Source: Granulicella sp. L46 (GTDB taxonomy: Bacteria; Acidobacteriota; Terriglobia; Terriglobales; Acidobacteriaceae). Taken from it: a stretch of DNA of 64,000 bases. The translations under genes and the position numbers were made by a program. Location of the stretch: contig NZ_LMUT01000012.1 in NCBI RefSeq assembly GCF_009765785.1, positions 368,150-432,149 of the forward strand, given 5' to 3'. The notes beneath the pieces are model-generated. The model was not told the DNA's origin. It searched no databases and was given only the letters and a program-made list of their open reading frames with translations. Below, piece by piece: positions 1-64,000 of this stretch. Positions within the stretch are counted from its first letter, which is position 1; the number at the start of each line of letters is the position of its first letter.

Positions 1-1
1 A

Positions 2-769
2 ATCCTGGGCGAGCTCCTAGCCCAGGAGATCGAAGCCTCCGGAGGCGGCCCCGTCGAGCGCCGCTTCTGGCTAGCCGGCTCCTACCTCTGCCAGCAAGCC
101 CTCCTCTCCAACCGCATCGACGCCTACGTCGAATACACCGGCACTGCTCTAACCGCCATCCTCAAGCAGCCCGTCATGCGCGACCCCACCCTAGTCAACG
201 CCACCATCGGAGCCCTCTACGATCACCTCTACCAAGTCCGCGTCTTCCCCAGCCTCGGCTTCCAGGACACCTTCGCCATGGTCATCCGCGGCGCCGACGC
301 CCGCACCCTCCACCTAAAAACCATCTCCGACATCACCCCGCTAGCCCCCCACTGGCGTCTAGGCGTAGGCTACGAATTCGCCGAACGCCCCGACGGCCTC
401 CGAGGCCTCAGTTCCGCATATCACTTAAAGTTTCCCGGCGATCCCCGCACCATGGAGCTAGGCCTCCTCTACCGCTCCCTCGCCGCCCACCAGGTCGACA
501 TCGTAGCCGGCAACTCCACCGACGGAGCCATCCGCGCCTTAGACTTCGTGGCCCTCGAAGACAACCTCCATTATTTCCCCCCGTACGAAGCGGTCCCCCT
601 GGTCCGCGAAGACAGCCTCCGCCGCTGGCCTCAGATCGCCATAGCCCTCAACCGCCTCGCAGGCAAAGTAACCGCCGACGACATGCGCGCCATGAACCTG
701 GCCGTAGACGCCCAACACCGCGACCCCGCCCAGGTAGTCCGCGACTTCCGCACCCACCACAACCTTTAG
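2..769 (+). CDS. Osmoprotectant (glycine betaine-type) ABC transporter substrate-binding protein, 5' end outside window
   Basis: The frame is open from base 2 with no start in the window and gives 255 residues to the TAG stop. It carries the DAYVEYTGTAL segment (about residues 40-50), FAMVIRG near residue 94, and the AGNSTDGAI and NLHYFPPYEAVPLVR stretches near the C-terminus. These are hallmarks of the OpuAC/ProX periplasmic binding fold, which captures betaine or choline-like osmolytes outside the inner membrane for an ABC importer. The N-terminus is missing, so I cannot say whether it is a free lipoprotein or the binding half of a permease fusion. The permease and ATPase genes should lie upstream. 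Confidence 0.85.
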   Translation: MLGELLAQEIEASGGGPVERRFWLAGSYLCQQALLSNRIDAYVEYTGTALTAILKQPVMRDPTLVNATIGALYDHLYQVRVFPSLGFQDTFAMVIRGADARTLHLKTISDITPLAPHWRLGVGYEFAERPDGLRGLSSAYHLKFPGDPRTMELGLLYRSLAAHQVDIVAGNSTDGAIRALDFVALEDNLHYFPPYEAVPLVREDSLRRWPQIAIALNRLAGKVTADDMRAMNLAVDAQHRDPAQVVRDFRTHHNL

Positions 770-784
770 CCCATCCCAACTCAC

Positions 785-818
785 GTCATCCTGAACGCAG
801 TGAAGGACCCCTGTATTT
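785..818 (+). repeat. Dispersed GTCATCCTGA-type intergenic repeat
   Basis: The stretch begins GTCATCCTGAACGCAGTGAA and ends CCCCTGTATTT. A related copy lies at 843-870, another on the minus strand at 25543-25587 with the same CCCCTGTATT end, and a short one begins at 11831. This family of short repeats is, from general knowledge, widespread between genes in Acidobacteriaceae. Its function is unknown. Confidence 0.7.
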
Positions 819-842
819 GCCGTTGCTCTTGCCTTTCTGGCT

Positions 843-870
843 GTCATTCCGAGCGCAGCGAGGAACCTGC
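843..870 (+). repeat. Second dispersed repeat copy (GTCATTCCGAGCGCAGCGAG type)
   Basis: This copy starts 24 bases after the end of the one at 785-818 and shares the GTCAT-CxGA-CGCAG core. The two copies fill most of the gap between the transporter gene and the DUF1203 gene. Open frames across it are artefacts of the repeat. Confidence 0.65.
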
Positions 871-1002
871 TTCTCGCGCGATGCGCGCCCGTTCTTCTAG
901 CTCCAAAGCCACCAACTTCGCCCGCAATCCCCAGAGTGTCGCGCCACCAGCATTCCAGCAAACTACCTCCATCGCCAGCCAACGGCCGCGACAGGAGACA
1001 CC

Positions 1003-1467
1003 ATGAACATCCGCGTCATCGCCCTCCGCACCGCCACCGTCCAACGAGTTCTCACCACCCAAAAATCCCCCGGCTACGGCCATCCCGCCCACACCGAGCT
1101 CGCCACCGGACACGGCCCCTGCCGCCACTGCCTCAAGCCCTTTCGCATCGGCGAAGAACACCGCACCCTCTTCACCTGCAACCCCTTCCACAACCTCGCC
1201 GAGATCCCTCAACCCGGCCCGGTCTTCATTCATTCCACTCCCTGCGAACGCTACAACGAAGACGCTGGCTACCCAACTGACCTGCTGGACTACCCCGCCG
1301 TCATGAACGCCTATGACGCCAACCAGAATCTCATCCTGCAGCGCAGAGCAACCAACCGCAACCACCCCGCCATCCTCGACGAGCTACTCTCCGACAAAGC
1401 AGTACGCTATGTATTAGTCCGCGACCTCGAAGCCGGCTGCTACGACTTCCGCGTAGAAAGAAAGTAG
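1003..1467 (+). CDS. DUF1203 family protein
   Basis: A 154-residue cytosolic protein with no signal peptide or membrane segment. It has a CxxC pair (C40, C43) followed by NPFHNLAEIPQPGPVFIH and a CERY segment, the pattern I associate with DUF1203 proteins. The biochemical role of the family is unknown to me; the cysteine pair suggests metal binding or redox chemistry, which is inference. The ATG is preceded by ACAGGAGACACC, a good ribosome site. The gene is followed after 19 bases by the DinB gene on the same strand, so the two may be co-transcribed. Confidence 0.75.
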   Translation: MNIRVIALRTATVQRVLTTQKSPGYGHPAHTELATGHGPCRHCLKPFRIGEEHRTLFTCNPFHNLAEIPQPGPVFIHSTPCERYNEDAGYPTDLLDYPAVMNAYDANQNLILQRRATNRNHPAILDELLSDKAVRYVLVRDLEAGCYDFRVERK

Positions 1468-1486
1468 AAAGGGAATTCAAGCCCCG

Positions 1487-2008
1487 ATGACGCAGCAATC
1501 CATCCCTCACGAAGCTCCCGAGCCCTGGCTCCGCAACACCCTCACCGACATCGATCCCATCCGCCGCCAGATCCTCCACGCCCTCGAGCTCTCCGCCGAA
1601 GACGCCGCCCGCTGGCTCGACCCCCTCACCGACGCCCAACTCCTCGCCCGCCCCTCCAACCTCGCCCCGATCGCCTTCCACCTCCGCCACATCGCCCGCT
1701 CCCTCGACCGCCTGCTCACCTACGCAGAAGGGAATCAGCTCACCCCCGACCAACTCTCCGCCCTCAAGTCCGAACTAACCGAAGGCACCGCCGCCGAAGC
1801 CCGCGCCGAATTTCGCACCGCCCTCGAAACCTCCGCCGCCCGCATCCGGGCCATCCACCCCGACCGCTTCGCCGAACCCCGAGGCGTAGGCCGCAAGCAA
1901 CTCCCCACCACCGTCGGCGCCCTGCTTGTCCACTGCGCCGACCACACCCAACGCCACACCGGCCAATTCGTCACCACCGCCAAAGTCGTCTCGGCATCCA
2001 CCGCATAA
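1487..2008 (+). CDS. DinB-like domain protein
   Basis: A 173-residue, mostly helical protein. Histidines at about residues 65 and 68 (FHLRHIARSLDR) and 149, 153 and 157 (HCADHTQRH) fit the metal-binding triad plan of the DinB/YfiT four-helix-bundle superfamily. Members include thiol S-transferases that use mycothiol or bacillithiol, and this window also carries bshA, so a bacillithiol-dependent transferase is possible; that link is inference. It lies 19 bases behind the DUF1203 gene and ends at a hairpin shared with the convergent nitroreductase gene. Confidence 0.75.
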   Translation: MTQQSIPHEAPEPWLRNTLTDIDPIRRQILHALELSAEDAARWLDPLTDAQLLARPSNLAPIAFHLRHIARSLDRLLTYAEGNQLTPDQLSALKSELTEGTAAEARAEFRTALETSAARIRAIHPDRFAEPRGVGRKQLPTTVGALLVHCADHTQRHTGQFVTTAKVVSASTA

Positions 2009-2064
2009 AAAATCCTCCACTTCGTCAAGGATGAGAATTGTCATCGCTTGATGAAGTGAAGGAT
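2006..2064 (-). terminator. Long hairpin terminator between convergent genes
   Basis: Arms at 2012-2033 and 2042-2064 pair almost throughout, with two G-U-type differences and one bulge, around an 8-base loop. On the minus strand the hairpin is followed by six T (2006-2011), the layout of an intrinsic terminator for the nitroreductase gene. It may also slow transcription from the DinB side. Confidence 0.7.
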
Positions 2065-2113
2065 CTAATAGCTCTATTGTTGGCGAACGAAACTCTCGCC
2101 GTACGAGCAGGAC

Positions 2114-2722
2114 CTACAGCTCCGCCGGTTTCTCCCACGCACTAAACACAAATTCATTCAGCGCCTTCCGCGTCCTCGGGGCCTTCTCCATCGTCTGATA
2201 CGACTCCGGCAGCGCATTCGGCTCGCCCAGATACCCCAGCGCCCAAGCCGCACCCACCTCAAACTCCTCGGGAATCTCGAAGTTCTTCCGCGCCTTGTCC
2301 TTATCCACGCCGCCCATGCCATGCGTATGCAGTCCCAGCGCGGTCGCCTGCAGGCTCATCGTCGCCGACGCAGCACCGGTATCATGCAGTGCGTAAGGGT
2401 TCGGATTTTCATTCTTCGTGAACGTCTTCTTCGCCACCGACAGCATCAGCACGGGAGCCGTAGCCGCCCACGTCTTATTAAAATCCACCAGCGCATCCAG
2501 AATCTTCGCGTACGTCGCATCGCCCTTCTTACCCACCAGGAAACGCCACGGCTGCTCATTCGTACTCGACGCAGCCCATGACGCCGCAGTAAGAATCTTC
2601 GTCAGTTCTGCACTCGGCACCGGCTTATCGGCATACGACCGCGGGCTCCAGCGCTTCAAAATAATATCCAGAACCCCAGACTCCGCAGGGCCAGCTTTCA
2701 CTTCATCCAAATCAATCGGCAT
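2114..2722 (-). CDS. Nitroreductase family protein
   Basis: A 202-residue FMN-dependent nitroreductase-fold protein. The RWSPRSY-like N-terminal FMN phosphate segment, the AASWAASSTNEQPWRFLVG region and the LGLHTHGMGG and WALGYLGEP blocks match the family, which reduces nitro groups, quinones or related substrates with NAD(P)H. The frame extends upstream to 2833, but the start at 2722 is chosen because AGGAGA lies 6 bases before that ATG and the upstream residues look non-coding. It follows ribA by 58 bases on the same strand, so both may share a transcript; ribA supplies the FMN precursor pathway. Confidence 0.85.
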   Translation of the reverse strand: MPIDLDEVKAGPAESGVLDIILKRWSPRSYADKPVPSAELTKILTAASWAASSTNEQPWRFLVGKKGDATYAKILDALVDFNKTWAATAPVLMLSVAKKTFTKNENPNPYALHDTGAASATMSLQATALGLHTHGMGGVDKDKARKNFEIPEEFEVGAAWALGYLGEPNALPESYQTMEKAPRTRKALNEFVFSAWEKPAEL

Positions 2723-2780
2723 AGTTTCTCCTGCGAAGTTGGATGCGCGCACTTCCCACCGGATGCATCTGGAATTTCTA

Positions 2781-3398
2781 CTACCCGACCAGATGCCCCA
2801 TCTTGTCCCGCTTCGTCTCGAGGTACCGCTCAAACGTAGGCTCCGACGGAATCGTAGCCGGCACCCGCTCCACCACGCGAATCCCCGCAGCCTCCATCGC
2901 CGACACCTTCTCCGGATTGTTCGTAATCAACCGCACCGCCGGAATATTCAGTGCCTTCAAAATCTCCGCCGGCAGCTCAAACCCGCGATAATCCACACGA
3001 AACCCCAGCTCCAGATTCGCCTCAATCGTATCGCGTCCCTTGTCCTGCAATTCATACGCGCGCAGCTTGGCCATCAACCCAATCCCGCGACCTTCCTGCT
3101 CCTCATACAGCAGAATCCCCGCACCCTCTTTGGCAATCATCCCCAACGCTAAATGCAGTTGGTCATGGCAATCGCAGCGCAGCGAATGAAACACATCGCC
3201 CGTCAAACACATCGAGTGGATCCTCACCAAAGGAGGAGCCGCCGACAAATCCCCCATCGTCAGCGCAACCGCATTATCCACGCGCTTCAGCGACGCGGAA
3301 CCCGGCTCCGCCACGCCCTCAAACCCAAGAATGCGGAAATGCCCCCACCGAGTAGGGAAGTCTGCACCGGCCACCTTGCGAACGCTGCTATACGGCAT
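2781..3398 (-). CDS. ribA: GTP cyclohydrolase II
   Basis: A 205-residue single-domain GTP cyclohydrolase II, which opens GTP to 2,5-diamino-6-ribosylamino-pyrimidinone phosphate, the first step of riboflavin synthesis. The zinc cysteines are C64, C75 and C77 (CLTGDVFHSLRCDC), and YEEQEGRGIGL at about 98-108 is the active-site signature. It is not fused to a RibB domain, and its length matches stand-alone RibA. There is no ribosome site before the ATG. Instead TATAAT ends 5 bases upstream, so the mRNA may be leaderless. The flavin-dependent nitroreductase follows downstream. Confidence 0.95.
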   Translation of the reverse strand: MPYSSVRKVAGADFPTRWGHFRILGFEGVAEPGSASLKRVDNAVALTMGDLSAAPPLVRIHSMCLTGDVFHSLRCDCHDQLHLALGMIAKEGAGILLYEEQEGRGIGLMAKLRAYELQDKGRDTIEANLELGFRVDYRGFELPAEILKALNIPAVRLITNNPEKVSAMEAAGIRVVERVPATIPSEPTFERYLETKRDKMGHLVG

Positions 3399-3403
3399 AC
3401 CCC

Positions 3404-3409
3404 ATTATA
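3404..3409 (-). promoter_or_regulatory. TATAAT -10 element of ribA, leaderless type
   Basis: A perfect TATAAT on the minus strand ends 5 bases before the ribA ATG. There is no purine-rich ribosome site in the gap (GGGGT) and no convincing -35. Transcription would begin at or within a base or two of the start codon. Confidence 0.55.
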
Positions 3410-3488
3410 GATTCCCAACCCCCACCCCACGATTCATCGCCATCATCGTGCAACAACTTCCCCCATGGATACTTCCAGCGAAGGGCCT

Positions 3489-3929
3489 TCAGAACTTGCA
3501 TTCCGCAACCACCTTCAACAGCCGAATCAGTGTTTCACGCTCATCCGACGTCATCTGCTGCCGGACACTTTCATCGGCGGTCTCCCGAGCCTCGATCAGC
3601 CGTCTACGGTACTTTTCCCCTTTGGCCGTCAGCTCCACTCGAATGGCTCTGCTCGTTTTCGTCCTGTGCTCTGACACGAGCCCTTCCTGCGCCAATGCCT
3701 TAATAGCTCGGTGCACAACCGTCCTATCCAAGCCCAGGAGTGTTGCAATCTGATTCTGATTCAGCGCCGCTCCGCCACGCAACGTCGAAAGAATAAAGCC
3801 GCGCGTCGCTGAGCACTGCGTCTTTCTCTCCAGCCTCTTTCCCACCGAGAAATACGCTGCCGCAACCTGGGCGAGTACCGAGCTCTTCAGAATCTCATCC
3901 GGAATCTGCTCCTCAGGAAGTATGTTCAC
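3489..3929 (-). CDS. MarR family transcriptional regulator
   Basis: A 146-residue winged-helix protein: an N-terminal dimerisation helix, recognition region LNQNQIATLLGLDRTVVHRA at about 56-75, wing around SEHRTKTSRAIRVELT, and C-terminal helices. MarR proteins are dimeric repressors released by small phenolic or oxidising ligands. Its start overlaps the stop of the upstream nitroreductase gene by 4 bases, so the two are translationally coupled. The operon promoter is covered by two palindromes of the size MarR dimers bind, which suggests autoregulation. The likely target is therefore its own operon with the nitroreductase as effector. Confidence 0.9.
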   Translation of the reverse strand: MNILPEEQIPDEILKSSVLAQVAAAYFSVGKRLERKTQCSATRGFILSTLRGGAALNQNQIATLLGLDRTVVHRAIKALAQEGLVSEHRTKTSRAIRVELTAKGEKYRRRLIEARETADESVRQQMTSDERETLIRLLKVVAECKF

Positions 3930-4636
3930 AGATCAACCACCGTTGCCCCGAGAGGTCTGCGCCACTGTGGTGGCTCACGGTACTCGCTCGATTTCTTCCC
4001 CATCGCGATCACCATCACAATCTCGTGCTGCCGGCCTGACAAGCCAAGATATTCACGCAGCCTCCGGCCATCAAAACCCTCCATCGGGCACGTGCTCATC
4101 CCCAGCGCTTCGGCAGCAATCATCATATTCTGGCATGCCAACGCGGTGCTCCTTGTCGCCCATTTAAACAATTCCTGCCGCGACAGCGGCGGCATCCCTA
4201 CGACCATCCGCAGATTGAGCATCCAGAAGATGACTCGCTTGATCGCAGCAAACAATCCGAACGGTCCAGGCATGAACAGGATCCGGCCGATCTTTGCTTT
4301 CCGCTCGTAGTCGCGAATCTCTTCCTCGGCGAAGTTGCTCCCGCGCATCCACTCCGCCTGGCACCGCGAAGTGGCAGCCAGCGCCCCAATATCTGCGACG
4401 GCCACGACCAATGCAGAGGCGGTCGCCGCCGGCTTTTGTCCCATGCACAGTCTCGCCACGGCGACCCTCTTCGCGTCCGATCGCACCCAGTAAAACTTGT
4501 AAGGCTGGAGGTTGAAGCTTGAGGGAGCATGCCGAGCGGCGTCGAGAATTTGCTCACGCAGCCCATCGGGAATCTCTACAGGTTCAAAGACCTTCACCGC
4601 CCGCCGTTGAAAGATTGCATCCAGAATCTCGGCCAT
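3926..4636 (-). CDS. Nitroreductase family protein, first gene of MarR-controlled operon
   Basis: A 236-residue nitroreductase-fold flavoprotein: FQRRAVKVFEP (FMN phosphate site) near residue 10, ARHAPSSFNLQPYKFYWV at about 34-51, and ALACQNMMIAAEALGMSTCPMEGF in the C-terminal third. It resembles the NfnB/oxygen-insensitive branch and is longer than the protein at 2114-2722, so the two are distant paralogues. GAGGTG precedes the ATG. It heads a two-gene operon with the MarR gene and would be induced when the repressor senses its ligand, perhaps a nitroaromatic or quinone; the substrate is not visible from sequence. Confidence 0.88.
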   Translation of the reverse strand: MAEILDAIFQRRAVKVFEPVEIPDGLREQILDAARHAPSSFNLQPYKFYWVRSDAKRVAVARLCMGQKPAATASALVVAVADIGALAATSRCQAEWMRGSNFAEEEIRDYERKAKIGRILFMPGPFGLFAAIKRVIFWMLNLRMVVGMPPLSRQELFKWATRSTALACQNMMIAAEALGMSTCPMEGFDGRRLREYLGLSGRQHEIVMVIAMGKKSSEYREPPQWRRPLGATVVDL

Positions 4637-4650
4637 CGCTCATCACCTCG

Positions 4651-4668
4651 ATGTTGCAATTACAACAT
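4651..4668. promoter_or_regulatory. Palindromic operator 1 of MarR/nitroreductase operon
   Basis: ATGTTG-N6-CAACAT, an 18-base palindrome whose centre differs from perfect symmetry only at one base pair. It covers the -10 element (4659-4664) of the minus-strand promoter. Confidence 0.7.
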
Positions 4669-4687
4669 AAAGATGTTGTTGCTGCAA
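4659..4687 (-). promoter_or_regulatory. Sigma-70-like promoter of nitroreductase-marR operon
   Basis: On the minus strand TTGCAG (4682-4687) and TGTAAT (4659-4664) are separated by exactly 17 bases, a good vegetative promoter. Both hexamers lie inside the two operator palindromes, so bound repressor would block polymerase. The leader is short, about 15 bases, and contains the GAGGTG ribosome site. Confidence 0.6.
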
Positions 4688-4690
4688 CAT
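4673..4690. promoter_or_regulatory. Palindromic operator 2 of MarR/nitroreductase operon
   Basis: A second ATGTTG-N6-CAACAT palindrome, covering the -35 element. Its centre is 22 bases from that of operator 1, about two helical turns, so two dimers could bind the same face of the DNA. Confidence 0.7.
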
Positions 4691-4756
4691 CGTTCGAGAG
4701 CCCGACGAAACTGATTTTTGCGCAGGCCAATCGCCGTCCACGCCTCACCTCCATCC

Positions 4757-4772
4757 CTCAAACGAGTAAATT
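4757..4772 (+). promoter_or_regulatory. Probable promoter core shared with the 8.9 kb histidine kinase gene
   Basis: CTCAAACGAGTAAA (4757-4770) recurs exactly at 8869-8882, and in both places it runs into a TAAANT -10-like hexamer (TAAATT at 4767-4772). Here the methyltransferase ATG lies 49 bases downstream behind a strong ribosome site. Confidence 0.45.
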
Positions 4773-4821
4773 AAAGGCGTGCAAGCAACGGGCCCAGTCT
4801 CATATCGCCAGGAGGATCTGA

Positions 4822-5400
4822 ATGCTCTGGTTCTACGAATGGTTCTTTCCCGTGGTCTGGATTATCTTTTTTATCTACTGGCGGATCAGAGCCTTCAACA
4901 CCAAAACCACCCAGCGCATCGAGCCGCTTGCCTCGCGCATCCTGCGCATCTTCATTTGCCTGATCGCAGTCGCCCTCCTCATCATCACGCCAAAGTACGT
5001 GCCGCTGCCCTGGCTCTACCACCAACTCTGGCCGACTGGCTTATTGCCCTTCTGGCTGGGAGCCGCCATCACCATCGCCGGACTCCTCTTCGCCGTCTGG
5101 GCGCGCCAGTATCTCGGTCGCAACTGGAGCAGCTCCGTCACCATTAAGCAGGGCCACGAGCTCATCACCACCGGCCCCTACGCCGTAGTCCGCCACCCCA
5201 TCTACACCGGAATCCTAACCGGCTTCCTGGGCGTGGCGATCGCTATGTCCCAGGTACGCGGGTTCATCGTTCCCGCTCTTTTCTTCCTCGCGTTCTGGCT
5301 AAAGCTCCGCAGGGAAGAGCAGTTCATGCGTTCCCAGTTCGGCGACGTGTATACCACCTACGCTCACCACACATCTGCCCTGGTTCCATACCTCTTCTGA
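4822..5400 (+). CDS. Isoprenylcysteine carboxyl methyltransferase-family membrane protein
   Basis: A 192-residue integral membrane protein with about five hydrophobic segments. The C-terminal half carries GPYAVVRHPIYTGILTG (about residues 124-140) and REEQFMRSQFGDVYTTYAHHTSALVPYLF-type residues, the SAM- and substrate-binding signature of the ICMT/PEMT superfamily. Bacterial members methylate small or lipid substrates, and the substrate here is unknown. The start is secured by CAGGAGGATCTG just before the ATG. A longer GTG frame beginning at 4779 is out of phase and is not believed. Confidence 0.85.
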   Translation: MLWFYEWFFPVVWIIFFIYWRIRAFNTKTTQRIEPLASRILRIFICLIAVALLIITPKYVPLPWLYHQLWPTGLLPFWLGAAITIAGLLFAVWARQYLGRNWSSSVTIKQGHELITTGPYAVVRHPIYTGILTGFLGVAIAMSQVRGFIVPALFFLAFWLKLRREEQFMRSQFGDVYTTYAHHTSALVPYLF

Positions 5401-5493
5401 TCGCCGCGCCCCCCCTTTTGCGAGCCTCGAGAGTGTTGATAGCGACTGTCCGTATAACGATAACCAACTGCACGGCAATCTCCAGGAGGACCA

Positions 5494-5889
5494 ATGGCAG
5501 ACACCAGGATCATCATTGAGCAGGCGTACTCTGCATTCAACCACCGCAACATCGATGCAGCCTTAGCGCTCATGACCGAGGACGTAAGCTGGCCCAGGGC
5601 TTCGGAGGGCGGCAAGGTCATCGGCAAAGAAGAGATCCGTGCCTACTGGACTCGACAATGGGCCGAGTTCGATCCCCACGTAGAACCGCTCGCAATCACC
5701 GAGGACGCCGTAGGCAAGGTCCGCGTCCGAGTGCACCAGCTAGTCAAGAGCCTTCAAGGCGACATACTTGCCGACAGCGAAGTCCTCCACGTATTCACCA
5801 TGAACCGCGGTCTCATCGCAGCCATGGACCTCGGCGATGAAGCCGATGCAACCGCAGGTCCGTCCGCCGCATTCGCCCATCGATCCTAA
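5494..5889 (+). CDS. SnoaL-like (NTF2-fold) protein
   Basis: A 131-residue alpha+beta protein opening with an IIEQAYSAFNHRNIDAALALMTEDVSW-like pattern (a helix, then the first strand) and later IRAYWTRQWAEF. This arrangement is typical of the SnoaL/NTF2-like superfamily of small cone-shaped barrels, whose members are enzymes such as isomerases and hydrolases or binding proteins. No catalytic assignment is possible. CAGGAGGACC precedes the ATG. It stands between the membrane methyltransferase and the convergent kinase gene. Confidence 0.8.
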   Translation: MADTRIIIEQAYSAFNHRNIDAALALMTEDVSWPRASEGGKVIGKEEIRAYWTRQWAEFDPHVEPLAITEDAVGKVRVRVHQLVKSLQGDILADSEVLHVFTMNRGLIAAMDLGDEADATAGPSAAFAHRS

Positions 5890-5938
5890 GTGCCTATCCC
5901 TCGTGGAGCGTGCGACCAAGACGAACAGCAGGCCGCAT

Positions 5939-8731
5939 TCACTTCCATTGCAGGGAGTACACCTGCGCAGCTCCGGAATTTGCCATGACCGCAGGCTGTC
6001 CATCCGCCGTCACGCTCACGAGCTGGGCGTTCAGGTTCCCTACATCCGGAACGTCCGAAACCCGCTCCCGCACCCCGTCAGGCACCGACACTCGATACAA
6101 CCCCGCATGGGTTTGATTCTGTGTGAAGTAGATGAAGCGGCTGTCCGGCGACCATGCATAGAATCCTTCGCGCGCATCGAAATGCATCAACGTTCGCCAC
6201 TGTTTCGTGGCTGGGGAGTAGATCACGAAGCTCAGCGGCTCTCGCAGCATGGCCAACAGATACCGGCCGTCCGGCGACCATGCAGGAATGTAATACTTCT
6301 CCGCGCCCGGCATAGGCACCGCCTTCCCGCTCGCCACGTCCGCAATGTACAAGCCATCCGGCTTATGCAACCCGTCGAACCGGTTAAAGTAGATTGACTT
6401 GCCGTCCGGCGACCAGGTAGGAATGACCTCGAAGTCGCCTTCCGGCATCACCTTCTCCGGAACACCGCCATCGGCCGAGATGCGGTAGATTTTGCGCCAG
6501 TCGGAATACGCGATCCATTTTCCGTCCGGCGACCACTCTTCCATGTAGGCAGGCACCTTCGTAAGCTGTACCGCGTCGCTGCCATCCAACCGGCTCTTCC
6601 ATAGATGCAAGCTCGGATAATCCGTATACGCCATCCATTGCTGGTCCGGAGACACCACAAACTCCAGCGCTGGCAGTCCTCCAAGAAACGGCACCAGCTT
6701 TCCAGCCCGTGGATCGAAGACCTGCATCGTTCCGGTGTCCACCCGGCCCAGCACAAACAGGCTCTTGCTGTCCCGCGCCGGCACCGCATCCGTGATGTTC
6801 AGCTGGTTTCCGGTCAGACGGATCGCCCACGGTTTCTTCCAGAATTCGAACCAGCGCGGTTTGATCAACTCATAGACATTTCCGCGTCCTTCGCGCCCAG
6901 AATTGAAAACAAAATGCCTTCCGTCCGGGGTCCACTGCCCATCGAACTCACCGACATCGCTCGGCCAATCCAGATCCAATGGATGTGGGTTTTTTCCGTC
7001 ACTACCCACCAGCCATATACGAGCCCAGGAGAGGGTCACCGAAAGCTGCGTACCATCAGGGGAGACTGCCAGATGGGTCGGAGGCTCCGGCGACTTCCAA
7101 AGAACCCGCGCATGATCGCCATCCTCATCCATTACCCATACCTGCTCATCCTGGACAAAGTAGATCGATTTGCCGTCTGACGACCAGCGCGCCCCAGGAT
7201 TGGCCTCCTGCACCGTCCCAATCCTCCGAAACGCACCGCCCAGACTCGATCCCACCATGAACCAACCGCCGTTGGACTCGTTGTTCAAGCTCTGGGCCCA
7301 CGCCAGCACCTTTGACCCGTCTGCCGATACATCCACCAGGTACATGCCGCTGCTCAGCCCGGGAATTGGCGCGATGATGCCCCCGCTCACCGACATCGCC
7401 GACGGAATAATGTGGTTCTCGAAATAAAGTCGCGCTCCGTCGGTCCGCAGCGGGCCGAGCTTATCTTCGTTGGAAAATGAAATCTGCGTCGAAGCGAGTT
7501 CTCCGGTTGCCGAAGCCGGAGCTTGCAGAAACAGGACGATCCCGACCACAACCAGCACCGCCGCCAGAAACGCGATCCAGCGAAGCCATAGGCGACGCGC
7601 GGGCGCGGCACTAACCCCGACGCCTGCCACCGGCTCAGCCGGCGTCACCGATCCGATCCGGCGTCCCGGCTCAAGATCCCGCAGCACCCTCTGCAGATCC
7701 GTAGCGAAATCGCCAGCGCGCTGGTATCGCAACTCCGCGTCCTTCTCCAGCGCCCGCGCCACAACCTGCTCGGCCAGCGCAGGCGTTTGCGGGGATACCT
7801 CCCGCAAGGGCCGTACCGTCTCATCCGTGATCGCTCGCAGAATCGCCAGCGTGGTCGACCGGCGAAACGGCTCGATCCCTGTCAACGACTCGTAGTACGT
7901 CACGCCCAGGCTCCAGAGGTCACTCCGCGCATCCGCCGTCTGTCCCATGGCCTGCTCCGGCGACATATACAGCGGCGTGCCCAAAACCCCAACTGTCTCT
8001 CCCCCCGCCTGTGTCACATCCGCCGGCCCCAACAGCAGCCTGGCGAGGCCGAAGTCGAGAACCTTCGCTCGCCCTTTGGACGTGATCATGACATTGCCCG
8101 GTTTCAGATCGCGATGGATCACGCCCTGCTCATGCGCCTCGACGAGGGCCTCGGCAACCTGAAGCGCGACGATCGTCGCCTCTTTCACCGGCAACGCTCC
8201 GCGGCTCAACTTCGCTGCCAGCGACTCGCCCTCCACCAGTTCCATCACGATGCAATCTGCGCCGTCCTGCTCGATGACGTCATACACGGCAGCAATGTGC
8301 GCGTGGTTTAGTTTGGCCAGCGCCTGTGCCTCGCGCCGGAACCGTGCTCGTGCTTCATCGCTCGTCAACAGGCCGCGCTGCAGCATCTTGATGGCGACAT
8401 CGCGGTCCAGCTTTTCGTCGCGCGCCCGATACACCACCCCCATGCCGCCCGCGCCCAGTCTGCCGCTGATCACATACCGTTCCATCAGCCGCACACCGGA
8501 GGGCAGCACAACGGTCTGTGACGCCATCCCCACTTCGCCCGCCCCCTGCACGTAAGCAGGCTCGCTAAGAAAGCCGCTGAGCCGGTCATTCCGATCCAGC
8601 AAATCTTCCACAACGCGGCGCAGCGCGGGCTCGCCGGCACAAACGCCGTCCAGGAAAGCCGATCGCCGATCGCGCGGCAACTCGACAGCTTTCCCAAACA
8701 ATCGCTCTGCGGCTTCGTCCTGCATGTCCAT
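5939..8731 (-). CDS. Membrane serine/threonine protein kinase with extracytoplasmic PD40 beta-propeller
   Basis: A 930-residue receptor-like kinase. The Hanks kinase domain spans about residues 86-350: G-loop GRLGAGGMG (90-98), Lys115, HRDLK (206-210), DFG (227-229) and the MSPEQAMG activation segment. One membrane helix (about 381-402) follows, and the rest, about 410-930, is an outside domain with repeated WSPDGK/R-type blades (for example near WSPDGKWIAYSDW and WSPDGKSIYFNRF) typical of TolB/PD40 propellers. The N-terminal 85 residues are a helical segment common in acidobacterial kinases. The ligand is unknown. It lies convergent to the SnoaL gene and divergent from the histidine kinase. 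Confidence 0.93.
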   Translation of the reverse strand: MDMQDEAAERLFGKAVELPRDRRSAFLDGVCAGEPALRRVVEDLLDRNDRLSGFLSEPAYVQGAGEVGMASQTVVLPSGVRLMERYVISGRLGAGGMGVVYRARDEKLDRDVAIKMLQRGLLTSDEARARFRREAQALAKLNHAHIAAVYDVIEQDGADCIVMELVEGESLAAKLSRGALPVKEATIVALQVAEALVEAHEQGVIHRDLKPGNVMITSKGRAKVLDFGLARLLLGPADVTQAGGETVGVLGTPLYMSPEQAMGQTADARSDLWSLGVTYYESLTGIEPFRRSTTLAILRAITDETVRPLREVSPQTPALAEQVVARALEKDAELRYQRAGDFATDLQRVLRDLEPGRRIGSVTPAEPVAGVGVSAAPARRLWLRWIAFLAAVLVVVGIVLFLQAPASATGELASTQISFSNEDKLGPLRTDGARLYFENHIIPSAMSVSGGIIAPIPGLSSGMYLVDVSADGSKVLAWAQSLNNESNGGWFMVGSSLGGAFRRIGTVQEANPGARWSSDGKSIYFVQDEQVWVMDEDGDHARVLWKSPEPPTHLAVSPDGTQLSVTLSWARIWLVGSDGKNPHPLDLDWPSDVGEFDGQWTPDGRHFVFNSGREGRGNVYELIKPRWFEFWKKPWAIRLTGNQLNITDAVPARDSKSLFVLGRVDTGTMQVFDPRAGKLVPFLGGLPALEFVVSPDQQWMAYTDYPSLHLWKSRLDGSDAVQLTKVPAYMEEWSPDGKWIAYSDWRKIYRISADGGVPEKVMPEGDFEVIPTWSPDGKSIYFNRFDGLHKPDGLYIADVASGKAVPMPGAEKYYIPAWSPDGRYLLAMLREPLSFVIYSPATKQWRTLMHFDAREGFYAWSPDSRFIYFTQNQTHAGLYRVSVPDGVRERVSDVPDVGNLNAQLVSVTADGQPAVMANSGAAQVYSLQWK

Positions 8732-8878
8732 GTGCGTGTCCTGAGGTGGTTAGACGATTCTGACCCTGGAAACTGGCTTCCACAGTACCACGCAAAGTCC
8801 GCCGTGGGCGCTTCTTTCCGCGGTTCAGCCGCACCCACCCCTCACCCTCCCGTTCATCCTCCCTCCAACTCAAACGAG

Positions 8879-8884
8879 TAAAGT
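8879..8884 (+). promoter_or_regulatory. TAAAGT -10 element of histidine kinase gene, leaderless type
   Basis: TAAAGT ends 6 bases before the GTG start at 8891 and is preceded by the shared block CTCAAACGAGTAAA at 8869-8882. There is no ribosome site between. Confidence 0.45.
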
Positions 8885-8890
8885 AAAAGT

Positions 8891-10318
8891 GTGTACGCAA
8901 GCGACTCCAAACTAATCTGGATCACGCTCCTCGTCGAGCTAGGCGTTGCCGCGGCGGTCGCCAGCTCGCTCGCCCGCTCCATAGCCTTCAAACGGCTGCT
9001 TCTCCTCAAGCACCGCAACACTCGCGAGACCCTTCATCTCCTCGCCTGGATCTGCACCCCCCTGATGCTCGGCGTACTCGTCCGCGTACGTGTCCCCAAC
9101 TTCCTCGCAGCCGATCTCTCCTTCGAGGCGGTCGCGATCCTCGGCCTCCTTCTCGGCCCCTGGCCTGCCATGATCGGCGGTGCCGCCCTCTCGCTCCCCG
9201 CGCTCGCCCACCACGAGTACTTCACCCTCCCCATCAACCTCCTCGTCGCCGCCATCTTTGGAGCCTACCGCCGCTTTGCCGGCGAAGAAAATATCTGGTC
9301 CTTCTCCCCGCTCATCGACCTCAGCCTCTACCGCTGGATCCGCCGCACGGTCACCTGGCCTTACCTCGACCGCCAGATGTTTCTCCTCGTCCTCATCATG
9401 GCGACGCAATACGCCACCAGCCTCTTCTCGCATCTCTACCCGCATCGCTACTTCGAGCTCTACTCCAGCTCCTGGCTCATGGAGCTCGCCATCTGCGCCT
9501 GCGCGCCCGTGGTCGTCGGCATCCCGCTAAAAATCTGGAACGCTGTCCGCATCGAGCACAAGCTCGAAGAGCAATCCCGCCTCCTCCTCGAAGCCCGCCT
9601 CGACGCCCTGCAGCGTCAGATCAATCCGCACTTCCTCTTCAACACCCTCAACTCCATCGCCTCGCTCATCCGCTCCAAGCCCGACCTCGCCCGCGAGATG
9701 ATCGTCAAGCTCTCGCACATCCTCCGCGTCCTCCTCCGCGACCGCGACGCCTTCGTCCCCCTAAGCGAAGAGCTCGACTTCACCGACGACTACCTCGACA
9801 TCGAAGTCGTTCGCTTCGGTGAAAAGCTGCACGTAGTAAAAGAAATCTCCCCCGACACCCTCGACATCATCGTCCCCTCGATGCTCCTCCAGCCCCTCAT
9901 CGAAAACAGCATCAAGCACGGCCTCGAGCCCCGCATCTCCGGCGGCACCATCACCCTCCGCTCCCGCGTCGACAACGGTCGTCTGCTCCTCGAAATTGAA
10001 GATGACGGCGTCGGCATCGAACCCGGCGGCCCCATCACAGCACCCGACAGCGGTATCGTCCGCGAGGGCTCCGGCATCGGCATGCGCAACGTCCGCGAAC
10101 GCATCCAGGTCCTCTACGGCGACGAAGCTCACGTCGACATCGTCAGCCGCCCCGGCCGCGGCACCCGCGTCTCCCTCCGCATGCCGTTAGCAACCCGCGA
10201 AGAGGGCGACGAACTCCTCACCATGCTCGCCGAAACTGTGCGGCAATCGCTCAACGCCGTAGAGGTCCAACGCCAGCGCTTTGCTAAAATGAGGCCGGTG
10301 GGTCGCCGCAATGATTAA
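8891..10318 (+). CDS. LytS/YehU-type membrane sensor histidine kinase
   Basis: 475 residues with about five N-terminal hydrophobic segments up to residue 215, a linker, then the His_kinase/HATPase pair. QINPHFLFNTLNSI puts the phospho-acceptor at about His247; the N-box is PLIENSIKHGL near residue 330, and DDGVGI and GSGIGMRNVRERI form the G-boxes. Kinases of this family normally act with a LytTR response regulator, but none is adjacent; enolase follows. The start is GTG and the transcript may be leaderless. The C-terminal 40 residues beyond the ATPase domain are unassigned. Confidence 0.92.
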   Translation: MYASDSKLIWITLLVELGVAAAVASSLARSIAFKRLLLLKHRNTRETLHLLAWICTPLMLGVLVRVRVPNFLAADLSFEAVAILGLLLGPWPAMIGGAALSLPALAHHEYFTLPINLLVAAIFGAYRRFAGEENIWSFSPLIDLSLYRWIRRTVTWPYLDRQMFLLVLIMATQYATSLFSHLYPHRYFELYSSSWLMELAICACAPVVVGIPLKIWNAVRIEHKLEEQSRLLLEARLDALQRQINPHFLFNTLNSIASLIRSKPDLAREMIVKLSHILRVLLRDRDAFVPLSEELDFTDDYLDIEVVRFGEKLHVVKEISPDTLDIIVPSMLLQPLIENSIKHGLEPRISGGTITLRSRVDNGRLLLEIEDDGVGIEPGGPITAPDSGIVREGSGIGMRNVRERIQVLYGDEAHVDIVSRPGRGTRVSLRMPLATREEGDELLTMLAETVRQSLNAVEVQRQRFAKMRPVGRRND

Positions 10319-10345
10319 TAAAGAGTCTGATTAAATGACAGATAG

Positions 10346-11791
<1,446 letters not shown>

Positions 11792-11830
11792 ATATAACCA
11801 CAACCTTGCCGGATGATCCTGGAAAAGCTT

Positions 11831-11850
11831 GTCATCCTGAGCGAAGGTGG
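11831..11850 (+). repeat. Short dispersed repeat GTCATCCTGAGCGAAGGTGG
   Basis: The same family as the copies at 785 and 843. It leads directly into the hairpin at 11846-11869. Confidence 0.6.
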
Positions 11851-11869
11851 ACGCGCACTTGCGTCCACC
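11846..11869 (+). terminator. Hairpin downstream of enolase
   Basis: GGTGGACGC and GCGTCCACC form a perfect 9-pair stem around a 6-base loop, 55 bases after the eno stop. No T-run follows, so a terminator role is uncertain; it may be part of the dispersed repeat. Confidence 0.4.
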
Positions 11870-11943
11870 GCAGCCGAAGTACCCCCAGGTTGCTCATGAC
11901 GCCCATGCTCTTGATTGCTTTCTAACGGCTGCGCGAACCCCGG

Positions 11944-11949
11944 TAAAAT
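11944..11949 (+). promoter_or_regulatory. TAAAAT -10 element of LuxR-type gene, leaderless type
   Basis: TAAAAT ends 7 bases before the ATG at 11957; the gap (CATCCCC) holds no ribosome site. Confidence 0.5.
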
Positions 11950-11956
11950 CATCCCC

Positions 11957-12424
11957 ATGAACCGCCGCGCCCTCAGCCACGTGCTCCTCCTCGGTCTCGT
12001 CGGCGGCGTTCTCATCGCCATCCTCCGCTACTCCGAGTACCAGTTCCTCGTCATCCAACACTCCTTCGAAATCTACGCCGCCATCGTTGCCATCCTCTTC
12101 GCGGCTTTCGGAATCTGGCTCGGGATCAAGCTCACCAAGCCCCGCGAGAAAATCATCCTCCGGGAAGTCCTGGTCCCCACCGAAACACCGGCCACCCCCT
12201 TTACCCTCAACCAGCCCCAGCTCGACGCCCTCGGCATCACCCCCCGCGAGCTGGAAATCCTCTCGCTCATAGCGCAAGGCCTCAGCAACCGCGAAATCGC
12301 CGCCCGCCTCTTCGTCTCCGAGAACACCGTTAAAACCCACTGCAGCCGTGCCTTCGACAAGCTAGGAGCCCGCCGCCGCACCCAGGCCGTCCAGCTAGGC
12401 AAGCAACTCGGCATCCTCCCCTAG
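11957..12424 (+). CDS. Membrane-tethered LuxR-type DNA-binding protein
   Basis: A 155-residue protein with two hydrophobic helices (about 9-27 and 36-56), a short linker, and a C-terminal LuxR/GerE helix-turn-helix: TPRELEILSLIAQG, SNREIAARLFVSENTVKTH and FDKLGARRRTQA (about 93-145). There is no receiver domain, so the signal must come through the membrane part or a partner. A start at 11915 is in frame, but 11957 is preferred because it sits 7 bases behind TAAAAT. The DUF4199 membrane gene follows 117 bases on and may be its partner or target. Confidence 0.88.
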   Translation: MNRRALSHVLLLGLVGGVLIAILRYSEYQFLVIQHSFEIYAAIVAILFAAFGIWLGIKLTKPREKIILREVLVPTETPATPFTLNQPQLDALGITPRELEILSLIAQGLSNREIAARLFVSENTVKTHCSRAFDKLGARRRTQAVQLGKQLGILP

Positions 12425-12479
12425 AGACGTCACCCCAAAGCATGATTTCCTCCTTGCCACGCTAAAATCACCCGAAAGC

Positions 12480-12545
12480 ATGACGACAAATCACACCCCG
12501 GCCCCGCAAAGTGTCTCCAGTTCATCCCCCAGGAGCCTCCTATGA
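12480..12545 (+). CDS. Possible 21-residue leader peptide overlapping the DUF4199 start
   Basis: ATG at 12480 opens 21 codons ending in a TGA that overlaps the ATG of the next gene as ATGA. It begins 12 bases after TAAAAT (12463-12468), and its tail contains the CAGGAG ribosome site of the DUF4199 gene. The peptide is Ser/Pro-rich and resembles nothing I know. It could be a coupling ORF or chance. Confidence 0.2.
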   Translation: MTTNHTPAPQSVSSSSPRSLL

Positions 12546-13081
12546 AAAAGACCATCCTCACCTTCGGCCTAATCTCCGGCGCTCTCGCCGCCGTCCTCAT
12601 GTGCACCACCGTCCCGCTCCTCCGCACCGACCATGGCAACAAAGCCCTGGTCATCGGCTATGCCACCATCGTCCTCGCCGGCCTCCTGATCTTCTTCGGC
12701 ATCCGTTCCTACCGCGACAACGTCGCCGGCGGCGCCATCACCTTCGGCCGCGCCTTCACCATCGGCATCGGCATCACGCTCATCTCCTGCGCCATCTACG
12801 TCCTCGCCTGGGAGATCATCTACTTCACATTCCTCCCCCACTTCATGGACTCGTACTTCGCCGCCCAGATCCAGAATGCCCAATCCAGCCCCGGCACCCC
12901 CGAAGCCATCCAGGCCAAAGTAGCCGCCATCCGCCAATCCCAAATCTCCTACCAGAACCCCCTCATCAACGCTCTCTACACCTTCATCGAACCCTTCCCA
13001 GTCGATCTCCTCATCACCCTGGTCTCGGCCGCCATCCTCCGCCGCAAGCCCCAACCCCAACCGCTCCCCGCGACAGCCTAG
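12542..13081 (+). CDS. DUF4199 family membrane protein
   Basis: A 179-residue protein with four predicted membrane helices (about 7-27, 37-55, 74-98 and 148-168) and a polar loop between helices 3 and 4 rich in Gln/Ala. The YRDNVAGGAITFGRAF stretch is typical of DUF4199 proteins from Bacteroidetes and Acidobacteria. No enzymatic function is known to me. CAGGAGCCTCCT precedes the ATG. Pairing with a membrane LuxR-type regulator just upstream suggests a joint sensing or envelope role, which is inference. Confidence 0.8.
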   Translation: MKKTILTFGLISGALAAVLMCTTVPLLRTDHGNKALVIGYATIVLAGLLIFFGIRSYRDNVAGGAITFGRAFTIGIGITLISCAIYVLAWEIIYFTFLPHFMDSYFAAQIQNAQSSPGTPEAIQAKVAAIRQSQISYQNPLINALYTFIEPFPVDLLITLVSAAILRRKPQPQPLPATA

Positions 13082-13100
13082 ACAGTTCCGCATCACGCTT

Positions 13101-13131
13101 CAGGCCGCTCACCAAAGTGGGGAGCGGCCTG
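13101..13131 (+). terminator. Hairpin after DUF4199 gene
   Basis: CAGGCCGCT pairs with AGCGGCCTG over a 13-base loop, 19 bases after the stop codon. No T-run follows. It is a plausible terminator or mRNA-stabilising hairpin between convergent genes. Confidence 0.45.
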
Positions 13132-13166
13132 CAGAGTCCGAGTTCATACGTTTCGGGACAACCCTC

Positions 13167-13206
13167 AATTCGTGCGCTCGGCAGTTAATTCGTGCGCTCA
13201 GCAGTC
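13167..13206. repeat. 20-base tandem duplication spanning a stop codon
   Basis: AATTCGTGCGCTCGGCAGTT and AATTCGTGCGCTCAGCAGTC lie side by side (18 of 20 identical). The second contains the last codons and stop of the minus-strand gene at 13185. Confidence 0.8.
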
Positions 13207-13817
13207 CATGGAGCTGTCTGGCCATGAAATCCATACATGCCGGACATCCCGGTTGCCGTGATCTGTCCCCGGAAGGTCAGCACATCGTTGGTATCGGTGC
13301 TGAACTCCACGTGGTTGCCGCTGACCCAACCCTGCAACTTGCCGTGTTGATGCGGCCCATGAAAGGTTCCCGAGATGATGTTGCCGATCTGAGAGATCTG
13401 GATCTGTTTAAGCGAACTTCCGGGTTGATTCGTGTTGTAGGCGTAGATGGTCCAGTTGCCAGAGAGGTTAGGCGGCGGGGGTGGGGGCGCCGCGGGAGCG
13501 GGAGCAGCCGAGTTTGGAGGAGGCCCGCCGATCCCACCGTCCTGGTGACTATCCGCAACCGCGGCCGCTGCACTAATCTCATCGTTCGCCTGGCGGAGAA
13601 GGTCTTTCGCCCTACCGGCATGGCCACCCAGTTGATCATTGTTCGCCTGCTGTGCGGAGCTGATGAAATTGAATGCTTCGATGATCGATTGCTGCGCCGA
13701 GGCCAGATTGCCATGAGCCTGGGGATCAACGGTGGCGACCGGTGCCTGTGCGCCTGCCAGGGTCACCATCATGGTTGCGCTCGCGAGCAGCGTCAGGAGC
13801 TTGATTCGGAGTTTCAT
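13185..13817 (-). CDS. Exported protein of unknown function
   Basis: A 210-residue protein with a signal peptide (LLTLLASATMMVTLAGAQA). The helical region after it is Ala/Gln-rich (about 30-95) and carries NNDQLGGHAGRAKDLLRQA, a pattern of small helical bundles. A Pro/Ala linker follows, then a beta-rich domain from LSGNWTIYAY to the end with alternating strands (ISGTFHG, GWVSGNHVEF, GMSGMYGFHG), probably a small barrel. The frame is open upstream to 13985, but the start at 13817 gives a proper signal peptide with GAGGTAG upstream. The final codons are duplicated after the stop. I do not recognise the family. Confidence 0.7.
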   Translation of the reverse strand: MKLRIKLLTLLASATMMVTLAGAQAPVATVDPQAHGNLASAQQSIIEAFNFISSAQQANNDQLGGHAGRAKDLLRQANDEISAAAAVADSHQDGGIGGPPPNSAAPAPAAPPPPPPNLSGNWTIYAYNTNQPGSSLKQIQISQIGNIISGTFHGPHQHGKLQGWVSGNHVEFSTDTNDVLTFRGQITATGMSGMYGFHGQTAPWTAERTN

Positions 13818-14172
13818 CTTAGTTCTACCTCGTAGTGGATTCTGAGATCTCGTAGTCGTAGCCTCTGCCACCGTCCACAGTCGATCGGAGGACGCAGTCT
13901 CGATTGGCATGCTTGAAGAGTAAGGGAGCAGCCAAGCCATTGAAATAGACGTCGCTACACAGAAAGGGAGTGTGGTTCCACACATAAGCTGACCAGGCGC
14001 AACTTCCTGAAAGTCGCGTCTGCTTCATCAGATCTCTTACGGTGTAGTCGAGTGGTAGGCGGTAACCCCTGCCTCAACGCTTAAGTAACACGCACGTCTT
14101 TTAACATGATGAGCTCCCAGCGTCGGCTATAAATCAGCAAGTAGAGTAGTCAATCCACCCCGGAGTATCATC
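13818..14172. other. Intergenic stretch without recognisable gene
   Basis: 355 bases between divergent genes. It holds a 14-base perfect palindrome, GTGTGG-TT-CCACAC (13970-13983), and a TATAAA box at 14128-14133 that could serve the PEP-CTERM gene. I found no coding frame with credible composition and no RNA gene. Confidence 0.6.
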
Positions 14173-14781
14173 TTGCGAATTGCTCGCGTTGTATTAGGTA
14201 GCCTTCTCCTGTCCTCTCTCGCTTTCGCGGCCCACGCTGAGCCCATCACTTTCACCGAAACCCTCACCGGCAGCAGCTATTATGGTCCGTCAGCCGGCGT
14301 CACCGAACCCATCACCATCACCGGCTATGGCGACACCAGCAACGTCGTCTACTCCAGCGCCGAGGACGAATACACCCTCCTTCTCTCCTCCGCCACCGTC
14401 CAGATGGGATCGGGCCCCGTCGAGACATTTACCGGCGGCGTGGAAGCGTTCGAAGCCGACGGTTTTATCGCAGGCTTCGAGCAATTGAGCCCACTTGACG
14501 TCAACATCGCCGCCGTCGACGGCTTCGATGATCCCTTCACCAACTATGCCCTCAATTCTTCAATCAGCGTAACCGACGGCACCCAGGTTCCCGCCTCCTA
14601 CACCCTCTTCAACACCACCGGCGGCAGCTTCGATTTCGCCACCTTCAGCACCACCGCCACCTTCAGCTCAACCGTTCCGCCCGCGGTTCCGGAGCCATCC
14701 TCCCTCGTTCTTCTAGCCACCGGTATGCTCGGCATCACCGAAGGCATGCGTCGCAAGTTGCGAAATTCCAGGGCATTCTGA
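14173..14781 (+). CDS. PEP-CTERM sorting domain protein
   Basis: A 202-residue exported protein: a signal peptide ending near AFAAHA, a beta-rich body with many Thr/Ser/Gly, and a C-terminal VPEPSSLVLLATGMLGI followed by a basic tail RRKLR. This is the tripartite PEP-CTERM signal that exosortase/XrtA-type enzymes cut. The role of the body is unknown. The start is TTG, with CGGAG upstream. Its last 47 bases overlap the end of the convergent methyltransferase frame. No exosortase gene is in the window. Confidence 0.85.
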   Translation: MRIARVVLGSLLLSSLAFAAHAEPITFTETLTGSSYYGPSAGVTEPITITGYGDTSNVVYSSAEDEYTLLLSSATVQMGSGPVETFTGGVEAFEADGFIAGFEQLSPLDVNIAAVDGFDDPFTNYALNSSISVTDGTQVPASYTLFNTTGGSFDFATFSTTATFSSTVPPAVPEPSSLVLLATGMLGITEGMRRKLRNSRAF

Positions 14782-15646
14782 ACTCGGACCATAACCTGTG
14801 CCGTCGACTCACCCGCAACCAGATATCGTTACCTATCGTCTTGAACCCTACCAACAACAAGCCGTAGCGATCCCTCAAAAAGGGGAGGTTGCGAAGCGCG
14901 CCGTGCTTTTGGTCCCAAACACCCGCTCTAAGATCAGCATCTAGCTTGTGAGCGAAGCGAGCTTCAGCCGCTGCATCTACAAAGCTCCACGCGGAGTTCG
15001 CGCGTCTCGCTCCAGGGTCGAGAAGGCATTCCGGACGGCCGTAATAAGCTTCGCTGAAGCCGTCTGTGCAGTTCAACGGAATAGGCACGGGCAGTATGGA
15101 TACGTTTGAGCCCAGGGCGCTACTAATCCTGCCCACGGAGGGATATCGCCTCACTTCTACGTCGATCATTTCCGGCGCATACTCAAACAGCCAGGTATCA
15201 CGCAGCACGGCAGGATCGCAGGTAAGAATGGGCACCGGCCCTTTCGTGACTCGCCGCATCTCTGCAAGACCACCTTCCAGGTCGGACCACTGATGGACCG
15301 AGAACGTGGCCATGCTGGCGTCGAAGAAGTCACTCTCAAAAGGCAAAGCCTCTGCCCTTGCATCAATCGCTTTGCTAAGATAGGCGGCCCGCTGCTCTCG
15401 CATGGAAGCTGACGGCTCGACTGCGGTCACGTGACGATGCAGAGGTTCATACGACCCTGTACCAGCGCCGACATTGAGCACTGTGTCCACGTCACCAAAA
15501 GCCTTCTCGATGAAGGAGGCGATGGCAGGGTCCGGCTTACGGTACGCCGTATACCCCTGCCCAATCCGTCCGTAATTTGCATCTCCAGCGCTTCCATCGT
15601 CGTGTCTATTCACAAGCAGCGTCCTCACAATGAGTCTCGCTATCAT
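14735..15646 (-). CDS. Class I SAM-dependent methyltransferase
   Basis: A protein of about 303 residues. VDTVLNVGAGTGSYEP is the SAM-binding motif I, HVTAVEPSASM motif II and ALPFESDFFDASMATFSVHQW the motif III-IV region, as in the UbiE/Methyltransf_11 group. The substrate is unknown. Recognisable family sequence ends near YGLLLVGF; the last roughly 36 residues read through the antisense of the PEP-CTERM gene tail, so the original stop was probably lost. The start is uncertain: 15646 (M-I-A-R) or 15733; neither has a good ribosome site. Base composition here is less GC-rich than in neighbouring housekeeping genes. Confidence 0.8.
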   Translation of the reverse strand: MIARLIVRTLLVNRHDDGSAGDANYGRIGQGYTAYRKPDPAIASFIEKAFGDVDTVLNVGAGTGSYEPLHRHVTAVEPSASMREQRAAYLSKAIDARAEALPFESDFFDASMATFSVHQWSDLEGGLAEMRRVTKGPVPILTCDPAVLRDTWLFEYAPEMIDVEVRRYPSVGRISSALGSNVSILPVPIPLNCTDGFSEAYYGRPECLLDPGARRANSAWSFVDAAAEARFAHKLDADLRAGVWDQKHGALRNLPFLRDRYGLLLVGFKTIGNDIWLRVSRRHRLWSEFRMPWNFATCDACLR

Positions 15647-15696
15647 TCTATGAACCTGATGGGTCTTGGTAAACGCGCTTCTCGTCAGTTGTGATT

Positions 15697-15730
15697 TCGA
15701 TGAGTGCGAAATCGCCAATGCACTCATCGA
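15697..15730. repeat. 11-base perfect inverted repeat
   Basis: TCGATGAGTGC (15697-15707) and GCACTCATCGA (15720-15730), with a 12-base spacer, upstream of the methyltransferase gene. It could be an operator dyad or hairpin. Confidence 0.7.
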
Positions 15731-15762
15731 CATAGGTAAAGCGGTCAGGCGAACCTCCCGAG

Positions 15763-15818
15763 AAGTCGGGTTCCCAGCAACTTCGAGCGTAGTTCCGAAG
15801 ACGCCGTTTTGCGGGAAC
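15763..15818. repeat. Composite repeat, copy A
   Basis: The first part (AAGTCGGGTT...GCAACTTCGAG) recurs at 16914-16939. The second part (TTCCGAAGACGCCGTTTTGC and following GGGAAC) recurs at 16445-16470 with 24 of 26 bases identical. Both parts contain short inverted arms. Confidence 0.7.
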
Positions 15819-15857
15819 TGGGTGATTCCTCATGACTGGCAAGCTTCCGGGTACGAA

Positions 15858-16286
15858 TCAACCGGCCGATGAGTGTTCGGCCTTCTCTTTCAGACTGCGA
15901 GCTTCAATGGACACAAGTTTACGGATCTTGCTGGAAAAGAGCGTGGAAGCGGCAGCAGCCAGCAGACCTTGAGAGAAGAAGGAAAGCTCAACGTTGGTCG
16001 ATCCATCGTTCACACGTATGGTGTGGCTGGCGAGTAGTTTCCCTCCCGGTATCTTTTGGGCCCAGGTGAAGCCCTCGTTCGGAACACAAGCCGTGACTTC
16101 GTAAATCGCTGGCTGAACCCCGGGCTGAGATACGCGATAACGACCACCGACTTGAAGGTTCTGCCCGTTGAGGGGAGTAATATCCAGGACGGTTGGTGTC
16201 CAGTCTTTCCAATGAGAGACGTCTGCAAGGATCTGCCAAATGGCTTCCGGCTTCGCTGCTGTTGAGAATGTCTCGACGACGTGCAT
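15858..16286 (-). CDS. SRPBCC (START/polyketide cyclase-like) family protein
   Basis: A 142-residue protein with the SRPBCC opening HVVETFSTAAKPEAIWQILADVSHW-type pattern, then WTPTVLDITPL, GGRYRVSQPG and FTWAQKIPGG strands and a long C-terminal helix. This is a helix-grip fold that binds hydrophobic ligands or catalyses cyclisation; the ligand is unknown. The ATG at 16286 is chosen because GGGAGG lies 7 bases upstream; the frame starts 5 codons earlier with GTG. Its stop region forms the hairpin GGCCGA-N7-TCGGCC. It is flanked by repeat copies A and B. Confidence 0.83.
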   Translation of the reverse strand: MHVVETFSTAAKPEAIWQILADVSHWKDWTPTVLDITPLNGQNLQVGGRYRVSQPGVQPAIYEVTACVPNEGFTWAQKIPGGKLLASHTIRVNDGSTNVELSFFSQGLLAAAASTLFSSKIRKLVSIEARSLKEKAEHSSAG

Positions 16287-16444
16287 GTTGTACCCTCCCA
16301 CTCCAAGTATCGTCCACTACTCAGGTGAACAGGAAGGTGAGGATAATCGCTGTGTGTTGGATCATCATGGTTGCTTGCCGCAGTTCCTTGAAAGCCACGT
16401 TACCGGCAACTACGTGGGTCACGGATAGCCGGACGGGACGTGAT

Positions 16445-16470
16445 TTCCGAAAACCCCGTTTTGCGGGAAC
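16445..16470. repeat. Composite repeat, copy B (second half)
   Basis: TTCCGAAAACCCCGTTTTGC followed by GGGAAC, 24 of 26 bases identical to 15793-15818. It lies between the SRPBCC gene and the small membrane gene. Confidence 0.7.
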
Positions 16471-16521
16471 GTTGGACTCTTAGCCAGGGACCTCGATTGT
16501 CGAAGGCCGCCTATCAAATCG

Positions 16522-16809
16522 CTAGTGCCCATTGGAAAGCATGGCAACGCAACTCAGCAGGAACAACCCGACACTACCGACCACAAGGAGCGTCCGCGCT
16601 TTCGCGGAAACTACCGCGAACAGTAGCGCTAGAAGCGAAAAGCCGAGAGCTGCAGTCATGGCGTAGAAGTTACGTGCATCCGAATACCCACCCTGCCCGT
16701 CCGAAATGAGAGGAAACGGATGAGTCCAAGCCAAAATGACCGCTGTTGACGCTACCGTAATAGCGACTAGTGCGAGCCGGAAACACCACACTCTGACATT
16801 AGATAGCAC
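16522..16809 (-). CDS. Small membrane protein of unknown function
   Basis: About 95 residues with three hydrophobic stretches ([39 protein letters not shown] and [18 protein letters not shown]) and a short loop [10 protein letters not shown] between the first two. The GTG at 16809 follows GGGAGGCACT; another GTG at 16821 is in frame but lies before the ribosome site. I recognise no family. It sits between repeats B and C in the accessory patch. Confidence 0.6.
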
Positions 16810-16913
16810 AGTGCCTCCCACTCTCGCAGTCTAGGCCATTTCAAGGGTCCAGTTCGACCCGTCCCCTGAAGCTCCTTCATGTGATTCTCACTTCTGGCGC
16901 AACTAGGTCCTCG

Positions 16914-16939
16914 AAAGTCGGGTTTTCGGCAACTTCGAG
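16914..16939. repeat. Composite repeat, copy C (first half)
   Basis: AAAGTCGGGTTTTCGGCAAC followed by TTCGAG, matching the first half of copy A. It lies just upstream of gpmI. Confidence 0.65.
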
Positions 16940-16966
16940 AACACAGCGCGCACCCGCTGTGTTCTC
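16937..16966. promoter_or_regulatory. 12-base perfect inverted repeat upstream of gpmI promoter
   Basis: GAGAACACAGCG and CGCTGTGTTCTC around a 6-base spacer. It ends 27 bases before the -10 element of gpmI, so it could be a regulator site covering the -35 region, or a hairpin that ends transcription coming from upstream. Confidence 0.5.
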
Positions 16967-16993
16967 AAACACATCCATCCAACCCCAACCAGA

Positions 16994-16999
16994 TAAACT
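16994..16999 (+). promoter_or_regulatory. TAAACT -10 element of gpmI, leaderless type
   Basis: TAAACT ends 7 bases before the gpmI ATG; the gap AGCCATC has no ribosome site. Confidence 0.5.
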
Positions 17000-17006
17000 A
17001 GCCATC

Positions 17007-18620
17007 ATGAGAACCACACCACCGGTCATCCTCACCATTCTCGACGGCTGGGGCTACCGCGCCGAAACTCACGGCAACGCCATCGCCCTCGCCCACAAGC
17101 CCACCTACGACCGGCTCCTCCGCGAGTACCCCAACACCCTCATCCAGGCCAGCAACCACTTCGTCGGCCTCCCCGACGGCCAGATGGGCAACAGCGAAGT
17201 CGGCCACCTCAACCTCGGTGCCGGCCGCATCGTCCGCATGGACATCACCCGCATCGACCACGCCATCGACACCGGCGAATTCTTCTTAGACCCAACCCTC
17301 CTCAAGGCCATCCACGTAGCCAACAGCAACAAGGCCCTCCACCTCATCGGCCTCGTATCCGACGGCGGCGTCCACTCCCAGCAGCGCCACCTCTACGCGC
17401 TCCTCCGCCTAGCCGCGCAGAACAATGTGGCCCGCGTCTACGTCCACGCCTTCCTCGACGGCCGCGACACCATGCCCACCAGCGGCGCCGGCTACATCGA
17501 AGAGCTCCAGCAAAAATTCAAGGAGTACGGCGTCGGCCAGCTAGCCTCCGTCTCCGGCCGCTACTTCGCCATGGACCGCGACTACCGCTGGGAGAAGGAG
17601 CACAAAGCCTTCCGCGCCATAGTCACTGGCGACCCAGAAGCAGGGAAGCATCGCGACCCTCACGCCCGCATTCTCGAAAGCTACAACAACGGCATCACCG
17701 ACGAATTCGTCGAGCCCTTCGTCTGCGTAGACGCCAGCAACAATCCCATCGGCCTCATCGCCGAGGGCGACGCCGTCATCTGTTTCAACTACCGCGCCGA
17801 CCGCGTCCGCCAGATCACCCGCGTCCTCACCCGCAACAGCGGCCTCACCCCCGACGCCGGCATCAACCTCCCGAAAGCAGCAGAGCTAAACGACGAGATC
17901 CCCCTCCACACCGTCCCCGCCGATCTGCACTACGTGATGATGACCCAGTACGACCCCAAGTTCACCCTCCCCATGGTCATCCCGCCCGAGAGCATGGACA
18001 ATCTGCTCGCGAACGTCATGGCCGTAGCCGACCTTCGCAACCTCCGCATAGCCGAGACGGAGAAGTACGCCCACGTCACCTACTTCTTCAACGGCGGCAT
18101 CGAGAAGTCGTTTCCGGGCGAAGAACGCGAGCTAGTCCAATCCAAAAAAGTAGCCACCTACGACCTGGCCCCCGAGATGTCCGCCGAAGGCATCGCTGAC
18201 GTAGTCATCCGCTCCATCACCGACACCGCCTTCGACGTCATCATCGTCAACTTCGCCAACGCCGACATGGTAGGCCACTCCGGCAAAATCGAACCCACCG
18301 TCAAAGCAGTAGAAACGGTAGACGCCCAGCTAGGCCGAATCTACCAGGCAGTAAAACAGCACAACGCCAACTGGATCATCACCGCCGACCACGGCAATGC
18401 CGAGCTCTTAATCGACCCCCTCACCGGAGGTCCCCACACCGCCCACACCACCAACCCTGTCCCTTTCCTCCTAGTCACCGACCAGGGCAAAAAGATCGGC
18501 GTCCGCGAAGGAGGCTCCCTCCGCGACATCTCCCCCACCATCCTCAGCCTCCTCAACCTCGAGCTCCCCATCCAAATGACCGGCGGCGACCTCCGCCTCT
18601 CCCTCCCAAAGCAGCCCTGA
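17007..18620 (+). CDS. gpmI: 2,3-bisphosphoglycerate-independent phosphoglycerate mutase
   Basis: A 537-residue metal-dependent enzyme that interconverts 3- and 2-phosphoglycerate, the step before enolase. [10 protein letters not shown] (metal Asp) is at the N-terminus, [14 protein letters not shown] holds the catalytic Ser near residue 65, and [32 protein letters not shown] and ITADHGNAE follow in family order. The frame is open to 16881, but the first homologous residue is the Met at 17007, just behind TAAACT. Eno lies 5 kb upstream but is not in the same transcript. Confidence 0.96.
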
Positions 18621-18926
18621 TCTCAGGTGGGCGTCCGGGACTTGGGATAGGTCCGGGCTTTAGCCCGGACATTCACGGCCCGCTACAATCCGGGCTTTAG
18701 CCCCTGGGACTCTCTCCAATATTGCAGAAGAGGGGTGCCCCCATCCGTACGCGCACTTGTGGACGGTTGGGTGGCGATGATCTTCGCCTCCGGACCGATA
18801 AACGAATGGCCTGCGTCATTTGACCCACCTATCTAGCGGATAGATCGAAAACAACGCAAACGAGCGTCCCGAAACAGGGCTATGCTGCAGCCGCGTAACC
18901 CGAAACAGGGCTAAAACGCATCGAAA
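18621..18926. other. Intergenic stretch with palindromic repeats
   Basis: 306 bases between convergent gpmI and recR. It contains a perfect 20-base palindrome, GTCCGGGCTTTAGCCCGGAC (18651-18670), a partial second copy at 18688-18704, and two direct copies of CCCGAAACAGGGCTA (18868-18882 and 18899-18913). No gene is seen. The 20-base palindrome could end gpmI transcription. Confidence 0.7.
18868..18913 (+). repeat. Two copies of CCCGAAACAGGGCTA, left of recR-ybaB
   Basis: Direct copies at 18868-18882 and 18899-18913. Inverted counterparts lie at 19879-19893 and 19912-19925 on the other side of recR and ybaB. Confidence 0.75.
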
Positions 18927-19529
18927 TCACACATCCCGCCGGCCCTCGAGGGCGCGGGTCATGGTCACTTCATCGGCATATTCGATATCACTTCCTGCCG
19001 GAACCCCTGTCGCGATCCTGCTGATTCGCAAGGAGTTATACATGCGGTGAACTTCATCGGCGAGATAGCGCGCCGTGGCTTCACCCTCAACTGTTGGGGA
19101 AGTAGCCAAAATCACCTCTTCCGCCCCCTCTAAACGCGGCCAAAGGTTAGCTAACCTCAACTGTTCCGGACCGATACCGTTCACTGGTGAAATCGTTCCA
19201 TGGAGTACATGGTACAAACCATTGAAACTACTAGTCTTCTCGATAGCGTTGATGTTGGTGGGCTCTTCCACGATGCACAAAACGTGCGCATTTCGTACCG
19301 GGTTCGAGCAGTAGATGCAGGGGTCTATGTCAGTGATATTGTTGCAGTTAGAGCATAAACGGAGCTGTTCGCGTAAGCGCAGGATTGCCGCCGAGAGCGC
19401 CGCCGCATCCCCCTGCGAAGCCCTAAGTATATGAAACGCAAAGCGTTGCGCCGACTTAGTCCCCACCCCGGGAAGCTTCCGAAGCTCGTCAATGAGCCGC
19501 TCCATTGGCTCCGCAAAACGCGTCGCCAT
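18927..19529 (-). CDS. recR: Recombination mediator protein RecR
   Basis: A 200-residue RecR, which with RecO/RecF loads RecA at gaps. The N-terminal helix-hairpin-helix is LRKLPGVGTKSAQRFAFHIL, the zinc finger is CSNCNNITDIDPCIYC (about 60-75), and the Toprim domain starts LCIVEEPTNINAIEKT. The C-terminal TGVPAGSDIEYADEVTMTRALEGR is the conserved Walker-like end. It is the last gene of dnaX-ybaB-recR, 3 bases behind ybaB, an arrangement common across bacteria. Confidence 0.96.
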   Translation of the reverse strand: MATRFAEPMERLIDELRKLPGVGTKSAQRFAFHILRASQGDAAALSAAILRLREQLRLCSNCNNITDIDPCIYCSNPVRNAHVLCIVEEPTNINAIEKTSSFNGLYHVLHGTISPVNGIGPEQLRLANLWPRLEGAEEVILATSPTVEGEATARYLADEVHRMYNSLRISRIATGVPAGSDIEYADEVTMTRALEGRRDV

Positions 19530-19532
19530 AGG

Positions 19533-19850
19533 CTAAAATCCAGGGAGGCCGAGGCCTCCTAACATGCTGGCAGCGTTGGACTTGCTGGCCTCATCGGCCT
19601 TGCGTCCAGCGCTGTTTACGGCAGCTACAATGAGGTCTTCGAGCAGGGTAATGTCGCCAGCGGCCGCAGCAGCTGCAGATGGTGCAATGGTTATACTTAG
19701 CAGCTCCTTCTTGCCGTTCATCCGAGCCTTCACCGCGCCCCCGCCAGCGTCGGCTTCGATGACCGTCTCTGACAGGCGTAAGTCCATTGCCTGCTGCATT
19801 TCCTGCGCCTGAGCCAGCATCTCCTGCATCTTGTTCATGTCCAAATCCAT
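19533..19850 (-). CDS. YbaB/EbfC family nucleoid-associated protein
   Basis: A 105-residue protein: an N-terminal Met/Gln-rich helix (MNKMQEMLAQAQEMQQAMD), then a small beta sheet containing GGGAVKARMNGKKELLSITI, then a C-terminal helix with VAAVNSAGRKADEAS. This tweezer-shaped dimer binds DNA and is regularly encoded between dnaX and recR, as here. Its ATG follows a palindromic repeat that separates it from dnaX by 75 bases. Confidence 0.92.
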   Translation of the reverse strand: MDLDMNKMQEMLAQAQEMQQAMDLRLSETVIEADAGGGAVKARMNGKKELLSITIAPSAAAAAAGDITLLEDLIVAAVNSAGRKADEASKSNAASMLGGLGLPGF

Positions 19851-19878
19851 AAAATCTCCGTTGCTTTTACGACATACT

Positions 19879-19925
19879 TAGCCCGGTTTCGGGTTACGCA
19901 GAGGCCTACACAGCCTGGTTTCGGG
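19879..19925 (-). repeat. Two inverted counterparts of the CCCGAAACAGGGCTA repeat, right of recR-ybaB
   Basis: TAGCCCGGTTTCGGG (19879-19893) and AGCCTGGTTTCGGG (19912-19925), both the reverse complement of the left-hand copies with one or two changes. They fill the gap between dnaX and ybaB. Confidence 0.75.
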
Positions 19926-21908
19926 TCACTCTTTTTCCCGCAGGTCGATCACATTACTAATCTCAGCCGAAAACAGCCGCCGAGCCTCCTGCACCATCGG
20001 ATGTTTTTCCGCCATCTCCGCCACCGACCCATTAGCGGCCACGCGAGGCTTCTTCGGCCAAGCATTGGCCACTGGAGCTCCGTGTATCAGCTTCAATGTC
20101 AGTGCGCTTGCTTGATCGCGAAGGACGGTCTTCATCGTCCGCTCGGCGTCGGCGTTGAGGACGACCGGGAGCATGGTCTTGGAGAGGGTGGTATGGATCT
20201 CGAGCGTGGTGCCGTTGAGCTTGAGGGTCGATTCCTCGATCTGCTCTGAGGCTGACTGCTGGCCTTTGACTGCTGCGAGCGCGGAGACCAAGGCCGATTG
20301 GAGGAGTTCAAGATCTAAGTCCGAGGGGGCCGAATCTGTCGCGGCTGCTGCGATTGACGGTACGAGTTGCGGTCCGCTCGGTGCTTCGGGAACGGGAGCC
20401 GGAGCGAGGGCCATGGAGCCGGCGGTCGGTGTGGGCTCGGGGCGCGTTGATTCTGCCTGCGGAGCGATGCTGGCGGTGGGGACTTTGCGGGAGCGGTCGG
20501 TCTCGAAGGGCGAGGGGGGTGGGGTGGGACGAGGAGTGGCTGCGGTGGCTGGGGCAGTGGTAGCCGTTGCCACCTTAGGCGCCGATGAAGCCGTCGCCGA
20601 AGATGGGGCACCCAATGTTTTCGAAGCACCCAATGTGTTGGCCGAAGCTGCGGTGAGCGTGGTGTTGGGGCGCGTGGCTGGCTTGGCGCCTATCTGGCTT
20701 AGGAGGTCTTCGATCGGGATTAGGCGCTGGACGTGGACCAGCTTGAGTAGGCCTAGCTCCAGGTGGAAGCGTTGCTCCTGGCGGTAGCCCAGCTCGTCGA
20801 AGGTGCGGAGCATGATGGCGAGGAAGCGCGAGAGGTCTTCTTCGGTGAAGAGTGCGGCGGAGCGGGCAGCGCGGTTGCGCTCCTCGGGAGATATTTGGAG
20901 GAGGTCTGCGGCTATGCCGGTTGCGTCGGCATCAGGAGACAGGCCGGTGACCTTGGCGACGATGGTGTTGCGAAGGTAGCGGACGAATTGGCGCGCGAGC
21001 TGCGGCGCTCCATTGCCGGCGTCGAGCAGGCGGCCGACTACGGAGAGGACGTCGGCAGAGTTGTTGGCGTGGACGGCCTGGAGGATCTGTTCGTAGACGA
21101 TGTTCGAGACCGAGCCCATGAGCTCGCGGACTTGCGAGATTTCGAGATGAGGGCGGCCGTCGACCAGAGGAGCAGAGGCGATGGCCTGATCCATGATGGA
21201 GAGGGCATCGCGCATGGAGCCGTCACCGGCTTCGGCGAGCAGCGTAAGGGTGGCATCGTCGACGTCCAGCTCTTCCTTGGTGGCGATCGTGCGGAGCTGG
21301 CCGACGATGTCGTCAAGCTTGACGGCGTGAAAGCTGAAGTGCTGGCAGCGCGAGCGGATGGTCTGTGGAATGTCTTCAGGCTGCGTGGTCGCGAACATGA
21401 AGATGGCCCAGTCGGGCGGCTCTTCGAGGGTCTTGAGCAGGGCATTCCAGGCGGCGTCGGTGATCTGGTGCGCCTCGTCGAGGATGATGATCTTGTACTT
21501 GCTCTTGTTGGTGGGGCGAGTCTGAATCTTCGAGGTGAGAAGGCGGGCGTCGTCGATGCCGCGGTTGGTGGCGGCGTCAATCTCTTCAACATCGAAGGAG
21601 GATGACTCTTCGAAGATTGAGTTTTCCTGGCGGGAGGCCGAGGAGATCTCGCGGCAGTTCACGCAGATGCGGCAGGGCTCTTCTGTGGGACGTTCAGGGG
21701 AGCCGACGGGGGTGCTGCAGTTGAGTGCAGCGGCGAGGATGCGCGCGATGGTGGTCTTGCCGATGCCGCGATGGCCGGAGAAAATGTAGCCGTGGGCGAT
21801 ACGATTTTGCGCGAGCGCGTTGAGTAGCGTGCGGGTGACATGGTCCTGTCCGATGACATCGGAGAAGAGCTGGGGGCGATACTTGCGGGCTAAGACTTGA
21901 TAGGCCAT
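19926..21908 (-). CDS. dnaX: DNA polymerase III subunits gamma and tau
   Basis: A 660-residue clamp-loader ATPase. The AAA+ core carries Walker A FSGHRGIGKTTIA near residue 45, the zinc cysteines around CRICVNCREIS, ILDEAHQITDAAWNALLKTLEEPP (Walker B) and TIRSRCQHFSF (the SRC arginine finger). Domain III follows, then a long Ala/Pro/Thr-rich linker (about 400-540) and a tau-like C-terminal domain. No ribosome site is visible; TACAAT lies about 25 bases upstream. A programmed frameshift making gamma was not found. Confidence 0.95.
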   Translation of the reverse strand: MAYQVLARKYRPQLFSDVIGQDHVTRTLLNALAQNRIAHGYIFSGHRGIGKTTIARILAAALNCSTPVGSPERPTEEPCRICVNCREISSASRQENSIFEESSSFDVEEIDAATNRGIDDARLLTSKIQTRPTNKSKYKIIILDEAHQITDAAWNALLKTLEEPPDWAIFMFATTQPEDIPQTIRSRCQHFSFHAVKLDDIVGQLRTIATKEELDVDDATLTLLAEAGDGSMRDALSIMDQAIASAPLVDGRPHLEISQVRELMGSVSNIVYEQILQAVHANNSADVLSVVGRLLDAGNGAPQLARQFVRYLRNTIVAKVTGLSPDADATGIAADLLQISPEERNRAARSAALFTEEDLSRFLAIMLRTFDELGYRQEQRFHLELGLLKLVHVQRLIPIEDLLSQIGAKPATRPNTTLTAASANTLGASKTLGAPSSATASSAPKVATATTAPATAATPRPTPPPSPFETDRSRKVPTASIAPQAESTRPEPTPTAGSMALAPAPVPEAPSGPQLVPSIAAAATDSAPSDLDLELLQSALVSALAAVKGQQSASEQIEESTLKLNGTTLEIHTTLSKTMLPVVLNADAERTMKTVLRDQASALTLKLIHGAPVANAWPKKPRVAANGSVAEMAEKHPMVQEARRLFSAEISNVIDLREKE

Positions 21909-22014
21909 CGGCGAGGTATGTTGACGAAATTGATTGTAGCGCCCGAGGGTGTGGAGCGGTTTGCAGAGATGTTTGTCGGCGGCGTTCGAGGGGTTGCCTT
22001 GCCGATCTTATTTT

Positions 22015-22043
22015 TTGTGATCTGTCTTGCACACACATAAATA
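22015..22043 (+). promoter_or_regulatory. Candidate promoter of histidine-rich peptide gene 1
   Basis: TTGTGA (22015-22020) and TAAATA (22038-22043) with a 17-base spacer, in an AT-rich patch. The 5' leader would be about 47 bases. It diverges from dnaX. Confidence 0.4.
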
Positions 22044-22096
22044 ATTGAGCAGCGTGGCACCACAACCTGACACACCCATTGGGCATCCGAGTAGTT

Positions 22097-22246
22097 ATGA
22101 AGAAACTTAGTCTTGGATTTCTCGCTCTGATGTTCCTCGCTCCGCTGGTACCTGCGGCGAGCGCCCAGGTTGTCGTTGCCGTTGGTCATCCGTATCACCA
22201 CCATCATCATTGCTGGTACAGCCATCACCATCGTCATTGCAACTAG
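22097..22246 (+). CDS. Exported histidine-rich micropeptide 1
   Basis: A 49-residue frame: signal peptide MKKLSLGFLALMFLAPLVPA with an ASA-Q cleavage site, then a mature peptide of 26 residues with ten His and two Cys. The mature part is QVVVAVGHPY, five His, then CWYSHHHRHCN. The motif C-x-Y-x-H-x-H-R-H-C is shared with the two genes downstream. Five His, a Cys pair and export suggest binding of zinc, nickel or copper in the periplasm; this is inference. The ribosome site is weak. A matching terminator follows at 22274-22301. I know no named family. Confidence 0.8.
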   Translation: MKKLSLGFLALMFLAPLVPAASAQVVVAVGHPYHHHHHCWYSHHHRHCN

Positions 22247-22273
22247 TTGGGCTGCTCCGGCTGTGTAATTCTG

Positions 22274-22301
22274 ACCCAATTCAAGGCGACTTGAGTTGGG
22301 T
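22274..22301 (+). terminator. Hairpin terminator of micropeptide gene 1
   Basis: ACCCAATTCAAG and CTTGAGTTGGGT pair over 12 positions (one G-U) around GCGA. The T-run is weak (TGATTGTTG). Its outer stem is the same as that of the terminator behind micropeptide gene 3. Confidence 0.65.
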
Positions 22302-22367
22302 TGATTGTTGAATCAGGATGGTTGATTTTGCATTTGTTAAGACTCACAGAAGGAGAGGTCTGATCTC

Positions 22368-22502
22368 ATGAAGAAGCTTGCGCTTGGAGTTCTTGCTCTT
22401 TCGTTCCTCGCAACGATGGTTCCGTCAGCGAGCGCGCAGTATGACCACCACCATCATCACCATCACTGCTGGTACAGCCACCATCATCGTCATTGCAACT
22501 AA
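22368..22502 (+). CDS. Exported histidine-rich micropeptide 2
   Basis: A 44-residue frame: signal peptide MKKLALGVLALSFLATMVPS with ASA-Q cleavage. The 21-residue mature peptide is QYD, seven His, then CWYSHHHRHCN, so 11 of 21 residues are His. The last 11 residues equal those of peptide 1. The ribosome site AAGGAGAGG is strong and lies about 10 bases before the ATG. The identical core with a varied His run shows recent duplication under constraint. The probable role, metal binding outside the cytoplasm, is inferred from composition only. Confidence 0.8.
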   Translation: MKKLALGVLALSFLATMVPSASAQYDHHHHHHHCWYSHHHRHCN

Positions 22503-22631
22503 TCGGTGATTGCCGGGTTAGAACTTCTAGATCGAACCAGTGACGATTCGTTTGATACCTGATCTGGTACAAGCGGAGAATTACGATTCGGTTTGCACAA
22601 TAGTAGGAAGAAAGAAGGGTATCCTGCCATT

Positions 22632-22796
22632 ATGAAGAAGCTCGCGCTTGGAATTTTCGGTTTCGTTTGCCTGGTATCGCCCCTCGTTCCTGTAGCGAGT
22701 GCGCAGGCTGTGGTCGTGGTCGGACATCCGCACCACTATCATCACCACCGGGTCTGCACGTACCATCACGGTCATCGTCACTGCTACTACCGCTAG
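22632..22796 (+). CDS. Exported histidine-rich micropeptide 3
   Basis: A 54-residue frame: signal peptide MKKLALGIFGFVCLVSPLVP with a VASA-Q cleavage site, mature part QAVVVVGHPHHYHHHRVCTY followed by HHGHRHCYYR. It keeps the VVVGHP start of peptide 1 and the C-x8-C spacing with Y, H, H, R and H at the same places, but is the most divergent copy. The ATG at 22632 is preferred over the upstream in-frame start at 22593 because it begins the signal peptide shared by all three. A strong terminator follows. Confidence 0.8.
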   Translation: MKKLALGIFGFVCLVSPLVPVASAQAVVVVGHPHHYHHHRVCTYHHGHRHCYYR

Positions 22797-22831
22797 GCTG
22801 TTGCGGTAGTGCGAGACTCTAACGTTATGCG

Positions 22832-22875
22832 AACGACCCAACGCGAGGGGACTCGGGTTGGGTCGTTTGCTTTTT
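22832..22875 (+). terminator. Strong intrinsic terminator of micropeptide gene 3
   Basis: AACGACCCAACGCGAG pairs fully with CTCGGGTTGGGTCGTT (one G-G mismatch) around GGGA, then GCTTTTT. The outer ACCCAA/TTGGGT stem matches the hairpin after gene 1, while the inner stem differs on both sides. Confidence 0.85.
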
Positions 22876-22892
22876 CGCACAAAGCTGCTGGC

Positions 22893-23372
22893 TTATAGTG
22901 AGGCTCGAGCCAGCTTGCGAGCTTTTCTGCGCGCCTGGCGTTTGACTTCTTCTTCAGAGAACATGGTGCCGCGGCACTGGGGGGCGCCGCAGTAGCAGTC
23001 GGCGTTGTCCTCGTCGGAGTCGTAGAGGTTGTACTCGTAGACGAGTTCCTCGTTGGCGGCGATGTCGCGAATGGCGCGGATGTAGACGCGGCCGCCCGAC
23101 TCTTCGGTCTGGCAGTTGGGGGCGCAGGAGTGGTTGAGGAACATGGCGGTGCCAAAGCCGTCGATGACGTCGCCTTTGTCGCCGAAGCCGAAGAGGTAGG
23201 TGACCGGGCGGTCGGCGTAGCGCTCGTCGGCGAGGTCTTTGGAGATGCGTGCGCCACCGTACTCGAGAACGCGGCGGCCGCGTGGGATGGGGTCGAGGGT
23301 GTAGCAGCCGGCAGCGTGGATGGACGAGGAACGGATGAGCAGGCGGGGAGTGGTGGCGGAGCGAGGCGGCAT
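22893..23372 (-). CDS. SET-domain protein methyltransferase
   Basis: A 159-residue stand-alone SET domain: the GCYTLDPIPRGRRVLEYGG opening, FLNHSCAPNC (about 79-87, the SAM/knot motif), ANEELVYEYNL (the catalytic Tyr), and a post-SET zinc cluster CYCGAPQCRG. SET enzymes methylate lysines on proteins; bacterial targets include ribosomal or nucleoid proteins, and the target here is unknown. The frame runs upstream to 23786, but homology starts at the Met at 23372, which sits 7 bases behind TATACT with no ribosome site. It is convergent with the micropeptide cluster. Confidence 0.9.
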   Translation of the reverse strand: MPPRSATTPRLLIRSSSIHAAGCYTLDPIPRGRRVLEYGGARISKDLADERYADRPVTYLFGFGDKGDVIDGFGTAMFLNHSCAPNCQTEESGGRVYIRAIRDIAANEELVYEYNLYDSDEDNADCYCGAPQCRGTMFSEEEVKRQARRKARKLARASL

Positions 23373-23379
23373 GGGGTGG

Positions 23380-23385
23380 AGTATA
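23380..23385 (-). promoter_or_regulatory. TATACT -10 element of SET gene, leaderless type
   Basis: TATACT on the minus strand ends 7 bases before the ATG (gap CCACCCC). Confidence 0.5.
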
Positions 23386-23460
23386 GCAAGAAGGGCAGGG
23401 GATAAAGGATAGAGGTAGTGGTTAGGGGAGATGGGGCTATCGCGGCGGGGCTGGGTGTCG

Positions 23461-23466
23461 TCTAAT
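23461..23466 (+). promoter_or_regulatory. TCTAAT -10 element of TPR-protein gene, leaderless type
   Basis: TCTAAT ends 6 bases before the ATG at 23473. It lies about 75 bases from the divergent SET promoter. Confidence 0.35.
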
Positions 23467-23472
23467 AGGGGT

Positions 23473-24366
23473 ATGGAGTGGATGCGCGGGTTGAGGAAAT
23501 TGGGGTTGGTGAGCGTCGGCGTTGGCGTGATGCTGGCGGCGCAGGGATTGCACGCGCAGCAGCAGGGTGGATGCACGTTTACGGACGAGAGTGGGAAGAC
23601 AGTGTTCTGGCCGAACTGCCAGGATCCAGCGGATAAGAAGGCTCCGACAACGCCTGCGAATGGGCAGACACAGACGCAGGCTCCGGGACAGACTCCGGCT
23701 GCAGGCGATGCGAACCCGGCGAAGAGTTTCCCGTTCCCGGGTGATAGCTCGGCGGCGCCGGGGAATGCGCCGACGGCTCCGGGCACGCAGCAGGGTGGGA
23801 CTGGGAGTTCGAGTACGGGAAGTCCGGCTGCGGGGACGCCGGGAGGTGGGGCGGCCTCGAAGTTTCCGTTTCCGGGAGAGGATTCTGCGGGGGCTCCGGG
23901 GAGTGGGCCGTTGAAGGATTCGGGGAGTTCGGGGAATAGCTCCAGCAGCAGTTCGGGTTCGAGCAGCAGTGGTCCGCCTGAGCGTGATCCGACGGCGGGG
24001 CCGTTAGGGGATGATGCCGATACGGATCCGGCAGCAAAGGCTGCGGAGGCTCGGCGAGCGGCGCGGGCGAAGAAGGGGATTGATTTTCATCAGACGACGG
24101 ATCAGCGCGAGGCTGAGGACCTGAGGGTGGCGTCGTTCTATCGCGATGATGGCAACTTCCGAGGAATGTACGAGCGCGCGACAGATGCAGTTGCGCTGGC
24201 GGACGATGATGCCGAGGCTCATTTGGCGCTGGCAGACGCGGCTCGGCGGCTGGGGAAGCTGGATGAGGCGATGATGCACTACAAGAAGTGCCTCACGCTG
24301 GATCCGGTGCCGAAGACGAAGAAGGCTGCGGAGAAGGCGCTCAAGGAGATGACTTCGGGCGGCTGA
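23473..24366 (+). CDS. Exported protein with Gly/Ser/Pro-rich region and TPR-like C-terminus
   Basis: About 297 residues. A signal peptide (LVSVGVGVMLAAQGLHAQ) is followed by a Cys-containing CTFTDESGKTVFWPNC segment, a long low-complexity stretch rich in Pro, Gly, Ser and Thr (about 40-180), a charged part, then a C-terminal domain with VALADDDAEAHLALADAARR and LDEAMMHYKKCLTLDP, the pattern of one or two tetratricopeptide repeats. It probably acts in the periplasm as a binding scaffold. The start could be 23431, 23473 or 23482. I do not recognise a family for the N-terminal part. Confidence 0.72.
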   Translation: MEWMRGLRKLGLVSVGVGVMLAAQGLHAQQQGGCTFTDESGKTVFWPNCQDPADKKAPTTPANGQTQTQAPGQTPAAGDANPAKSFPFPGDSSAAPGNAPTAPGTQQGGTGSSSTGSPAAGTPGGGAASKFPFPGEDSAGAPGSGPLKDSGSSGNSSSSSSGSSSSGPPERDPTAGPLGDDADTDPAAKAAEARRAARAKKGIDFHQTTDQREAEDLRVASFYRDDGNFRGMYERATDAVALADDDAEAHLALADAARRLGKLDEAMMHYKKCLTLDPVPKTKKAAEKALKEMTSGG

Positions 24367-24398
24367 GGTTGCGCTTGCTCAGCTGAGATTCGGCCGGC

Positions 24399-24974
24399 TT
24401 ATTTGAAGGGGCGGTTTAGGAAGGCCGGGATTCCTGTGGGGAGTGGGCGGGGGAGCGGCTTGGTACGGCCGTGCTTTGCCGGTGCGGGTGGAGCGGGTGG
24501 TTTCGGGGCCCTGGTGCGGCGAGGCTTGGGGGCGATTGGGGCTTCGTCGTCGGCGGTGGCGGCGGCGAGGTCGTCGGTGAGGTCTTCTTCTACGTTGAGA
24601 TATTTGCGTAGGTAGCGGAGCGGCTCTTCGGCCAGCGCCATCTCGCGCAGATGATACTTCCAGGCGTCGCGGCGGGCCGAACGGCGCATGAAGCCCTTGC
24701 GCTGGACGGTCTTGAGGGAGCCGTCGGGCATGGGGCGCTGGAAACTTTGGGAGGGAACGCTGAAGGTGATCTCTTCGCCGGCCTTCCAGAAGGCGTTGGC
24801 GAACTCATGGGAGAAAAGGAGCGCGTAGTAGCGGCGCTGCTGGTCGAGCAACTTCAGGGCAGCCTCGGCGCTGATCCAGGGGATGCCCAGGCGGCTGGTG
24901 TACCAGCGGCGGAACTCGAAGCCGTTGCCGCGCGCACGGCCTACAACGATCGTGAGTAGTTCGAGGCGGGTCAT
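24399..24974 (-). CDS. Conserved hypothetical cytosolic protein
   Basis: 191 residues with no signal peptide or membrane helix. The N-terminal 120 residues form a compact alpha/beta-looking unit (ELLTIVVGRARGNGFEFRRW, ISAEAALKLLDQQRRYYALL, WKYHLREMALAEEPLRYLRK). The rest is a basic Pro/Ala/Lys-rich tail typical of nucleic-acid-binding extensions. I do not know the family; the tail hints at DNA or RNA contact. TACACT lies 8 bases before the ATG and there is no ribosome site. Confidence 0.65.
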   Translation of the reverse strand: MTRLELLTIVVGRARGNGFEFRRWYTSRLGIPWISAEAALKLLDQQRRYYALLFSHEFANAFWKAGEEITFSVPSQSFQRPMPDGSLKTVQRKGFMRRSARRDAWKYHLREMALAEEPLRYLRKYLNVEEDLTDDLAAATADDEAPIAPKPRRTRAPKPPAPPAPAKHGRTKPLPRPLPTGIPAFLNRPFK

Positions 24975-24982
24975 ACAGCAAG

Positions 24983-24988
24983 AGTGTA
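24983..24988 (-). promoter_or_regulatory. TACACT -10-like element before hypothetical gene
   Basis: TACACT on the minus strand ends 8 bases before the ATG at 24974, within an imperfect GGATAGAGGGTAGAGTGTAG-like repeat tract (24981-25011). Confidence 0.35.
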
Positions 24989-25031
24989 GAGGATAGAGGG
25001 TAGAGTGTAGGGGAAAAGTTACTCGGCGCCT

Positions 25032-25502
25032 CTATTCGCCATAGTTGGTTTCGTCGCGGATGCGGTTGCGGAGGGCGTCGGCGTCCGGGGTTGCGGGCAA
25101 GGCGACGGGCGTGAGGCGGTCGTGGCGCTTTTTCCAGAGACGCAGCAGCAACAGGATCAGGATGATGCCGAACAGAAGGAAGGCGAATGGGCCGATCCAG
25201 GCTACCGTGTCGAAGCCGCCGCGCACGGGTTCGGCGAGGGCTATCGGGCCGTACTTGACGGTGAAGAACTTGAAGACCTGCGCGTCGGTGCCGCCGGCGT
25301 CGAGTTGGGCGTGCAGGTCGGCGATCTCGCCGGTGGAGTTGGGGCAGCCTACGTGGTTGCACTCGAGCAGGATCTGGCTGCAGCCGCAGGTGCACATGAG
25401 GTCGTGGCCTAGGCGGCCGAAGCGTGCCGAGGGAGAGCTTGCGCCGAGCATGGTGAAGGCTACGAAGACGATGAGAACAAGTTGCAGGGCGCGCTTATAC
25501 AT
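25032..25502 (-). CDS. ccmH: Cytochrome c-type biogenesis protein CcmH
   Basis: 156 residues: an N-terminal membrane anchor or signal (LQLVLIVFVAFTMLGASS), a periplasmic domain, and a C-terminal membrane helix (FAFLLFGIILILLLLRLW) with a basic tail. CcmH reduces apocytochrome and works with the CcmF heme lyase. In place of the usual LRCxxC the motif is LMCTCGCSQILLECNHVGCP, with five cysteines, as seen in some non-proteobacterial CcmH. The start at 25502 has GGAG upstream and overlaps the ccmF end by 8 bases, so translation is coupled. Confidence 0.85.
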   Translation of the reverse strand: MYKRALQLVLIVFVAFTMLGASSPSARFGRLGHDLMCTCGCSQILLECNHVGCPNSTGEIADLHAQLDAGGTDAQVFKFFTVKYGPIALAEPVRGGFDTVAWIGPFAFLLFGIILILLLLRLWKKRHDRLTPVALPATPDADALRNRIRDETNYGE

Positions 25503-27678
25503 GGGGAGCTCCAGGGCTGGCTGGCGCCGACGATCCCGAGCGGAATACAGGGGTCTCTCCACTGCGCTGCGCTCCGGTCGAGATGACGGATCCTAAGGGT
25601 GGTGCGGCCGGAGAGAGAAAGTTTGCGGGGACTTCTACGCGGCGCGTGGAGGGTTTGAGCGGAGGAACCAGCGCGATGAAGGTGCCGAAGATCACGATGA
25701 CGACGCCTACCCAGATCCAGTTGACCAGCGGATTGATGAAGAACTTGATGATGGGCTTTTGGTTGTCGGGGTTGGTGCCTTCGAAGACTACGTAGAGGTC
25801 GTTCTCAAGGGACGAATGGATAGCGACGATGGTGGAGGGCTGGGCGTGGTCGGTGTTGACGAAGTACACGCGACGCTCGGGCGCGAGGCGCGTGATCAGC
25901 TTGCCGTTGTGATAGACGTCGAGCAGCGCAAACTGCGAATCGTAGTTCGCGTTGGAGTCTTCGGAGTAGCTCTGGCATACGACTTTGTAGCCGCCCACGT
26001 TCATGGAGTCGCCAAAGCTCATCTCGGCTTCGCGGGACTGGTTGAAGGCGGAGCCGGCCAGGCCGATGAACATGACGACCACGCCGAAGTGAATCAGGTA
26101 GCCGCCGTAGCGGCGGGTGTTGCGGCGGGTAAGAAGGATGGTGGATTCGAACAGGTTCTTGCCGGTCTGGGTGTGGACGACGTTGGCGCCGCGGAGAAAC
26201 TCCGCAGCGATCGCAGTGATGACGCCGACGCCGAGCGCGATGCAGACCAGCGCATAGATGCTGGAGCCGACATCGCCGGCTGCCTGGGTATCCGCAGACC
26301 AGGGACGTACGCCTGCGATGATCAGCACGAGCGTCGTGACAATGATCGCGATGCAGGGAAGCACGAAGTTGCGGCGGATAGCGCGCAGCGAGGTGGAGCG
26401 CCAGGCGAGCAGCGGACCGACGCCGGTGAGGAAGAGAAGGAAAATGCCGATGGGCACGGCGACGCGGTTGTAGAAGGGCGCGCCCATGGTGACCTTCGAA
26501 CCCTGAACGAACTCGGAGAGCACGGGGAAGAGTGTTCCCCACAGAACGGTGAAGCAGGCGGCGAGCAGGACGAGGTTGTTGAAGAGGAACGAGCTCTCGC
26601 GCGAGACGAGGGACTCGAGGTGATTCTCGTTCTTCAGGTGATCCCGGTTGTACAGATAGGTGAAGAGGCAGACGCCGAGCACGAGCACGAGGAACCAGAC
26701 AAACCAGGTACCGATATCGCTCTCCGCAAAGGCGTGCACGGAGGCGACCAGACCGGAGCGGGTAAGCAAGGTTCCGAGGATGGTGAGGATGAAGGTGGTG
26801 AAGATGAGCCAGACGTTCCAGCCCTTCATCATGCCGCGTTTCTCCTGCATCATGACCGAGTGAAGGAAGGCCGTGCCGGTAAGCCAGGGCATGAGCGAGG
26901 CGTTCTCGACCGGGTCCCAACCCCAGTAGCCGCCCCAGCCGAGCACGGCATAGGCCCAGTGCATGCCGAGGATGATGCCGCAGGTGAGGAATAGCCACGC
27001 AACCATGGTCCAGCGGCGGGTGATGGCGATCCACTTCTCACCCGGGTAGCGCATCATCAGGGCACCTAGAGCAAATGCAAATGGAACCGAGAAGCCTACG
27101 TAGCCGAGGTACAGCATCGGCGGATGGATCATCATCTCCGCATACTGAAGCAGCGGATTGAGACCGAAGCCATCCGCGGGGCCAATGCCTCCGGGAACGA
27201 TGGCGAAGGGCAGAGCGACGAAGTTGATCAGCAGCAGGAAAAAGATCTGCACGCCGGCGAGGATGGTGGAGGCGTAGGCGTGGAGCGTGATGTCGCTCTT
27301 GTGGCGGATGCGAAGGACGAAGCCGTAGCCGGCGAGCAGCCATGCCCAAAGTAGCAGCGAGCCTTCCTGCCCGGCCCAGATGGAGGAAAACTTCCAGTAC
27401 CAGGGGAGTGCGATGCTGCTGTGGTGGAGGACGTAGTCGACTGAAAAGTCGTTCGTGGCAAAGGCCCAGATCAGGGCGAAGGCGGCGGCGGTTACGGCGA
27501 TGAAGCTGGCGATGCCGGCGCGGCGGGCGGTCTCACGGATGCGTTCCGGAGCGACGGCCAGGGCTCGTCCGTGAGCGATGGCCCAGAGCGAGAGCGTTCC
27601 GGCAAGAAGGGTATACACCGCTAGCCCGAGTGCCAGGAGGAGGGAGACGCTGCCAAAGAATGGCATGGGATGGGGCAT
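25495..27678 (-). CDS. ccmF: Cytochrome c heme lyase subunit CcmF
   Basis: A 727-residue polytopic membrane protein with about 14 helices. The tryptophan-rich heme-handling loop GWGGYWGWDPVENASLMPWL (about residues 245-265) is the CcmF/CcsA hallmark, and histidines for heme b are near GKEWIA-like and HSVMMQEKRGMMKGWN segments. It joins heme to apocytochrome c at the outer face of the membrane. The last roughly 30 residues (SVISTGAQRSGETPVFR onward) are encoded by a dispersed repeat, and the true domain likely ends near FLSP. AAGGAAGT precedes the start. Other ccm genes are not in the window. Confidence 0.95.
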   Translation of the reverse strand: MPHPMPFFGSVSLLLALGLAVYTLLAGTLSLWAIAHGRALAVAPERIRETARRAGIASFIAVTAAAFALIWAFATNDFSVDYVLHHSSIALPWYWKFSSIWAGQEGSLLLWAWLLAGYGFVLRIRHKSDITLHAYASTILAGVQIFFLLLINFVALPFAIVPGGIGPADGFGLNPLLQYAEMMIHPPMLYLGYVGFSVPFAFALGALMMRYPGEKWIAITRRWTMVAWLFLTCGIILGMHWAYAVLGWGGYWGWDPVENASLMPWLTGTAFLHSVMMQEKRGMMKGWNVWLIFTTFILTILGTLLTRSGLVASVHAFAESDIGTWFVWFLVLVLGVCLFTYLYNRDHLKNENHLESLVSRESSFLFNNLVLLAACFTVLWGTLFPVLSEFVQGSKVTMGAPFYNRVAVPIGIFLLFLTGVGPLLAWRSTSLRAIRRNFVLPCIAIIVTTLVLIIAGVRPWSADTQAAGDVGSSIYALVCIALGVGVITAIAAEFLRGANVVHTQTGKNLFESTILLTRRNTRRYGGYLIHFGVVVMFIGLAGSAFNQSREAEMSFGDSMNVGGYKVVCQSYSEDSNANYDSQFALLDVYHNGKLITRLAPERRVYFVNTDHAQPSTIVAIHSSLENDLYVVFEGTNPDNQKPIIKFFINPLVNWIWVGVVIVIFGTFIALVPPLKPSTRRVEVPANFLSPAAPPLGSVISTGAQRSGETPVFRSGSSAPASPGAPHV
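25543..25587 (-). repeat. Dispersed repeat inside the 3' end of ccmF
   Basis: On the minus strand it reads GTCATCTCGACCGGAGCGCA and ends CCCCTGTATT, the same family as at 785-818. It is read in frame as the C-terminal tail of CcmF. Confidence 0.8.
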
Positions 27679-27804
27679 GTTTGTGCACTTCCTTCAATAA
27701 CTATTCTCTCAGAACTTCCCGCAGAGATGGGCCACGCGCGTAGCAGGTGCAGGGTCAGGACGCGCAGGTCCAGAGACAGGATAGGGGTCGACGGAAAGAA
27801 AGTT

Positions 27805-27820
27805 CGTGACTGACGTCACA
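27805..27820. promoter_or_regulatory. CRP/FNR-type site upstream of ccmF
   Basis: CGTGA-N6-TCACA matches the TGTGA-N6-TCACA consensus at 9 of 10 positions. It lies 127 bases before the ccmF ATG, in the gap shared with the end of the receiver gene, so ccm expression may respond to oxygen or carbon status. Confidence 0.4.
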
Positions 27821-27865
27821 AACTGGAGGTGGGGGTGCAGGGAGCCGTGCGGGCCGGCGGCAGAT

Positions 27866-28249
27866 TCAAATTCGCGCGGAGGTGCGGGATTCGATCAGCG
27901 TTTGCACTGTGGCGATGAGGTTCTGAGGAAGGAGGGGTTTCATACGGAAGTCGACGCCCAGGGCGGAGTACTCGTCCTCGGCTTCTGCGAGGCCGCTGAT
28001 GACGAGGACTGGGACCTCGGGGGCAAACTCGCGCAGGCGAGTGACGAACTCGGCGCCGTTCATGCCGGGCATGATGTGGTCGGTGATTACGAGCTCGATG
28101 GTGTCCGGGTAGTCGTTGTGTCGGAGCTGCTCGAGGGCGCGCTCGGGGCTGAGGACGGCGATGACGAAGTAGCCGGCTCGCTTGAGAATGGTCTGACGGG
28201 TCGCGGCCTGGATGGCGTTATCGTCGATGAGCAGCAGAGTGTGTGGCAT
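27866..28249 (-). CDS. Single-domain response regulator (CheY-like receiver)
   Basis: A 127-residue receiver domain without an output domain. The acidic pocket is D9/D10 (LLIDDN), the phospho-acceptor is the Asp in VITDHIMPGMNG near residue 56, and the conserved Ser/Thr and Lys are VLVISG and RMKPLLP. It must act by protein contact or phospho-relay. No histidine kinase is adjacent; the nearest is the orphan LytS-type kinase 18 kb away. It lies upstream of ccmF on the same strand with a 187-base gap, so co-transcription is uncertain. Confidence 0.9.
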   Translation of the reverse strand: MPHTLLLIDDNAIQAATRQTILKRAGYFVIAVLSPERALEQLRHNDYPDTIELVITDHIMPGMNGAEFVTRLREFAPEVPVLVISGLAEAEDEYSALGVDFRMKPLLPQNLIATVQTLIESRTSARI

Positions 28250-28475
28250 GTGTTTCTTAGGCCTTGTTGTCCGGGTTAGTGGAGCGGTAGTTTTCAGCCT
28301 TTGCCGCAGGTTCTCGGCGTCTTTCAGTGCATAACCGAATTCTGATGCAAGATCGTGAGAAAAGGCTGCCCAAAGAATAAAAGGGGATTAATCAGGCAGA
28401 TGCGCGATTCAGTCAGAGAGAACGGGTAATGCGTCGAAACGTTTTCTTAACAGGGGGTGGCCAATGGGTAGCTGA

Positions 28476-28481
28476 GATAAT
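28476..28481 (+). promoter_or_regulatory. GATAAT -10 element of TPR kinase gene, leaderless type
   Basis: GATAAT ends 6 bases before the ATG at 28488 (gap GGACGA). There is no ribosome site and no good -35. Confidence 0.45.
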
Positions 28482-28487
28482 GGACGA

Positions 28488-30962
28488 ATGGCTCGCCGCG
28501 TCATTCGACAATATGAGTTTTTGCGCAAGATCGGCTCAGGTGGAAGCGGCGTGGTGTTTCTGGCCAACGACACGCTGCTGCAGCGGCCGGTGGTGCTCAA
28601 GCTGCTCAAGCGGGGCTCGCAAACGCCAGAACAGGTGCGGGCGACGCAGCTGCGCGAGGCGCGGCTGGCCAGCGCCATCGACCACCCTAACGTCTGCGCT
28701 ATCTATGAAGTAGGCGAAGAGGACGACGAGGCGTACATCGTCATGCAATATGTTCCGGGGAAGAGCCTGGACAAGGTGATTGCGGAGGGGCCGGCGAGCG
28801 TGCAGCTGGTGCTTTCGAGCGGCATGCAGATGGCCGATGGTCTGTCGGCCGCGCATACGCTGGGGATCTTTCACCGGGATTTGAAGCCGGCGAACGTTAT
28901 GCTCACCGACGGCGGGCTGATCAAGATTCTGGACTTCGGTTTGGCGCGGCAGTTGAAGCGCGACAACGTGGACTTCGATCCGTCGCAGACCACGCAGCCG
29001 GTGACACCTGCGTTTGCTGGAGCGACCTACACAGCGCGCGGAGGAACGATTGCGTACATGGCTCCCGAGCAGTTTGTCACCGGGCAGTCGAGCGTACAGA
29101 GTGACATTTTTGCGCTGGGGCTGATCTTGTACGAGATGGTCAGCGGGCGGCATCCATTCCATCGGCCGGACGCGCTCGAGGTGCACAGCATTCGGGCGAT
29201 TCAGTATGCGGAGCCGCCGGCGCTGCGGGAGATTGTGCCGGACCTTCCGGTGGAGCTGGAGAGCGTGATTCTGCGCTGCCTGGAGAAGCAGCCGTCGGAG
29301 CGGTATGCGTCGGCTGCGGAGCTGCGCGAGGGGTTGAAGACGATTGTGAAGTCGCTGCAGCTGGACTCGATGCTGATGCCGGGCGAAGGCGCCATTAATA
29401 TGGCGATGCAGCAACGGCTGGATATGGATCGGCCGGAAGAGGAGAAGCGGACTACGGGCATTCTGTCGATGCTGGCGGAGCGGTTTCGGGACAGTACGGC
29501 GAGCACCGTGTCGAAGGGGCCGAATATCGTGGTGCTGCCGTTTGTGAATTTGGAGTCGAGCGACTCGCGGCAGTTTTATGGATACGCCCTCGCCGATGCT
29601 TTGGCGGCGCGGCTGGCTAAGGTGCCTTCGCTGGTGGTGCGGCCGTCGAGCGCGCTAATGGATGTGCCGACGCGGCAGCTGGATCCGCTGAGCGTGGGGC
29701 GGAAGCTGATGGTGGACTTCGTGCTGGCTGGAAGCTTTCTGCGCTCGGACAAGGGGTTTGATCTGAACTGGCAGCTGCTGGATGTGGGTGGACAGAGCGT
29801 GCGTACCGGCGGTGCGATCAGCGTGGCGAGTTTTGATTTGATTGCGGTGCAGACCGAGATCTGCGATGAGGTGTTTGCCGAGCTGCATGGATTTGGCGGG
29901 CTGCAGATGGGCGCGCCTGGGCCGACGAGTGTGGCGTCGTTGGGCGCGGCGGTGTCGGAGGAGTATCTGCAGGCGAGGGCGCTGCTGAGTTCGTTCATGT
30001 CGCGGACGGGGAGCAGGGATGAATTGGATCGTGCGCGTGAGCTGTTTGAGCGCGTGGTGAAGCGAGATCCCGATTACTCGCCGGGATGGTCGGGACTGGG
30101 GATTACGCAGCTGCAATATGCACGGCATGGGCTGGGTGGACAGATGCATGTGCTGGAGGCGCGGCGATCGTTTGATAAGGCGCTGGAGCGCGATCCGTCT
30201 TCGGTGGAAGCGAATTTGTATCGCGTGTACATGCTGCTGAGTCGTGGTGAAAAAGAGAGCGCGCGGCATGGGATTGAGCGGCTGCTGCAGACCGCGGGCA
30301 ATGACTGGAATGTGCACCTGGTAGCCGGACTCACACTGCGGATCGATGGTTTGTATGAGGAGGCGCTGAACCAGTTCAATATGTCGCTGCGGCTGAACCC
30401 GTCGAATGCTGCGATGATCTATAACCATCGCGCGCGGGTGTATCAGTACCAGAACCAGCTGGAGCTGGCGGGCGATGAGATTGAGAAGGGCCTGACGCTG
30501 GAGCCGAAGCAGCCGCTGCTGAGGATCTCGAAGGGCTATCAGCAGATGCGAGAGGGGCAGTTGGAGAAGGCGATTGAGACGCTGGAGCAAGTGACGCGCG
30601 ACGATTCAACGCTGCGGATTGTGTTTCCGACGATTGCGATGTGCTATGTGCAGCTCGGCGATCGCAAGCGGGCTGCGGAGTTTGTGTTGGAAGAGACGCT
30701 CGCTGCGGCCGAGGCCGATAGTGAGATGGCGTACCGTCTGGCCACGTACTTCGCGGTGGAAGGCGACTCGTCCGAAGCGCTGCATTGGCTGCGACGCGCG
30801 ATCTACCTGGGGAATGAAAACTATCCGTGGTTCAGCATCAATCCGGCGTGGAGAGGTATGCTCGAGAATCCTGATTTTCAGCGAATCCTCGAAGACCTGA
30901 AGAAGAGCTTTAAACGGAACCAGAAGAACTGGAAGCGATTGCTCTCGCAGGTGATGGGGTGA
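28488..30962 (+). CDS. Cytosolic serine/threonine protein kinase with TolB-like and TPR domains
   Basis: 824 residues. The kinase domain covers about 8-285: KIGSGGSGVVF glycine loop, Lys38, FHRDLKPANVML (His129-Asp131), DFG (149-151) and MAPEQF. A middle alpha/beta region from IVVLPFVNLESS (about residue 347) with GYALADALAARLAK resembles the TolB_N/FlgO-like domain found in adenylate cyclases and acidobacterial kinases. The last 350 residues are TPRs (for example YSPGWSGLGITQLQYARHG and NQFNMSLRLNPSNAAMIYNH). No membrane helix is seen. Substrates are unknown. The gene ends at a strong bidirectional hairpin. Confidence 0.93.
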   Translation: MARRVIRQYEFLRKIGSGGSGVVFLANDTLLQRPVVLKLLKRGSQTPEQVRATQLREARLASAIDHPNVCAIYEVGEEDDEAYIVMQYVPGKSLDKVIAEGPASVQLVLSSGMQMADGLSAAHTLGIFHRDLKPANVMLTDGGLIKILDFGLARQLKRDNVDFDPSQTTQPVTPAFAGATYTARGGTIAYMAPEQFVTGQSSVQSDIFALGLILYEMVSGRHPFHRPDALEVHSIRAIQYAEPPALREIVPDLPVELESVILRCLEKQPSERYASAAELREGLKTIVKSLQLDSMLMPGEGAINMAMQQRLDMDRPEEEKRTTGILSMLAERFRDSTASTVSKGPNIVVLPFVNLESSDSRQFYGYALADALAARLAKVPSLVVRPSSALMDVPTRQLDPLSVGRKLMVDFVLAGSFLRSDKGFDLNWQLLDVGGQSVRTGGAISVASFDLIAVQTEICDEVFAELHGFGGLQMGAPGPTSVASLGAAVSEEYLQARALLSSFMSRTGSRDELDRARELFERVVKRDPDYSPGWSGLGITQLQYARHGLGGQMHVLEARRSFDKALERDPSSVEANLYRVYMLLSRGEKESARHGIERLLQTAGNDWNVHLVAGLTLRIDGLYEEALNQFNMSLRLNPSNAAMIYNHRARVYQYQNQLELAGDEIEKGLTLEPKQPLLRISKGYQQMREGQLEKAIETLEQVTRDDSTLRIVFPTIAMCYVQLGDRKRAAEFVLEETLAAAEADSEMAYRLATYFAVEGDSSEALHWLRRAIYLGNENYPWFSINPAWRGMLENPDFQRILEDLKKSFKRNQKNWKRLLSQVMG

Positions 30963-30996
30963 AGACACGGAATAAGGTGTAGGGAAAGATAAGGCA

Positions 30997-31027
30997 AAGG
31001 CCCTCGGTGTTCCGAGGGCCTTCAGTT
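30997..31027. terminator. Bidirectional intrinsic terminator
   Basis: AAGGCCCTCGG-TGTT-CCGAGGGCCTT, a perfect 11-pair stem followed by CAGTTTT on the plus strand. It is placed between the convergent kinase gene and the exported-protein gene. Confidence 0.9.
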
Positions 31028-31049
31028 TTGAGGTGGAGGGGGAGGGGAA

Positions 31050-31931
31050 CTAGTGTGCAGTTGGAGCTAGTTGCAGAGGGGTGTTGAGGGTGAAAACAAT
31101 CGATGTGCCGATGGGCAGTTCCTGCTGGCGGTCGTGCCTGAGCCACCAGACGGTTGCGGCTCCGGCGCCTACGCCCAGGCCAACCACGGCTCCTACACCT
31201 CCACCGACTACGGCTCCTACAACGACGGCTGAGGCGGTGGTGAGGCCGATGGCAGCAGCCGTTTGGCCGGGATGCGAGTTGCCGACGATCGTGCCTTCAT
31301 TGTTGACGTGGGAGTTGGCGTAGTGATCGAGGTCTGTGACTTCGGCGAGGATGGGATAGACGGTGCCGTCGGGCAGGCTGACGGAATCAGGCCGGAGGCG
31401 AATGGCGGAGGGGCCGCTGATGCGACGGCCGCCGTGAATGCGTGTGATGCGGCCGTAGACAATGCTGCCTGCAGGTAGAAGAACGACGCCGTTCCGGCTG
31501 ACTTCGGCGGTGAGGGTCGCGGTGAATCGCGAGCCTTGCTGCGTGGTCTTGGTGGAGATTGGTTGCTGCAACGTGCCATTCAAACGGGTGCCGATGGGCA
31601 GCTCGTTGGGACCAACGGGAACTTCAGTGACGATCCGGCCGTCGGGATCGCTAACCGCGGCCATGGTGGTGACTGAGGCAGTCTGCACAGGCGGATTGCG
31701 CTGGATGAGGACCGGCGTCGCGGGTGCAGTGGTCGTTACGGTGACGGTCGCTGTAGGGGTTGCGTGCGACGGTGCAACGTAGTGTGATTCCGATGCGTCC
31801 GGTGCGAGTTGGTGGGTGTCGTCCATCTCTTCGGGATGCGAGGTGCCGGTCGTCTGAGCCATCAGCGGAGCGCCCGTAACTATCAGGACGGAGGCGGCGA
31901 GGGGAAGGGAGAACTTCATCTTCAACTTCAT
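31050..31931 (-). CDS. Exported protein of unknown function with glycine-zipper segment
   Basis: 293 residues with a signal peptide (LPLAASVLIVTGAPLMAQ). A Thr/Val-rich stretch leads to a beta domain: PIGTRLNGTLQQPISTKT, GSRFTATLTAEV, LLPAGSIVYGRITRIHGGRR. A glycine-rich hydrophobic segment (AVVVGAVVGGGVGAVVGLGVGAGAA pattern) looks like a glycine zipper or outer-membrane insertion unit. The final IGTSIVFTLNTPLQL repeats the earlier beta motif. The layout recalls TrbI/VirB10-type barrels but I would not assign it. CAGGAGAAGATCCTCA precedes the start. Confidence 0.7.
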   Translation of the reverse strand: MKLKMKFSLPLAASVLIVTGAPLMAQTTGTSHPEEMDDTHQLAPDASESHYVAPSHATPTATVTVTTTAPATPVLIQRNPPVQTASVTTMAAVSDPDGRIVTEVPVGPNELPIGTRLNGTLQQPISTKTTQQGSRFTATLTAEVSRNGVVLLPAGSIVYGRITRIHGGRRISGPSAIRLRPDSVSLPDGTVYPILAEVTDLDHYANSHVNNEGTIVGNSHPGQTAAAIGLTTASAVVVGAVVGGGVGAVVGLGVGAGAATVWWLRHDRQQELPIGTSIVFTLNTPLQLAPTAH

Positions 31932-32101
31932 TGAGGATCTTCTCCTGGAGAGCTGCGGTGCCGATCCAACCTCTTTAAAAAGGGCAGATGCACCTAGTTA
32001 AAAAGAGTAGGCGCGGCGCGAGGGATGTGGTGAGGAACTTGCGGCAACGCATCCCTGCAGTTAACCCGGATGTTAATAGATAACCTTGGGGTCGGCTTGG
32101 A

Positions 32102-33244
32102 TTAGCGAGGATCCTGGGCGAGGATGCGCTCGTAGTATTGCTCGTATAGCGGGATGATGCGGGAGGCGCAGAAGTGGTCCTGCGCGGTGCGGCGGGAGGC
32201 GGTGGACAACCGCTCTAGCAGCGCCGGGTCGCTGAGGATCGAGATCGCGCCAGCGGCCATGCCTTCGACATCACCAATTTCGTAGAGAAGGCCGTTGACG
32301 CCATCTTCGATTAACTCGGGCACGCCGCCTACGCGCGTTGCGATGGCGGGCACGCGGCAGGCCATGGCTTCGAGCGCGGCCAGCCCGAAGGACTCCATCT
32401 CGGAGGGCATCAGCATGAGGTCGGAGAGCGCGAGGAGCTCGTTGACGTTCTCCTGCTTGCCGACGAAGTCGACGCGGTCGCCGATGCCGAGGCGCATGGC
32501 CAGGAACTCGGCTGCAGAGCGCTCAGGGCCGTCGCCGATCATGAGCAGTCGGGCGGGCAGGGCGCGGGAGACGCGGGCAAAGGTTTCGATGACGTCGAGC
32601 ACGCGTTTCACGGGACGGAAATTCGAGAGGTGCACGAGGAGGCTTTCGCCGGGCTTGGCGAAGCGCGGACGCTGCTGCGCGACCAGTTCGGGATTGCGAA
32701 CGTAGAAGTCGCAGTTGACGAAGTTGCGGATGACTTCGATCTCGCGCGTGATGCCGAGGTTTTCGCGGGTGCGCTCGCGCAGGTGGGAGGAGATGGCGGT
32801 GACGCCGTCGGACTCGTTGATCCCAAATTTTGTGATGGGAAGGTAAGAACGGTCGAGGCCGACGAGGGTGATGTCGGTGCCGTGGAGTGTGGTAATGAAG
32901 GGGAGGTGACGACCGCGGGTGGCCAGCATCTGGCGGGCGAGCAGTGCGCTCACCGAGTGCGGGATTGCGTAGTGGACGTGAAGCAGGTCGAGCGAGTGAA
33001 GCTCAGCGACCTCGGCCATGCGAGTGGCGAGGGCGAGGTCGTAGGGAGGGTACTCGAATAGCGGATAGTTGGAGACCGGGACCTCGTGGTAGCGGATATT
33101 GGCTTCGCGGCCGGCGAGGCGGAAGGGCTGCGAGTAGGTGATGAAGTGGATCTCATGGCCGCGCGCGGCGAGCTCGATCCCGAGCTCGGTGGCGACAACG
33201 CCGGAGCCGCCGTACGTTGGATAACACGTGATGCCAATCTTCAT
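32102..33244 (-). CDS. bshA: N-acetyl-alpha-D-glucosaminyl L-malate synthase
   Basis: A 380-residue GT-B glycosyltransferase opening MKIGITCYPTYGGSGVVATELG, with HEIHFITYSQPFR, LLHVHYAIPHS, TTLHGTDITLVG and the donor-site SEMESFGLAALEAMACRVPAIAT-type pattern. These are the specific features of BshA, which joins GlcNAc from UDP-GlcNAc to L-malate in the first step of bacillithiol synthesis. It lies 40 bases downstream of a ChbG-type deacetylase on the same strand. BshB and BshC are not in the window. The DinB protein at 1487 could be a bacillithiol user. Confidence 0.88.
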   Translation of the reverse strand: MKIGITCYPTYGGSGVVATELGIELAARGHEIHFITYSQPFRLAGREANIRYHEVPVSNYPLFEYPPYDLALATRMAEVAELHSLDLLHVHYAIPHSVSALLARQMLATRGRHLPFITTLHGTDITLVGLDRSYLPITKFGINESDGVTAISSHLRERTRENLGITREIEVIRNFVNCDFYVRNPELVAQQRPRFAKPGESLLVHLSNFRPVKRVLDVIETFARVSRALPARLLMIGDGPERSAAEFLAMRLGIGDRVDFVGKQENVNELLALSDLMLMPSEMESFGLAALEAMACRVPAIATRVGGVPELIEDGVNGLLYEIGDVEGMAAGAISILSDPALLERLSTASRRTAQDHFCASRIIPLYEQYYERILAQDPR

Positions 33245-33284
33245 ATGATTCCGCTATAACCTTTTCCGAGCCAATCTTCGTGGG

Positions 33285-34187
33285 CTACCTGTTCGCTGCC
33301 GTGAGCTGTGCTGCGTCTCTGTAGTTGATGAGTTGCGGGAGCGGAGGATTCGGAGGATGCGATTGTTGTTGTGAAGTTTGAAAGAATGCGACGAGCAGGG
33401 CGGCGCGTTCGATGTCGCGGGTGGCGCGGAGGCGGGTGGTGACCGCGTCGAGGTCGCGATCGTTGTAGCCGGGATGGCAGACTAGCTCCCAAATGCCGCT
33501 GGGCATGGCGTCGAGGATTGCGCGGAGCGTGATGGAGTTGAGATGGCCGGTGGCTGAAATCCCGAGCGTGCCGTTGGTGGTGACGACGCGGCCGCTGCGA
33601 ATCTGGGGCAGAGCGAGGAAGCGCGGCTGCAGAAAGCGGAGGCTGCGCAGTTGGAGGCGGCGTAGGATTCGGCTCTTGCCCAGAGCGATGCTCCAGCGAG
33701 GTTCGAAGGGGTTGCGGATGGCGGGGATACCGGCTCGCTCAGCAACGTCGAGGAGTGGGCGAGCGACGCGCGGGAGGATGTGGGTGTGTTTGTGGGTGTC
33801 GACGTGAGTGAGGGAGATGCCCTGCTGCTGGATGCGGGTAATTTGCGCGAGAGCTTCGCGCGCGATGTCGGCTGCCGAAACTTTTCCGATCAGGACGGCC
33901 GCGAAGAAGTCGGTTAGGGATGCGCGGAAGGATCGGCGGTCGTGGCCGAGGAGTGTGGGGATGGTTTCGGGAGGCGAGAGCGGGATGCCGTCGGTGAGGA
34001 CGATGTGGCAGCCGATGCCGAGCGTGGGCTGCGCATGGGCGATGCGGATGGCGTCGTCGAATGCCGGGCCATTGGCCATGAGGGTGGCGGAGGTGAGAGC
34101 GCCGGCGGAGTGCAGCTCGGCGATGGCGCGATTGATGCCGAGGGTGAGGCCGAAGTCGTCTGCGTTGAGGATTAGGCGCGCGGGCAT
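33285..34187 (-). CDS. ChbG/HpnK (YdjC-type) carbohydrate deacetylase
   Basis: A 300-residue protein. LILNADDFGLTLGINRAI holds the metal Asp pair, GIGCHIVLTDG and HVDTHKHTHILP the metal histidines, and WELVCHPGYND the C-terminal signature of the YdjC/ChbG fold, which removes N-acetyl groups from amino sugars. The start at 34187 begins the homologous region; the frame is open to 34553 but that part crosses the tRNA gene. It sits immediately before bshA, whose pathway next needs a GlcNAc-malate deacetylase, so it may serve that step (inference). HpnK-type hopanoid or chitooligosaccharide roles are alternatives. Confidence 0.82.
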   Translation of the reverse strand: MPARLILNADDFGLTLGINRAIAELHSAGALTSATLMANGPAFDDAIRIAHAQPTLGIGCHIVLTDGIPLSPPETIPTLLGHDRRSFRASLTDFFAAVLIGKVSAADIAREALAQITRIQQQGISLTHVDTHKHTHILPRVARPLLDVAERAGIPAIRNPFEPRWSIALGKSRILRRLQLRSLRFLQPRFLALPQIRSGRVVTTNGTLGISATGHLNSITLRAILDAMPSGIWELVCHPGYNDRDLDAVTTRLRATRDIERAALLVAFFQTSQQQSHPPNPPLPQLINYRDAAQLTAANR

Positions 34188-34281
34188 CGTATGAGCTTCG
34201 ATGGGAGTTGTGGGGAGGTGCGAAACGCGGGGGCAGAGATGATGCCGAGCGTTGTTCGTAAATTCGTGATGACCAAGTAAG

Positions 34282-34358
<77 letters not shown>

Positions 34359-34476
34359 ACTTTTGGGCACGATCTTCAGTGTAGGCGATTGGGGGATTCG
34401 GGGCAATGCACTGGGCAGCGGGATATCATGGACGTCGCGATGTGTGCGGGCGCATGCACGAGAAAAGGTAGAGACG

Positions 34477-35514
34477 ATGAAGGCATTGGTGAAGAGCAAA
34501 GCGGAGCAGGGGTTGTGGCTGGAGGATGTTCCTGTTCCGGAGATCGGGATCAACGATGTGCTGATTCGCGTGCGCTATACCGGCATCTGTGGGACTGACG
34601 TGCATATCTATCAGTGGGACGAGTGGGCGCAAAAAACCATCCCGGTGCCGATGGCGATTGGGCATGAGTTTGTTGGCGAGATTGTTGCAGTGGGATCGAA
34701 TGTAAATGATTTTTATCCCGGCGACATTGTGAGCGGCGAGGGGCATGTGACTTGCGGGCGCTGCCGGAATTGCCTTGCAGGCCGGCGCCATCTGTGCGCG
34801 CATACGCTGGGCGTTGGGGTGAATCGGCCGGGCGCGTTCGCGGAGTTTATCTCGCTGCCGATGACCAATATCTGGCGGCATGATCCGAAGATCAACCAGG
34901 AGGTGGCCGCGATCTTCGATCCCTTTGGCAATGCCGTGCATACGGCGCTCTCGTTCCCGCTGCTCGGTGAGGATGTCCTGATCACTGGTGCGGGGCCGAT
35001 CGGGATCATGGCCATTCCTGTGGCAAAACATGCGGGGGCGCGGCACATTGTGATTACGGATATGAATCCGTATCGGCTTGAGTTGGCCAAGAAGATGGGC
35101 GCGACCCTGGCTGTGAATGCTGCGGAGACTTCGCTTGCCGAAGTGCAGAAACAGCTTGGCATGCAGGAAGGTTTCGATGTGGGATTGGAGATGTCGGGGA
35201 ACGCGCAGGCGCTGCGCGACATGATCGCGAACATGGCGCATGGCGGGAAGATTGCGATCCTCGGAATTCCTGCGAAGGAGGCGCCGATGAACTGGCGCGA
35301 TGTGATCTTCAACATGCTCACGATCAAGGGTATCTATGGCCGTGAGATGTACGAGACCTGGTACAAGATGTCGGTAATGCTGGAGAGTGGCGTCGACATT
35401 GAGCCGGTGATTACGCACCGGTTCGCGTACAGCGACTTTCAGAAAGGGTTCGACGCGATGATCTCGGGCCAGACAGGCAAGGTCGTGCTGGACTGGACGA
35501 GCCTGATCAAGTAG
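34477..35514 (+). CDS. tdh: L-threonine 3-dehydrogenase
   Basis: A 345-residue medium-chain zinc dehydrogenase that oxidises L-threonine to 2-amino-3-ketobutyrate with NAD. The catalytic zinc site includes [10 protein letters not shown] and GHEFVGEI, and the structural zinc site is [27 protein letters not shown] is diagnostic for threonine dehydrogenases, and [19 protein letters not shown] is the NAD fold. The start is set by AAGGTAGAGACG before the ATG; the open frame upstream to 34363 is non-homologous. The partner gene kbl is not adjacent. Confidence 0.95.
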
Positions 35515-35520
35515 ACGGGC

Positions 35521-35883
35521 TTATTCAAACGCGGCGCAGGCGGTGGCCTCATCTTCATGCAGGGTGGTGTACTTGGTGATGCCGACCATGGTGAAGACTT
35601 TTTTGAAGTGAGGGCTGAGGCCGAAGGAGTGGATCTTCTGGCCTTTCTTGCTGGCGGCGATCATCATCTGGATGACCAGCGCGATGCCGCTCGAGTTCAG
35701 GTATTCCACCTTTGAAAAATCTAAAAGGATGCGTTTCACGGTGTCGGGCAGACCTTCGTAGGTGCCCATCACGGCCGGTTGCGAAGCGCTGGTAATGTCG
35801 CCCGAGAAGCGCAGTACGGTGATGGGGTCGCCGGTAGCGGCAGGGAGTTCTTCGACGGTAACGCGGGTAACCAATTCCGGCAT
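35521..35883 (-). CDS. STAS-domain anti-sigma factor antagonist
   Basis: A 120-residue single STAS domain. KRILLDFSKVEYLNSSGIALVIQ has the NSSG site whose serine is phosphorylated by RsbW-type kinases, and GQKIHSFGLSPHFKKVFTMVGI is the usual C-terminal part. It lies 49 bases downstream of the anti-sigma kinase gene on the same strand, so the pair likely forms one partner-switching unit. It is distinct from the second STAS protein at 36643. Confidence 0.9.
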   Translation of the reverse strand: MPELVTRVTVEELPAATGDPITVLRFSGDITSASQPAVMGTYEGLPDTVKRILLDFSKVEYLNSSGIALVIQMMIAASKKGQKIHSFGLSPHFKKVFTMVGITKYTTLHEDEATACAAFE

Positions 35884-35932
35884 GCTGTCTCCACTATCTA
35901 GATCGTTGTCCAGATCATTCTAGAGGGTAATG

Positions 35933-36418
35933 CTAGACCTGCGGGTTGCTGAGATGAATGACCATGCGGGCGTAGCTGCCAGCGGGCGGGGAACTGACCC
36001 ACTCGGCCTCGTCCACCAGGGCCTGAATGAGGAACATCCCCATGCCGCGAGCGTCTTCTTCACCCAGCATCTTTTTGTCGATATCAGGGGCGTCGGTCTT
36101 GCTCTGCGGACCTTTGCCATTGTCGGTAACTTTGACCTCGAGCGAGTTGGCGTCCATCGACAGAATCACGCCAACGCTGAGCGCCTCATCCAGCTTATTG
36201 CCATGCTCCATGGCGTTGATGCAGGCCTCGGCCACGGCAGTCTTGAGGTCGTCGACGCGCTCTTCACTAAAGCCCATCAGGCGCGCCACGCTGGCCGCGG
36301 TATTCATCGCTACCTTCTCGTAGCCCAGACGCGAGGGAAGTCGCAGCTCGATACTGCTGCTGCTGGCTCGCCCGCTGCCTGTCGTTTTTTCGCCGCTTCC
36401 GGTCGCTTTATTGCTCAA
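35933..36418 (-). CDS. Anti-sigma factor kinase (RsbW-type ATP-binding protein)
   Basis: About 161 residues with a GHKL ATPase fold: N-box VAEACINAMEHGNK, G1 VTDNGKGP and G2 ARGMGMFLIQALVDE. RsbW/SpoIIAB proteins bind a sigma factor and phosphorylate a STAS antagonist. The frame begins with GTG at 36424, but GGGAGG lies 6-7 bases before the in-frame TTG at 36418, so that start is preferred. The first 20 residues are a Ser/Gly-rich linker. No sigma factor gene is adjacent. Confidence 0.88.
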   Translation of the reverse strand: MSNKATGSGEKTTGSGRASSSSIELRLPSRLGYEKVAMNTAASVARLMGFSEERVDDLKTAVAEACINAMEHGNKLDEALSVGVILSMDANSLEVKVTDNGKGPQSKTDAPDIDKKMLGEEDARGMGMFLIQALVDEAEWVSSPPAGSYARMVIHLSNPQV

Positions 36419-36642
36419 CGCCACCCTCCCTCATCGCCTTGCGATACATGGCGTTGAGAAGACTCTTTGGCCCGTCTGCCAGAGTAGAGTAGCAGTCCGG
36501 CAACGTCCAGCAACGAAAATCTTGAGGGATGAGCCTTGTGGTGAACGATGCGGGCGGTTATAGATGAGGTACACTTTCACCAGTTAGACCCCGACACTGA
36601 GCCAGAGATGACCAAATATCGAGCGAAGAAGGAGTTAGAGGC

Positions 36643-36987
36643 ATGAGCATGACGTTAGCGACCCGGAATGTGAGCGGGGTAACCATTGTTGATTTGAGCG
36701 GGAAGATCACCCTGGGTGAAGGTGGAGTCACCCTGCGTGAGGAAGTTCGGAAGCTGCTGGCCGATGGGTCCAAGAAGATTGTGCTGAACCTGGGCGAGGT
36801 CAATTACATCGACAGCTCCGGGCTCGGCGAGCTGGTAAGCGCGTATACGGCAGTGAAGAATGCCGGAGGCGAGCTGAAACTGCTCAACCTGACCAGCAAG
36901 GTTCGCGATCTGCTTGTGATTACCAAGCTGGTCACGGTGTTTGACGTCAGGGATGACGAGGCTTCAGCCGTGTCGTCGTTCGCGTAA
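36643..36987 (+). CDS. STAS-domain anti-sigma factor antagonist, second copy
   Basis: A 114-residue STAS protein: TIVDLSGKITLGEG, KIVLNLGEVNYIDSSGLGELVSAY (the phosphorylatable DSSG serine near residue 59), GGELKLLNLTSKVRDLLVITKL. This is closer to the classic SpoIIAA/RsbV pattern than the copy at 35521. GAAGGAGTTAGAGGC precedes the ATG. It is transcribed away from the kinase gene and towards the SpoIIE phosphatase, which would dephosphorylate one or both antagonists. Confidence 0.92.
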   Translation: MSMTLATRNVSGVTIVDLSGKITLGEGGVTLREEVRKLLADGSKKIVLNLGEVNYIDSSGLGELVSAYTAVKNAGGELKLLNLTSKVRDLLVITKLVTVFDVRDDEASAVSSFA

Positions 36988-37026
36988 GAGATCCAGACGG
37001 TTGCGGCGCAAGGCAGCGGGTTGGAA

Positions 37027-39075
37027 TTACGCTGCGTTGCGCCGCACCTGAAGCACTAGAATGTCATCTTCCTGCCCGAAGTTCTGAGCCGCCGTGGCGA
37101 TATCTTCTGCGGTCGTTGTCTTTTGCAGGAGTGCGCTGATTCGGTCGAAGCCGAAGAGGTTGCCGTGGACGTCCTGCGCCTCGACGATACCGTCGGACAT
37201 GAGGATGAGTGAGTCGCCCGGATGCAGGGTGAAGGTTGTGACCGAGTGCTCTGCGTCGGGAATTGTACCGAGCGGTAGAGCGCCCTCCATCTCCATCTCT
37301 TCGCCGTTGAGGTAGGGCGGGAGCTGGCCGGCGTTGGCGAGTGTGGCGTTGCCAAGCGGATCGATGTAAACAATCTGGCAGGTGGCGCTGGAATGCTGGC
37401 GCTCACATAGCTGAACGTTGACATCATGCATCATCTGCACAGGATCCTGAGTGTGCAGGGCTGCGCCGCGCAGGGCGCCGACAATCGTGGCCACCAGCAT
37501 GCCGGCCTGCATTCCTTTGCCTGTAACGTCGCCCACAATGATGATTGCCGATCCTGGCACGTCGCCGGGATGTACCTGGAAGAAGTCGCCACCGACTTCA
37601 CGAGCGGGACGATACGCACTGTCGATGGTTAGACCAGGAATTTGCGGCAGCTTGTTGGGGATAAGGATCTGCTGGACCTGCTGGGCCTGCTGAATTTCGA
37701 GCTTCCATTGCTCCTTCAATTTCTGGGTATTGAAGTAGCGGATGAGCAGCAGGACAGTGATCATGAGCAGCGAGATCACGGTTGCGGCCGTGCCCAGAGA
37801 TATCTCAAGACCCAAAACAGAGAAGACGGTAAAGGGCCTGAGGACGTGGATGAGCCGCATTTCGTGCTGATAGTTCGCGACGAATACGAGGATGACTGCC
37901 GTCGCGGCCATCCAGCCGCCTGTTTTTTGCCGGGTGAGACCGCGGTAGGTGATGAAAAAGAGCAATACACCGAGGTAAAGCTTCGCAATCAGCAGGACGG
38001 GATTGATGACGCTCGCATAGTGCGTGGGGACATGCAGCCCATAAAGCGGCGGCCGGAGCATCGCCGTGCCGATGACCAGAATTCCGACCACCGACCACAC
38101 CAGCCATTGCAGCCGGGCAGTCCTCCACAAGCGGAACCAATAGCCCCAGAAGATGACCCACAGGCCGATGCGCAGGGGCGCGAGGATGACATCCCTCAGG
38201 ATGACGGCAAGGTCCTGTCCAATCCACGCTGCAAAGTTCGCCGAAATCACAATGGTATTGGAGACGAGCGTGACCAGGCATACCAGCGCCAGCCAGAAGT
38301 ATGATTTTTCCTCGCGATCAAGCCAGAAGAGACTGAGGGTCAGGAGGAGTGCCATGAACAGGATCATCGATTCGACAAAGCCGGTGATGAGGGTACGGGC
38401 GTTCTCGTCGTAATCGAATTGTGTGAGCACTTCTATAACCGACGCGTACCCCAGTACCGGCGGTCCATGCAGACCGCCCGCATCCGGAAAACTGAAGATC
38501 GTGGCGCTGTCCATCCAGACGCGGATGGCGATGGTAATGGTGCCGCCGCGAATGCCTTTGGGCAGGAGGAACTCCTCTGGCAGGGTGCTGTAGGCGGTCA
38601 CGTGGCCGGTATTGAACGAGCCGAAGGAACCGATTTCCTGGCCATTGACGAAGACCTGGTAGGCGTCGTCGACTTGGTCGGGCATCTTCAATGCGAGACG
38701 TCGGCTGGCGCCCTCGACGTTCACCCGCAGACGATACCAGGCGTAGCCGGAGTACTTGGGATAGCCTGTGGCCGTCCAGCCGGGCAGATCCCCGCTGACG
38801 CCGATGCTCTCGTCCGCTGAGCCGGGCGGGGGAGTGAGATCCATGGAGCCCCAGTTGGAGTCGTCGAAGTCAGTCTGCGCCCACGCCATGTCGTCGCCGG
38901 TGCGAAACTTCCAGGGGCCGGCGAGTTCGGCGGAGGACAGGCCCAGCGTTACGCTGGATGTGCCCGCTGCCGGGAGCGAGCTGGCGCCGACAGGCTGGCC
39001 TGCAGCCGGGGCAGTCTGCGCGCCCGCTGAGACGGATCCCAACAAGATCAACAACGCCCAGGCCCCACGGCACAT
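37027..39075 (-). CDS. Membrane receptor SpoIIE-type PP2C phosphatase (7TMR-DISM-like)
   Basis: A 682-residue protein. A signal peptide is followed by a beta-rich periplasmic domain of jelly-roll type (PWKFRTGDDMAWAQTDFDDS, YAWYRLRVNVEG, FVNGQEIGSFG; about 45-200), seven or so membrane helices (about 220-440), a coiled segment (LKEQWKLEIQQAQQVQQILIP), and a C-terminal SpoIIE/PP2C domain: REVGGDFFQV, GDVTGKGMQAGM, LILMSDGIVEAQD. It senses an outside ligand and dephosphorylates STAS antagonists inside. GGGAGTCGCT precedes the start. It is convergent with the STAS gene at 36643. Confidence 0.93.
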   Translation of the reverse strand: MCRGAWALLILLGSVSAGAQTAPAAGQPVGASSLPAAGTSSVTLGLSSAELAGPWKFRTGDDMAWAQTDFDDSNWGSMDLTPPPGSADESIGVSGDLPGWTATGYPKYSGYAWYRLRVNVEGASRRLALKMPDQVDDAYQVFVNGQEIGSFGSFNTGHVTAYSTLPEEFLLPKGIRGGTITIAIRVWMDSATIFSFPDAGGLHGPPVLGYASVIEVLTQFDYDENARTLITGFVESMILFMALLLTLSLFWLDREEKSYFWLALVCLVTLVSNTIVISANFAAWIGQDLAVILRDVILAPLRIGLWVIFWGYWFRLWRTARLQWLVWSVVGILVIGTAMLRPPLYGLHVPTHYASVINPVLLIAKLYLGVLLFFITYRGLTRQKTGGWMAATAVILVFVANYQHEMRLIHVLRPFTVFSVLGLEISLGTAATVISLLMITVLLLIRYFNTQKLKEQWKLEIQQAQQVQQILIPNKLPQIPGLTIDSAYRPAREVGGDFFQVHPGDVPGSAIIIVGDVTGKGMQAGMLVATIVGALRGAALHTQDPVQMMHDVNVQLCERQHSSATCQIVYIDPLGNATLANAGQLPPYLNGEEMEMEGALPLGTIPDAEHSVTTFTLHPGDSLILMSDGIVEAQDVHGNLFGFDRISALLQKTTTAEDIATAAQNFGQEDDILVLQVRRNAA

Positions 39076-39193
39076 AGCGACTCCCTGTCAAAGAATTCAA
39101 AGGTTCAGGATAGGGCCCGCCAGCGACTGCACATCCTCTATAGCGTTCGCCATCTCCCGGTGAGGAATTGTATCGCCCGACAGGGGATTGCTG

Positions 39194-39235
39194 CAGCAAA
39201 AGAAGAAGGGACCTTACGCTAGGTAAGGTCCCTTC
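39194..39235 (-). terminator. Intrinsic terminator of PEP-CTERM gene
   Basis: GAAGGGACCTTA and TAAGGTCCCTTC form a perfect 12-pair stem with a 7-base loop. On the minus strand it is followed by TTCTTTTGC. Confidence 0.88.
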
Positions 39236-39277
39236 ATTCTCGCACGGTTATCGATGCAGAGACGCTGCCCGACCGGT

Positions 39278-39844
39278 TTAGAGGCCCAGACTGGATGCGC
39301 CCATGCGACTGCGGTAGACGAATCCCGCGAACAGGAAGAATCCTGTAGCGAGAAGCAGGAGGCTACCCGGCTCCGGGGTTACCGACGATACCGTGGCATC
39401 AGGGAAGTTCTTGGGATTGATGCCCTGTTCCTCGATTGTGAACGTGTCGGTTGTGCACCATTCGCTATACGTCGGAATGTCCAGGTTGGTGAAGATGAAC
39501 TGGTACACGGTGATGCCGTTGATGTCGAGGGGGGTATAACTGCAGTCGATGCCCTTTTGCGACAGGCAACCGCCGTCTCCATCCGCAACCGTAAACTTGT
39601 TTGCCGTGATATCGATCATCAGGCTCGTGAGCGTTTTGCCTGTGTCGTTCTCAATCGTTAGGCAGCCGTAATCCTGTGGCGTGCCCTTGCCGCAGGAGCT
39701 GAACCCTTCGGTCAGAGGGCTGCCCGTGTATTTGAACGGTGTGGGCGGGGCGTCGAGTACGCCAAGCTTGAAGTCGTCTGCCTTCGCCATACCGCTCAGG
39801 GCGCAGACAAACACTAGCGCAGATAGACAACGTAAAGATTTCAT
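39278..39844 (-). CDS. PEP-CTERM sorting domain protein, second
   Basis: 188 residues: a signal peptide (LSALVFVCALSGMAKA), a beta-rich body with six cysteines that may form disulfides (SSCGKG, YGCLTI, GGCLSQ, DCSYTP, EWCTTD), and a C-terminal VTPEPGSLLLLATGFFLFAG with an arginine-containing end, the PEP-CTERM export signal. The body differs from the protein at 14173, which has no such cysteines. AAGGAGAACATAAGAG precedes the ATG. It is a single-gene unit ended by a strong terminator. Confidence 0.87.
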   Translation of the reverse strand: MKSLRCLSALVFVCALSGMAKADDFKLGVLDAPPTPFKYTGSPLTEGFSSCGKGTPQDYGCLTIENDTGKTLTSLMIDITANKFTVADGDGGCLSQKGIDCSYTPLDINGITVYQFIFTNLDIPTYSEWCTTDTFTIEEQGINPKNFPDATVSSVTPEPGSLLLLATGFFLFAGFVYRSRMGASSLGL

Positions 39845-40399
39845 CTCTTATGTTCTCCTTGGGAGCATCCTTTGATTTCGTTCCTGACTGCACGTCTTTG
39901 CTACACCGTTTCGGGCCGGGGTTTCATCGAACGTGAGGTGATTCCTTGATGTCGTCTACTGCCTGGCAGCGGCCTTGATCAAAGCACCGCATCGAAAAAA
40001 ATCACAACTGCAACTGTGTTACCCGTGCCGTGAGTCGCGCCTGGAGTTGCTGTCGTTCCAGGGAGTGCTCCTTCGACGGAAAATCCAAAGCTCAGAGATT
40101 GCAACAAGAGCCTCAGCGGATGCTCTTGTAATGCCTCGTCTTGCCGACCCACGAGATGCTCTGGTGGGAAATTGGGCCCGAACGCGGCTTGCCAAATCTT
40201 TGCGTACTTGAGGAAGAAGCAAACAGCGTGCCAAACCGCAGTTGGCTAAAACTCCCCAATTTGCTGATTCAGCTGTGGATATCTTCCGGAGTTTGCACTT
40301 TCTTGCATGGTTTGGGGGGAAGAATCTTCCGCTCGTCACGCACGCCGAGCAAGAATTACCATCAAGCCGTACTCTGTTGTCGAAAGATAGAGGAGCCCT
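39845..40399. other. 555-base intergenic stretch without recognisable gene
   Basis: It lies between divergent genes. The only structure noted is a hairpin, ACAAGAGC (40104-40111) with GCTCTTGT (40122-40129). Frames of 65-155 codons across it have no credible composition, start or homology that I recognise. Confidence 0.6.
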
Positions 40400-41071
40400 A
40401 TGCACAACAACACGATGGAAAGCAGCCTGGAAGCGTTGAAGACGGCAGGTACCGCCGTGATCGCGGATGTATTCGACAGCCTGCACAGAACGCCGCCGGT
40501 GGTCGATACCTGCCTGCGGTCGATTGGCCCGGCGACCGTGTTTGCGGGGCCTGCGTACACCGTGACGGGCGAGTCGGTGAGGTTTACGGGTGGGGACCGG
40601 GCGAAGTTGGAGGCGATCGACAATATGCCGGCAGGCGTGGTGGCGGTGTGGGCGAGCAGGTGTGCCAAGGGCGTTTGTTGCTTTGGCGACTTGCTGGCCA
40701 GTGCGATGCGGGCGCGCGGATGTGTGGCAGCGGTGGTGGATGGCGGGGTGAGGGATACGGCGTACCTGGCGGACTTTGGGATGCCGGTCGTGGCACGCTA
40801 CCGAACGCCGGTGCAGGGAGTGGGACGGTGGCGGGTGACAGGATCGCAGGTGAAGGTGTGGGTGCGGGGGACGCTGGAGGAGTGGCTATGCGTGTCTCCG
40901 GGCGACATTGTCGTGGGCGATTCCGACGGGGAGATCGTGATTCCGCACGACATGCTTGAGGAGGTGACGGCAAAGGTCATCGAGTGGTCGCGGATCGAAT
41001 CAGGATCGCGCGCGGATATTGTTGCAGGGATGCCGCTGCTCGAGGCGTTGGAGAAGTACGGGCACCTGTAG
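40400..41071 (+). CDS. RraA family protein
   Basis: A 223-residue protein of the RraA/HMG-aldolase fold: TAVIADVFDSLHRTPP, GPAYTVTGESVRF, GDLLASAMRARGCVAAVVDGGVRDT (about 96-120) and PGDIVVGDSDGEIVIP. Family members are oxaloacetate decarboxylase/4-hydroxy-4-methyl-2-oxoglutarate aldolases in catabolism, or RNase E inhibitors in enterics. The conserved DGGVRD with arginine and aspartate fits an aldolase-type enzyme rather than a pure inhibitor. AGAGGAGCCCT precedes the ATG. It appears to stand alone. Confidence 0.88.
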   Translation: MHNNTMESSLEALKTAGTAVIADVFDSLHRTPPVVDTCLRSIGPATVFAGPAYTVTGESVRFTGGDRAKLEAIDNMPAGVVAVWASRCAKGVCCFGDLLASAMRARGCVAAVVDGGVRDTAYLADFGMPVVARYRTPVQGVGRWRVTGSQVKVWVRGTLEEWLCVSPGDIVVGDSDGEIVIPHDMLEEVTAKVIEWSRIESGSRADIVAGMPLLEALEKYGHL

Positions 41072-41344
41072 CTGCCGATGGCCTCGAAACGCGTGCCGCG
41101 TAGAGCGCGAAGTGCTGATTGCGGCCACCGACGCTGGAGGCAGTCAGGCGCTTGTTGGGAATCGTAAAGTACAGCGAAGTTCCAACGCGCCTTCAAGAAA
41201 TTCTTCTTTGTGCCGATACTGGTATCGTACCGTCTCTTTACGTCGCACAATACGCCAGGCGCGGTAGGACGGGCGGGTAGTGGCTGTGTCCCGCAGGTAG
41301 TATCGAAGAGAAGCATCTGAAGGTGCAGGGGAGAGATTCTGTCG

Positions 41345-42358
41345 ATGGCAAGGCCAATTATTGTTACGGGCGCCGCGGGATTCATTGGACGCAATACGGT
41401 TGCAGAGCTCAACGCTCGGGGCGAAAACGAGATCATCCTGGTCGATGAGCTGGGTAAGGATGAGAAGTGGAAAGATCTCGTCGGCCTGCGCTATGAGGAC
41501 ATCGTCACGCCGGAGGAGTTTCTCGGGTTGATCGAAGACGGGGCGTTCGTGAATGCGCGGTCGGTAATTCATCTTGGCGCGTGCAGCGCGACGACCGAGA
41601 AGGATGCCGACTTTTTGGTGCGCAACAACTATCAGTACACGCGCGTTCTGTGCAACTGGGCACTGTCGAATGAGATTCGATTTGTGTACGCATCGAGTGC
41701 GGCTACTTATGGCGATGGCGCAGAGGGCTACGATGACGCGGACGCCGTTACGCCGACGCTGAAGCCGTTGAACATGTATGGCTACTCCAAGCAGATGTTC
41801 GATCTGTGGGCGCTCAAGCACCACCTGTTCAATTCAGCGCCGGACCGTTCGCACGAGACGAGTGGCTCGAACATTGTGGGGCTTAAGTACTTCAACGTCT
41901 TTGGGCCGTACGAGGATCACAAGGGCGACATGCGCTCGGTGGTGTCGAAGAGCTACGAGCAGATTCGCGGGACGGGCGAGGTGAAGCTCTTCAAGAGCTA
42001 TCGGCCGGAGTATAAGGACGGCGAGCAGATGCGCGACTTTATTTATGTGAAGGACGCGGTGGATGTCACGCTGCACTTTGCGCTTCAGCCGGCAGACGCT
42101 CCCGGAGGCCTGTTGAACTGCGGGACAGGCAAGGCGCGTACGTGGATTGACCTCGCAACCGCGGTGTTCGACGCCATGGGCCTGCCACCGAAGATTGAGT
42201 TTATCGAGATGCCGGAGCAGTTGCAGGGGAAGTACCAATACTTTACCCAGGCCAACGACGCGAAGCTGCGCGCGGCCGGCTACACGAAGCCGTTTACAAG
42301 CCTGGAAGACGGTGTGCGTGAGTACATCCAGGAATACTATCTGCGGCGCGAGGGGTAA
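41345..42358 (+). CDS. rfaD: ADP-L-glycero-D-manno-heptose 6-epimerase
   Basis: A 337-residue short-chain dehydrogenase-type epimerase. VTGAAGFIGRNTVAEL is the NADP motif, HLGACSATTEKDADFL is diagnostic of RfaD/HldD, SSAATYGDGAEGYDD and YGYSKQMFDLW supply the catalytic Ser/Tyr/Lys, and FNVFGPYEDHKGDM follows. It makes the L-glycero-D-manno heptose donor for the LPS inner core. GGGGAGAGATTCTGTCG precedes the ATG. The KDO gene kdsB lies 6 kb downstream, so the cell builds an LPS core. Confidence 0.93.
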   Translation: MARPIIVTGAAGFIGRNTVAELNARGENEIILVDELGKDEKWKDLVGLRYEDIVTPEEFLGLIEDGAFVNARSVIHLGACSATTEKDADFLVRNNYQYTRVLCNWALSNEIRFVYASSAATYGDGAEGYDDADAVTPTLKPLNMYGYSKQMFDLWALKHHLFNSAPDRSHETSGSNIVGLKYFNVFGPYEDHKGDMRSVVSKSYEQIRGTGEVKLFKSYRPEYKDGEQMRDFIYVKDAVDVTLHFALQPADAPGGLLNCGTGKARTWIDLATAVFDAMGLPPKIEFIEMPEQLQGKYQYFTQANDAKLRAAGYTKPFTSLEDGVREYIQEYYLRREG

Positions 42359-42404
42359 GTTTCCCCCCGAGTCCCAAGCTTGAACAGCGTATTCTGGCGG
42401 AGCT

Positions 42405-42920
42405 ATGCAAAGAGCTAAGAAGACCAAGGTTATCTATCCGGGGACATTCGATCCGCTGACGAACGGGCACCTGGATTTGATTGCGCGCGCGTCGAAGATT
42501 GTGGATGAGCTGGTGGTTGCCGTCCATCGAAACTCGGAGCAGGGGGGCAAGGGCAAGCCACTGTTTACCTTTTTGGAGCGCGAGCAGATGCTGCGCGAGG
42601 CGACGTCGGAGATGCCGAATGTGTCGGTGACAACCTTTGACGGGTTGTTGGTGAACTTTGCGAAGAGCCAGAAAGCCAATGCGGTGTTGCGCGGAATTCG
42701 TGCAGTATCCGATTACGAATATGAGTTGCAGATGGCGATGATGAACCGCAAGCTTGATCCGGAGATTGAGACGCTGTTCATGATTCCCGGGGAGCGGTAT
42801 ACGTACGTGAGCTCGAGGCTGGTGAAGGGGGTGTTTATGCTGGGCGGCGATGTGACCAGCATGGTACCGCCGAATGTAATTGAGCGGCTGAAGCGCAAGT
42901 CGCTGGGCAAGATCTCGTGA
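42405..42920 (+). CDS. coaD: Phosphopantetheine adenylyltransferase
   Basis: A 171-residue nucleotidyltransferase: VIYPGTFDPLTNGHLDLI with the HxGH-like TNGH motif, AVLRGIRAVSDYEYELQMAMMN, and TYVSSRLVKGVFMLGG near the C-terminus. It catalyses the penultimate step of coenzyme A synthesis. GGCGGAGCT precedes the ATG. Its stop overlaps the GTG of the following methyltransferase gene by 4 bases. Confidence 0.96.
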   Translation: MQRAKKTKVIYPGTFDPLTNGHLDLIARASKIVDELVVAVHRNSEQGGKGKPLFTFLEREQMLREATSEMPNVSVTTFDGLLVNFAKSQKANAVLRGIRAVSDYEYELQMAMMNRKLDPEIETLFMIPGERYTYVSSRLVKGVFMLGGDVTSMVPPNVIERLKRKSLGKIS

Positions 42921-43558
42921 CTGAACCGCAGCCGGCGGGCGCGGCGATGAGCTTGCAAGAACAGTTTGGGCAGATCGACATCTATGTCTTCGACCAGATT
43001 CTGCGCGGGAATATTGCGCCCGATATGCGGGTGCTCGATGCCGGTTGCGGCTATGGCCGAAACCTGGTGTATCTGCTGCGCGAGGGCTGCGAGGTCTTTG
43101 CGCTGGATGCGAATCCAGAGGGCGTCGCGCACGTACGCGCACTGGCCCGGGAGCTGGCTCCGCAGCTGCAGTCAGAGAACTTCCGTGTAGGCATGGTCGA
43201 GGCGATGGACTTTCCGGATGCCTTCGCCGACGTGGTGATCTGCAACTCGGTTCTGCACTTTGCCCGCGATGAGCAGCATTTTCTGGCGATGGTCTCAGAG
43301 ATGTGGAGAGTCCTGCGCCCTGGCGGGCTGCTGTTTTGCCGATTAGGGTCGCGGATTGGGATGGACTTCGAGCGGGTGCGGAAAAACATCTATCGCATTG
43401 GCGACGGCTCCGAATGGTTCCTGGTGGACGAAGCCACACTCCTCCGTATGACCGAGCAGATGAATGGCCTGCTTGTCGACCCGCTGAAGACCACCATTGT
43501 GCAGGATTTCCGCTGCATGACGACCTGGGTGGTGCGGAAACGGACCGAAGACCGATAG
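42917..43558 (+). CDS. Class I SAM-dependent methyltransferase
   Basis: 213 residues. MRVLDAGCGYGRNLVYLL is SAM motif I, FALDANPEGVAHVRAL motif II, and AFADVVICNSVLHFARD with MWRVLRPGGLLFCRLG motifs IV-V, as in small-molecule methyltransferases of the Methyltransf_11/25 type. The substrate is unknown. The GTG start overlaps the coaD stop (GTGA), so it is coupled to coaD, a pairing I cannot explain functionally. Confidence 0.88.
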   Translation: MTEPQPAGAAMSLQEQFGQIDIYVFDQILRGNIAPDMRVLDAGCGYGRNLVYLLREGCEVFALDANPEGVAHVRALARELAPQLQSENFRVGMVEAMDFPDAFADVVICNSVLHFARDEQHFLAMVSEMWRVLRPGGLLFCRLGSRIGMDFERVRKNIYRIGDGSEWFLVDEATLLRMTEQMNGLLVDPLKTTIVQDFRCMTTWVVRKRTEDR

Positions 43559-43630
43559 AGAAATAGGCCAGCTAAGGCTGAGGGACGCCAACCCTTTCAC
43601 TCCACCGCAAAATCTGAAAGACTACTAGCT

Positions 43631-44824
43631 ATGAGTACAGCGACAGCTACAAAGGTCTTGACAGACAGGATCAATCGGATCGAAGTTTCGGCCACCATGG
43701 CCATCACCGCCGAAGCGCTCAAGCTGAAGGCGCAGGGCATTGATCTGGCGGACTTTGGCGCGGGCGAGCCCCACTTCTCCACCCCGCAGCACATTAAGGA
43801 TGCCGCGATCCAGGCCATCCAGCAGAACGTTACGCGCTACACCGCGGTGGCCGGAACGCCCGAGGTGCGCAAGGCGATCGTCGATCGTCACGCGGCAGAC
43901 TTTGGAACCAACTACGCGGCCGACGAGTGCGTGTTCACGGCGGGCGGCAAGCTGGCGATCTTCAACTCCGTCGAGGTGCTGGTCGAGCACGGCGATGAGG
44001 TCATCGTGCCGGTGCCGTTCTGGGTCTCGTATAAGGACATCATCGAGTTCGCGGGCGGCACACCGGTGTTCCTTGAAACCGACGAGGCTCAGAACTTTCG
44101 CATTACCGTGGAGAGCGTCGAAGCCGCGATCACGGACAAGACCAAGGCAATCATCCTGAACACGCCGTCGAACCCGTCGGGCGCGGTGCTGGGGTCCGAA
44201 GACCTGTATGCGATTGTGCGGCTGGCGCACAGCAAGGGCATTTACGTTCTGCTGGACGAGTGCTATGTATACCTGACGTTTACCGGCGAGATTGTTTCGG
44301 GCGCGTCGTGCACGGAATGCAAGGAGCACGTGATCGTACTTGGGTCGCTCTCAAAGACGTACGCGATGACCGGCTGGCGCGCGGGCTTTGCGCTGGGACC
44401 GAAGCAGATCATCTCGGCGATGAGCAAGCTGCAGTCGCAGAGCACCTCGAACACGGCGAGCATGGTCCAGCGCGCGTCGATTGCGGCGCTGACGGGGTCG
44501 CAGGAGTGCGTGTCGGAGATGCGGGCGGACTATATCAAGCTGCGCGACCGCGTGCTCGAAGGCTTCAAGTCGATTCCTGGCCTGACCTGCACGGTTCCGC
44601 AGGGCGCGTTCTATGTGTATCCGAACATCAGCGCGTTCATCGGCAAGGGCGGGATCAAGTCCGCATCGGACCTTGCGGCCAAGCTGCTGAGTGAGGCACA
44701 TGTGGTCGTGGTGCCGGGCGAGGCGTTCGGAACCGAGAACCACATCCGCCTGTCGTACGCGGTGTCGGGCGACGTGATCGACAAGGGCGTGCAGCGGATG
44801 CGCGACTTTTTCGCAAAGCTCTGA
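43631..44824 (+). CDS. Class I pyridoxal-phosphate aminotransferase, probable aspartate aminotransferase
   Basis: A 397-residue fold-type I aminotransferase: FGAGEPHFSTPQHI at the N-terminus, NTPSNPSGAVLGSEDL, LLDECYVYLTF (the PLP Asp/Tyr), and the PLP lysine in SLSKTYAMTGWRAGFALG near residue 240. PGEAFGTENHIRLSYA holds the substrate arginine. It resembles subgroup Ib aspartate/prephenate aminotransferases, which exchange amino groups between aspartate and 2-oxoglutarate. No strong ribosome site is visible. It stands upstream of the sugar-nucleotide genes. Confidence 0.9.
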   Translation: MSTATATKVLTDRINRIEVSATMAITAEALKLKAQGIDLADFGAGEPHFSTPQHIKDAAIQAIQQNVTRYTAVAGTPEVRKAIVDRHAADFGTNYAADECVFTAGGKLAIFNSVEVLVEHGDEVIVPVPFWVSYKDIIEFAGGTPVFLETDEAQNFRITVESVEAAITDKTKAIILNTPSNPSGAVLGSEDLYAIVRLAHSKGIYVLLDECYVYLTFTGEIVSGASCTECKEHVIVLGSLSKTYAMTGWRAGFALGPKQIISAMSKLQSQSTSNTASMVQRASIAALTGSQECVSEMRADYIKLRDRVLEGFKSIPGLTCTVPQGAFYVYPNISAFIGKGGIKSASDLAAKLLSEAHVVVVPGEAFGTENHIRLSYAVSGDVIDKGVQRMRDFFAKL

Positions 44825-44892
44825 GCTGAAACCTATTCAGGATGAGCTGTTCCATTGGGGTGGCGTCCGAAAACAGAAGCAGGTACGTCTCG

Positions 44893-46029
44893 ATGTCAGC
44901 AGGCAATGATTTGGCGCAACCGAAGTTTGTTCCAGTAATTTTGGCGGGAGGAAGTGGAACGCGGTTCTGGCCGCGCAGCCGCAGAGCGCGTGCCAAGCAG
45001 GTGCTCACACTGCAGGGCGAGGGGTCGATGATTCAACAGACGGTGGACCGGCTCGCTCCGCTGGCTGCGGATGAGCATTGCTGGGTGATCACGAATCACT
45101 GGTTGCGAGAGTTGATTGTCGATCAATTGCCCGGAGTGCTGGCGAAGCATGTGTTGGCTGAGCCAGCCGCGCGAAACACGGCGCCAGCGTGCGCGCTTCC
45201 GGCATTCCTCCTTGAAAAGACAGAGCCGGATACCGTGATCGGCATTTTCCCGTCGGACCACATTGTTGGGAAGAACGAAAGGTTTGTCGAGGTGCTGGCT
45301 GCCGGAATCAAGCTGGCGTCCGAGGGCGAGAATATTGTGGTCCTTGGAGTGCCGCCGACGCGCCCCGAGACGGGTTACGGCTACATTGAGCAGGGCGCGG
45401 AGCTCGAGCCCGTGAACGGAATCGCGGTGCGCCGCGTGAAGCGGTTTCGCGAGAAGCCGGACAAGCACACGGCGGAGCGCTTCCTGGCAGCGGGAAACTT
45501 TGCGTGGAATGGCGGAATTTTTCTATGGAGTGCGCGGACGTTAGCCAATGCTATACGCGAGCATGTGCCGGACATGGCGCCTCTGCTCGAGAAGATCGCA
45601 GCAGCCCATGGGACACCTGAGTTTGAGGAAGTATTTGCGGCTCTGTATCCGCAATGCGAAAACATTTCGGTGGACTACGCTGTGTTGGAGCGGCGGTCAG
45701 TTAAAGGTGAGGCGCGGTCTGGGATCTATTGTCTTCCGGCTGACTTTGCGTGGAACGACCTTGGATCCTGGGCGTCGCTTCATGAGCAGTTAGGCGACGA
45801 TGAGCGTTCGAATGTCGTGGACGGCGAAAACAGCGAATTGGTAGCGATCCAATCGCATGGAAACTATGTTCATGCGCCGGGAAAGATGGTGGCTCTGCTT
45901 GGGGTACAAGGACTAGTGGTCGTGGAGACGGCGGATGCTCTCCTGATCACGACGCTGGAGCGATCACAGGACGTATCCAAGATCGTGCACACGCTGCATC
46001 GAGAGATGGGCAAGGAAGAGTTGATCTAG
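44893..46029 (+). CDS. Mannose-1-phosphate guanylyltransferase
   Basis: A 378-residue nucleotidyltransferase: VILAGGSGTRFWPRSRRARA (the GTP-binding signature), FPSDHIVG, PETGYGYIEQG, RFREKPDKHTAERFLA, GIFLWSARTL and YCLPADFAWNDLGSWASL. It forms GDP-mannose from mannose 1-phosphate for envelope polysaccharide or fucose-type sugars. There is no C-terminal isomerase domain, so it is monofunctional (ManC/RfbM type). The start at 44893 is chosen at the homologous Met; an in-frame ATG at 44842 adds 17 residues. The phosphomannomutase-like gene follows 26 bases on. Confidence 0.9.
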   Translation: MSAGNDLAQPKFVPVILAGGSGTRFWPRSRRARAKQVLTLQGEGSMIQQTVDRLAPLAADEHCWVITNHWLRELIVDQLPGVLAKHVLAEPAARNTAPACALPAFLLEKTEPDTVIGIFPSDHIVGKNERFVEVLAAGIKLASEGENIVVLGVPPTRPETGYGYIEQGAELEPVNGIAVRRVKRFREKPDKHTAERFLAAGNFAWNGGIFLWSARTLANAIREHVPDMAPLLEKIAAAHGTPEFEEVFAALYPQCENISVDYAVLERRSVKGEARSGIYCLPADFAWNDLGSWASLHEQLGDDERSNVVDGENSELVAIQSHGNYVHAPGKMVALLGVQGLVVVETADALLITTLERSQDVSKIVHTLHREMGKEELI

Positions 46030-46055
46030 AGCACGGATTGAGAATTAGGTAGCGC

Positions 46056-47486
46056 ATGAGTGCAGTTAAGTTTGGGACCGACGGTTGGCGCGGCATCATC
46101 GCCGACGACTTTACGTACGAGAATGTGCGCGTGGCGGCGCGGGCGATTGCGCACTACGTGATCGAGCACGAAGATGCGAAGGCCGGTGTGTGCATTGGCT
46201 ACGACACACGGTTTGGATCGCCTTCGTTTGCGCGTGTGGTCGCCGAGGTTCTTGCTGGTGCGGGAATTCCTGTCGCGCTGGCCAGCAAGGTCACACCGAC
46301 GCCAGAGCTTTCGTTTGCGGTGCGCGGGCGCAAGGCTGCGGGGGGCGTGATGATTACCTCCAGCCACAACCCCGCCGAGTGGAATGGTGTGAAGTACAAG
46401 GCGAGCTATGGCGGCTCGGGAAGCCCTGCGATTATTGCGTCGATCGAGAGCTACCTGGAGAAGCCGCTGCCGCTGGCCGCGACGCCTGCGCCGATCGAGG
46501 AGGTCGACTTCTCGCCGCCATACATCGCTGCCCTCGAGGCGTTTGTCGATCTGAAGGCGATCAAGGCCTCGGGCTATCGTTTCCTGATCGACACCATGTA
46601 CGGCGCGGGCAAGGGATACATCGCGGGCATCTTCGAGCGCGCGGGCGTTCCGTATGTTGAGTTTCGCAGTGAGACGAATCCTGCCTTTCCTGGGATTAAT
46701 CCGGAGCCAATCCTCCCGCATATTGCGGCGACGCAGAAAGCGGTCGTGGCGGAACACTGCGACGCGGGCCTCATTACGGATGGCGATGCAGACCGCATCG
46801 GCGCAGTCGACGAGCATGGAAATGTTGTCGATGCACACAAGATCTTTGCCGTGATATTGCAGTGGCTGTTGAAACGCAAGCAGTGGCCCGGCGATGTGAC
46901 CCGAGCGTTCAATACGACCAAGATGCTTGATCGCATCGCAGCCAAGCACGGGCGCAAGTTGATCGAGCATGGGATTGGTTTCAAGTATGTTGTCGACCTA
47001 ATGCTGGAGCGAGAGATCCTGATTGGTGGCGAGGAGTCTGGCGGCGTTGGCATCAGTCGGCACCTGCCGGAGCGCGATGGTTTGCTGAATAGCTTGCTGA
47101 TTGCGAATGTGATGGCCGATGAGCATAAGACGCTCGGCGAGCTGGTTGCCGCGCTGCAGGACGAGTATGGGGAGCATCAGTATGGCCGCATCGACATGCA
47201 TATCAGCGAGGAGCTGAAGCAGTCAGCGATTCGTCGTGCGAAGGAGGGCGTGAGCGAGATTGCGGGGCTCAAGGTGCTACGCGTGGAGACGCTCGACGGG
47301 ATTAAATTCTTCCTCGAGAATCCTGCGTGCACCAGCAAGCCCAACGCAGCCGAGACCTGGTTGCTGCTGCGCGCGAGCGGCACCGAGCCACTGCTGCGCG
47401 TGTATTGCGAGAGCTGCAGCACGGAAAGTGTGCAAAGGGTGCTCGAGGCCGCGAGAGCATTTGTGTTGCAGGGAGATTCGGCGTGA
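46056..47486 (+). CDS. Phosphoglucomutase/phosphomannomutase family protein
   Basis: A 476-residue alpha-D-phosphohexomutase: FGTDGWRGIIADDFT, the active-site serine loop MITSSHNPAEWNG (about 102-114), the metal loop DGDADRIGAVDEHG, sugar loop GEESGGVGI and phosphate loop RASGTEPLLRVY. It likely supplies mannose 1-phosphate or glucose 1-phosphate to the guanylyltransferase gene just upstream. Its stop overlaps the GTG of the HAD gene by 4 bases, making a coupled three-gene set. Confidence 0.92.
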   Translation: MSAVKFGTDGWRGIIADDFTYENVRVAARAIAHYVIEHEDAKAGVCIGYDTRFGSPSFARVVAEVLAGAGIPVALASKVTPTPELSFAVRGRKAAGGVMITSSHNPAEWNGVKYKASYGGSGSPAIIASIESYLEKPLPLAATPAPIEEVDFSPPYIAALEAFVDLKAIKASGYRFLIDTMYGAGKGYIAGIFERAGVPYVEFRSETNPAFPGINPEPILPHIAATQKAVVAEHCDAGLITDGDADRIGAVDEHGNVVDAHKIFAVILQWLLKRKQWPGDVTRAFNTTKMLDRIAAKHGRKLIEHGIGFKYVVDLMLEREILIGGEESGGVGISRHLPERDGLLNSLLIANVMADEHKTLGELVAALQDEYGEHQYGRIDMHISEELKQSAIRRAKEGVSEIAGLKVLRVETLDGIKFFLENPACTSKPNAAETWLLLRASGTEPLLRVYCESCSTESVQRVLEAARAFVLQGDSA

Positions 47487-48151
47487 GTGGGCTGGTGACG
47501 GTGGAGGTTGCCGGGATTCTCTTCGACATGGACGGGGTGCTGGTGAGCTCGATTGGCAGCGTGAATCGCTGCTGGCGCAAATGGGCGGAGCACTACGGTC
47601 TGCCCAATGCGGAGACCGTGCAGATTGAGCATGGCACGCGCGCGGTGGACATGATCGCGAGGCTGAAGCCGGACCTCGACGTCGCCGAGGGACTGAAGTT
47701 CATCGAGGATCTTGAGATCGACGACGTCGCTGATCTGAAGGTGCTGCCGGGTGCGCGTGCGCTCCTGGGGAGCCTCCCGCCAGAGCGCTGGGCGATTGTG
47801 ACCTCGGCGACGTACCGGCTGCTGCTGGGACGGTTGAGGGCGGCGGAGCTTCCGGTGCCGGAGCGGATCATCAGCGGCGACATGGTGGAGCGCGGCAAGC
47901 CTGATCCTGAACCCTATCGCCGTGGTGCCGAGCTCATTCACTCGCCCGCGGCAGAGTGCCTGGTCGTCGAGGATGCGCCTAGCGGTGTTGGAGCGGGCAT
48001 CGCTGCCGGATGTCGGGTGTTGGGCGTGCTTGGAACGCACAAGGAAGCTGAGCTGCGCGCGGCGGGAGCGACCTGGATCGTGCGGTCACTCGAAGATGTG
48101 AACGCGCAGACGAGGCCGAACGGTCTGACGCTCAGCCTCAACGTCCTTTAG
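47483..48151 (+). CDS. HAD superfamily phosphatase (sugar-phosphatase type)
   Basis: A 222-residue HAD hydrolase with a helical cap: GILFDMDGVLVSS (nucleophile and acid Asp), VTSATYRLLLGRLRAA (motif II Ser/Thr), the Lys in ERGKPDPEPYRRGAEL, and LVVEDAPSGVGAGIAAG (motif IV). It resembles GPP/YfbT sugar phosphatases acting on small sugar phosphates. The frame is open to 47327, but the GTG at 47483 overlaps the previous stop as GTGA and has GGGAG upstream. It probably recycles or removes sugar phosphates beside the hexomutase. Confidence 0.88.
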   Translation: MSGLVTVEVAGILFDMDGVLVSSIGSVNRCWRKWAEHYGLPNAETVQIEHGTRAVDMIARLKPDLDVAEGLKFIEDLEIDDVADLKVLPGARALLGSLPPERWAIVTSATYRLLLGRLRAAELPVPERIISGDMVERGKPDPEPYRRGAELIHSPAAECLVVEDAPSGVGAGIAAGCRVLGVLGTHKEAELRAAGATWIVRSLEDVNAQTRPNGLTLSLNVL

Positions 48152-48157
48152 CGGGAG

Positions 48158-48910
48158 CTAGACCTTCGCGTCTTGGCGTTTTAGCAGGATGGCCTCTACG
48201 CGCTGCAGGTCGGCCTCGGTATCCACGCCGATGGTGTCGTGCGCGGTTTCGGCTACGTAGATAGAGATGCCGTTCTCAAGCAGCCTCAGCTGTTCGAGGC
48301 GCTCCAAAAGCTCCAACTCGGTGGGGGCGAGCGCGGCAAAACGTTCCAGTGCCGCGCGACGGTATGCGTAGAGCCCGAGGTGTTTCCAGTAGGTGGCGTT
48401 GCCGCGATCGTCGCGGTCAAAGGGAATGGTCGATCGCGAAAAGTATAGTGCTCGACCATCCAGCGCCGTCACGACTTTTACGGCGTTGGGGTTGGCGACG
48501 TCTTCTGGTGCGCACCGCACCTTGGGGGTGGTGACGTCGACGTTGGCAGAGGTAAACAGCGCCAGGATCGCGGTGATGTGCTCGGGTAGCAGCAGCGGTT
48601 CGTCGCCCTGGATGTTGACGTAGATATCGGCGTCGACGACGCGAGAGACAGCGCAGAGACGGTCGGTGCCGCTGTGCAGGTCGGGCGAGGTCAGCAGGCA
48701 GCGCCAGCCACGCTGGTCGCAAAGCTGCTGAACCTCGACGGAGTCGGTGGCGACGATGACCTCGTCCAGCTGCGGGCAGGCCTGAGCCGCGCGATAGACC
48801 CACGCCAGCATGGGTTCCCCGGCTATGTCGCGGAGAACTTTGCGGGGAAGCCGTGTGGAGGCGAGGCGTGCGGGTATTACGCCAATGACCCGGGTGTGTG
48901 TGCTGCTCAT
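48158..48910 (-). CDS. kdsB: 3-deoxy-manno-octulosonate cytidylyltransferase
   Basis: A 250-residue enzyme that activates KDO as CMP-KDO for the LPS inner core. IPARLASTRLPRKVLRDIAG is the CTP-binding signature, VATDSVEV and SGTDRLCAVS follow, and YVNIQGDEPLLLP and YWKHLGLYAYRR are diagnostic for KdsB. Its ATG overlaps the stop of the small membrane gene by 4 bases, so the two are co-translated. It converges with the HAD gene. Confidence 0.95.
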   Translation of the reverse strand: MSSTHTRVIGVIPARLASTRLPRKVLRDIAGEPMLAWVYRAAQACPQLDEVIVATDSVEVQQLCDQRGWRCLLTSPDLHSGTDRLCAVSRVVDADIYVNIQGDEPLLLPEHITAILALFTSANVDVTTPKVRCAPEDVANPNAVKVVTALDGRALYFSRSTIPFDRDDRGNATYWKHLGLYAYRRAALERFAALAPTELELLERLEQLRLLENGISIYVAETAHDTIGVDTEADLQRVEAILLKRQDAKV

Positions 48911-49197
48911 GAGTCAACTTTCTCGTTTTTGTTCTTAAGATAACTCTTCACTGCAAGAAGAATGACGCCTGCCAAGACCACGCCGAGGATGATCGCGATC
49001 ACCCGGAGAAATCGGAAGATCCCGGGAAGATAACACGTCCAGTCGCCTCCGGTGGCGCTGCAATCCGGTACTGCGGAGAGCACCGACGCTCGCGCAAGGG
49101 GGCTGGTAACGGCCATAATCGCAATGCCCGAAAGCAAGCGAAGTGGGCTGCGGAGCCGGATCATGGGAAAGGTTCGAGTTGGAAAGCGGTTGAACAC
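48907..49197 (-). CDS. Small membrane protein in operon with kdsB
   Basis: About 96 residues: an N-terminal signal or anchor (LRLLSGIAIMAVTSPLARA), a short loop with two Cys (VPDCSATGGDWTCYLPG), and a second helix (LRVIAIILGVVLAGVILLAVKSYL) with a basic tail KNKNEK. The start may be the GTG at 49197 (CAGG 6 bases upstream) or the ATG at 49164. No family is recognised. The 4-base overlap with kdsB suggests an envelope-related role, which is inference. Confidence 0.65.
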   Translation of the reverse strand: MFNRFPTRTFPMIRLRSPLRLLSGIAIMAVTSPLARASVLSAVPDCSATGGDWTCYLPGIFRFLRVIAIILGVVLAGVILLAVKSYLKNKNEKVDS

Positions 49198-49287
49198 GTT
49201 TGACCTGCGAAGTCGCGAAACTTATGATGGAAGAGCGGCTGTCGTCGCGGCCGGGTTTGTGTGGCCGCTGGATGCAGTCTCCCACCC

Positions 49288-49364
49288 GGCGGTGTAGCTC
49301 AGATGGTTAGAGCGACGGACTCATAACCCGTAGGTCAGAGGTTCGATTCCTCTCACCGCCACCA
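49288..49364 (+). tRNA. tRNA-Met, elongator type (anticodon CAT)
   Basis: The cloverleaf begins GGCGGTGTAGCTCAGATGGT. The anticodon arm ACGGA-CTCATAA-CCCGT gives CAT, the T-arm is AGAGG-TTCGATT-CCTCT, and CACCGCC closes a perfect acceptor stem, followed by A and an encoded CCA. The first base pair is a normal G-C, unlike initiator tRNA. A lysidine-modified Ile tRNA is possible but less likely. Confidence 0.93.
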
Positions 49365-49511
49365 TTCGTCTGCTGCGCCATGCCGCGGGCTGAATCGCAA
49401 CTTCTGCACTAGAGAGTATCATTTGGCTAGCGAGCTGCGTCTAAGCTACAGCGCGACCAGAGCACGATTATCGCCGTTGTCCAAACCGATTCCGGAGTCC
49501 GTCACCGCACT

Positions 49512-50786
49512 ATGCCCAAGAGCCTCAAGATCAGCCTGCTCGCCGTCTCGGTAGCCCTCATTCTTTGCATCTTTGTTGGCGTGAATACGCATAGCGTGTC
49601 CGCGGCTGGCGATCCCACGCCTCAGGACGCCTACAACCAGATCAACGTCTACGGCGAAGTTCTGCAGCATATTCAGTCCGACTACGTGGAAGTCCCCAAC
49701 ATCCCCAAGGTCACCAACGGCGCCCTGCGCGGCCTGCTCGAGTCGCTCGATGCGGATTCCAGCTACCTGACACCTGCTGACTACAAAATCTACAAGGAAA
49801 ACCATGGCGGCAAGGCGCAGGTGGGTATTGTTGTCTCCAAGCGCTATGGCTATGCGACCGTAGTTTCGGTCGTTCCCGGCTCGCCCGCTGATAAGGCCGG
49901 ACTTGTCGATGGCGACATCATCGAGGCCATCGGCATGGAGGACACCCGCAATCTATCGCTGGCCATGATCCAGCTTCTACTTCAGGGCGCGCCCGGTAGC
50001 CAGCTGCAAATGGCCGTCATCGGACCTCACAGCGCCAAGCCGCAGAAGATGACCCTCAATCGCGTGCTCGTCGTAGAACCGGCCGTGAAAGAGTCGCTGT
50101 ACGAGGGAACGTCCATCCTGTACCTGAAGCCCATCATCATCGATCGCGAGCATGTTCAGCAGATCGAAACCTGGGTGAAGGACATGAACAAGGACGGCAA
50201 TAAAAAGATTCTGCTGGACTTGCGCGACGCCTCCGCGGGCGATATGACCGAGGCCGTACGTCTCACCAACTTGTTCGTGAACACAGGAACGATTGCTACA
50301 CTCGAAGGCCAGAAGTTCCCCAAACAGATCTTTTCGGCCGATCCGGCGAAGGCGATCAATACGACCGCGCCGCTGGTCGTCCTCGTGAACCACGGAACAT
50401 CGGGACCGGCGGAGGTTGTTGCCGGTGCGTTGCAGGATAGTGGCCGCGCCCAGCTGGTCGGAGAGAAGACCTTCGGCGAGGGCTCGATGCAGAAGACCTT
50501 CGACCTGCCGGATGGTGGAGCGATCATCCTGTCGATCGCCAAGTATGCGTCGCCCTCGGGCAAGCAGTTTGAGGATGATGCCGTGACGCCGGGAACGGTC
50601 GTCGCCTCCAACAAGGAATTGTTTGAGGACGATGATTCCGGGGACGATACGGCGGCGGCTCCGAACACACCGAGCACCCCCGACTCGCCGACACCTCCGG
50701 GCAATACACCTGGCAAGAAGACGCCGCCCCCGACCGACGATCAACTCAACAAGGCGCTGGACATGCTGAAGACCAAGGCAGCCTGA
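49512..50786 (+). CDS. S41-family (CtpA-like) protein with PDZ domain, catalytic residues apparently missing
   Basis: 424 residues: signal peptide (ISLLAVSVALILCIFVGV), an N-terminal helical region, a PDZ domain (about 100-180, VVSVVPGSPADKAGLVDGDIIEAIG), the S41 core, and a Pro/Asp-rich tail. The usual nucleophile motif (S/T)ASASE reads TSGPAE (296-301), placing Gly298 where the Ser is expected, and the FGKG lysine is Glu323 in TFGEGSMQ. The fold is intact, so it may be a pseudoprotease or use a displaced Ser297. It lies upstream of a class A PBP, which suggests an envelope role. Confidence 0.88.
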   Translation: MPKSLKISLLAVSVALILCIFVGVNTHSVSAAGDPTPQDAYNQINVYGEVLQHIQSDYVEVPNIPKVTNGALRGLLESLDADSSYLTPADYKIYKENHGGKAQVGIVVSKRYGYATVVSVVPGSPADKAGLVDGDIIEAIGMEDTRNLSLAMIQLLLQGAPGSQLQMAVIGPHSAKPQKMTLNRVLVVEPAVKESLYEGTSILYLKPIIIDREHVQQIETWVKDMNKDGNKKILLDLRDASAGDMTEAVRLTNLFVNTGTIATLEGQKFPKQIFSADPAKAINTTAPLVVLVNHGTSGPAEVVAGALQDSGRAQLVGEKTFGEGSMQKTFDLPDGGAIILSIAKYASPSGKQFEDDAVTPGTVVASNKELFEDDDSGDDTAAAPNTPSTPDSPTPPGNTPGKKTPPPTDDQLNKALDMLKTKAA

Positions 50787-50849
50787 TCTCAGAGGGACTG
50801 ATCCCGTGAAACCGGTCCCAGAGGGCCGCATGGTAAGGTTGGTTTTGCC

Positions 50850-53393
50850 GTGCCCACACCACTGAGAACACACGACAGGGTCCCCACCAAACGCCGCACG
50901 CTGTTGTGGCGAGCCATTCGGCGCTTTCCGTTCGGCGAGGCGGATGTCCGTAACCGCAAGCTCGCAGCCCGCGCTGCCGCAATCGCACTGCTGGGCGCGT
51001 CTGCAGTCTTCGGGGTGATGCTTGGGCTGATCCTGGTTTACTCCATCAATTTGCCGCAGATGACGGACTTGGAGCGGTATCGCCCCAGCACCACCACCGA
51101 CCTCTACGACATCCACGGGCAGGTCTTTGGCTCCTTCGCGGATGAGCGCCGCGTCGTGGTCCCGTACTCGGAATTTCCACCCGTGCTGCGTGACGCGATT
51201 TTCTCTATCGAAGACAAGGACTTTGAGCACAATGGTGGCATCAACCTCCTGCGGGTAGTGGAAGCTGCCTATGAGGATGTCCATACCCACGGCAAAGTGC
51301 AGGGCGCGTCCACGCTGACCATGCAGCTGGCGCGCAATCTTTTTCTGTCGTCGCAGAAGACCTACGGCCGCAAGCTGCAGGAGATCTTCCTGGCGTTGGA
51401 GATCGAGCGCCGCTTCACCAAGCCGCAGATCTTTGCGCTCTACGCCAACCAGATCTATCTCGGCAGTGGAACCTATGGGTTTGAGGCAGGCTCGGAATAT
51501 TACTTCAGCAAGCATGTCCGCGACCTGACGCTGCCGGAGGCCGCCATGCTGGCAGCCTTGCCCAAGGGCCCTCAGAATTACTCGCCGGTGCGCTACCCGG
51601 AGCGTGCGCTGAAGCGCCGCAACCTGGTCATCCAGGAGATGCTGAACGACCACAGGATCACGATGCAGGAGGCAAACGCCGCCAAGGCAGCGCCGCTGGG
51701 CCTGCATCTGGAGTCGCCGCCGAACAACGAGGCTCCTTACTTTGTCGAAGAGGTGCGGCGGCAACTCGAAAGCGAATATGGAGTGGACGAGGTGCATAGC
51801 GCCGGCCTGCGCGTTTACACCACGCTCGACCTCAACCTGCAGCGCGCGGCTACCAAGGCCGTACTCGATGGCACGGCTACCTACGAGCGCCGGCATGGCT
51901 GGAAGGGGCATCTCGAGAATGTGATTCGCGAGGGCGTGTCGCTTGACGAGTACAAGCACCCTGACTGGTCACAGACGCTGACCGACAATGGGTACCTTCA
52001 TGGCCTGGTGATCAGTACGTCCCCGGCGCGCATAACAGTCAAGCTCGGCAAGCTGAATGCAACCATGGTCCCTGCTGACTGGGTATGGACGCAGATCCTC
52101 AAGGGGACTGATCTCGCGCAGGTTGGCGACATCGTGTACGTCAAGGTGGTGAGCGGCGCCGATACGTCCGCGCCTCACGTCATCCTGGAGCAGGACAGTG
52201 GCGCGCAGGCGGCTCTGATGGCGGTCAACAACGCGGATGGCGAAGTGCTCGCCATGGTCGGCGGCCGCGACTTCGAGACCTCCCAGTTCAACCGCGCCAC
52301 CCAGGCTGAGCGACAGGTTGGATCGTCCTTCAAACCCTACGTCTACACCGCTGCGATGGAGGCGGGGATGAAACCGTATGACACGGTGCTCGACTCGCCG
52401 ACGACGTTCTTCACCGCTGGCGGCCCCTATACGCCGCACGATTACGAAGCGGGCTATCTCGGCTCCATGACCCTGGTCGACGCGTTCGCAGAATCGCGCA
52501 ATATTCCCGCGCTCCGGCTGGCCGACAAAGTCGGCATCAAGAAGGTGATTGACGTCGCGCACCGCTTTGGCGTCACCAGTGACATCCCCGCGTTCCTGCC
52601 GATCGCCATCGGCGCCGCGGACCTCACGCTGGCGGAGCAGGTGGGCGCCTACAGCGTCTTTCCTAATGATGGCATTCACATTTCGCCGCACTATATCCGC
52701 CGCGTGATGGAGGCCGATGGCCAGCCGATGCAGCAGCCGCGCACCCAGGTAAGCGAGGCCATTTCGGTGGACATTGCGCGCGAGATGATGGTGCTGCTGC
52801 AAGCTGTCGTACAACATGGAACGGCCGCGAGCGCAGCCCAGATGAAACACGCCCTCGGCGGCAAGACTGGCACGACCAACAACTACACCGACGCTTGGTT
52901 TATCGGCTTCTCGCCGTCCGTTACCTGCGGGACGTGGATTGGTTTCGACAATCGGCAATCGCTGGGCGAAAAGGAGACGGGCGCCCGGGCCGCGCTGCCC
53001 ATGTGGGTGGACTTTATGAAGGTCGCGCTGGCCGATAGGCCCAACGAGGCCTTCTCCACGCCGAACGCGCCGAAGAAGCAGATCCAGGTCCCTGCAGATT
53101 CCGATACGGAAGCAGCTCCGACGGCACCGCCTGCTCCGCAGGATTCGGATGCGGATACGGATACGGACCAGGAGCCACCCAAAAAGGCTCCGGAACCGGC
53201 AGTTCTCGAACCTGGCGAGCTGCGGCTGCCGCAGGACATGCCTGCCTCACCGACCCCGCCTGCACACCAACAGCCGCCTGCGCCGGTGGTACGTATGCCG
53301 CCCCCTGCGCCTGCCGCTCCGGGAACGTCGCGGCCAAAGCCTGCACCGGTCAAGAAGAGTCCCGCACCCGCCGCAACTCCTCCAACAGGCTAG
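50850..53393 (+). CDS. Class A penicillin-binding protein (PBP1a-type)
   Basis: 847 residues: a short cytosolic part, one membrane helix (about 44-66), a glycosyltransferase 51 domain (FSIEDKDFEHNGGIN, QGASTLTMQLARNLFL, EIFLALEIERRFTK, ILALYANQIYLG-like), a linker, and the transpeptidase domain with SxxK (GSSFKPYVY), SRN and KTGTTNNYTDAWF motifs. The C-terminal 110 residues are a Pro/Ala-rich tail. It polymerises and cross-links peptidoglycan. The start is GTG at 50850, without a clear ribosome site. It follows the S41 gene by 63 bases. Confidence 0.94.
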   Translation: MPTPLRTHDRVPTKRRTLLWRAIRRFPFGEADVRNRKLAARAAAIALLGASAVFGVMLGLILVYSINLPQMTDLERYRPSTTTDLYDIHGQVFGSFADERRVVVPYSEFPPVLRDAIFSIEDKDFEHNGGINLLRVVEAAYEDVHTHGKVQGASTLTMQLARNLFLSSQKTYGRKLQEIFLALEIERRFTKPQIFALYANQIYLGSGTYGFEAGSEYYFSKHVRDLTLPEAAMLAALPKGPQNYSPVRYPERALKRRNLVIQEMLNDHRITMQEANAAKAAPLGLHLESPPNNEAPYFVEEVRRQLESEYGVDEVHSAGLRVYTTLDLNLQRAATKAVLDGTATYERRHGWKGHLENVIREGVSLDEYKHPDWSQTLTDNGYLHGLVISTSPARITVKLGKLNATMVPADWVWTQILKGTDLAQVGDIVYVKVVSGADTSAPHVILEQDSGAQAALMAVNNADGEVLAMVGGRDFETSQFNRATQAERQVGSSFKPYVYTAAMEAGMKPYDTVLDSPTTFFTAGGPYTPHDYEAGYLGSMTLVDAFAESRNIPALRLADKVGIKKVIDVAHRFGVTSDIPAFLPIAIGAADLTLAEQVGAYSVFPNDGIHISPHYIRRVMEADGQPMQQPRTQVSEAISVDIAREMMVLLQAVVQHGTAASAAQMKHALGGKTGTTNNYTDAWFIGFSPSVTCGTWIGFDNRQSLGEKETGARAALPMWVDFMKVALADRPNEAFSTPNAPKKQIQVPADSDTEAAPTAPPAPQDSDADTDTDQEPPKKAPEPAVLEPGELRLPQDMPASPTPPAHQQPPAPVVRMPPPAPAAPGTSRPKPAPVKKSPAPAATPPTG

Positions 53394-53407
53394 CCCGCTC
53401 TACCCAA

Positions 53408-54373
53408 TCAGGACGTGAGTGTGCTGCGAGCTTTGAGCGCATCCGACAGCGCGAAGAAACGCAGTGCCTTCCGCACGTCACGCTGGATCTGATCGCGCAG
53501 CGCCTCGGTGGACTCGAAACGGTGCTCAGCCCGCAGCCGTCTCAGGAACGTCAGCTCGAGCGGCGTGGTCTCGGTTAGATCCACGGGTTCGAAGTCCAGC
53601 AGATGCGATTCGACGGCAAACGAGTCCGCTCCAAACGTCGGCCGATTGCCCACATTGGTGACGCCGCGAAAGACCCGTTCGTCCCCAATACGTAGCGTTG
53701 TTACGTACACCCCGTGAGCCGGCAGCAACTCTGGATACGGTGCGAGGTTGATGGTCGGCACGGCGTAGCGCGTTCCGTAGCCGCGTCCCGACGCCGGCGT
53801 GCTGAGGATTGCGAAGGAGCGACCCAGCAGAGCGCGCGTCTCATGCAGATTGCCCGCCGCGATCAGCCCTCGGATACGACTGGAGGAAATGGCCGCACCG
53901 CGCGCGATGCAGGGCACATACGTCTTGACTCCAAAACCCAGTTCGCGTCCGAGTTCCGACAGTCCGGCAATGTCAGCCTCGGCCTGGTAGCCGAAACGAA
54001 AGGTCTCGCCCTCATGCACCTCGACAGCATGCAGCGCATCGCGCAGCACCCGCTCCGCAAAGTGGCGAGCGGTCCAGTGGCGTAGCTCGTCGGTGAAGGG
54101 AAGCACGAGCACCTGGTCGAGCCCGGTGTCTGCCAGCAGCCGAAGCTTTTCATCGAGCGGCGTAATCAGCGGTAGTCGTGAAGCCGTATGCAGCACGTGA
54201 GCCGGATGCGGATCGAAGGTGACCGCAATGGCGCTCGCCTTCAGCGCGCGGGCACGCTCCAGCACAGAGGCGATCACCATGCGATGCCCACAGTGCACTC
54301 CATCGAAGTTGCCGATGGTGACAACCGAAGAGCCAGGGGAGCCGAGTTCAGCGAGCGAGCGAACGATTTGCAT
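53408..54373 (-). CDS. ribF: Bifunctional riboflavin kinase/FAD synthetase
   Basis: 321 residues. The N-terminal adenylyltransferase domain carries IGNFDGVHCGHRMVI (HxGH-type), VTFDPHPAHVL and SSSRIRGLIAAGN. The C-terminal flavokinase domain carries RGYGTRYAVPTINL, HGVYVTTL and NVGNRPTFG. It converts riboflavin to FMN and FAD, feeding the flavoproteins of this window. Its ATG overlaps the stop of the upstream MBL-fold gene by one base, so they form an operon. Confidence 0.95.
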   Translation of the reverse strand: MQIVRSLAELGSPGSSVVTIGNFDGVHCGHRMVIASVLERARALKASAIAVTFDPHPAHVLHTASRLPLITPLDEKLRLLADTGLDQVLVLPFTDELRHWTARHFAERVLRDALHAVEVHEGETFRFGYQAEADIAGLSELGRELGFGVKTYVPCIARGAAISSSRIRGLIAAGNLHETRALLGRSFAILSTPASGRGYGTRYAVPTINLAPYPELLPAHGVYVTTLRIGDERVFRGVTNVGNRPTFGADSFAVESHLLDFEPVDLTETTPLELTFLRRLRAEHRFESTEALRDQIQRDVRKALRFFALSDALKARSTLTS

Positions 54374-55191
54374 CAGAGGTTTGTGGCGGGTGTTTCGCTT
54401 GAGATATTGAAAGTAAGCTTAAGCCCATCGTGCGCCAGGCGTATGTGATTCGGTAACGAGGCATTAGTGGTCTCGTGATCGAGGCCGTGACTAATGTGCG
54501 TGAAGAACGCGCGTTTCGCGCCAATCTTTTCTACCAGCTCGATCGATTTCGCCAGGTGAGAGTGACTTGGATGCGGCTCGTGACGCAGCGCATCGAGCAC
54601 AAGGATATCGAGATCCTTCAGTAGCGCGTAACTCTCCTCCGGGATGTCGCTCATATCGGTGAGATAGGCGGCGTCGCCAAAACGATAGCCGGCGATGGTA
54701 TCGCGTCCATGGGTTACGGGCACCCGCACAAACGTTGCGCCGAACAGCGGAATCTCGACGCCAGCCTTGGCAGCAAGCCGATGCATCACGACACGCGCAC
54801 TCGTCGGATAGCGATCGGTCTTGCGGAAGGTGTACTCGAAGACGCGCTCGATGATGTCGGCAGTCGCGTCGTCGGCATAAAGTGGGAGGCCGCCGGGATG
54901 CGCGAAGCTGAGCGGCCGCAAGTCATCCATCCCGAGCACGTGATCGGCATGCCCATGCGTGTAGAGCACAGCGTCGACCGAGCGAAGATTCTCGCGCACC
55001 GCCTGCACGTGAAAGTCCTGACCGGTATCGATGACGACGTTGTGCCCGCCATAGCTGATCAGCACAGACGGCCGCGTGCGGCGGTTTCGCGAAGCGGGTT
55101 CATACGCGGAAGTGCAAACCGCGCAGTCGCAGCCCAGCGTTGGAACCGCCATCGAGGTTCCACTTCCGAGAAAAGTGAGGGTCGCTTTCAT
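54373..55191 (-). CDS. Metallo-beta-lactamase-fold hydrolase (PhnP-like)
   Basis: 272 residues: FLGSGTSMAVPTLGCDCAVC at the N-terminus (a structural zinc cysteine set as in PhnP), the metal motif THGHADHVLGMDDL (about 78-91), PVTHGRDT, YLTDMSDIP, and HSHLAKSIEL with FFTHISHGLDHE near the end. PhnP-type enzymes cleave cyclic phosphodiesters; related proteins are RNase Z-like. The exact substrate is not visible. It is the first gene of the pair with ribF. Confidence 0.9.
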   Translation of the reverse strand: MKATLTFLGSGTSMAVPTLGCDCAVCTSAYEPASRNRRTRPSVLISYGGHNVVIDTGQDFHVQAVRENLRSVDAVLYTHGHADHVLGMDDLRPLSFAHPGGLPLYADDATADIIERVFEYTFRKTDRYPTSARVVMHRLAAKAGVEIPLFGATFVRVPVTHGRDTIAGYRFGDAAYLTDMSDIPEESYALLKDLDILVLDALRHEPHPSHSHLAKSIELVEKIGAKRAFFTHISHGLDHETTNASLPNHIRLAHDGLKLTFNISSETPATNL

Positions 55192-55210
55192 GCGTTGGTT
55201 ACTGTGGCCC

Positions 55211-55882
55211 CTAACGCACGATGCTCGGGCCGCCCGGCTGTGGAGGGAGGCCTGCGCCCGGCTGACGCGAAGCAGCCTGCCGGGAGAGCGCCTGGGTTAC
55301 ATCCAGGAACCCCAGCCGCAGCTCAAATAGAGCGGCATCCAGCAGCTTGCTCTCCGCCTCGGTGCGATTTCCTTCGGTCTTAGCCGCGAGAATACCGACC
55401 ATGTCGATGGTCTGCCGGGCACCCAGGATGTCTACCTGCGGCTGTTGATTCGGCGCAGCAGCACCGCCCAGTTGCAGCATGGCTTGCATGTAGAGCGATT
55501 GGATGACGCGCTCGAAGGTGATATCGGGAGGGCGCTCCATGCCCGGATTGGTGGCGCGAATGGCGGTGTCGAGGCGATCAACCGTAGCGTCGTAGGCGCG
55601 CTTGGCTTGCTCTGCCTGCTCGGCGGTTGGCGCAGGCGGCATCAGATCGTCCTCGTTCTCGGCATGCTCGGGGCTTGCGCTGGAGGCATGTTCTGCTACG
55701 GGCGCGGGCACCGGCTGCGGTCCCTTGTGCTCGACCAGGCGCGCAGAGTCGCCATCTTCCGGACGCATGATCGTCTCCGGCCGTGGTGGTTTCGGCTCCG
55801 AGGGCGGCGCATCGGGGCGGACGTCGCCCTCCGCAGTGAACTTGCGACGATCGTTGACGACGAACTCTTTGATATCTGCCAT
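55211..55882 (-). CDS. DUF1844 family protein
   Basis: 223 residues. The start KEFVVNDRRKFTAEGDVR is followed by a Pro/Glu-rich linker, and a C-terminal helical domain FERVIQSLYMQAMLQLGGAA, ILGARQTIDMVGILAAKTEGN and DAALFELRLGFLDVTQ is the DUF1844 core. No function is known to me. GGGAAGACC precedes the start. It sits 19 bases upstream of the MBL gene stop region's start codon, on the opposite side of the ribF operon but the same strand order is ygfZ, DUF1844, MBL, ribF. Confidence 0.85.
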   Translation of the reverse strand: MADIKEFVVNDRRKFTAEGDVRPDAPPSEPKPPRPETIMRPEDGDSARLVEHKGPQPVPAPVAEHASSASPEHAENEDDLMPPAPTAEQAEQAKRAYDATVDRLDTAIRATNPGMERPPDITFERVIQSLYMQAMLQLGGAAAPNQQPQVDILGARQTIDMVGILAAKTEGNRTEAESKLLDAALFELRLGFLDVTQALSRQAASRQPGAGLPPQPGGPSIVR

Positions 55883-55895
55883 GGTCTTCCCAGCT

Positions 55896-55919
55896 CTCTA
55901 GTCTCTCGCTCTAGTCTCT
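55896..55919. repeat. 11-base tandem repeat CTCTAGTCTCT
   Basis: Copies at 55896-55906 and 55909-55919 separated by CG, in the gap between ygfZ and the DUF1844 gene. Confidence 0.7.
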
Positions 55920-55945
55920 TTTGATGCTAACCCGCCGCAAGAGGA

Positions 55946-56971
55946 TCACGCTGCCGGAACCGCAATGCCACCCGAATAGGCGAGCTCCTGCTTGGCGTCA
56001 ACCGCCTCCTGGCGAACGTATCCCAGCGCCATCAGCACAGGCCCTTCAGCAAGGGGAATCAGCGCGGCGCTGGTCAACTCGCCGGCCGGCTTGCCCCCGG
56101 CCACGAGCGGCGCAGGAAGCGTTGCCGGCGGCTCGCCCGTAAGCCGGAACGCGGTGAACCGCCGATGAACCTGCCCGCGCGACCGTATGCGCTCGACGAT
56201 CTCCTGTCCCAGGTAGCAGCCCTTCGCGAAGTGCAGCGCATGGGCCTGCGCGGTCTCCTGCGGCAGATCCCGCGCTGTCTCGGTATTGCGAATGTCCTGC
56301 CCGTACCTGGGCGTCGCAGACAAAATGCGGTGTTGCTCCAACGTTTCGGGGTCTACCATCGAAACGCCCATGGCCAACAGCTTTGCCTGGAGGAGTCCTG
56401 ATTCTTTCTCGTCTTCACACCAGACCTCGTACGTTGGCACACCGGCTTGAGCAGGGGTGAAAATGACGAGTGCAGCGCCATTTGCCCTTCCGCGGACCAT
56501 CGTCCCTGGCTTCGGAACTTCCGCAAACGGTTGTTCCCATCTGTCGGAGATCACCTTGCGGAAAGCATCTGGAGCTTTCGCACCGATAATGAGCACGCCG
56601 CTCCGCGCTTCCACCACACCTTCGATATACAGCACCTGGGCTAGCTGGACGTCGTCCATGATGATGAACTTGTCGAGCATTTGCTCGACGGTGTCGATCT
56701 GCGACTTATCCGTTTCAAGCACAAACTCGGCTGGATCGGCAGTTGGGTCGCGAAAGATCGTGGCATCGCCCTGGATGCGTCCCTGCGCGTTGAGCAGGAA
56801 GTTGTAGTTGCCCTCGCCCGGCTCGAGCGCCTGGATAGAGTTGCTGACCATCCCATTCAGCCAGCGCGTGGCATCCGATCCGGTAATGCGCAGAAAGGCG
56901 CGATCGGTGATGGGGCGGAAACCCGCGCCCTCAAGCAGCACAGCAAGCGCATTCGATTCAGAACTTGGCAT
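55946..56971 (-). CDS. ygfZ: YgfZ/GcvT-domain folate-binding protein
   Basis: A 341-residue protein of the GcvT-like fold: FLRITGSDATRWLNGMVSN near the N-terminus, NYNFLLNAQGRIQGDATIF, and the diagnostic KGCYLGQEIVERIRSRGQVHR (one short piece: KGCYLGQEIVER) in the C-terminal part. YgfZ proteins bind folate and help maintain iron-sulfur enzymes such as MiaB. It is the likely first gene of the ygfZ-DUF1844-MBL-ribF run on the minus strand and diverges from the zincin gene. Confidence 0.9.
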   Translation of the reverse strand: MPSSESNALAVLLEGAGFRPITDRAFLRITGSDATRWLNGMVSNSIQALEPGEGNYNFLLNAQGRIQGDATIFRDPTADPAEFVLETDKSQIDTVEQMLDKFIIMDDVQLAQVLYIEGVVEARSGVLIIGAKAPDAFRKVISDRWEQPFAEVPKPGTMVRGRANGAALVIFTPAQAGVPTYEVWCEDEKESGLLQAKLLAMGVSMVDPETLEQHRILSATPRYGQDIRNTETARDLPQETAQAHALHFAKGCYLGQEIVERIRSRGQVHRRFTAFRLTGEPPATLPAPLVAGGKPAGELTSAALIPLAEGPVLMALGYVRQEAVDAKQELAYSGGIAVPAA

Positions 56972-57146
56972 CTATCTCTTTCAGGACTCCGCGTGAATCC
57001 AAACCTGAGGAGTCCAACCCTAAGGATATCCCGGAACTCTTGGATGCTGCGGCAAGCCGCCGGATGCTTCCGGGCATTTGAAGGTTTCGCAGAGGAAATC
57101 CCCTGCGTACACTAAAGGTGAGCGTGATGGCATAACTGGAGGCGGT

Positions 57147-58733
57147 TTGACCTGGCAGAAAGTATCGGCAGCACAGGCAGTACTGGCAGCATGGGTAGTG
57201 GTGGGATTGAGCGCGAGCGTCGCGCAAGCGCAGGCGAATACAGGAGCTGGCAACGTCACGCCCCCTGTACTCACGTCCGGTAGCTCGACCGTTACGGCCG
57301 ACACCGTCCTCACGCCCGATCAGGAGAAGACGCTGCTCAATGCCGAGGACCAGATTCTGCACTTCGTCAGCAAGGACACACACCTCGACATCAAGAGCCC
57401 TGTGAAGTGCAAGTTCATCTCCCGCGATGCCGTCGCCACTGAGCTGCGCAAGAAGTTTGACCAGGACAAGGGCGCCAAGCGCATGGAACGCAGCGAGCTA
57501 GTGCTGAAGAAGTTTGGCCTGCTCGACCAAGGCTTCAAGATGCGTCCCTTTCTGCTGAGCCTGCTCACCGAGCAGATTGCCGGCTTCTACGACGACAAGA
57601 CCAAGCAGATGAACCTGCTCGACTGGGTGCCCATCGACGAGCAAAAGCCAGTGATGGCGCATGAACTCACCCATGCGCTTCAAGATCAAAGAGTCGGCCT
57701 CGAGAAGTGGGGCAGCCAGGAGATTGAGGGCGTCTCCAAAAACGTAAAGCAGGACAACCGGCACATCGCCAACGACGACACCGACTCCGCCCGCGAGGCT
57801 GTGCTCGAAGGCCAGGCCATGGTCAGCTTTGCCGACTACATGCTGGCCGACGCCGGTCACCCTGACAAAACCCTTAAGGACGCGCCGCAACTCGCTCAAC
57901 AATTGGAGTCCAACGCCGGCGACATGTCAGACTCACCCGTACTCGCCCGTGCGCCGCTCGTGCTGCAGCAGTCGCTGTTGTTCCCCTATACCTCTGGTCT
58001 GGCCTTTGAGCAGCACATCCTGATCAGGAAAGGCGTCGATCGGGCCTTCGCCGGCGTCCTCGACGCACCACCCAGCACCACCTTTCAGATCTTGAACCCT
58101 GATTCCTACCTGCGCGGTCAGGCGATGCCGCTGCTCAAGCTACCGGACATTCATCCGCTGCTCAAGGACGCGGGTTATGTGCCGTACGACGTCGGAGTGA
58201 TGGGCGAGCTCGACGTGCGGATGACCGCAGAACTCTTTGGTGGCGAGCCGCTGGCGCGGGCGCTGGCTCCGGAGTGGGCCGGCGGCATCTACTACGCCGC
58301 ACAGCGCAAGAACGCGACTGCGGCACAGAAGGACACCACCGCCTCGCTCGCCCTGCTGTACAGCTCGCAGTGGAAGAACAAGGATTCTGCGCGCAGCTTC
58401 TTCAATGTCTTCGAGCAGGAGCTACCCCGCCAGTACGACGGCCTCCAGCGTCGCGAGTCGGACGAAAAAGAGGACGCAGAGGCTACAGAACGCGTGTACA
58501 CCACGAGTGAAGGCGACGTGCTTCTCACCCTCCGAGACAACACCGTTTGGGTCAGTGAGGGCTTCGATCTGGCGCTGGCCCGTCAGCTGCGCGACAAGGT
58601 CGAGCAAGCCAACCTACCGCCCGGCGAGGGGCCGACCATGCAAGCCCGCACCCTGCCCATGGATCACGACCTGGTCGGCGGCCTGGTTGACACACTCGGT
58701 CGCTATGGCGTGGTGAAGGAAGCGCTCCGCTAG
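57147..58733 (+). CDS. Exported probable zinc metallopeptidase (HExxH)
   Basis: About 528 residues with a signal peptide (AVLAAWVVVGLSASVAQAQA). The centre carries VMAHELTHALQDQRVGLEKW, an HExxH zinc motif, with EAVLEGQAMVSFADYML about 50 residues on giving a third Glu ligand, a gluzincin layout. LLTEQIAGFYDDKTKQMNLL precedes it. I know acidobacterial relatives only as hypothetical proteins; the substrate is unknown. The frame opens at TTG 57078, but TTG 57147 is preferred because GGAGG lies just before it. Confidence 0.75.
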   Translation: MTWQKVSAAQAVLAAWVVVGLSASVAQAQANTGAGNVTPPVLTSGSSTVTADTVLTPDQEKTLLNAEDQILHFVSKDTHLDIKSPVKCKFISRDAVATELRKKFDQDKGAKRMERSELVLKKFGLLDQGFKMRPFLLSLLTEQIAGFYDDKTKQMNLLDWVPIDEQKPVMAHELTHALQDQRVGLEKWGSQEIEGVSKNVKQDNRHIANDDTDSAREAVLEGQAMVSFADYMLADAGHPDKTLKDAPQLAQQLESNAGDMSDSPVLARAPLVLQQSLLFPYTSGLAFEQHILIRKGVDRAFAGVLDAPPSTTFQILNPDSYLRGQAMPLLKLPDIHPLLKDAGYVPYDVGVMGELDVRMTAELFGGEPLARALAPEWAGGIYYAAQRKNATAAQKDTTASLALLYSSQWKNKDSARSFFNVFEQELPRQYDGLQRRESDEKEDAEATERVYTTSEGDVLLTLRDNTVWVSEGFDLALARQLRDKVEQANLPPGEGPTMQARTLPMDHDLVGGLVDTLGRYGVVKEALR

Positions 58734-58748
58734 CCTCGTTTGTTGTTC

Positions 58749-59285
58749 CTAGGGCTTCTTTTCGGCCGCCTGCTTGAGCGCGGTGAGCCAGACCGTTTCC
58801 AATGCAGCCAGCTTGTCCGACGAATATAGCCACGTCATCAACGGCCCGGTCATCGACTCCTTTACCGTCACCAACGTTCCACCATCCGGCGTAGCTTTCA
58901 ACTCCCACACGTGAATCGCCCGCGCAGGAGAGGCAACGCCTGTCCAACTAAGCCGCCGATCCGGGTCCAGCAGGTGCACTTCGGAATGGATGGTCGTTCC
59001 CCCGGACTTCCAAATAAACTGCGTGCCCATCGCCAACGGCCCCGGCGCCTTCACACTCTCGATCTGCGGACACCAGGTGGGCCACGAAGACGCGTCGATC
59101 AACAGTTCCCACACCTTCGCCGGCGGCGCCGCAATCTGCATATCCACACGCGCCTTCACCGGAGCATCCTGCTGGATCGCACCCACTGCCGAGAGCGCCT
59201 GCAACTGCCGTGAAGAGTGCGAGGAGCATCCACCCAACATGAGCGCACATCCCATGCAAGCTCCGATCACCGCGATTCTCATCAT
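58749..59285 (-). CDS. SRPBCC-family lipoprotein
   Basis: 178 residues: signal peptide with lipobox LMLGGC (Cys20), a short linker, and an SRPBCC domain starting VDMQIAAPPAKVWELLIDAS, then WPTWCPQIESVKAPG, MGTQFIWKSGG, RLSWTGVASPARAIHVWEL and a C-terminal helix. It probably binds a hydrophobic ligand at the membrane. Two ATG codons begin the frame, with a G-rich site upstream. It precedes no clear partner; the molybdopterin-like protein lies 20 bases upstream on the same strand. Confidence 0.82.
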   Translation of the reverse strand: MMRIAVIGACMGCALMLGGCSSHSSRQLQALSAVGAIQQDAPVKARVDMQIAAPPAKVWELLIDASSWPTWCPQIESVKAPGPLAMGTQFIWKSGGTTIHSEVHLLDPDRRLSWTGVASPARAIHVWELKATPDGGTLVTVKESMTGPLMTWLYSSDKLAALETVWLTALKQAAEKKP

Positions 59286-59305
59286 GCCGCCCCCCTTAGC
59301 CGGAC

Positions 59306-59866
59306 TCAGTGCTGCGCCGCCAGCGTCATCACCGAGATGCCCATCAGCCCATGAACCCAGCGCGCCGGCTTCACATCATCCGTGTTGATCAACTGGATCA
59401 AACCACCTTCAGTATCAGGCAGGCCAGTTTTCATCACCGCAACGATTACCTTGCCGCTGGAAAACATCACCTCGCCGCCGGAGTAAAGCACGTAGTAATG
59501 GTCAGTCCCAGTCGCCACGATCACGCTGTGCAGGATCAGCGGCTGGTTCTCGCGCGTCGCCGTCACGCCAATCTTCGCCAGCACATCCGAGAGCAGGGGA
59601 CCGCTGTAGGTCTCTTCGATTCCTCCGCGATGCGCATTGTGCACATGCACCGTCACCTGGTTCGGCATGTTGACCAGGTCAGTCAGCGACAGCGTCACGG
59701 TCTTGCCTTCAAAGCTAAGATTCACGCTCTTCGAGGGCGGAACCGGCGGCTTCATGGCCTCCATCGGTGCGGGAGCCTTCGTCTCCGGCGGCATCGCGTC
59801 AGTTTGGGCGCGGAGAGCGAGGGGTGAAAGAACGAGAAGCAGGGCAACAGCAGTCGAGATCTTCAT
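59306..59866 (-). CDS. Exported protein resembling the oxidoreductase molybdopterin-binding domain
   Basis: 186 residues: signal peptide (AVALLLVLSPLALRAQ), Pro/Ala linker, then a beta-rich domain with VTLSLTDLVNMPNQVTVHVH, YSGPLLSDVLAKIGV, VIVATGTDHYYVLYSGGEV and a C-terminal LINTDDVKPARWVHGL. The order of segments recalls the PF00174-type sulfite oxidase fold, but the molybdenum-ligating cysteine is not present, so a catalytic role is doubtful. It may act as a periplasmic binding module. The domain call is tentative. Confidence 0.6.
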   Translation of the reverse strand: MKISTAVALLLVLSPLALRAQTDAMPPETKAPAPMEAMKPPVPPSKSVNLSFEGKTVTLSLTDLVNMPNQVTVHVHNAHRGGIEETYSGPLLSDVLAKIGVTATRENQPLILHSVIVATGTDHYYVLYSGGEVMFSSGKVIVAVMKTGLPDTEGGLIQLINTDDVKPARWVHGLMGISVMTLAAQH

Positions 59867-59920
59867 GCTCCAAAGGTAACTCCCTCCGCAGGGGGCGTAT
59901 AGAACTTTCTAAAACCGACG

Positions 59921-59926
59921 TATACT
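59921..59926 (+). promoter_or_regulatory. TATACT element immediately before nuoI
   Basis: TATACT is followed by GGAGGTCT and then the ATG. It is either a -10 element of a leaderless mRNA or a chance neighbour of a true ribosome site; the two readings exclude each other in part, since the -10 would leave GGAGG untranscribed. Confidence 0.4.
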
Positions 59927-59934
59927 GGAGGTCT

Positions 59935-60432
59935 ATGTCGATCATTCGCAATGTCGCTGCCATCGCCAAGGGAATGAGCATTACGCTGGGAGAGGCGTTT
60001 CAGCCAACCCAGGTCGAGAACTACCCGGACGGCAAAGGGCCCATGCGCGGTGCGCAGTTTGAGCAGCGCTTTCGCGGCAAACACCAGTTGCAGCGCGATG
60101 AAAACGGCCTGGAGAAGTGCGTCGCCTGCTTCCTGTGCGCCGCCGCCTGCCCGTCGAACTGCATCTACATCGAGGCGGCCGACAACACCAGCGAGACCCG
60201 CATCTCCTCGGCCGACCGCTACGCCAAGACCTACAACATTGACTACAACCGCTGCATCTTCTGCGGATACTGCGTGGAAGCCTGCCCCACCGACGCGATC
60301 ACTCACGGACACGGCTTCGAACTCGCCAGCCTCAACGCCACCACCATGGTCATGCGCAAGGAAGACCTGTTGGTGCCAGTCTCGACGGGTCTTCCTGGTT
60401 CAGCTAAAGAAGAGCTTGAAGTACTCGCGTAG
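59935..60432 (+). CDS. nuoI: NADH-quinone oxidoreductase subunit I
   Basis: A 165-residue ferredoxin-like subunit with two 4Fe-4S clusters: CVACFLCAAACPSNC (about 62-76) and CIFCGYCVEACP (about 103-114). The N-terminal GMSITLGEAFQP and MRGAQFEQRFRGKHQL segments are typical of NuoI, which passes electrons from the N3 side to the quinone site of complex I. The start at 59935 fits GGAGG upstream; the longer frame from 59767 is antisense to the neighbour. Other nuo genes are absent here. A hairpin follows at 60460. Confidence 0.92.
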   Translation: MSIIRNVAAIAKGMSITLGEAFQPTQVENYPDGKGPMRGAQFEQRFRGKHQLQRDENGLEKCVACFLCAAACPSNCIYIEAADNTSETRISSADRYAKTYNIDYNRCIFCGYCVEACPTDAITHGHGFELASLNATTMVMRKEDLLVPVSTGLPGSAKEELEVLA

Positions 60433-60459
60433 AACTTAAAGTCTTGGATTCAATATACG

Positions 60460-60482
60460 CGGCGAGCCATAATGGCTCGCCG
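60460..60482. terminator. Palindromic hairpin after nuoI
   Basis: CGGCGAGCCAT-A-ATGGCTCGCCG, a near-perfect 23-base palindrome followed by TCTTG, between nuoI and metH. It is a probable terminator with a weak T-run. Confidence 0.6.
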
Positions 60483-60539
60483 TCTTGCGATCAGCGCGGC
60501 CTCCCCGCGCATCGAATGGAAAAACGAACGGAGCTAGAC

Positions 60540-61661
60540 ATGAACAGGGCCACTCCCCACCCCCTCGAAGCCATCCTCGAAAACCGAATTGCCATTATCG
60601 ACGGAGCCATGGGCACCACCATCCGCACCTACGGCATGACCGAGGCCGATATCCGCGGGGACCGCTTCAAGAACTCCACCAAGGATCTGCTGAACAACGG
60701 GGACCTCTTCTCGCTCACCCAGCCAAAAATGATCGGCGACATCCACCGCCGCTTCCTCGAGGCCGGCGCGGACATCCTCGAGACCAATACTTTCGGCGCA
60801 ACCAGCATCACGCAAAGCGAATTCTTCGTCGACGATCCCCGCGAGCACGGCGGCCGGAAGGACCCCGAGTTCTACCAGAAGATCATCGAAGACGCGTCAC
60901 TCAACGACCTTGCCTGGGACATCAACGAAACCTCTGCGCAGCAGTGCCGTGAGTGGGGCGATCGCGTCGCCAACAACGACGGCCGACAGCGCTTCGTCGC
61001 CGGTGCGATCGGTCCGCTCACCGTATCGCTCTCCAACTCGCCTGACGCCGACGATGCAGGTTTTCGCGTCGTCACCTTCGATCAGGTGAAGTCCGCCTAC
61101 GCTCATCAGATTCGCGCGCTCATCGCTGGCGGTGTCGACTTGCTGCTCGTCGAAACCATCTTCGACTCGCTCAACGCCAAGGCCGCGCTCGTCGCCATCC
61201 GCGAAGTCTTTGATCAGGATGGCCTCGCAGCCGCAGGCAAAGAGCTGCCGGTAATGATCTCCGCAGCGGTTGGACGCGGTGGCGAAACGCTCATCTCCGC
61301 GCAGACCACCGAAGCCTTCTGGAACGCGGTGAAGCACGTCAAGCCGCTATCCATCGGGCTCAACTGCTCGCTCGGCCCGGACCTCATGTACCCCTTCCTC
61401 AGCGAGCTATCCGAGAAGGCTGACGTGGCAATCTCCTGCTACCCGAACGCCGGCCTGCCCAACCCACTCTCGCCGACAGGATTCGATCTCGGCCCTGAAG
61501 ACATGGCGCGATCACTCAGCGGCTTCGCGCGCGGTGGCCTCATCAACATCGCGGGTGGCTGCTGCGGCAATACGCCGGAGCACATCGCCGCCATCGCCAA
61601 AGCGCTCGACGGCATGCACCCGCGCGAAATCGCCGAACGGAATCGCGAGGTAGCCGCTTGA
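60540..61661 (+). CDS. metH: Methionine synthase, homocysteine-binding module (split MetH part 1)
   Basis: A 373-residue homocysteine S-methyltransferase barrel: [48 protein letters not shown] (first zinc Cys) and [15 protein letters not shown] (the other two). This is the N-terminal quarter of a cobalamin-dependent MetH, here a separate gene. It binds zinc-activated homocysteine for methylation from methylcobalamin held by the downstream protein. GGAG lies 7 bases before the ATG. Its TGA overlaps the TTG of the next gene, so the two halves are made together. Confidence 0.92.
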
Positions 61662-64000
61662 GCACCGGAAACTCTGTAGTCGGCAACACCACGAAACCGC
61701 TTCGCCTCTCCGGCAGCCAGCCCTTCACCCAGCAGGACGGCGTGTACATCATGATCGGCGAGCGCACCAACGTCGCCGGCTCGCCAAAGTTCGCGCGTCT
61801 TGTGAAGGAAGGCAAGTTCGAAGAAGCCGTCAGCGTTGCGCGCCAGCAAGTCGAGAACGGCGCAAACGTCATCGACATCTGCATGGACGAAGGCATGATC
61901 GACGGCGTCGCCGCTATGTCGCGCTACCTGCAACTCCTCGCAAGCGAGCCCGAGGTCGCCAAGGTCCCGTTCATGGTCGATTCCTCCAAGTGGGAGGTTA
62001 TCGAGGCAGGCCTGAAGTGTCTGCAGGGCAAGGGAATCGTCAACTCCATCTCGCTCAAAGAAGGCGAAGCGAAGTTCCGCCAAAACGCTGCGACCGTGCT
62101 GAAATATGGTGCCGCGGTGGTTGTGATGGCCTTCGATGAGCAAGGCCAGGCCGCCACCTACGACGAAAAAATCCGAATCTGTGAGCGCGCCTACCGCATG
62201 CTCGTCGATGAAGTCGGCTTCCCGCCCGAAGACATCATATTCGATCCCAACATCCTCACCGTCGCGACCGGCATGGAGGAGCACAACAACTACGCTGTCG
62301 ATTTCATCAACGCCACCCGCTGGATCAAAGCCAACCTCCCGCACGCGAAAGTGTCGGGCGGCGTCTCCAACATCTCCTTCAGCTTTCGCGGCAACAACAA
62401 GGTCCGCGAGGCCATGCATTCGGCGTTCCTCTACCACGCAATCGCCGCGGGCATGGACATGGGCATCGTCAACGCCGGCATGCTCGAAGTCTACGAGGAG
62501 ATCGAGCCGGAACTTAAAGTGTTAGTCGAGGATGTCCTTCTCAACCGCCGCCCAGACGCGACCGAGCGCCTGGTCGAATACGGCGAATCCCTCAAGGGGG
62601 AGACCACCGCCGTCACCGAAAAGAAGGCCGAGGAGTGGCGCTCCGGCAGCGTCGAACAACGCCTCTCGCACGCTCTGGTAAAGGGCATCGACGCCTACAT
62701 CGAAATCGACACCGAAGAAGCCCGCGTCAAACTTGGCCGCCCGCTGTTGGTCATCGAAGGCCCGCTGATGGATGGCATGAGCGTGGTCGGTGATCTCTTC
62801 GGCGCGGGCAAGATGTTTCTGCCGCAAGTCGTCAAATCCGCGCGCGTGATGAAGAAAGCTGTCGCTCACTTGACCCCGTACATGGAAGCCGAGAAGGCAG
62901 CGGCCGAGGCTGCCGGCGAAATTGTGAAGGCGCAAGGCAAGATTATTCTCGCGACCGTGAAGGGTGATGTGCACGACATCGGTAAGAACATCGTCGGCGT
63001 CGTTCTCGCCTGTAATAACTACGACGTCATCGACCTGGGAGTGATGGTTTCGTGCGAGAAAATCCTGGAGCGCGCGAAGGTAGAGAAGGCTGACATGATC
63101 GGCCTCAGTGGGCTCATCACGCCGTCGCTCGACGAGATGGTCCACGTCGCAAAAGAGATGGAACGCCAGGGCTTCACGGTGCCGCTGCTCGTCGGCGGTG
63201 CCACCACCAGCCGCGCGCATACCGCCATCAAAATCGCTCCACACTACAGCCAGCCCGTGGTGCATGTACTCGACGCCAGCCGTGCTGTTCCTGTCACCAC
63301 AAGCCTGCTCAGCGACGACGGCAAAGAAGACTTCGTCGTCAAGCATCGCGCCGAGTACGAAGCTCTGCGCAAATCCCACGCTGCGCCACGCCAGCCCCTC
63401 GTCTCATTCGAAGTCGCATGCGAGCGCCGCACGCCTATCGAATGGCGCGCCGAAGACATTCCCGCTCCCACCAGGCTCGGCGTGCAGGTGCTCGACAACT
63501 TTCCGCTGGCCACGCTGCGCGAGTACATCGACTGGTCGCCGTTCTTCCATACCTGGGGCATGAAGGGCATCTATCCGCGCATCTTCGATCATCCAGAGCA
63601 GGGAACTGAAGCGCGCAAGATCTTCGCCGACGCCAACACCCTCCTCGATCGAATCGTCGCCGAGAATCTCATCACCGCGCGCGGTGTCTACGGACTCTTC
63701 CCGGCCAGCGCCATTGGCGAGGATGTCCAGACCTATACGGACGAAACCCGAACCGAAACCCGAGAGCGCTTTTACTTCCTTCGCCAGCAGGCCAATCGCG
63801 AGGGCAGTGAACCCTGCCGTTCGCTGGTCGACTTCATCGCGCCTAAATCCACTGGCTTACCAGACCACATCGGCGCCTTCGCCGTCACCAGCGGCATCGG
63901 CCTCAAGGAAGTCTGCGACGGATTCCGCGCCGCCAACGATGACTACAACGCAATCATGGCCGAAGCCATCGCCGACCGGCTCGCCGAAGCCTTCGCCGAG
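61658..64000 (+). CDS. metH: Methionine synthase, pterin-, cobalamin- and activation-domain part (split MetH part 2), 3' end outside window
   Basis: Open from the TTG at 61658 to the window edge, 781 codons without stop. Pterin-binding domain first: [47 protein letters not shown]. The cobalamin cap and Rossmann part follow, with [19 protein letters not shown] near residue 437 holding the cobalt-ligand His, and [14 protein letters not shown]. From about residue 595 ([14 protein letters not shown]) the AdoMet-dependent activation domain begins. It transfers methyl from methyltetrahydrofolate to homocysteine with part 1. The TTG start overlaps the previous stop as TTGA. Confidence 0.93.

Follow-up and report, generated by a model that had tools for sequence, protein, structure and literature searches.

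The window, a stretch of 64,000 nucleotides from Granulicella sp. L46 (GCF_009765785.1, contig NZ_LMUT01000012.1), contains three small genes in tandem, flanked by a dnaX gene (minus strand, divergent) and a SET-domain gene (minus strand, convergent), both assigned by Pfam, with a TPR gene (Pfam) beyond the latter. The features on which the analysis relies are the following:

22063-22096, plus strand: promoter-like CAAC-N17-CATC, then 9 bases to the ATG of gene 1, without a ribosome site
22097-22246, plus strand: micropeptide gene 1, 49 aa; signal peptide 1-23; mature peptide QVVVAVGHPYHHHHH-CWYSHHHRHC-N
22270-22305 (ends approximate), plus strand: terminator-like hairpin behind gene 1
22349-22367, plus strand: ribosome-site-like stretch ahead of gene 2, AGAAGGAGAGG
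22368-22502, plus strand: micropeptide gene 2, 44 aa; signal peptide 1-24 or 1-23; mature peptide QYDHHHHHHH-CWYSHHHRHC-N
22608-22631, plus strand: ribosome-site-like stretch ahead of gene 3, AAGAAGGG
22632-22796, plus strand: micropeptide gene 3, 54 aa; signal peptide, then mature peptide QAVVVVGHPHHYHHHRV-CTYHHGHRHC-YYR
22832-22877 (ends approximate), plus strand: terminator-like hairpin with a T-rich tail behind gene 3
25032-25562 and 25495-27678, minus strand: ccmH and ccmF, cytochrome c maturation (Pfam), 2.2-4.9 kb from gene 3

All three products start with MKKL-[AS]-LG, followed by a hydrophobic stretch and a cleavage site between A-S-A and Q, an export signal of the Sec type as judged from sequence alone. 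Beyond this site, mature peptides of 26, 21 and 30 residues remain for genes 1, 2 and 3, with 38, 52 and 33% His, and the core C-x-Y-x-H-x-H-R-H-C is present in each of them; the gene 3 product has one extra Cys, located in the signal peptide. These readings bear out the earlier note on this DNA, which had described three small genes of 49, 44 and 54 codons between dnaX and a SET-domain gene, with like signal peptides and an A-x-A-Q site, mature peptides of 21-30 residues with 33-52% His, and C-x8-C with shared motif residues in all three. Its statement that each gene has its own hairpin or ribosome site is also correct, with a hairpin alone at gene 1, a ribosome site without a clear hairpin at gene 2, and both at gene 3. 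A relaxed core pattern, picked once relatives were known, occurs 3 times in the six-frame translation of the window against a mean of 0.015 over 200 dinucleotide shuffles, none of which gave more than 1.

Among the neighbours read (11 proteins by Pfam, the remainder by reading), no metal transporter or metal regulator was recognised, and an Rfam scan of the window returned two tRNAs and nothing else. A ccmH gene is also found near the peptide at another locus (L005).

Relatives and selection on the core

Within the proteins of its own genome, a search recovered the three window peptides and one unrelated match (E 0.4). Searching the family with gene 3 alone found only its own genome among 120, so that a profile was needed. 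A profile of the three window peptides matches 17 of the 28 genus genomes, and the 16-row profile A2 matches 18; A2 was built from genus hits, which makes its E-values within the genus circular, the conservation and dN/dS values being independent of them. By frame reading, we obtained 23 complete Cys-bearing peptides from 15 of the 28 genomes, leaving out a copy in G126 that runs into ambiguous sequence. A complete Cys-bearing copy is absent from the other 13; among the 19 genus genomes with completeness of at least 90% and contamination of at most 5%, 15 have a Cys-bearing copy. Two of the loci come from records that carry an organism name, those of Granulicella paludicola DSM 22464, a laboratory strain with members of the set, and of a Granulicella MAG.

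The first Cys, the second Cys and the Arg are invariant (23/23 each), and two core His are each present in 22 of the 23. Core position 3 is occupied by Y (19), V (2), W (1) or F (1), and position 6 by H (18) or G (5). When 10 chosen pairs are pooled, dN/dS is 0.06 for the mature part, 0.21 for the signal peptide and 0.13 overall. From 17 chosen pairs, 2 were saturated at synonymous sites and gave no value, and 14 of the remaining 15 have dN/dS of at most 0.24, with synonymous sites close to saturation in many pairs; the outlier is formed by window genes 2 and 3 (0.42). The earlier note had staked its reading on C-x8-C being kept in related genomes and on dN/dS not being near 1, and neither check went against it. 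The three ORFs are real genes, whose frames are intact under selection; each product has a signal peptide, and the C-x8-C core does not vary.

Most relatives do not share the position of the window copies. In fourteen genus genomes a Cys-bearing copy lies upstream of carA, directly in thirteen and about 4.6 kb off in G125; G064 has two such copies. The usual order is DUF1800 gene, DUF1501 gene, hydrolase gene (opposite strand), peptide, carA and carB, although some genomes lack certain parts or have parts that were not recognised; the Pfam labels were verified at one locus (L074). In the other 12 carA genomes, the source genome included, no exported His-rich frame passing the filter was found within 2 kb upstream of carA (in four of them, up to the contig end). 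At dnaX, Cys-bearing copies are found in the source genome (three), G124, G127, G129 and G142, Cys-free copies in G125 and G127, and a broken copy in G126. Of 19 more regions upstream of dnaX, just one, in G120, holds an exported frame rich in His and Tyr, and this is of a different kind (L123:447-623, minus strand; 58 residues, exported-type, His/Tyr/Arg-rich, with a C-Y-R-C-R end). A Cys-bearing copy with the core CHYHNHHRIC (L080, G125:C16) has neighbours unlike those of any other locus. In three related genomes (L088, L089, L090), a Cys-free VVIAVGH peptide adjoins nad-type genes, named by reading of their proteins and not by family search; CAAC-N17-CATC is present in both of those tested.

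At E 1e-3, A2 matches 41 of 300 family genomes (14 in the genus and 27 outside), and at E 1e-4 it matches 10 of 247 phylum genomes, all within Acidobacteriaceae. We read 16 of the outside places, finding Cys-free His/Arg-rich peptides in 14 and C-x11-C peptides in two, both from one genus (L038 and L039; G202 and G095). These two peptides are exported-type and His-rich, with an HHHH-R-Y-C end, and one of them weakly matches the NCBIfam model mini_HHHH (25.6 bits). In two genomes outside the genus, G174 and G278, the carA place is occupied by a Cys-free peptide, which suggests a common origin.

A control profile, in which the order of the mature half was turned round and the signal peptide left intact, still matches 18 of the 28 genus genomes, 17 in common with A2 (G116 gained, G135 lost), because the signal peptide and composition supply part of the score. 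For 21 of the 23 Cys-bearing places, E-values range from 2.4e-23 to 3.3e-16 with A2 and from 6.9e-11 to 0.0076 with the reversed profile; the two weaker places pass from 4.6e-11 to 0.003 and from 3.3e-6 to no listed match. Four Cys-free copies show no drop (for example, 7.9e-8 against 1.8e-7, and 1.6e-7 against 5.2e-8), and two do, G125:C14 from 5.1e-8 to 1.1e-4 and G144:C68 from 7.6e-10 to 1.1e-4. The Cys-free His-rich peptides were not accepted as sequence homologues. Since weak and Cys-free matches can arise from signal peptide and composition, we claim sequence homology solely for the Cys-bearing set of the genus. Plasmids gave no match in tblastn with one relative as query and the low-complexity filter on, which is a weak test, and none of 31 pattern matches in viral contigs was confirmed.

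Control signals and predicted fold

Terminator-like hairpins, defined as exceeding the 99% level of 280 shuffled stretches, are found behind 25 of 28 genes (23 Cys-bearing and 5 Cys-free), the exceptions being window gene 2 and two near-identical genes of the nad locus. Most of these genes therefore seem to be single-gene transcription units. Two promoter-like motifs, selected after the data had been seen and counted with close relatives included, are present ahead of them: CAAC-N17-CATC, at 8-10 bases from the ATG in 8 of the 10 genes of the VVV type (nine relatives plus window gene 1), and AAAC[TC]-N15-18-TCT[CT]A in 8 of 15 carA-type genes (L068-L083), at -82 to -99, with one more at -169. 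We take both to resemble alternative-sigma (ECF-type) promoters.

The spacer of the first motif is exactly 17 in all eight genes, though the pattern permitted N14-19, and the background is 17 of 12810 ATGs, some being these very genes. It is absent in G129 and G126, and nad_G123 was left out of the count as a near copy of nad_G122. None of the 10 VVV-type genes has a ribosome-site-like stretch. Window gene 3 also encodes a VVVV start, but it has a ribosome site and no CAAC element, so that its inclusion gives 8 of 11. From their upstream sequences, the CAAC-N17-CATC genes without a ribosome site possibly produce leaderless mRNA, and this arrangement offers a handle on the sigma factor and the conditions of expression. 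The second motif is found at 15 of 12810 background ATGs and is missing in 6 of the 15 carA-type genes. A ribosome-site-like stretch precedes all 16 carA-type genes and the lone L080 copy (loose pattern, background 17%).

AlphaFold2, applied to the gene 2 peptide with 21 of the 23 Cys-bearing peptides, placed strands at residues 34-37 (CWYS) and 40-43 (HRHC), with block pLDDT of 85 and 81 and a pTM of 0.32, from few sequences. The ten-residue core is thus predicted to be a beta-hairpin with an H-H or H-G turn, Cys opposite Cys and Tyr opposite Arg, a pairing taken from the register and not from inspected coordinates. The presence of H or G at core position 6 is compatible with a turn, and a hairpin with facing Cys would explain the fixed C-x8-C spacing. 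For a Cys-free peptide with 7 sequences no strand was predicted, a weak contrast given the lower confidence throughout (pLDDT 66). VKOR can drive disulfide formation, and a VKOR homologue is present in 27 of the 28 genus genomes, the source genome included, so that a route to disulfides beyond the inner membrane is available.

Possible roles of the peptides

The reading that we prefer, with a probability of about 0.4, is that a disulfide-closed hairpin with a His tail buffers periplasmic metal. The exported micropeptides would come from three genes in tandem that each have separate control signals. In these peptides, the two Cys at the open end of the predicted hairpin would form a disulfide beyond the inner membrane, the invariant Arg facing the conserved aromatic residue. 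The closed hairpin and the preceding His-rich segment could form an imidazole cluster that reversibly binds Cu(II), Ni(II) or Zn(II), by which the peptides would buffer metal in the periplasm, and copies differing in His arrangement and promoter might differ in affinity or timing. The His content of 33-52%, the conserved and selected core, the terminator-like hairpins, the predicted fold and VKOR are the points that we count for this reading. Against it stand the 13 genus genomes with no complete Cys-bearing copy, the few sequences behind the fold prediction, and the failure to recognise a metal transporter or regulator at the loci read. Buffering alone does not explain why the Arg and the aromatic residue are as strictly conserved as the His. 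It is rather doubtful that the reading extends to a genus-wide scheme, in which scattered single-gene units under two alternative-sigma promoters (one leading to leaderless mRNA) would supply disulfide-stapled ten-residue metal hairpins as an exported metal-buffer pool of acid-soil bacteria.

The promoter-like elements in 8 of 15 carA-type and 8 of 10 VVV-type genes would also fit a role in envelope or acid stress, in which an alternative (ECF-like) sigma factor would switch on the peptides and these would buffer protons through imidazole or guard envelope components in acidic soil. We regard such a role as rather unlikely, since the motifs are post hoc, close relatives are counted and 6 of 15 carA-type genes have no element, and a fixed C-x8-C, Tyr and Arg are unnecessary for proton buffering. 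Some animal antimicrobial peptides are short Arg/His-rich hairpins with a single disulfide. The predicted window hairpin resembles them, and the peptides are exported, duplicated and variable outside the core, as could be expected for a cationic, disulfide-closed peptide secreted from the cell with membrane-active or antagonistic action; yet no adjoining immunity or export gene was recognised and the core is under strongly purifying rather than diversifying selection, making this role clearly improbable. The two invariant Cys and the proximity of ccmH and ccmF to gene 3 at the dnaX locus recall a carrier, linked to heme or to Cu(I)/thiol, that would serve cytochrome maturation; its Cys pair would switch from thiol to disulfide and back, and its His/Tyr cluster would hold metal or heme. 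However, the ccm genes are on the opposite strand with other genes intervening, and the Cys-bearing relatives are mostly found at carA, where the 6 kb read per side showed no ccm gene (by reading and 5 Pfam scans); we consider a carrier very unlikely.

The His runs and the terminator-like hairpin soon past the stop are reminiscent of a His- or Arg-rich leader peptide of an attenuator, and at carA the peptide is co-directional and just upstream of that gene. The window copies, on the other hand, are backed by the convergent SET-domain gene, a co-directional biosynthetic operon being present only at the carA locus of the relatives, which makes an attenuator leader unlikely here; a leader would, moreover, have no need of the conserved signal peptide, Cys, Tyr and Arg, and we give this explanation hardly any weight. 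Chance open frames in DNA rich in His codons, an idea invited by the short length and low complexity, are refuted by the conservation of the core in 15 genomes at shared places, by pooled dN/dS of 0.06-0.21 and by the shuffled windows (0.015 cores each), and we attach practically no credence to them. For periplasmic metal buffering, the composition-based guess is now replaced by a defined, selected ten-residue unit, C-x-Y-x-H-x-H-R-x-C, which can be synthesised and tested for metal, redox and membrane effects.

Comparison with known families

Pfam gave nothing convincing for the window peptides or the A2 set. DUF3551 (PF12071, 78 positions) was weakly matched by 4 of the 16 A2 peptides (best E 0.0013; 13.8 bits shown against a cut-off of 26.5) and is not among the Pfam matches of the window's three. 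BRANT_His_rich (NCBIfam NF047414), which is also short and His-rich, was weakly matched by a single Cys-free peptide of another genus (E 0.037, 15.1 bits, cut-off 44). Hpn and Hpn-2 of Helicobacter are cytoplasmic and are not known to have a signal peptide or a C-x8-C hairpin. All three window peptides, in contrast, have a signal peptide by sequence. Hpn and Hpn-2 are reported to be small His-rich paralogues that act on intracellular nickel, which Hpn sequesters (PMC4671568). The likeness is thus one of small His-rich paralogues, by description alone.

The core itself is already known, in the uncharacterised NCBIfam model NF040554.1, mini_HHHH ("HHHH-motif protein", 45 positions, cut-off 40 bits, function unnamed), which also describes short exported peptides with a Cys-Tyr-HHH-Arg-Cys core. 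The suggestion of the earlier note that the family may be overlooked does not hold as stated, though the window's three peptides have no match to this model at E up to 1. In a limited collection, searched partly by title, no literature was found on the HHHH-motif protein or NF040554, nor on His-rich or small proteins of Granulicella. From the A2 set, 10 of 16 peptides match mini_HHHH at E up to 0.1 (best 3.6e-9), and the best genus relative, a peptide of G123, reaches 38.5 bits, under the cut-off of 40. No match above the cut-off was found in 300 family genomes, 396 phylum genomes or 14 control genomes; members above it must belong to other phyla.

The core residues of mini_HHHH were deduced from a substitution scan of this one G123 relative and not from a view of the model: 6.1 bits are lost with either Cys, 13.3 with Tyr, 23.3 with HHH, 9.5 with both Arg, 5.4 with both Val and 5.9 with the C-terminal Trp, and the signal peptide by itself gives no match. 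Two Cys, Tyr, HHH and Arg are present in register in window genes 1 and 2, gene 3 having HGH for HHH. With 44-54 residues and an N-terminal signal peptide, the window peptides also match the length of mini_HHHH (about 45); they differ from it by a VVVxVGH insert or by extended runs of His. Judged by these residues, the window peptides are divergent relatives of mini_HHHH that fail its formal cut-off, and for the relatives of that model the analysis supplies genomic contexts, a predicted fold and candidate promoters.
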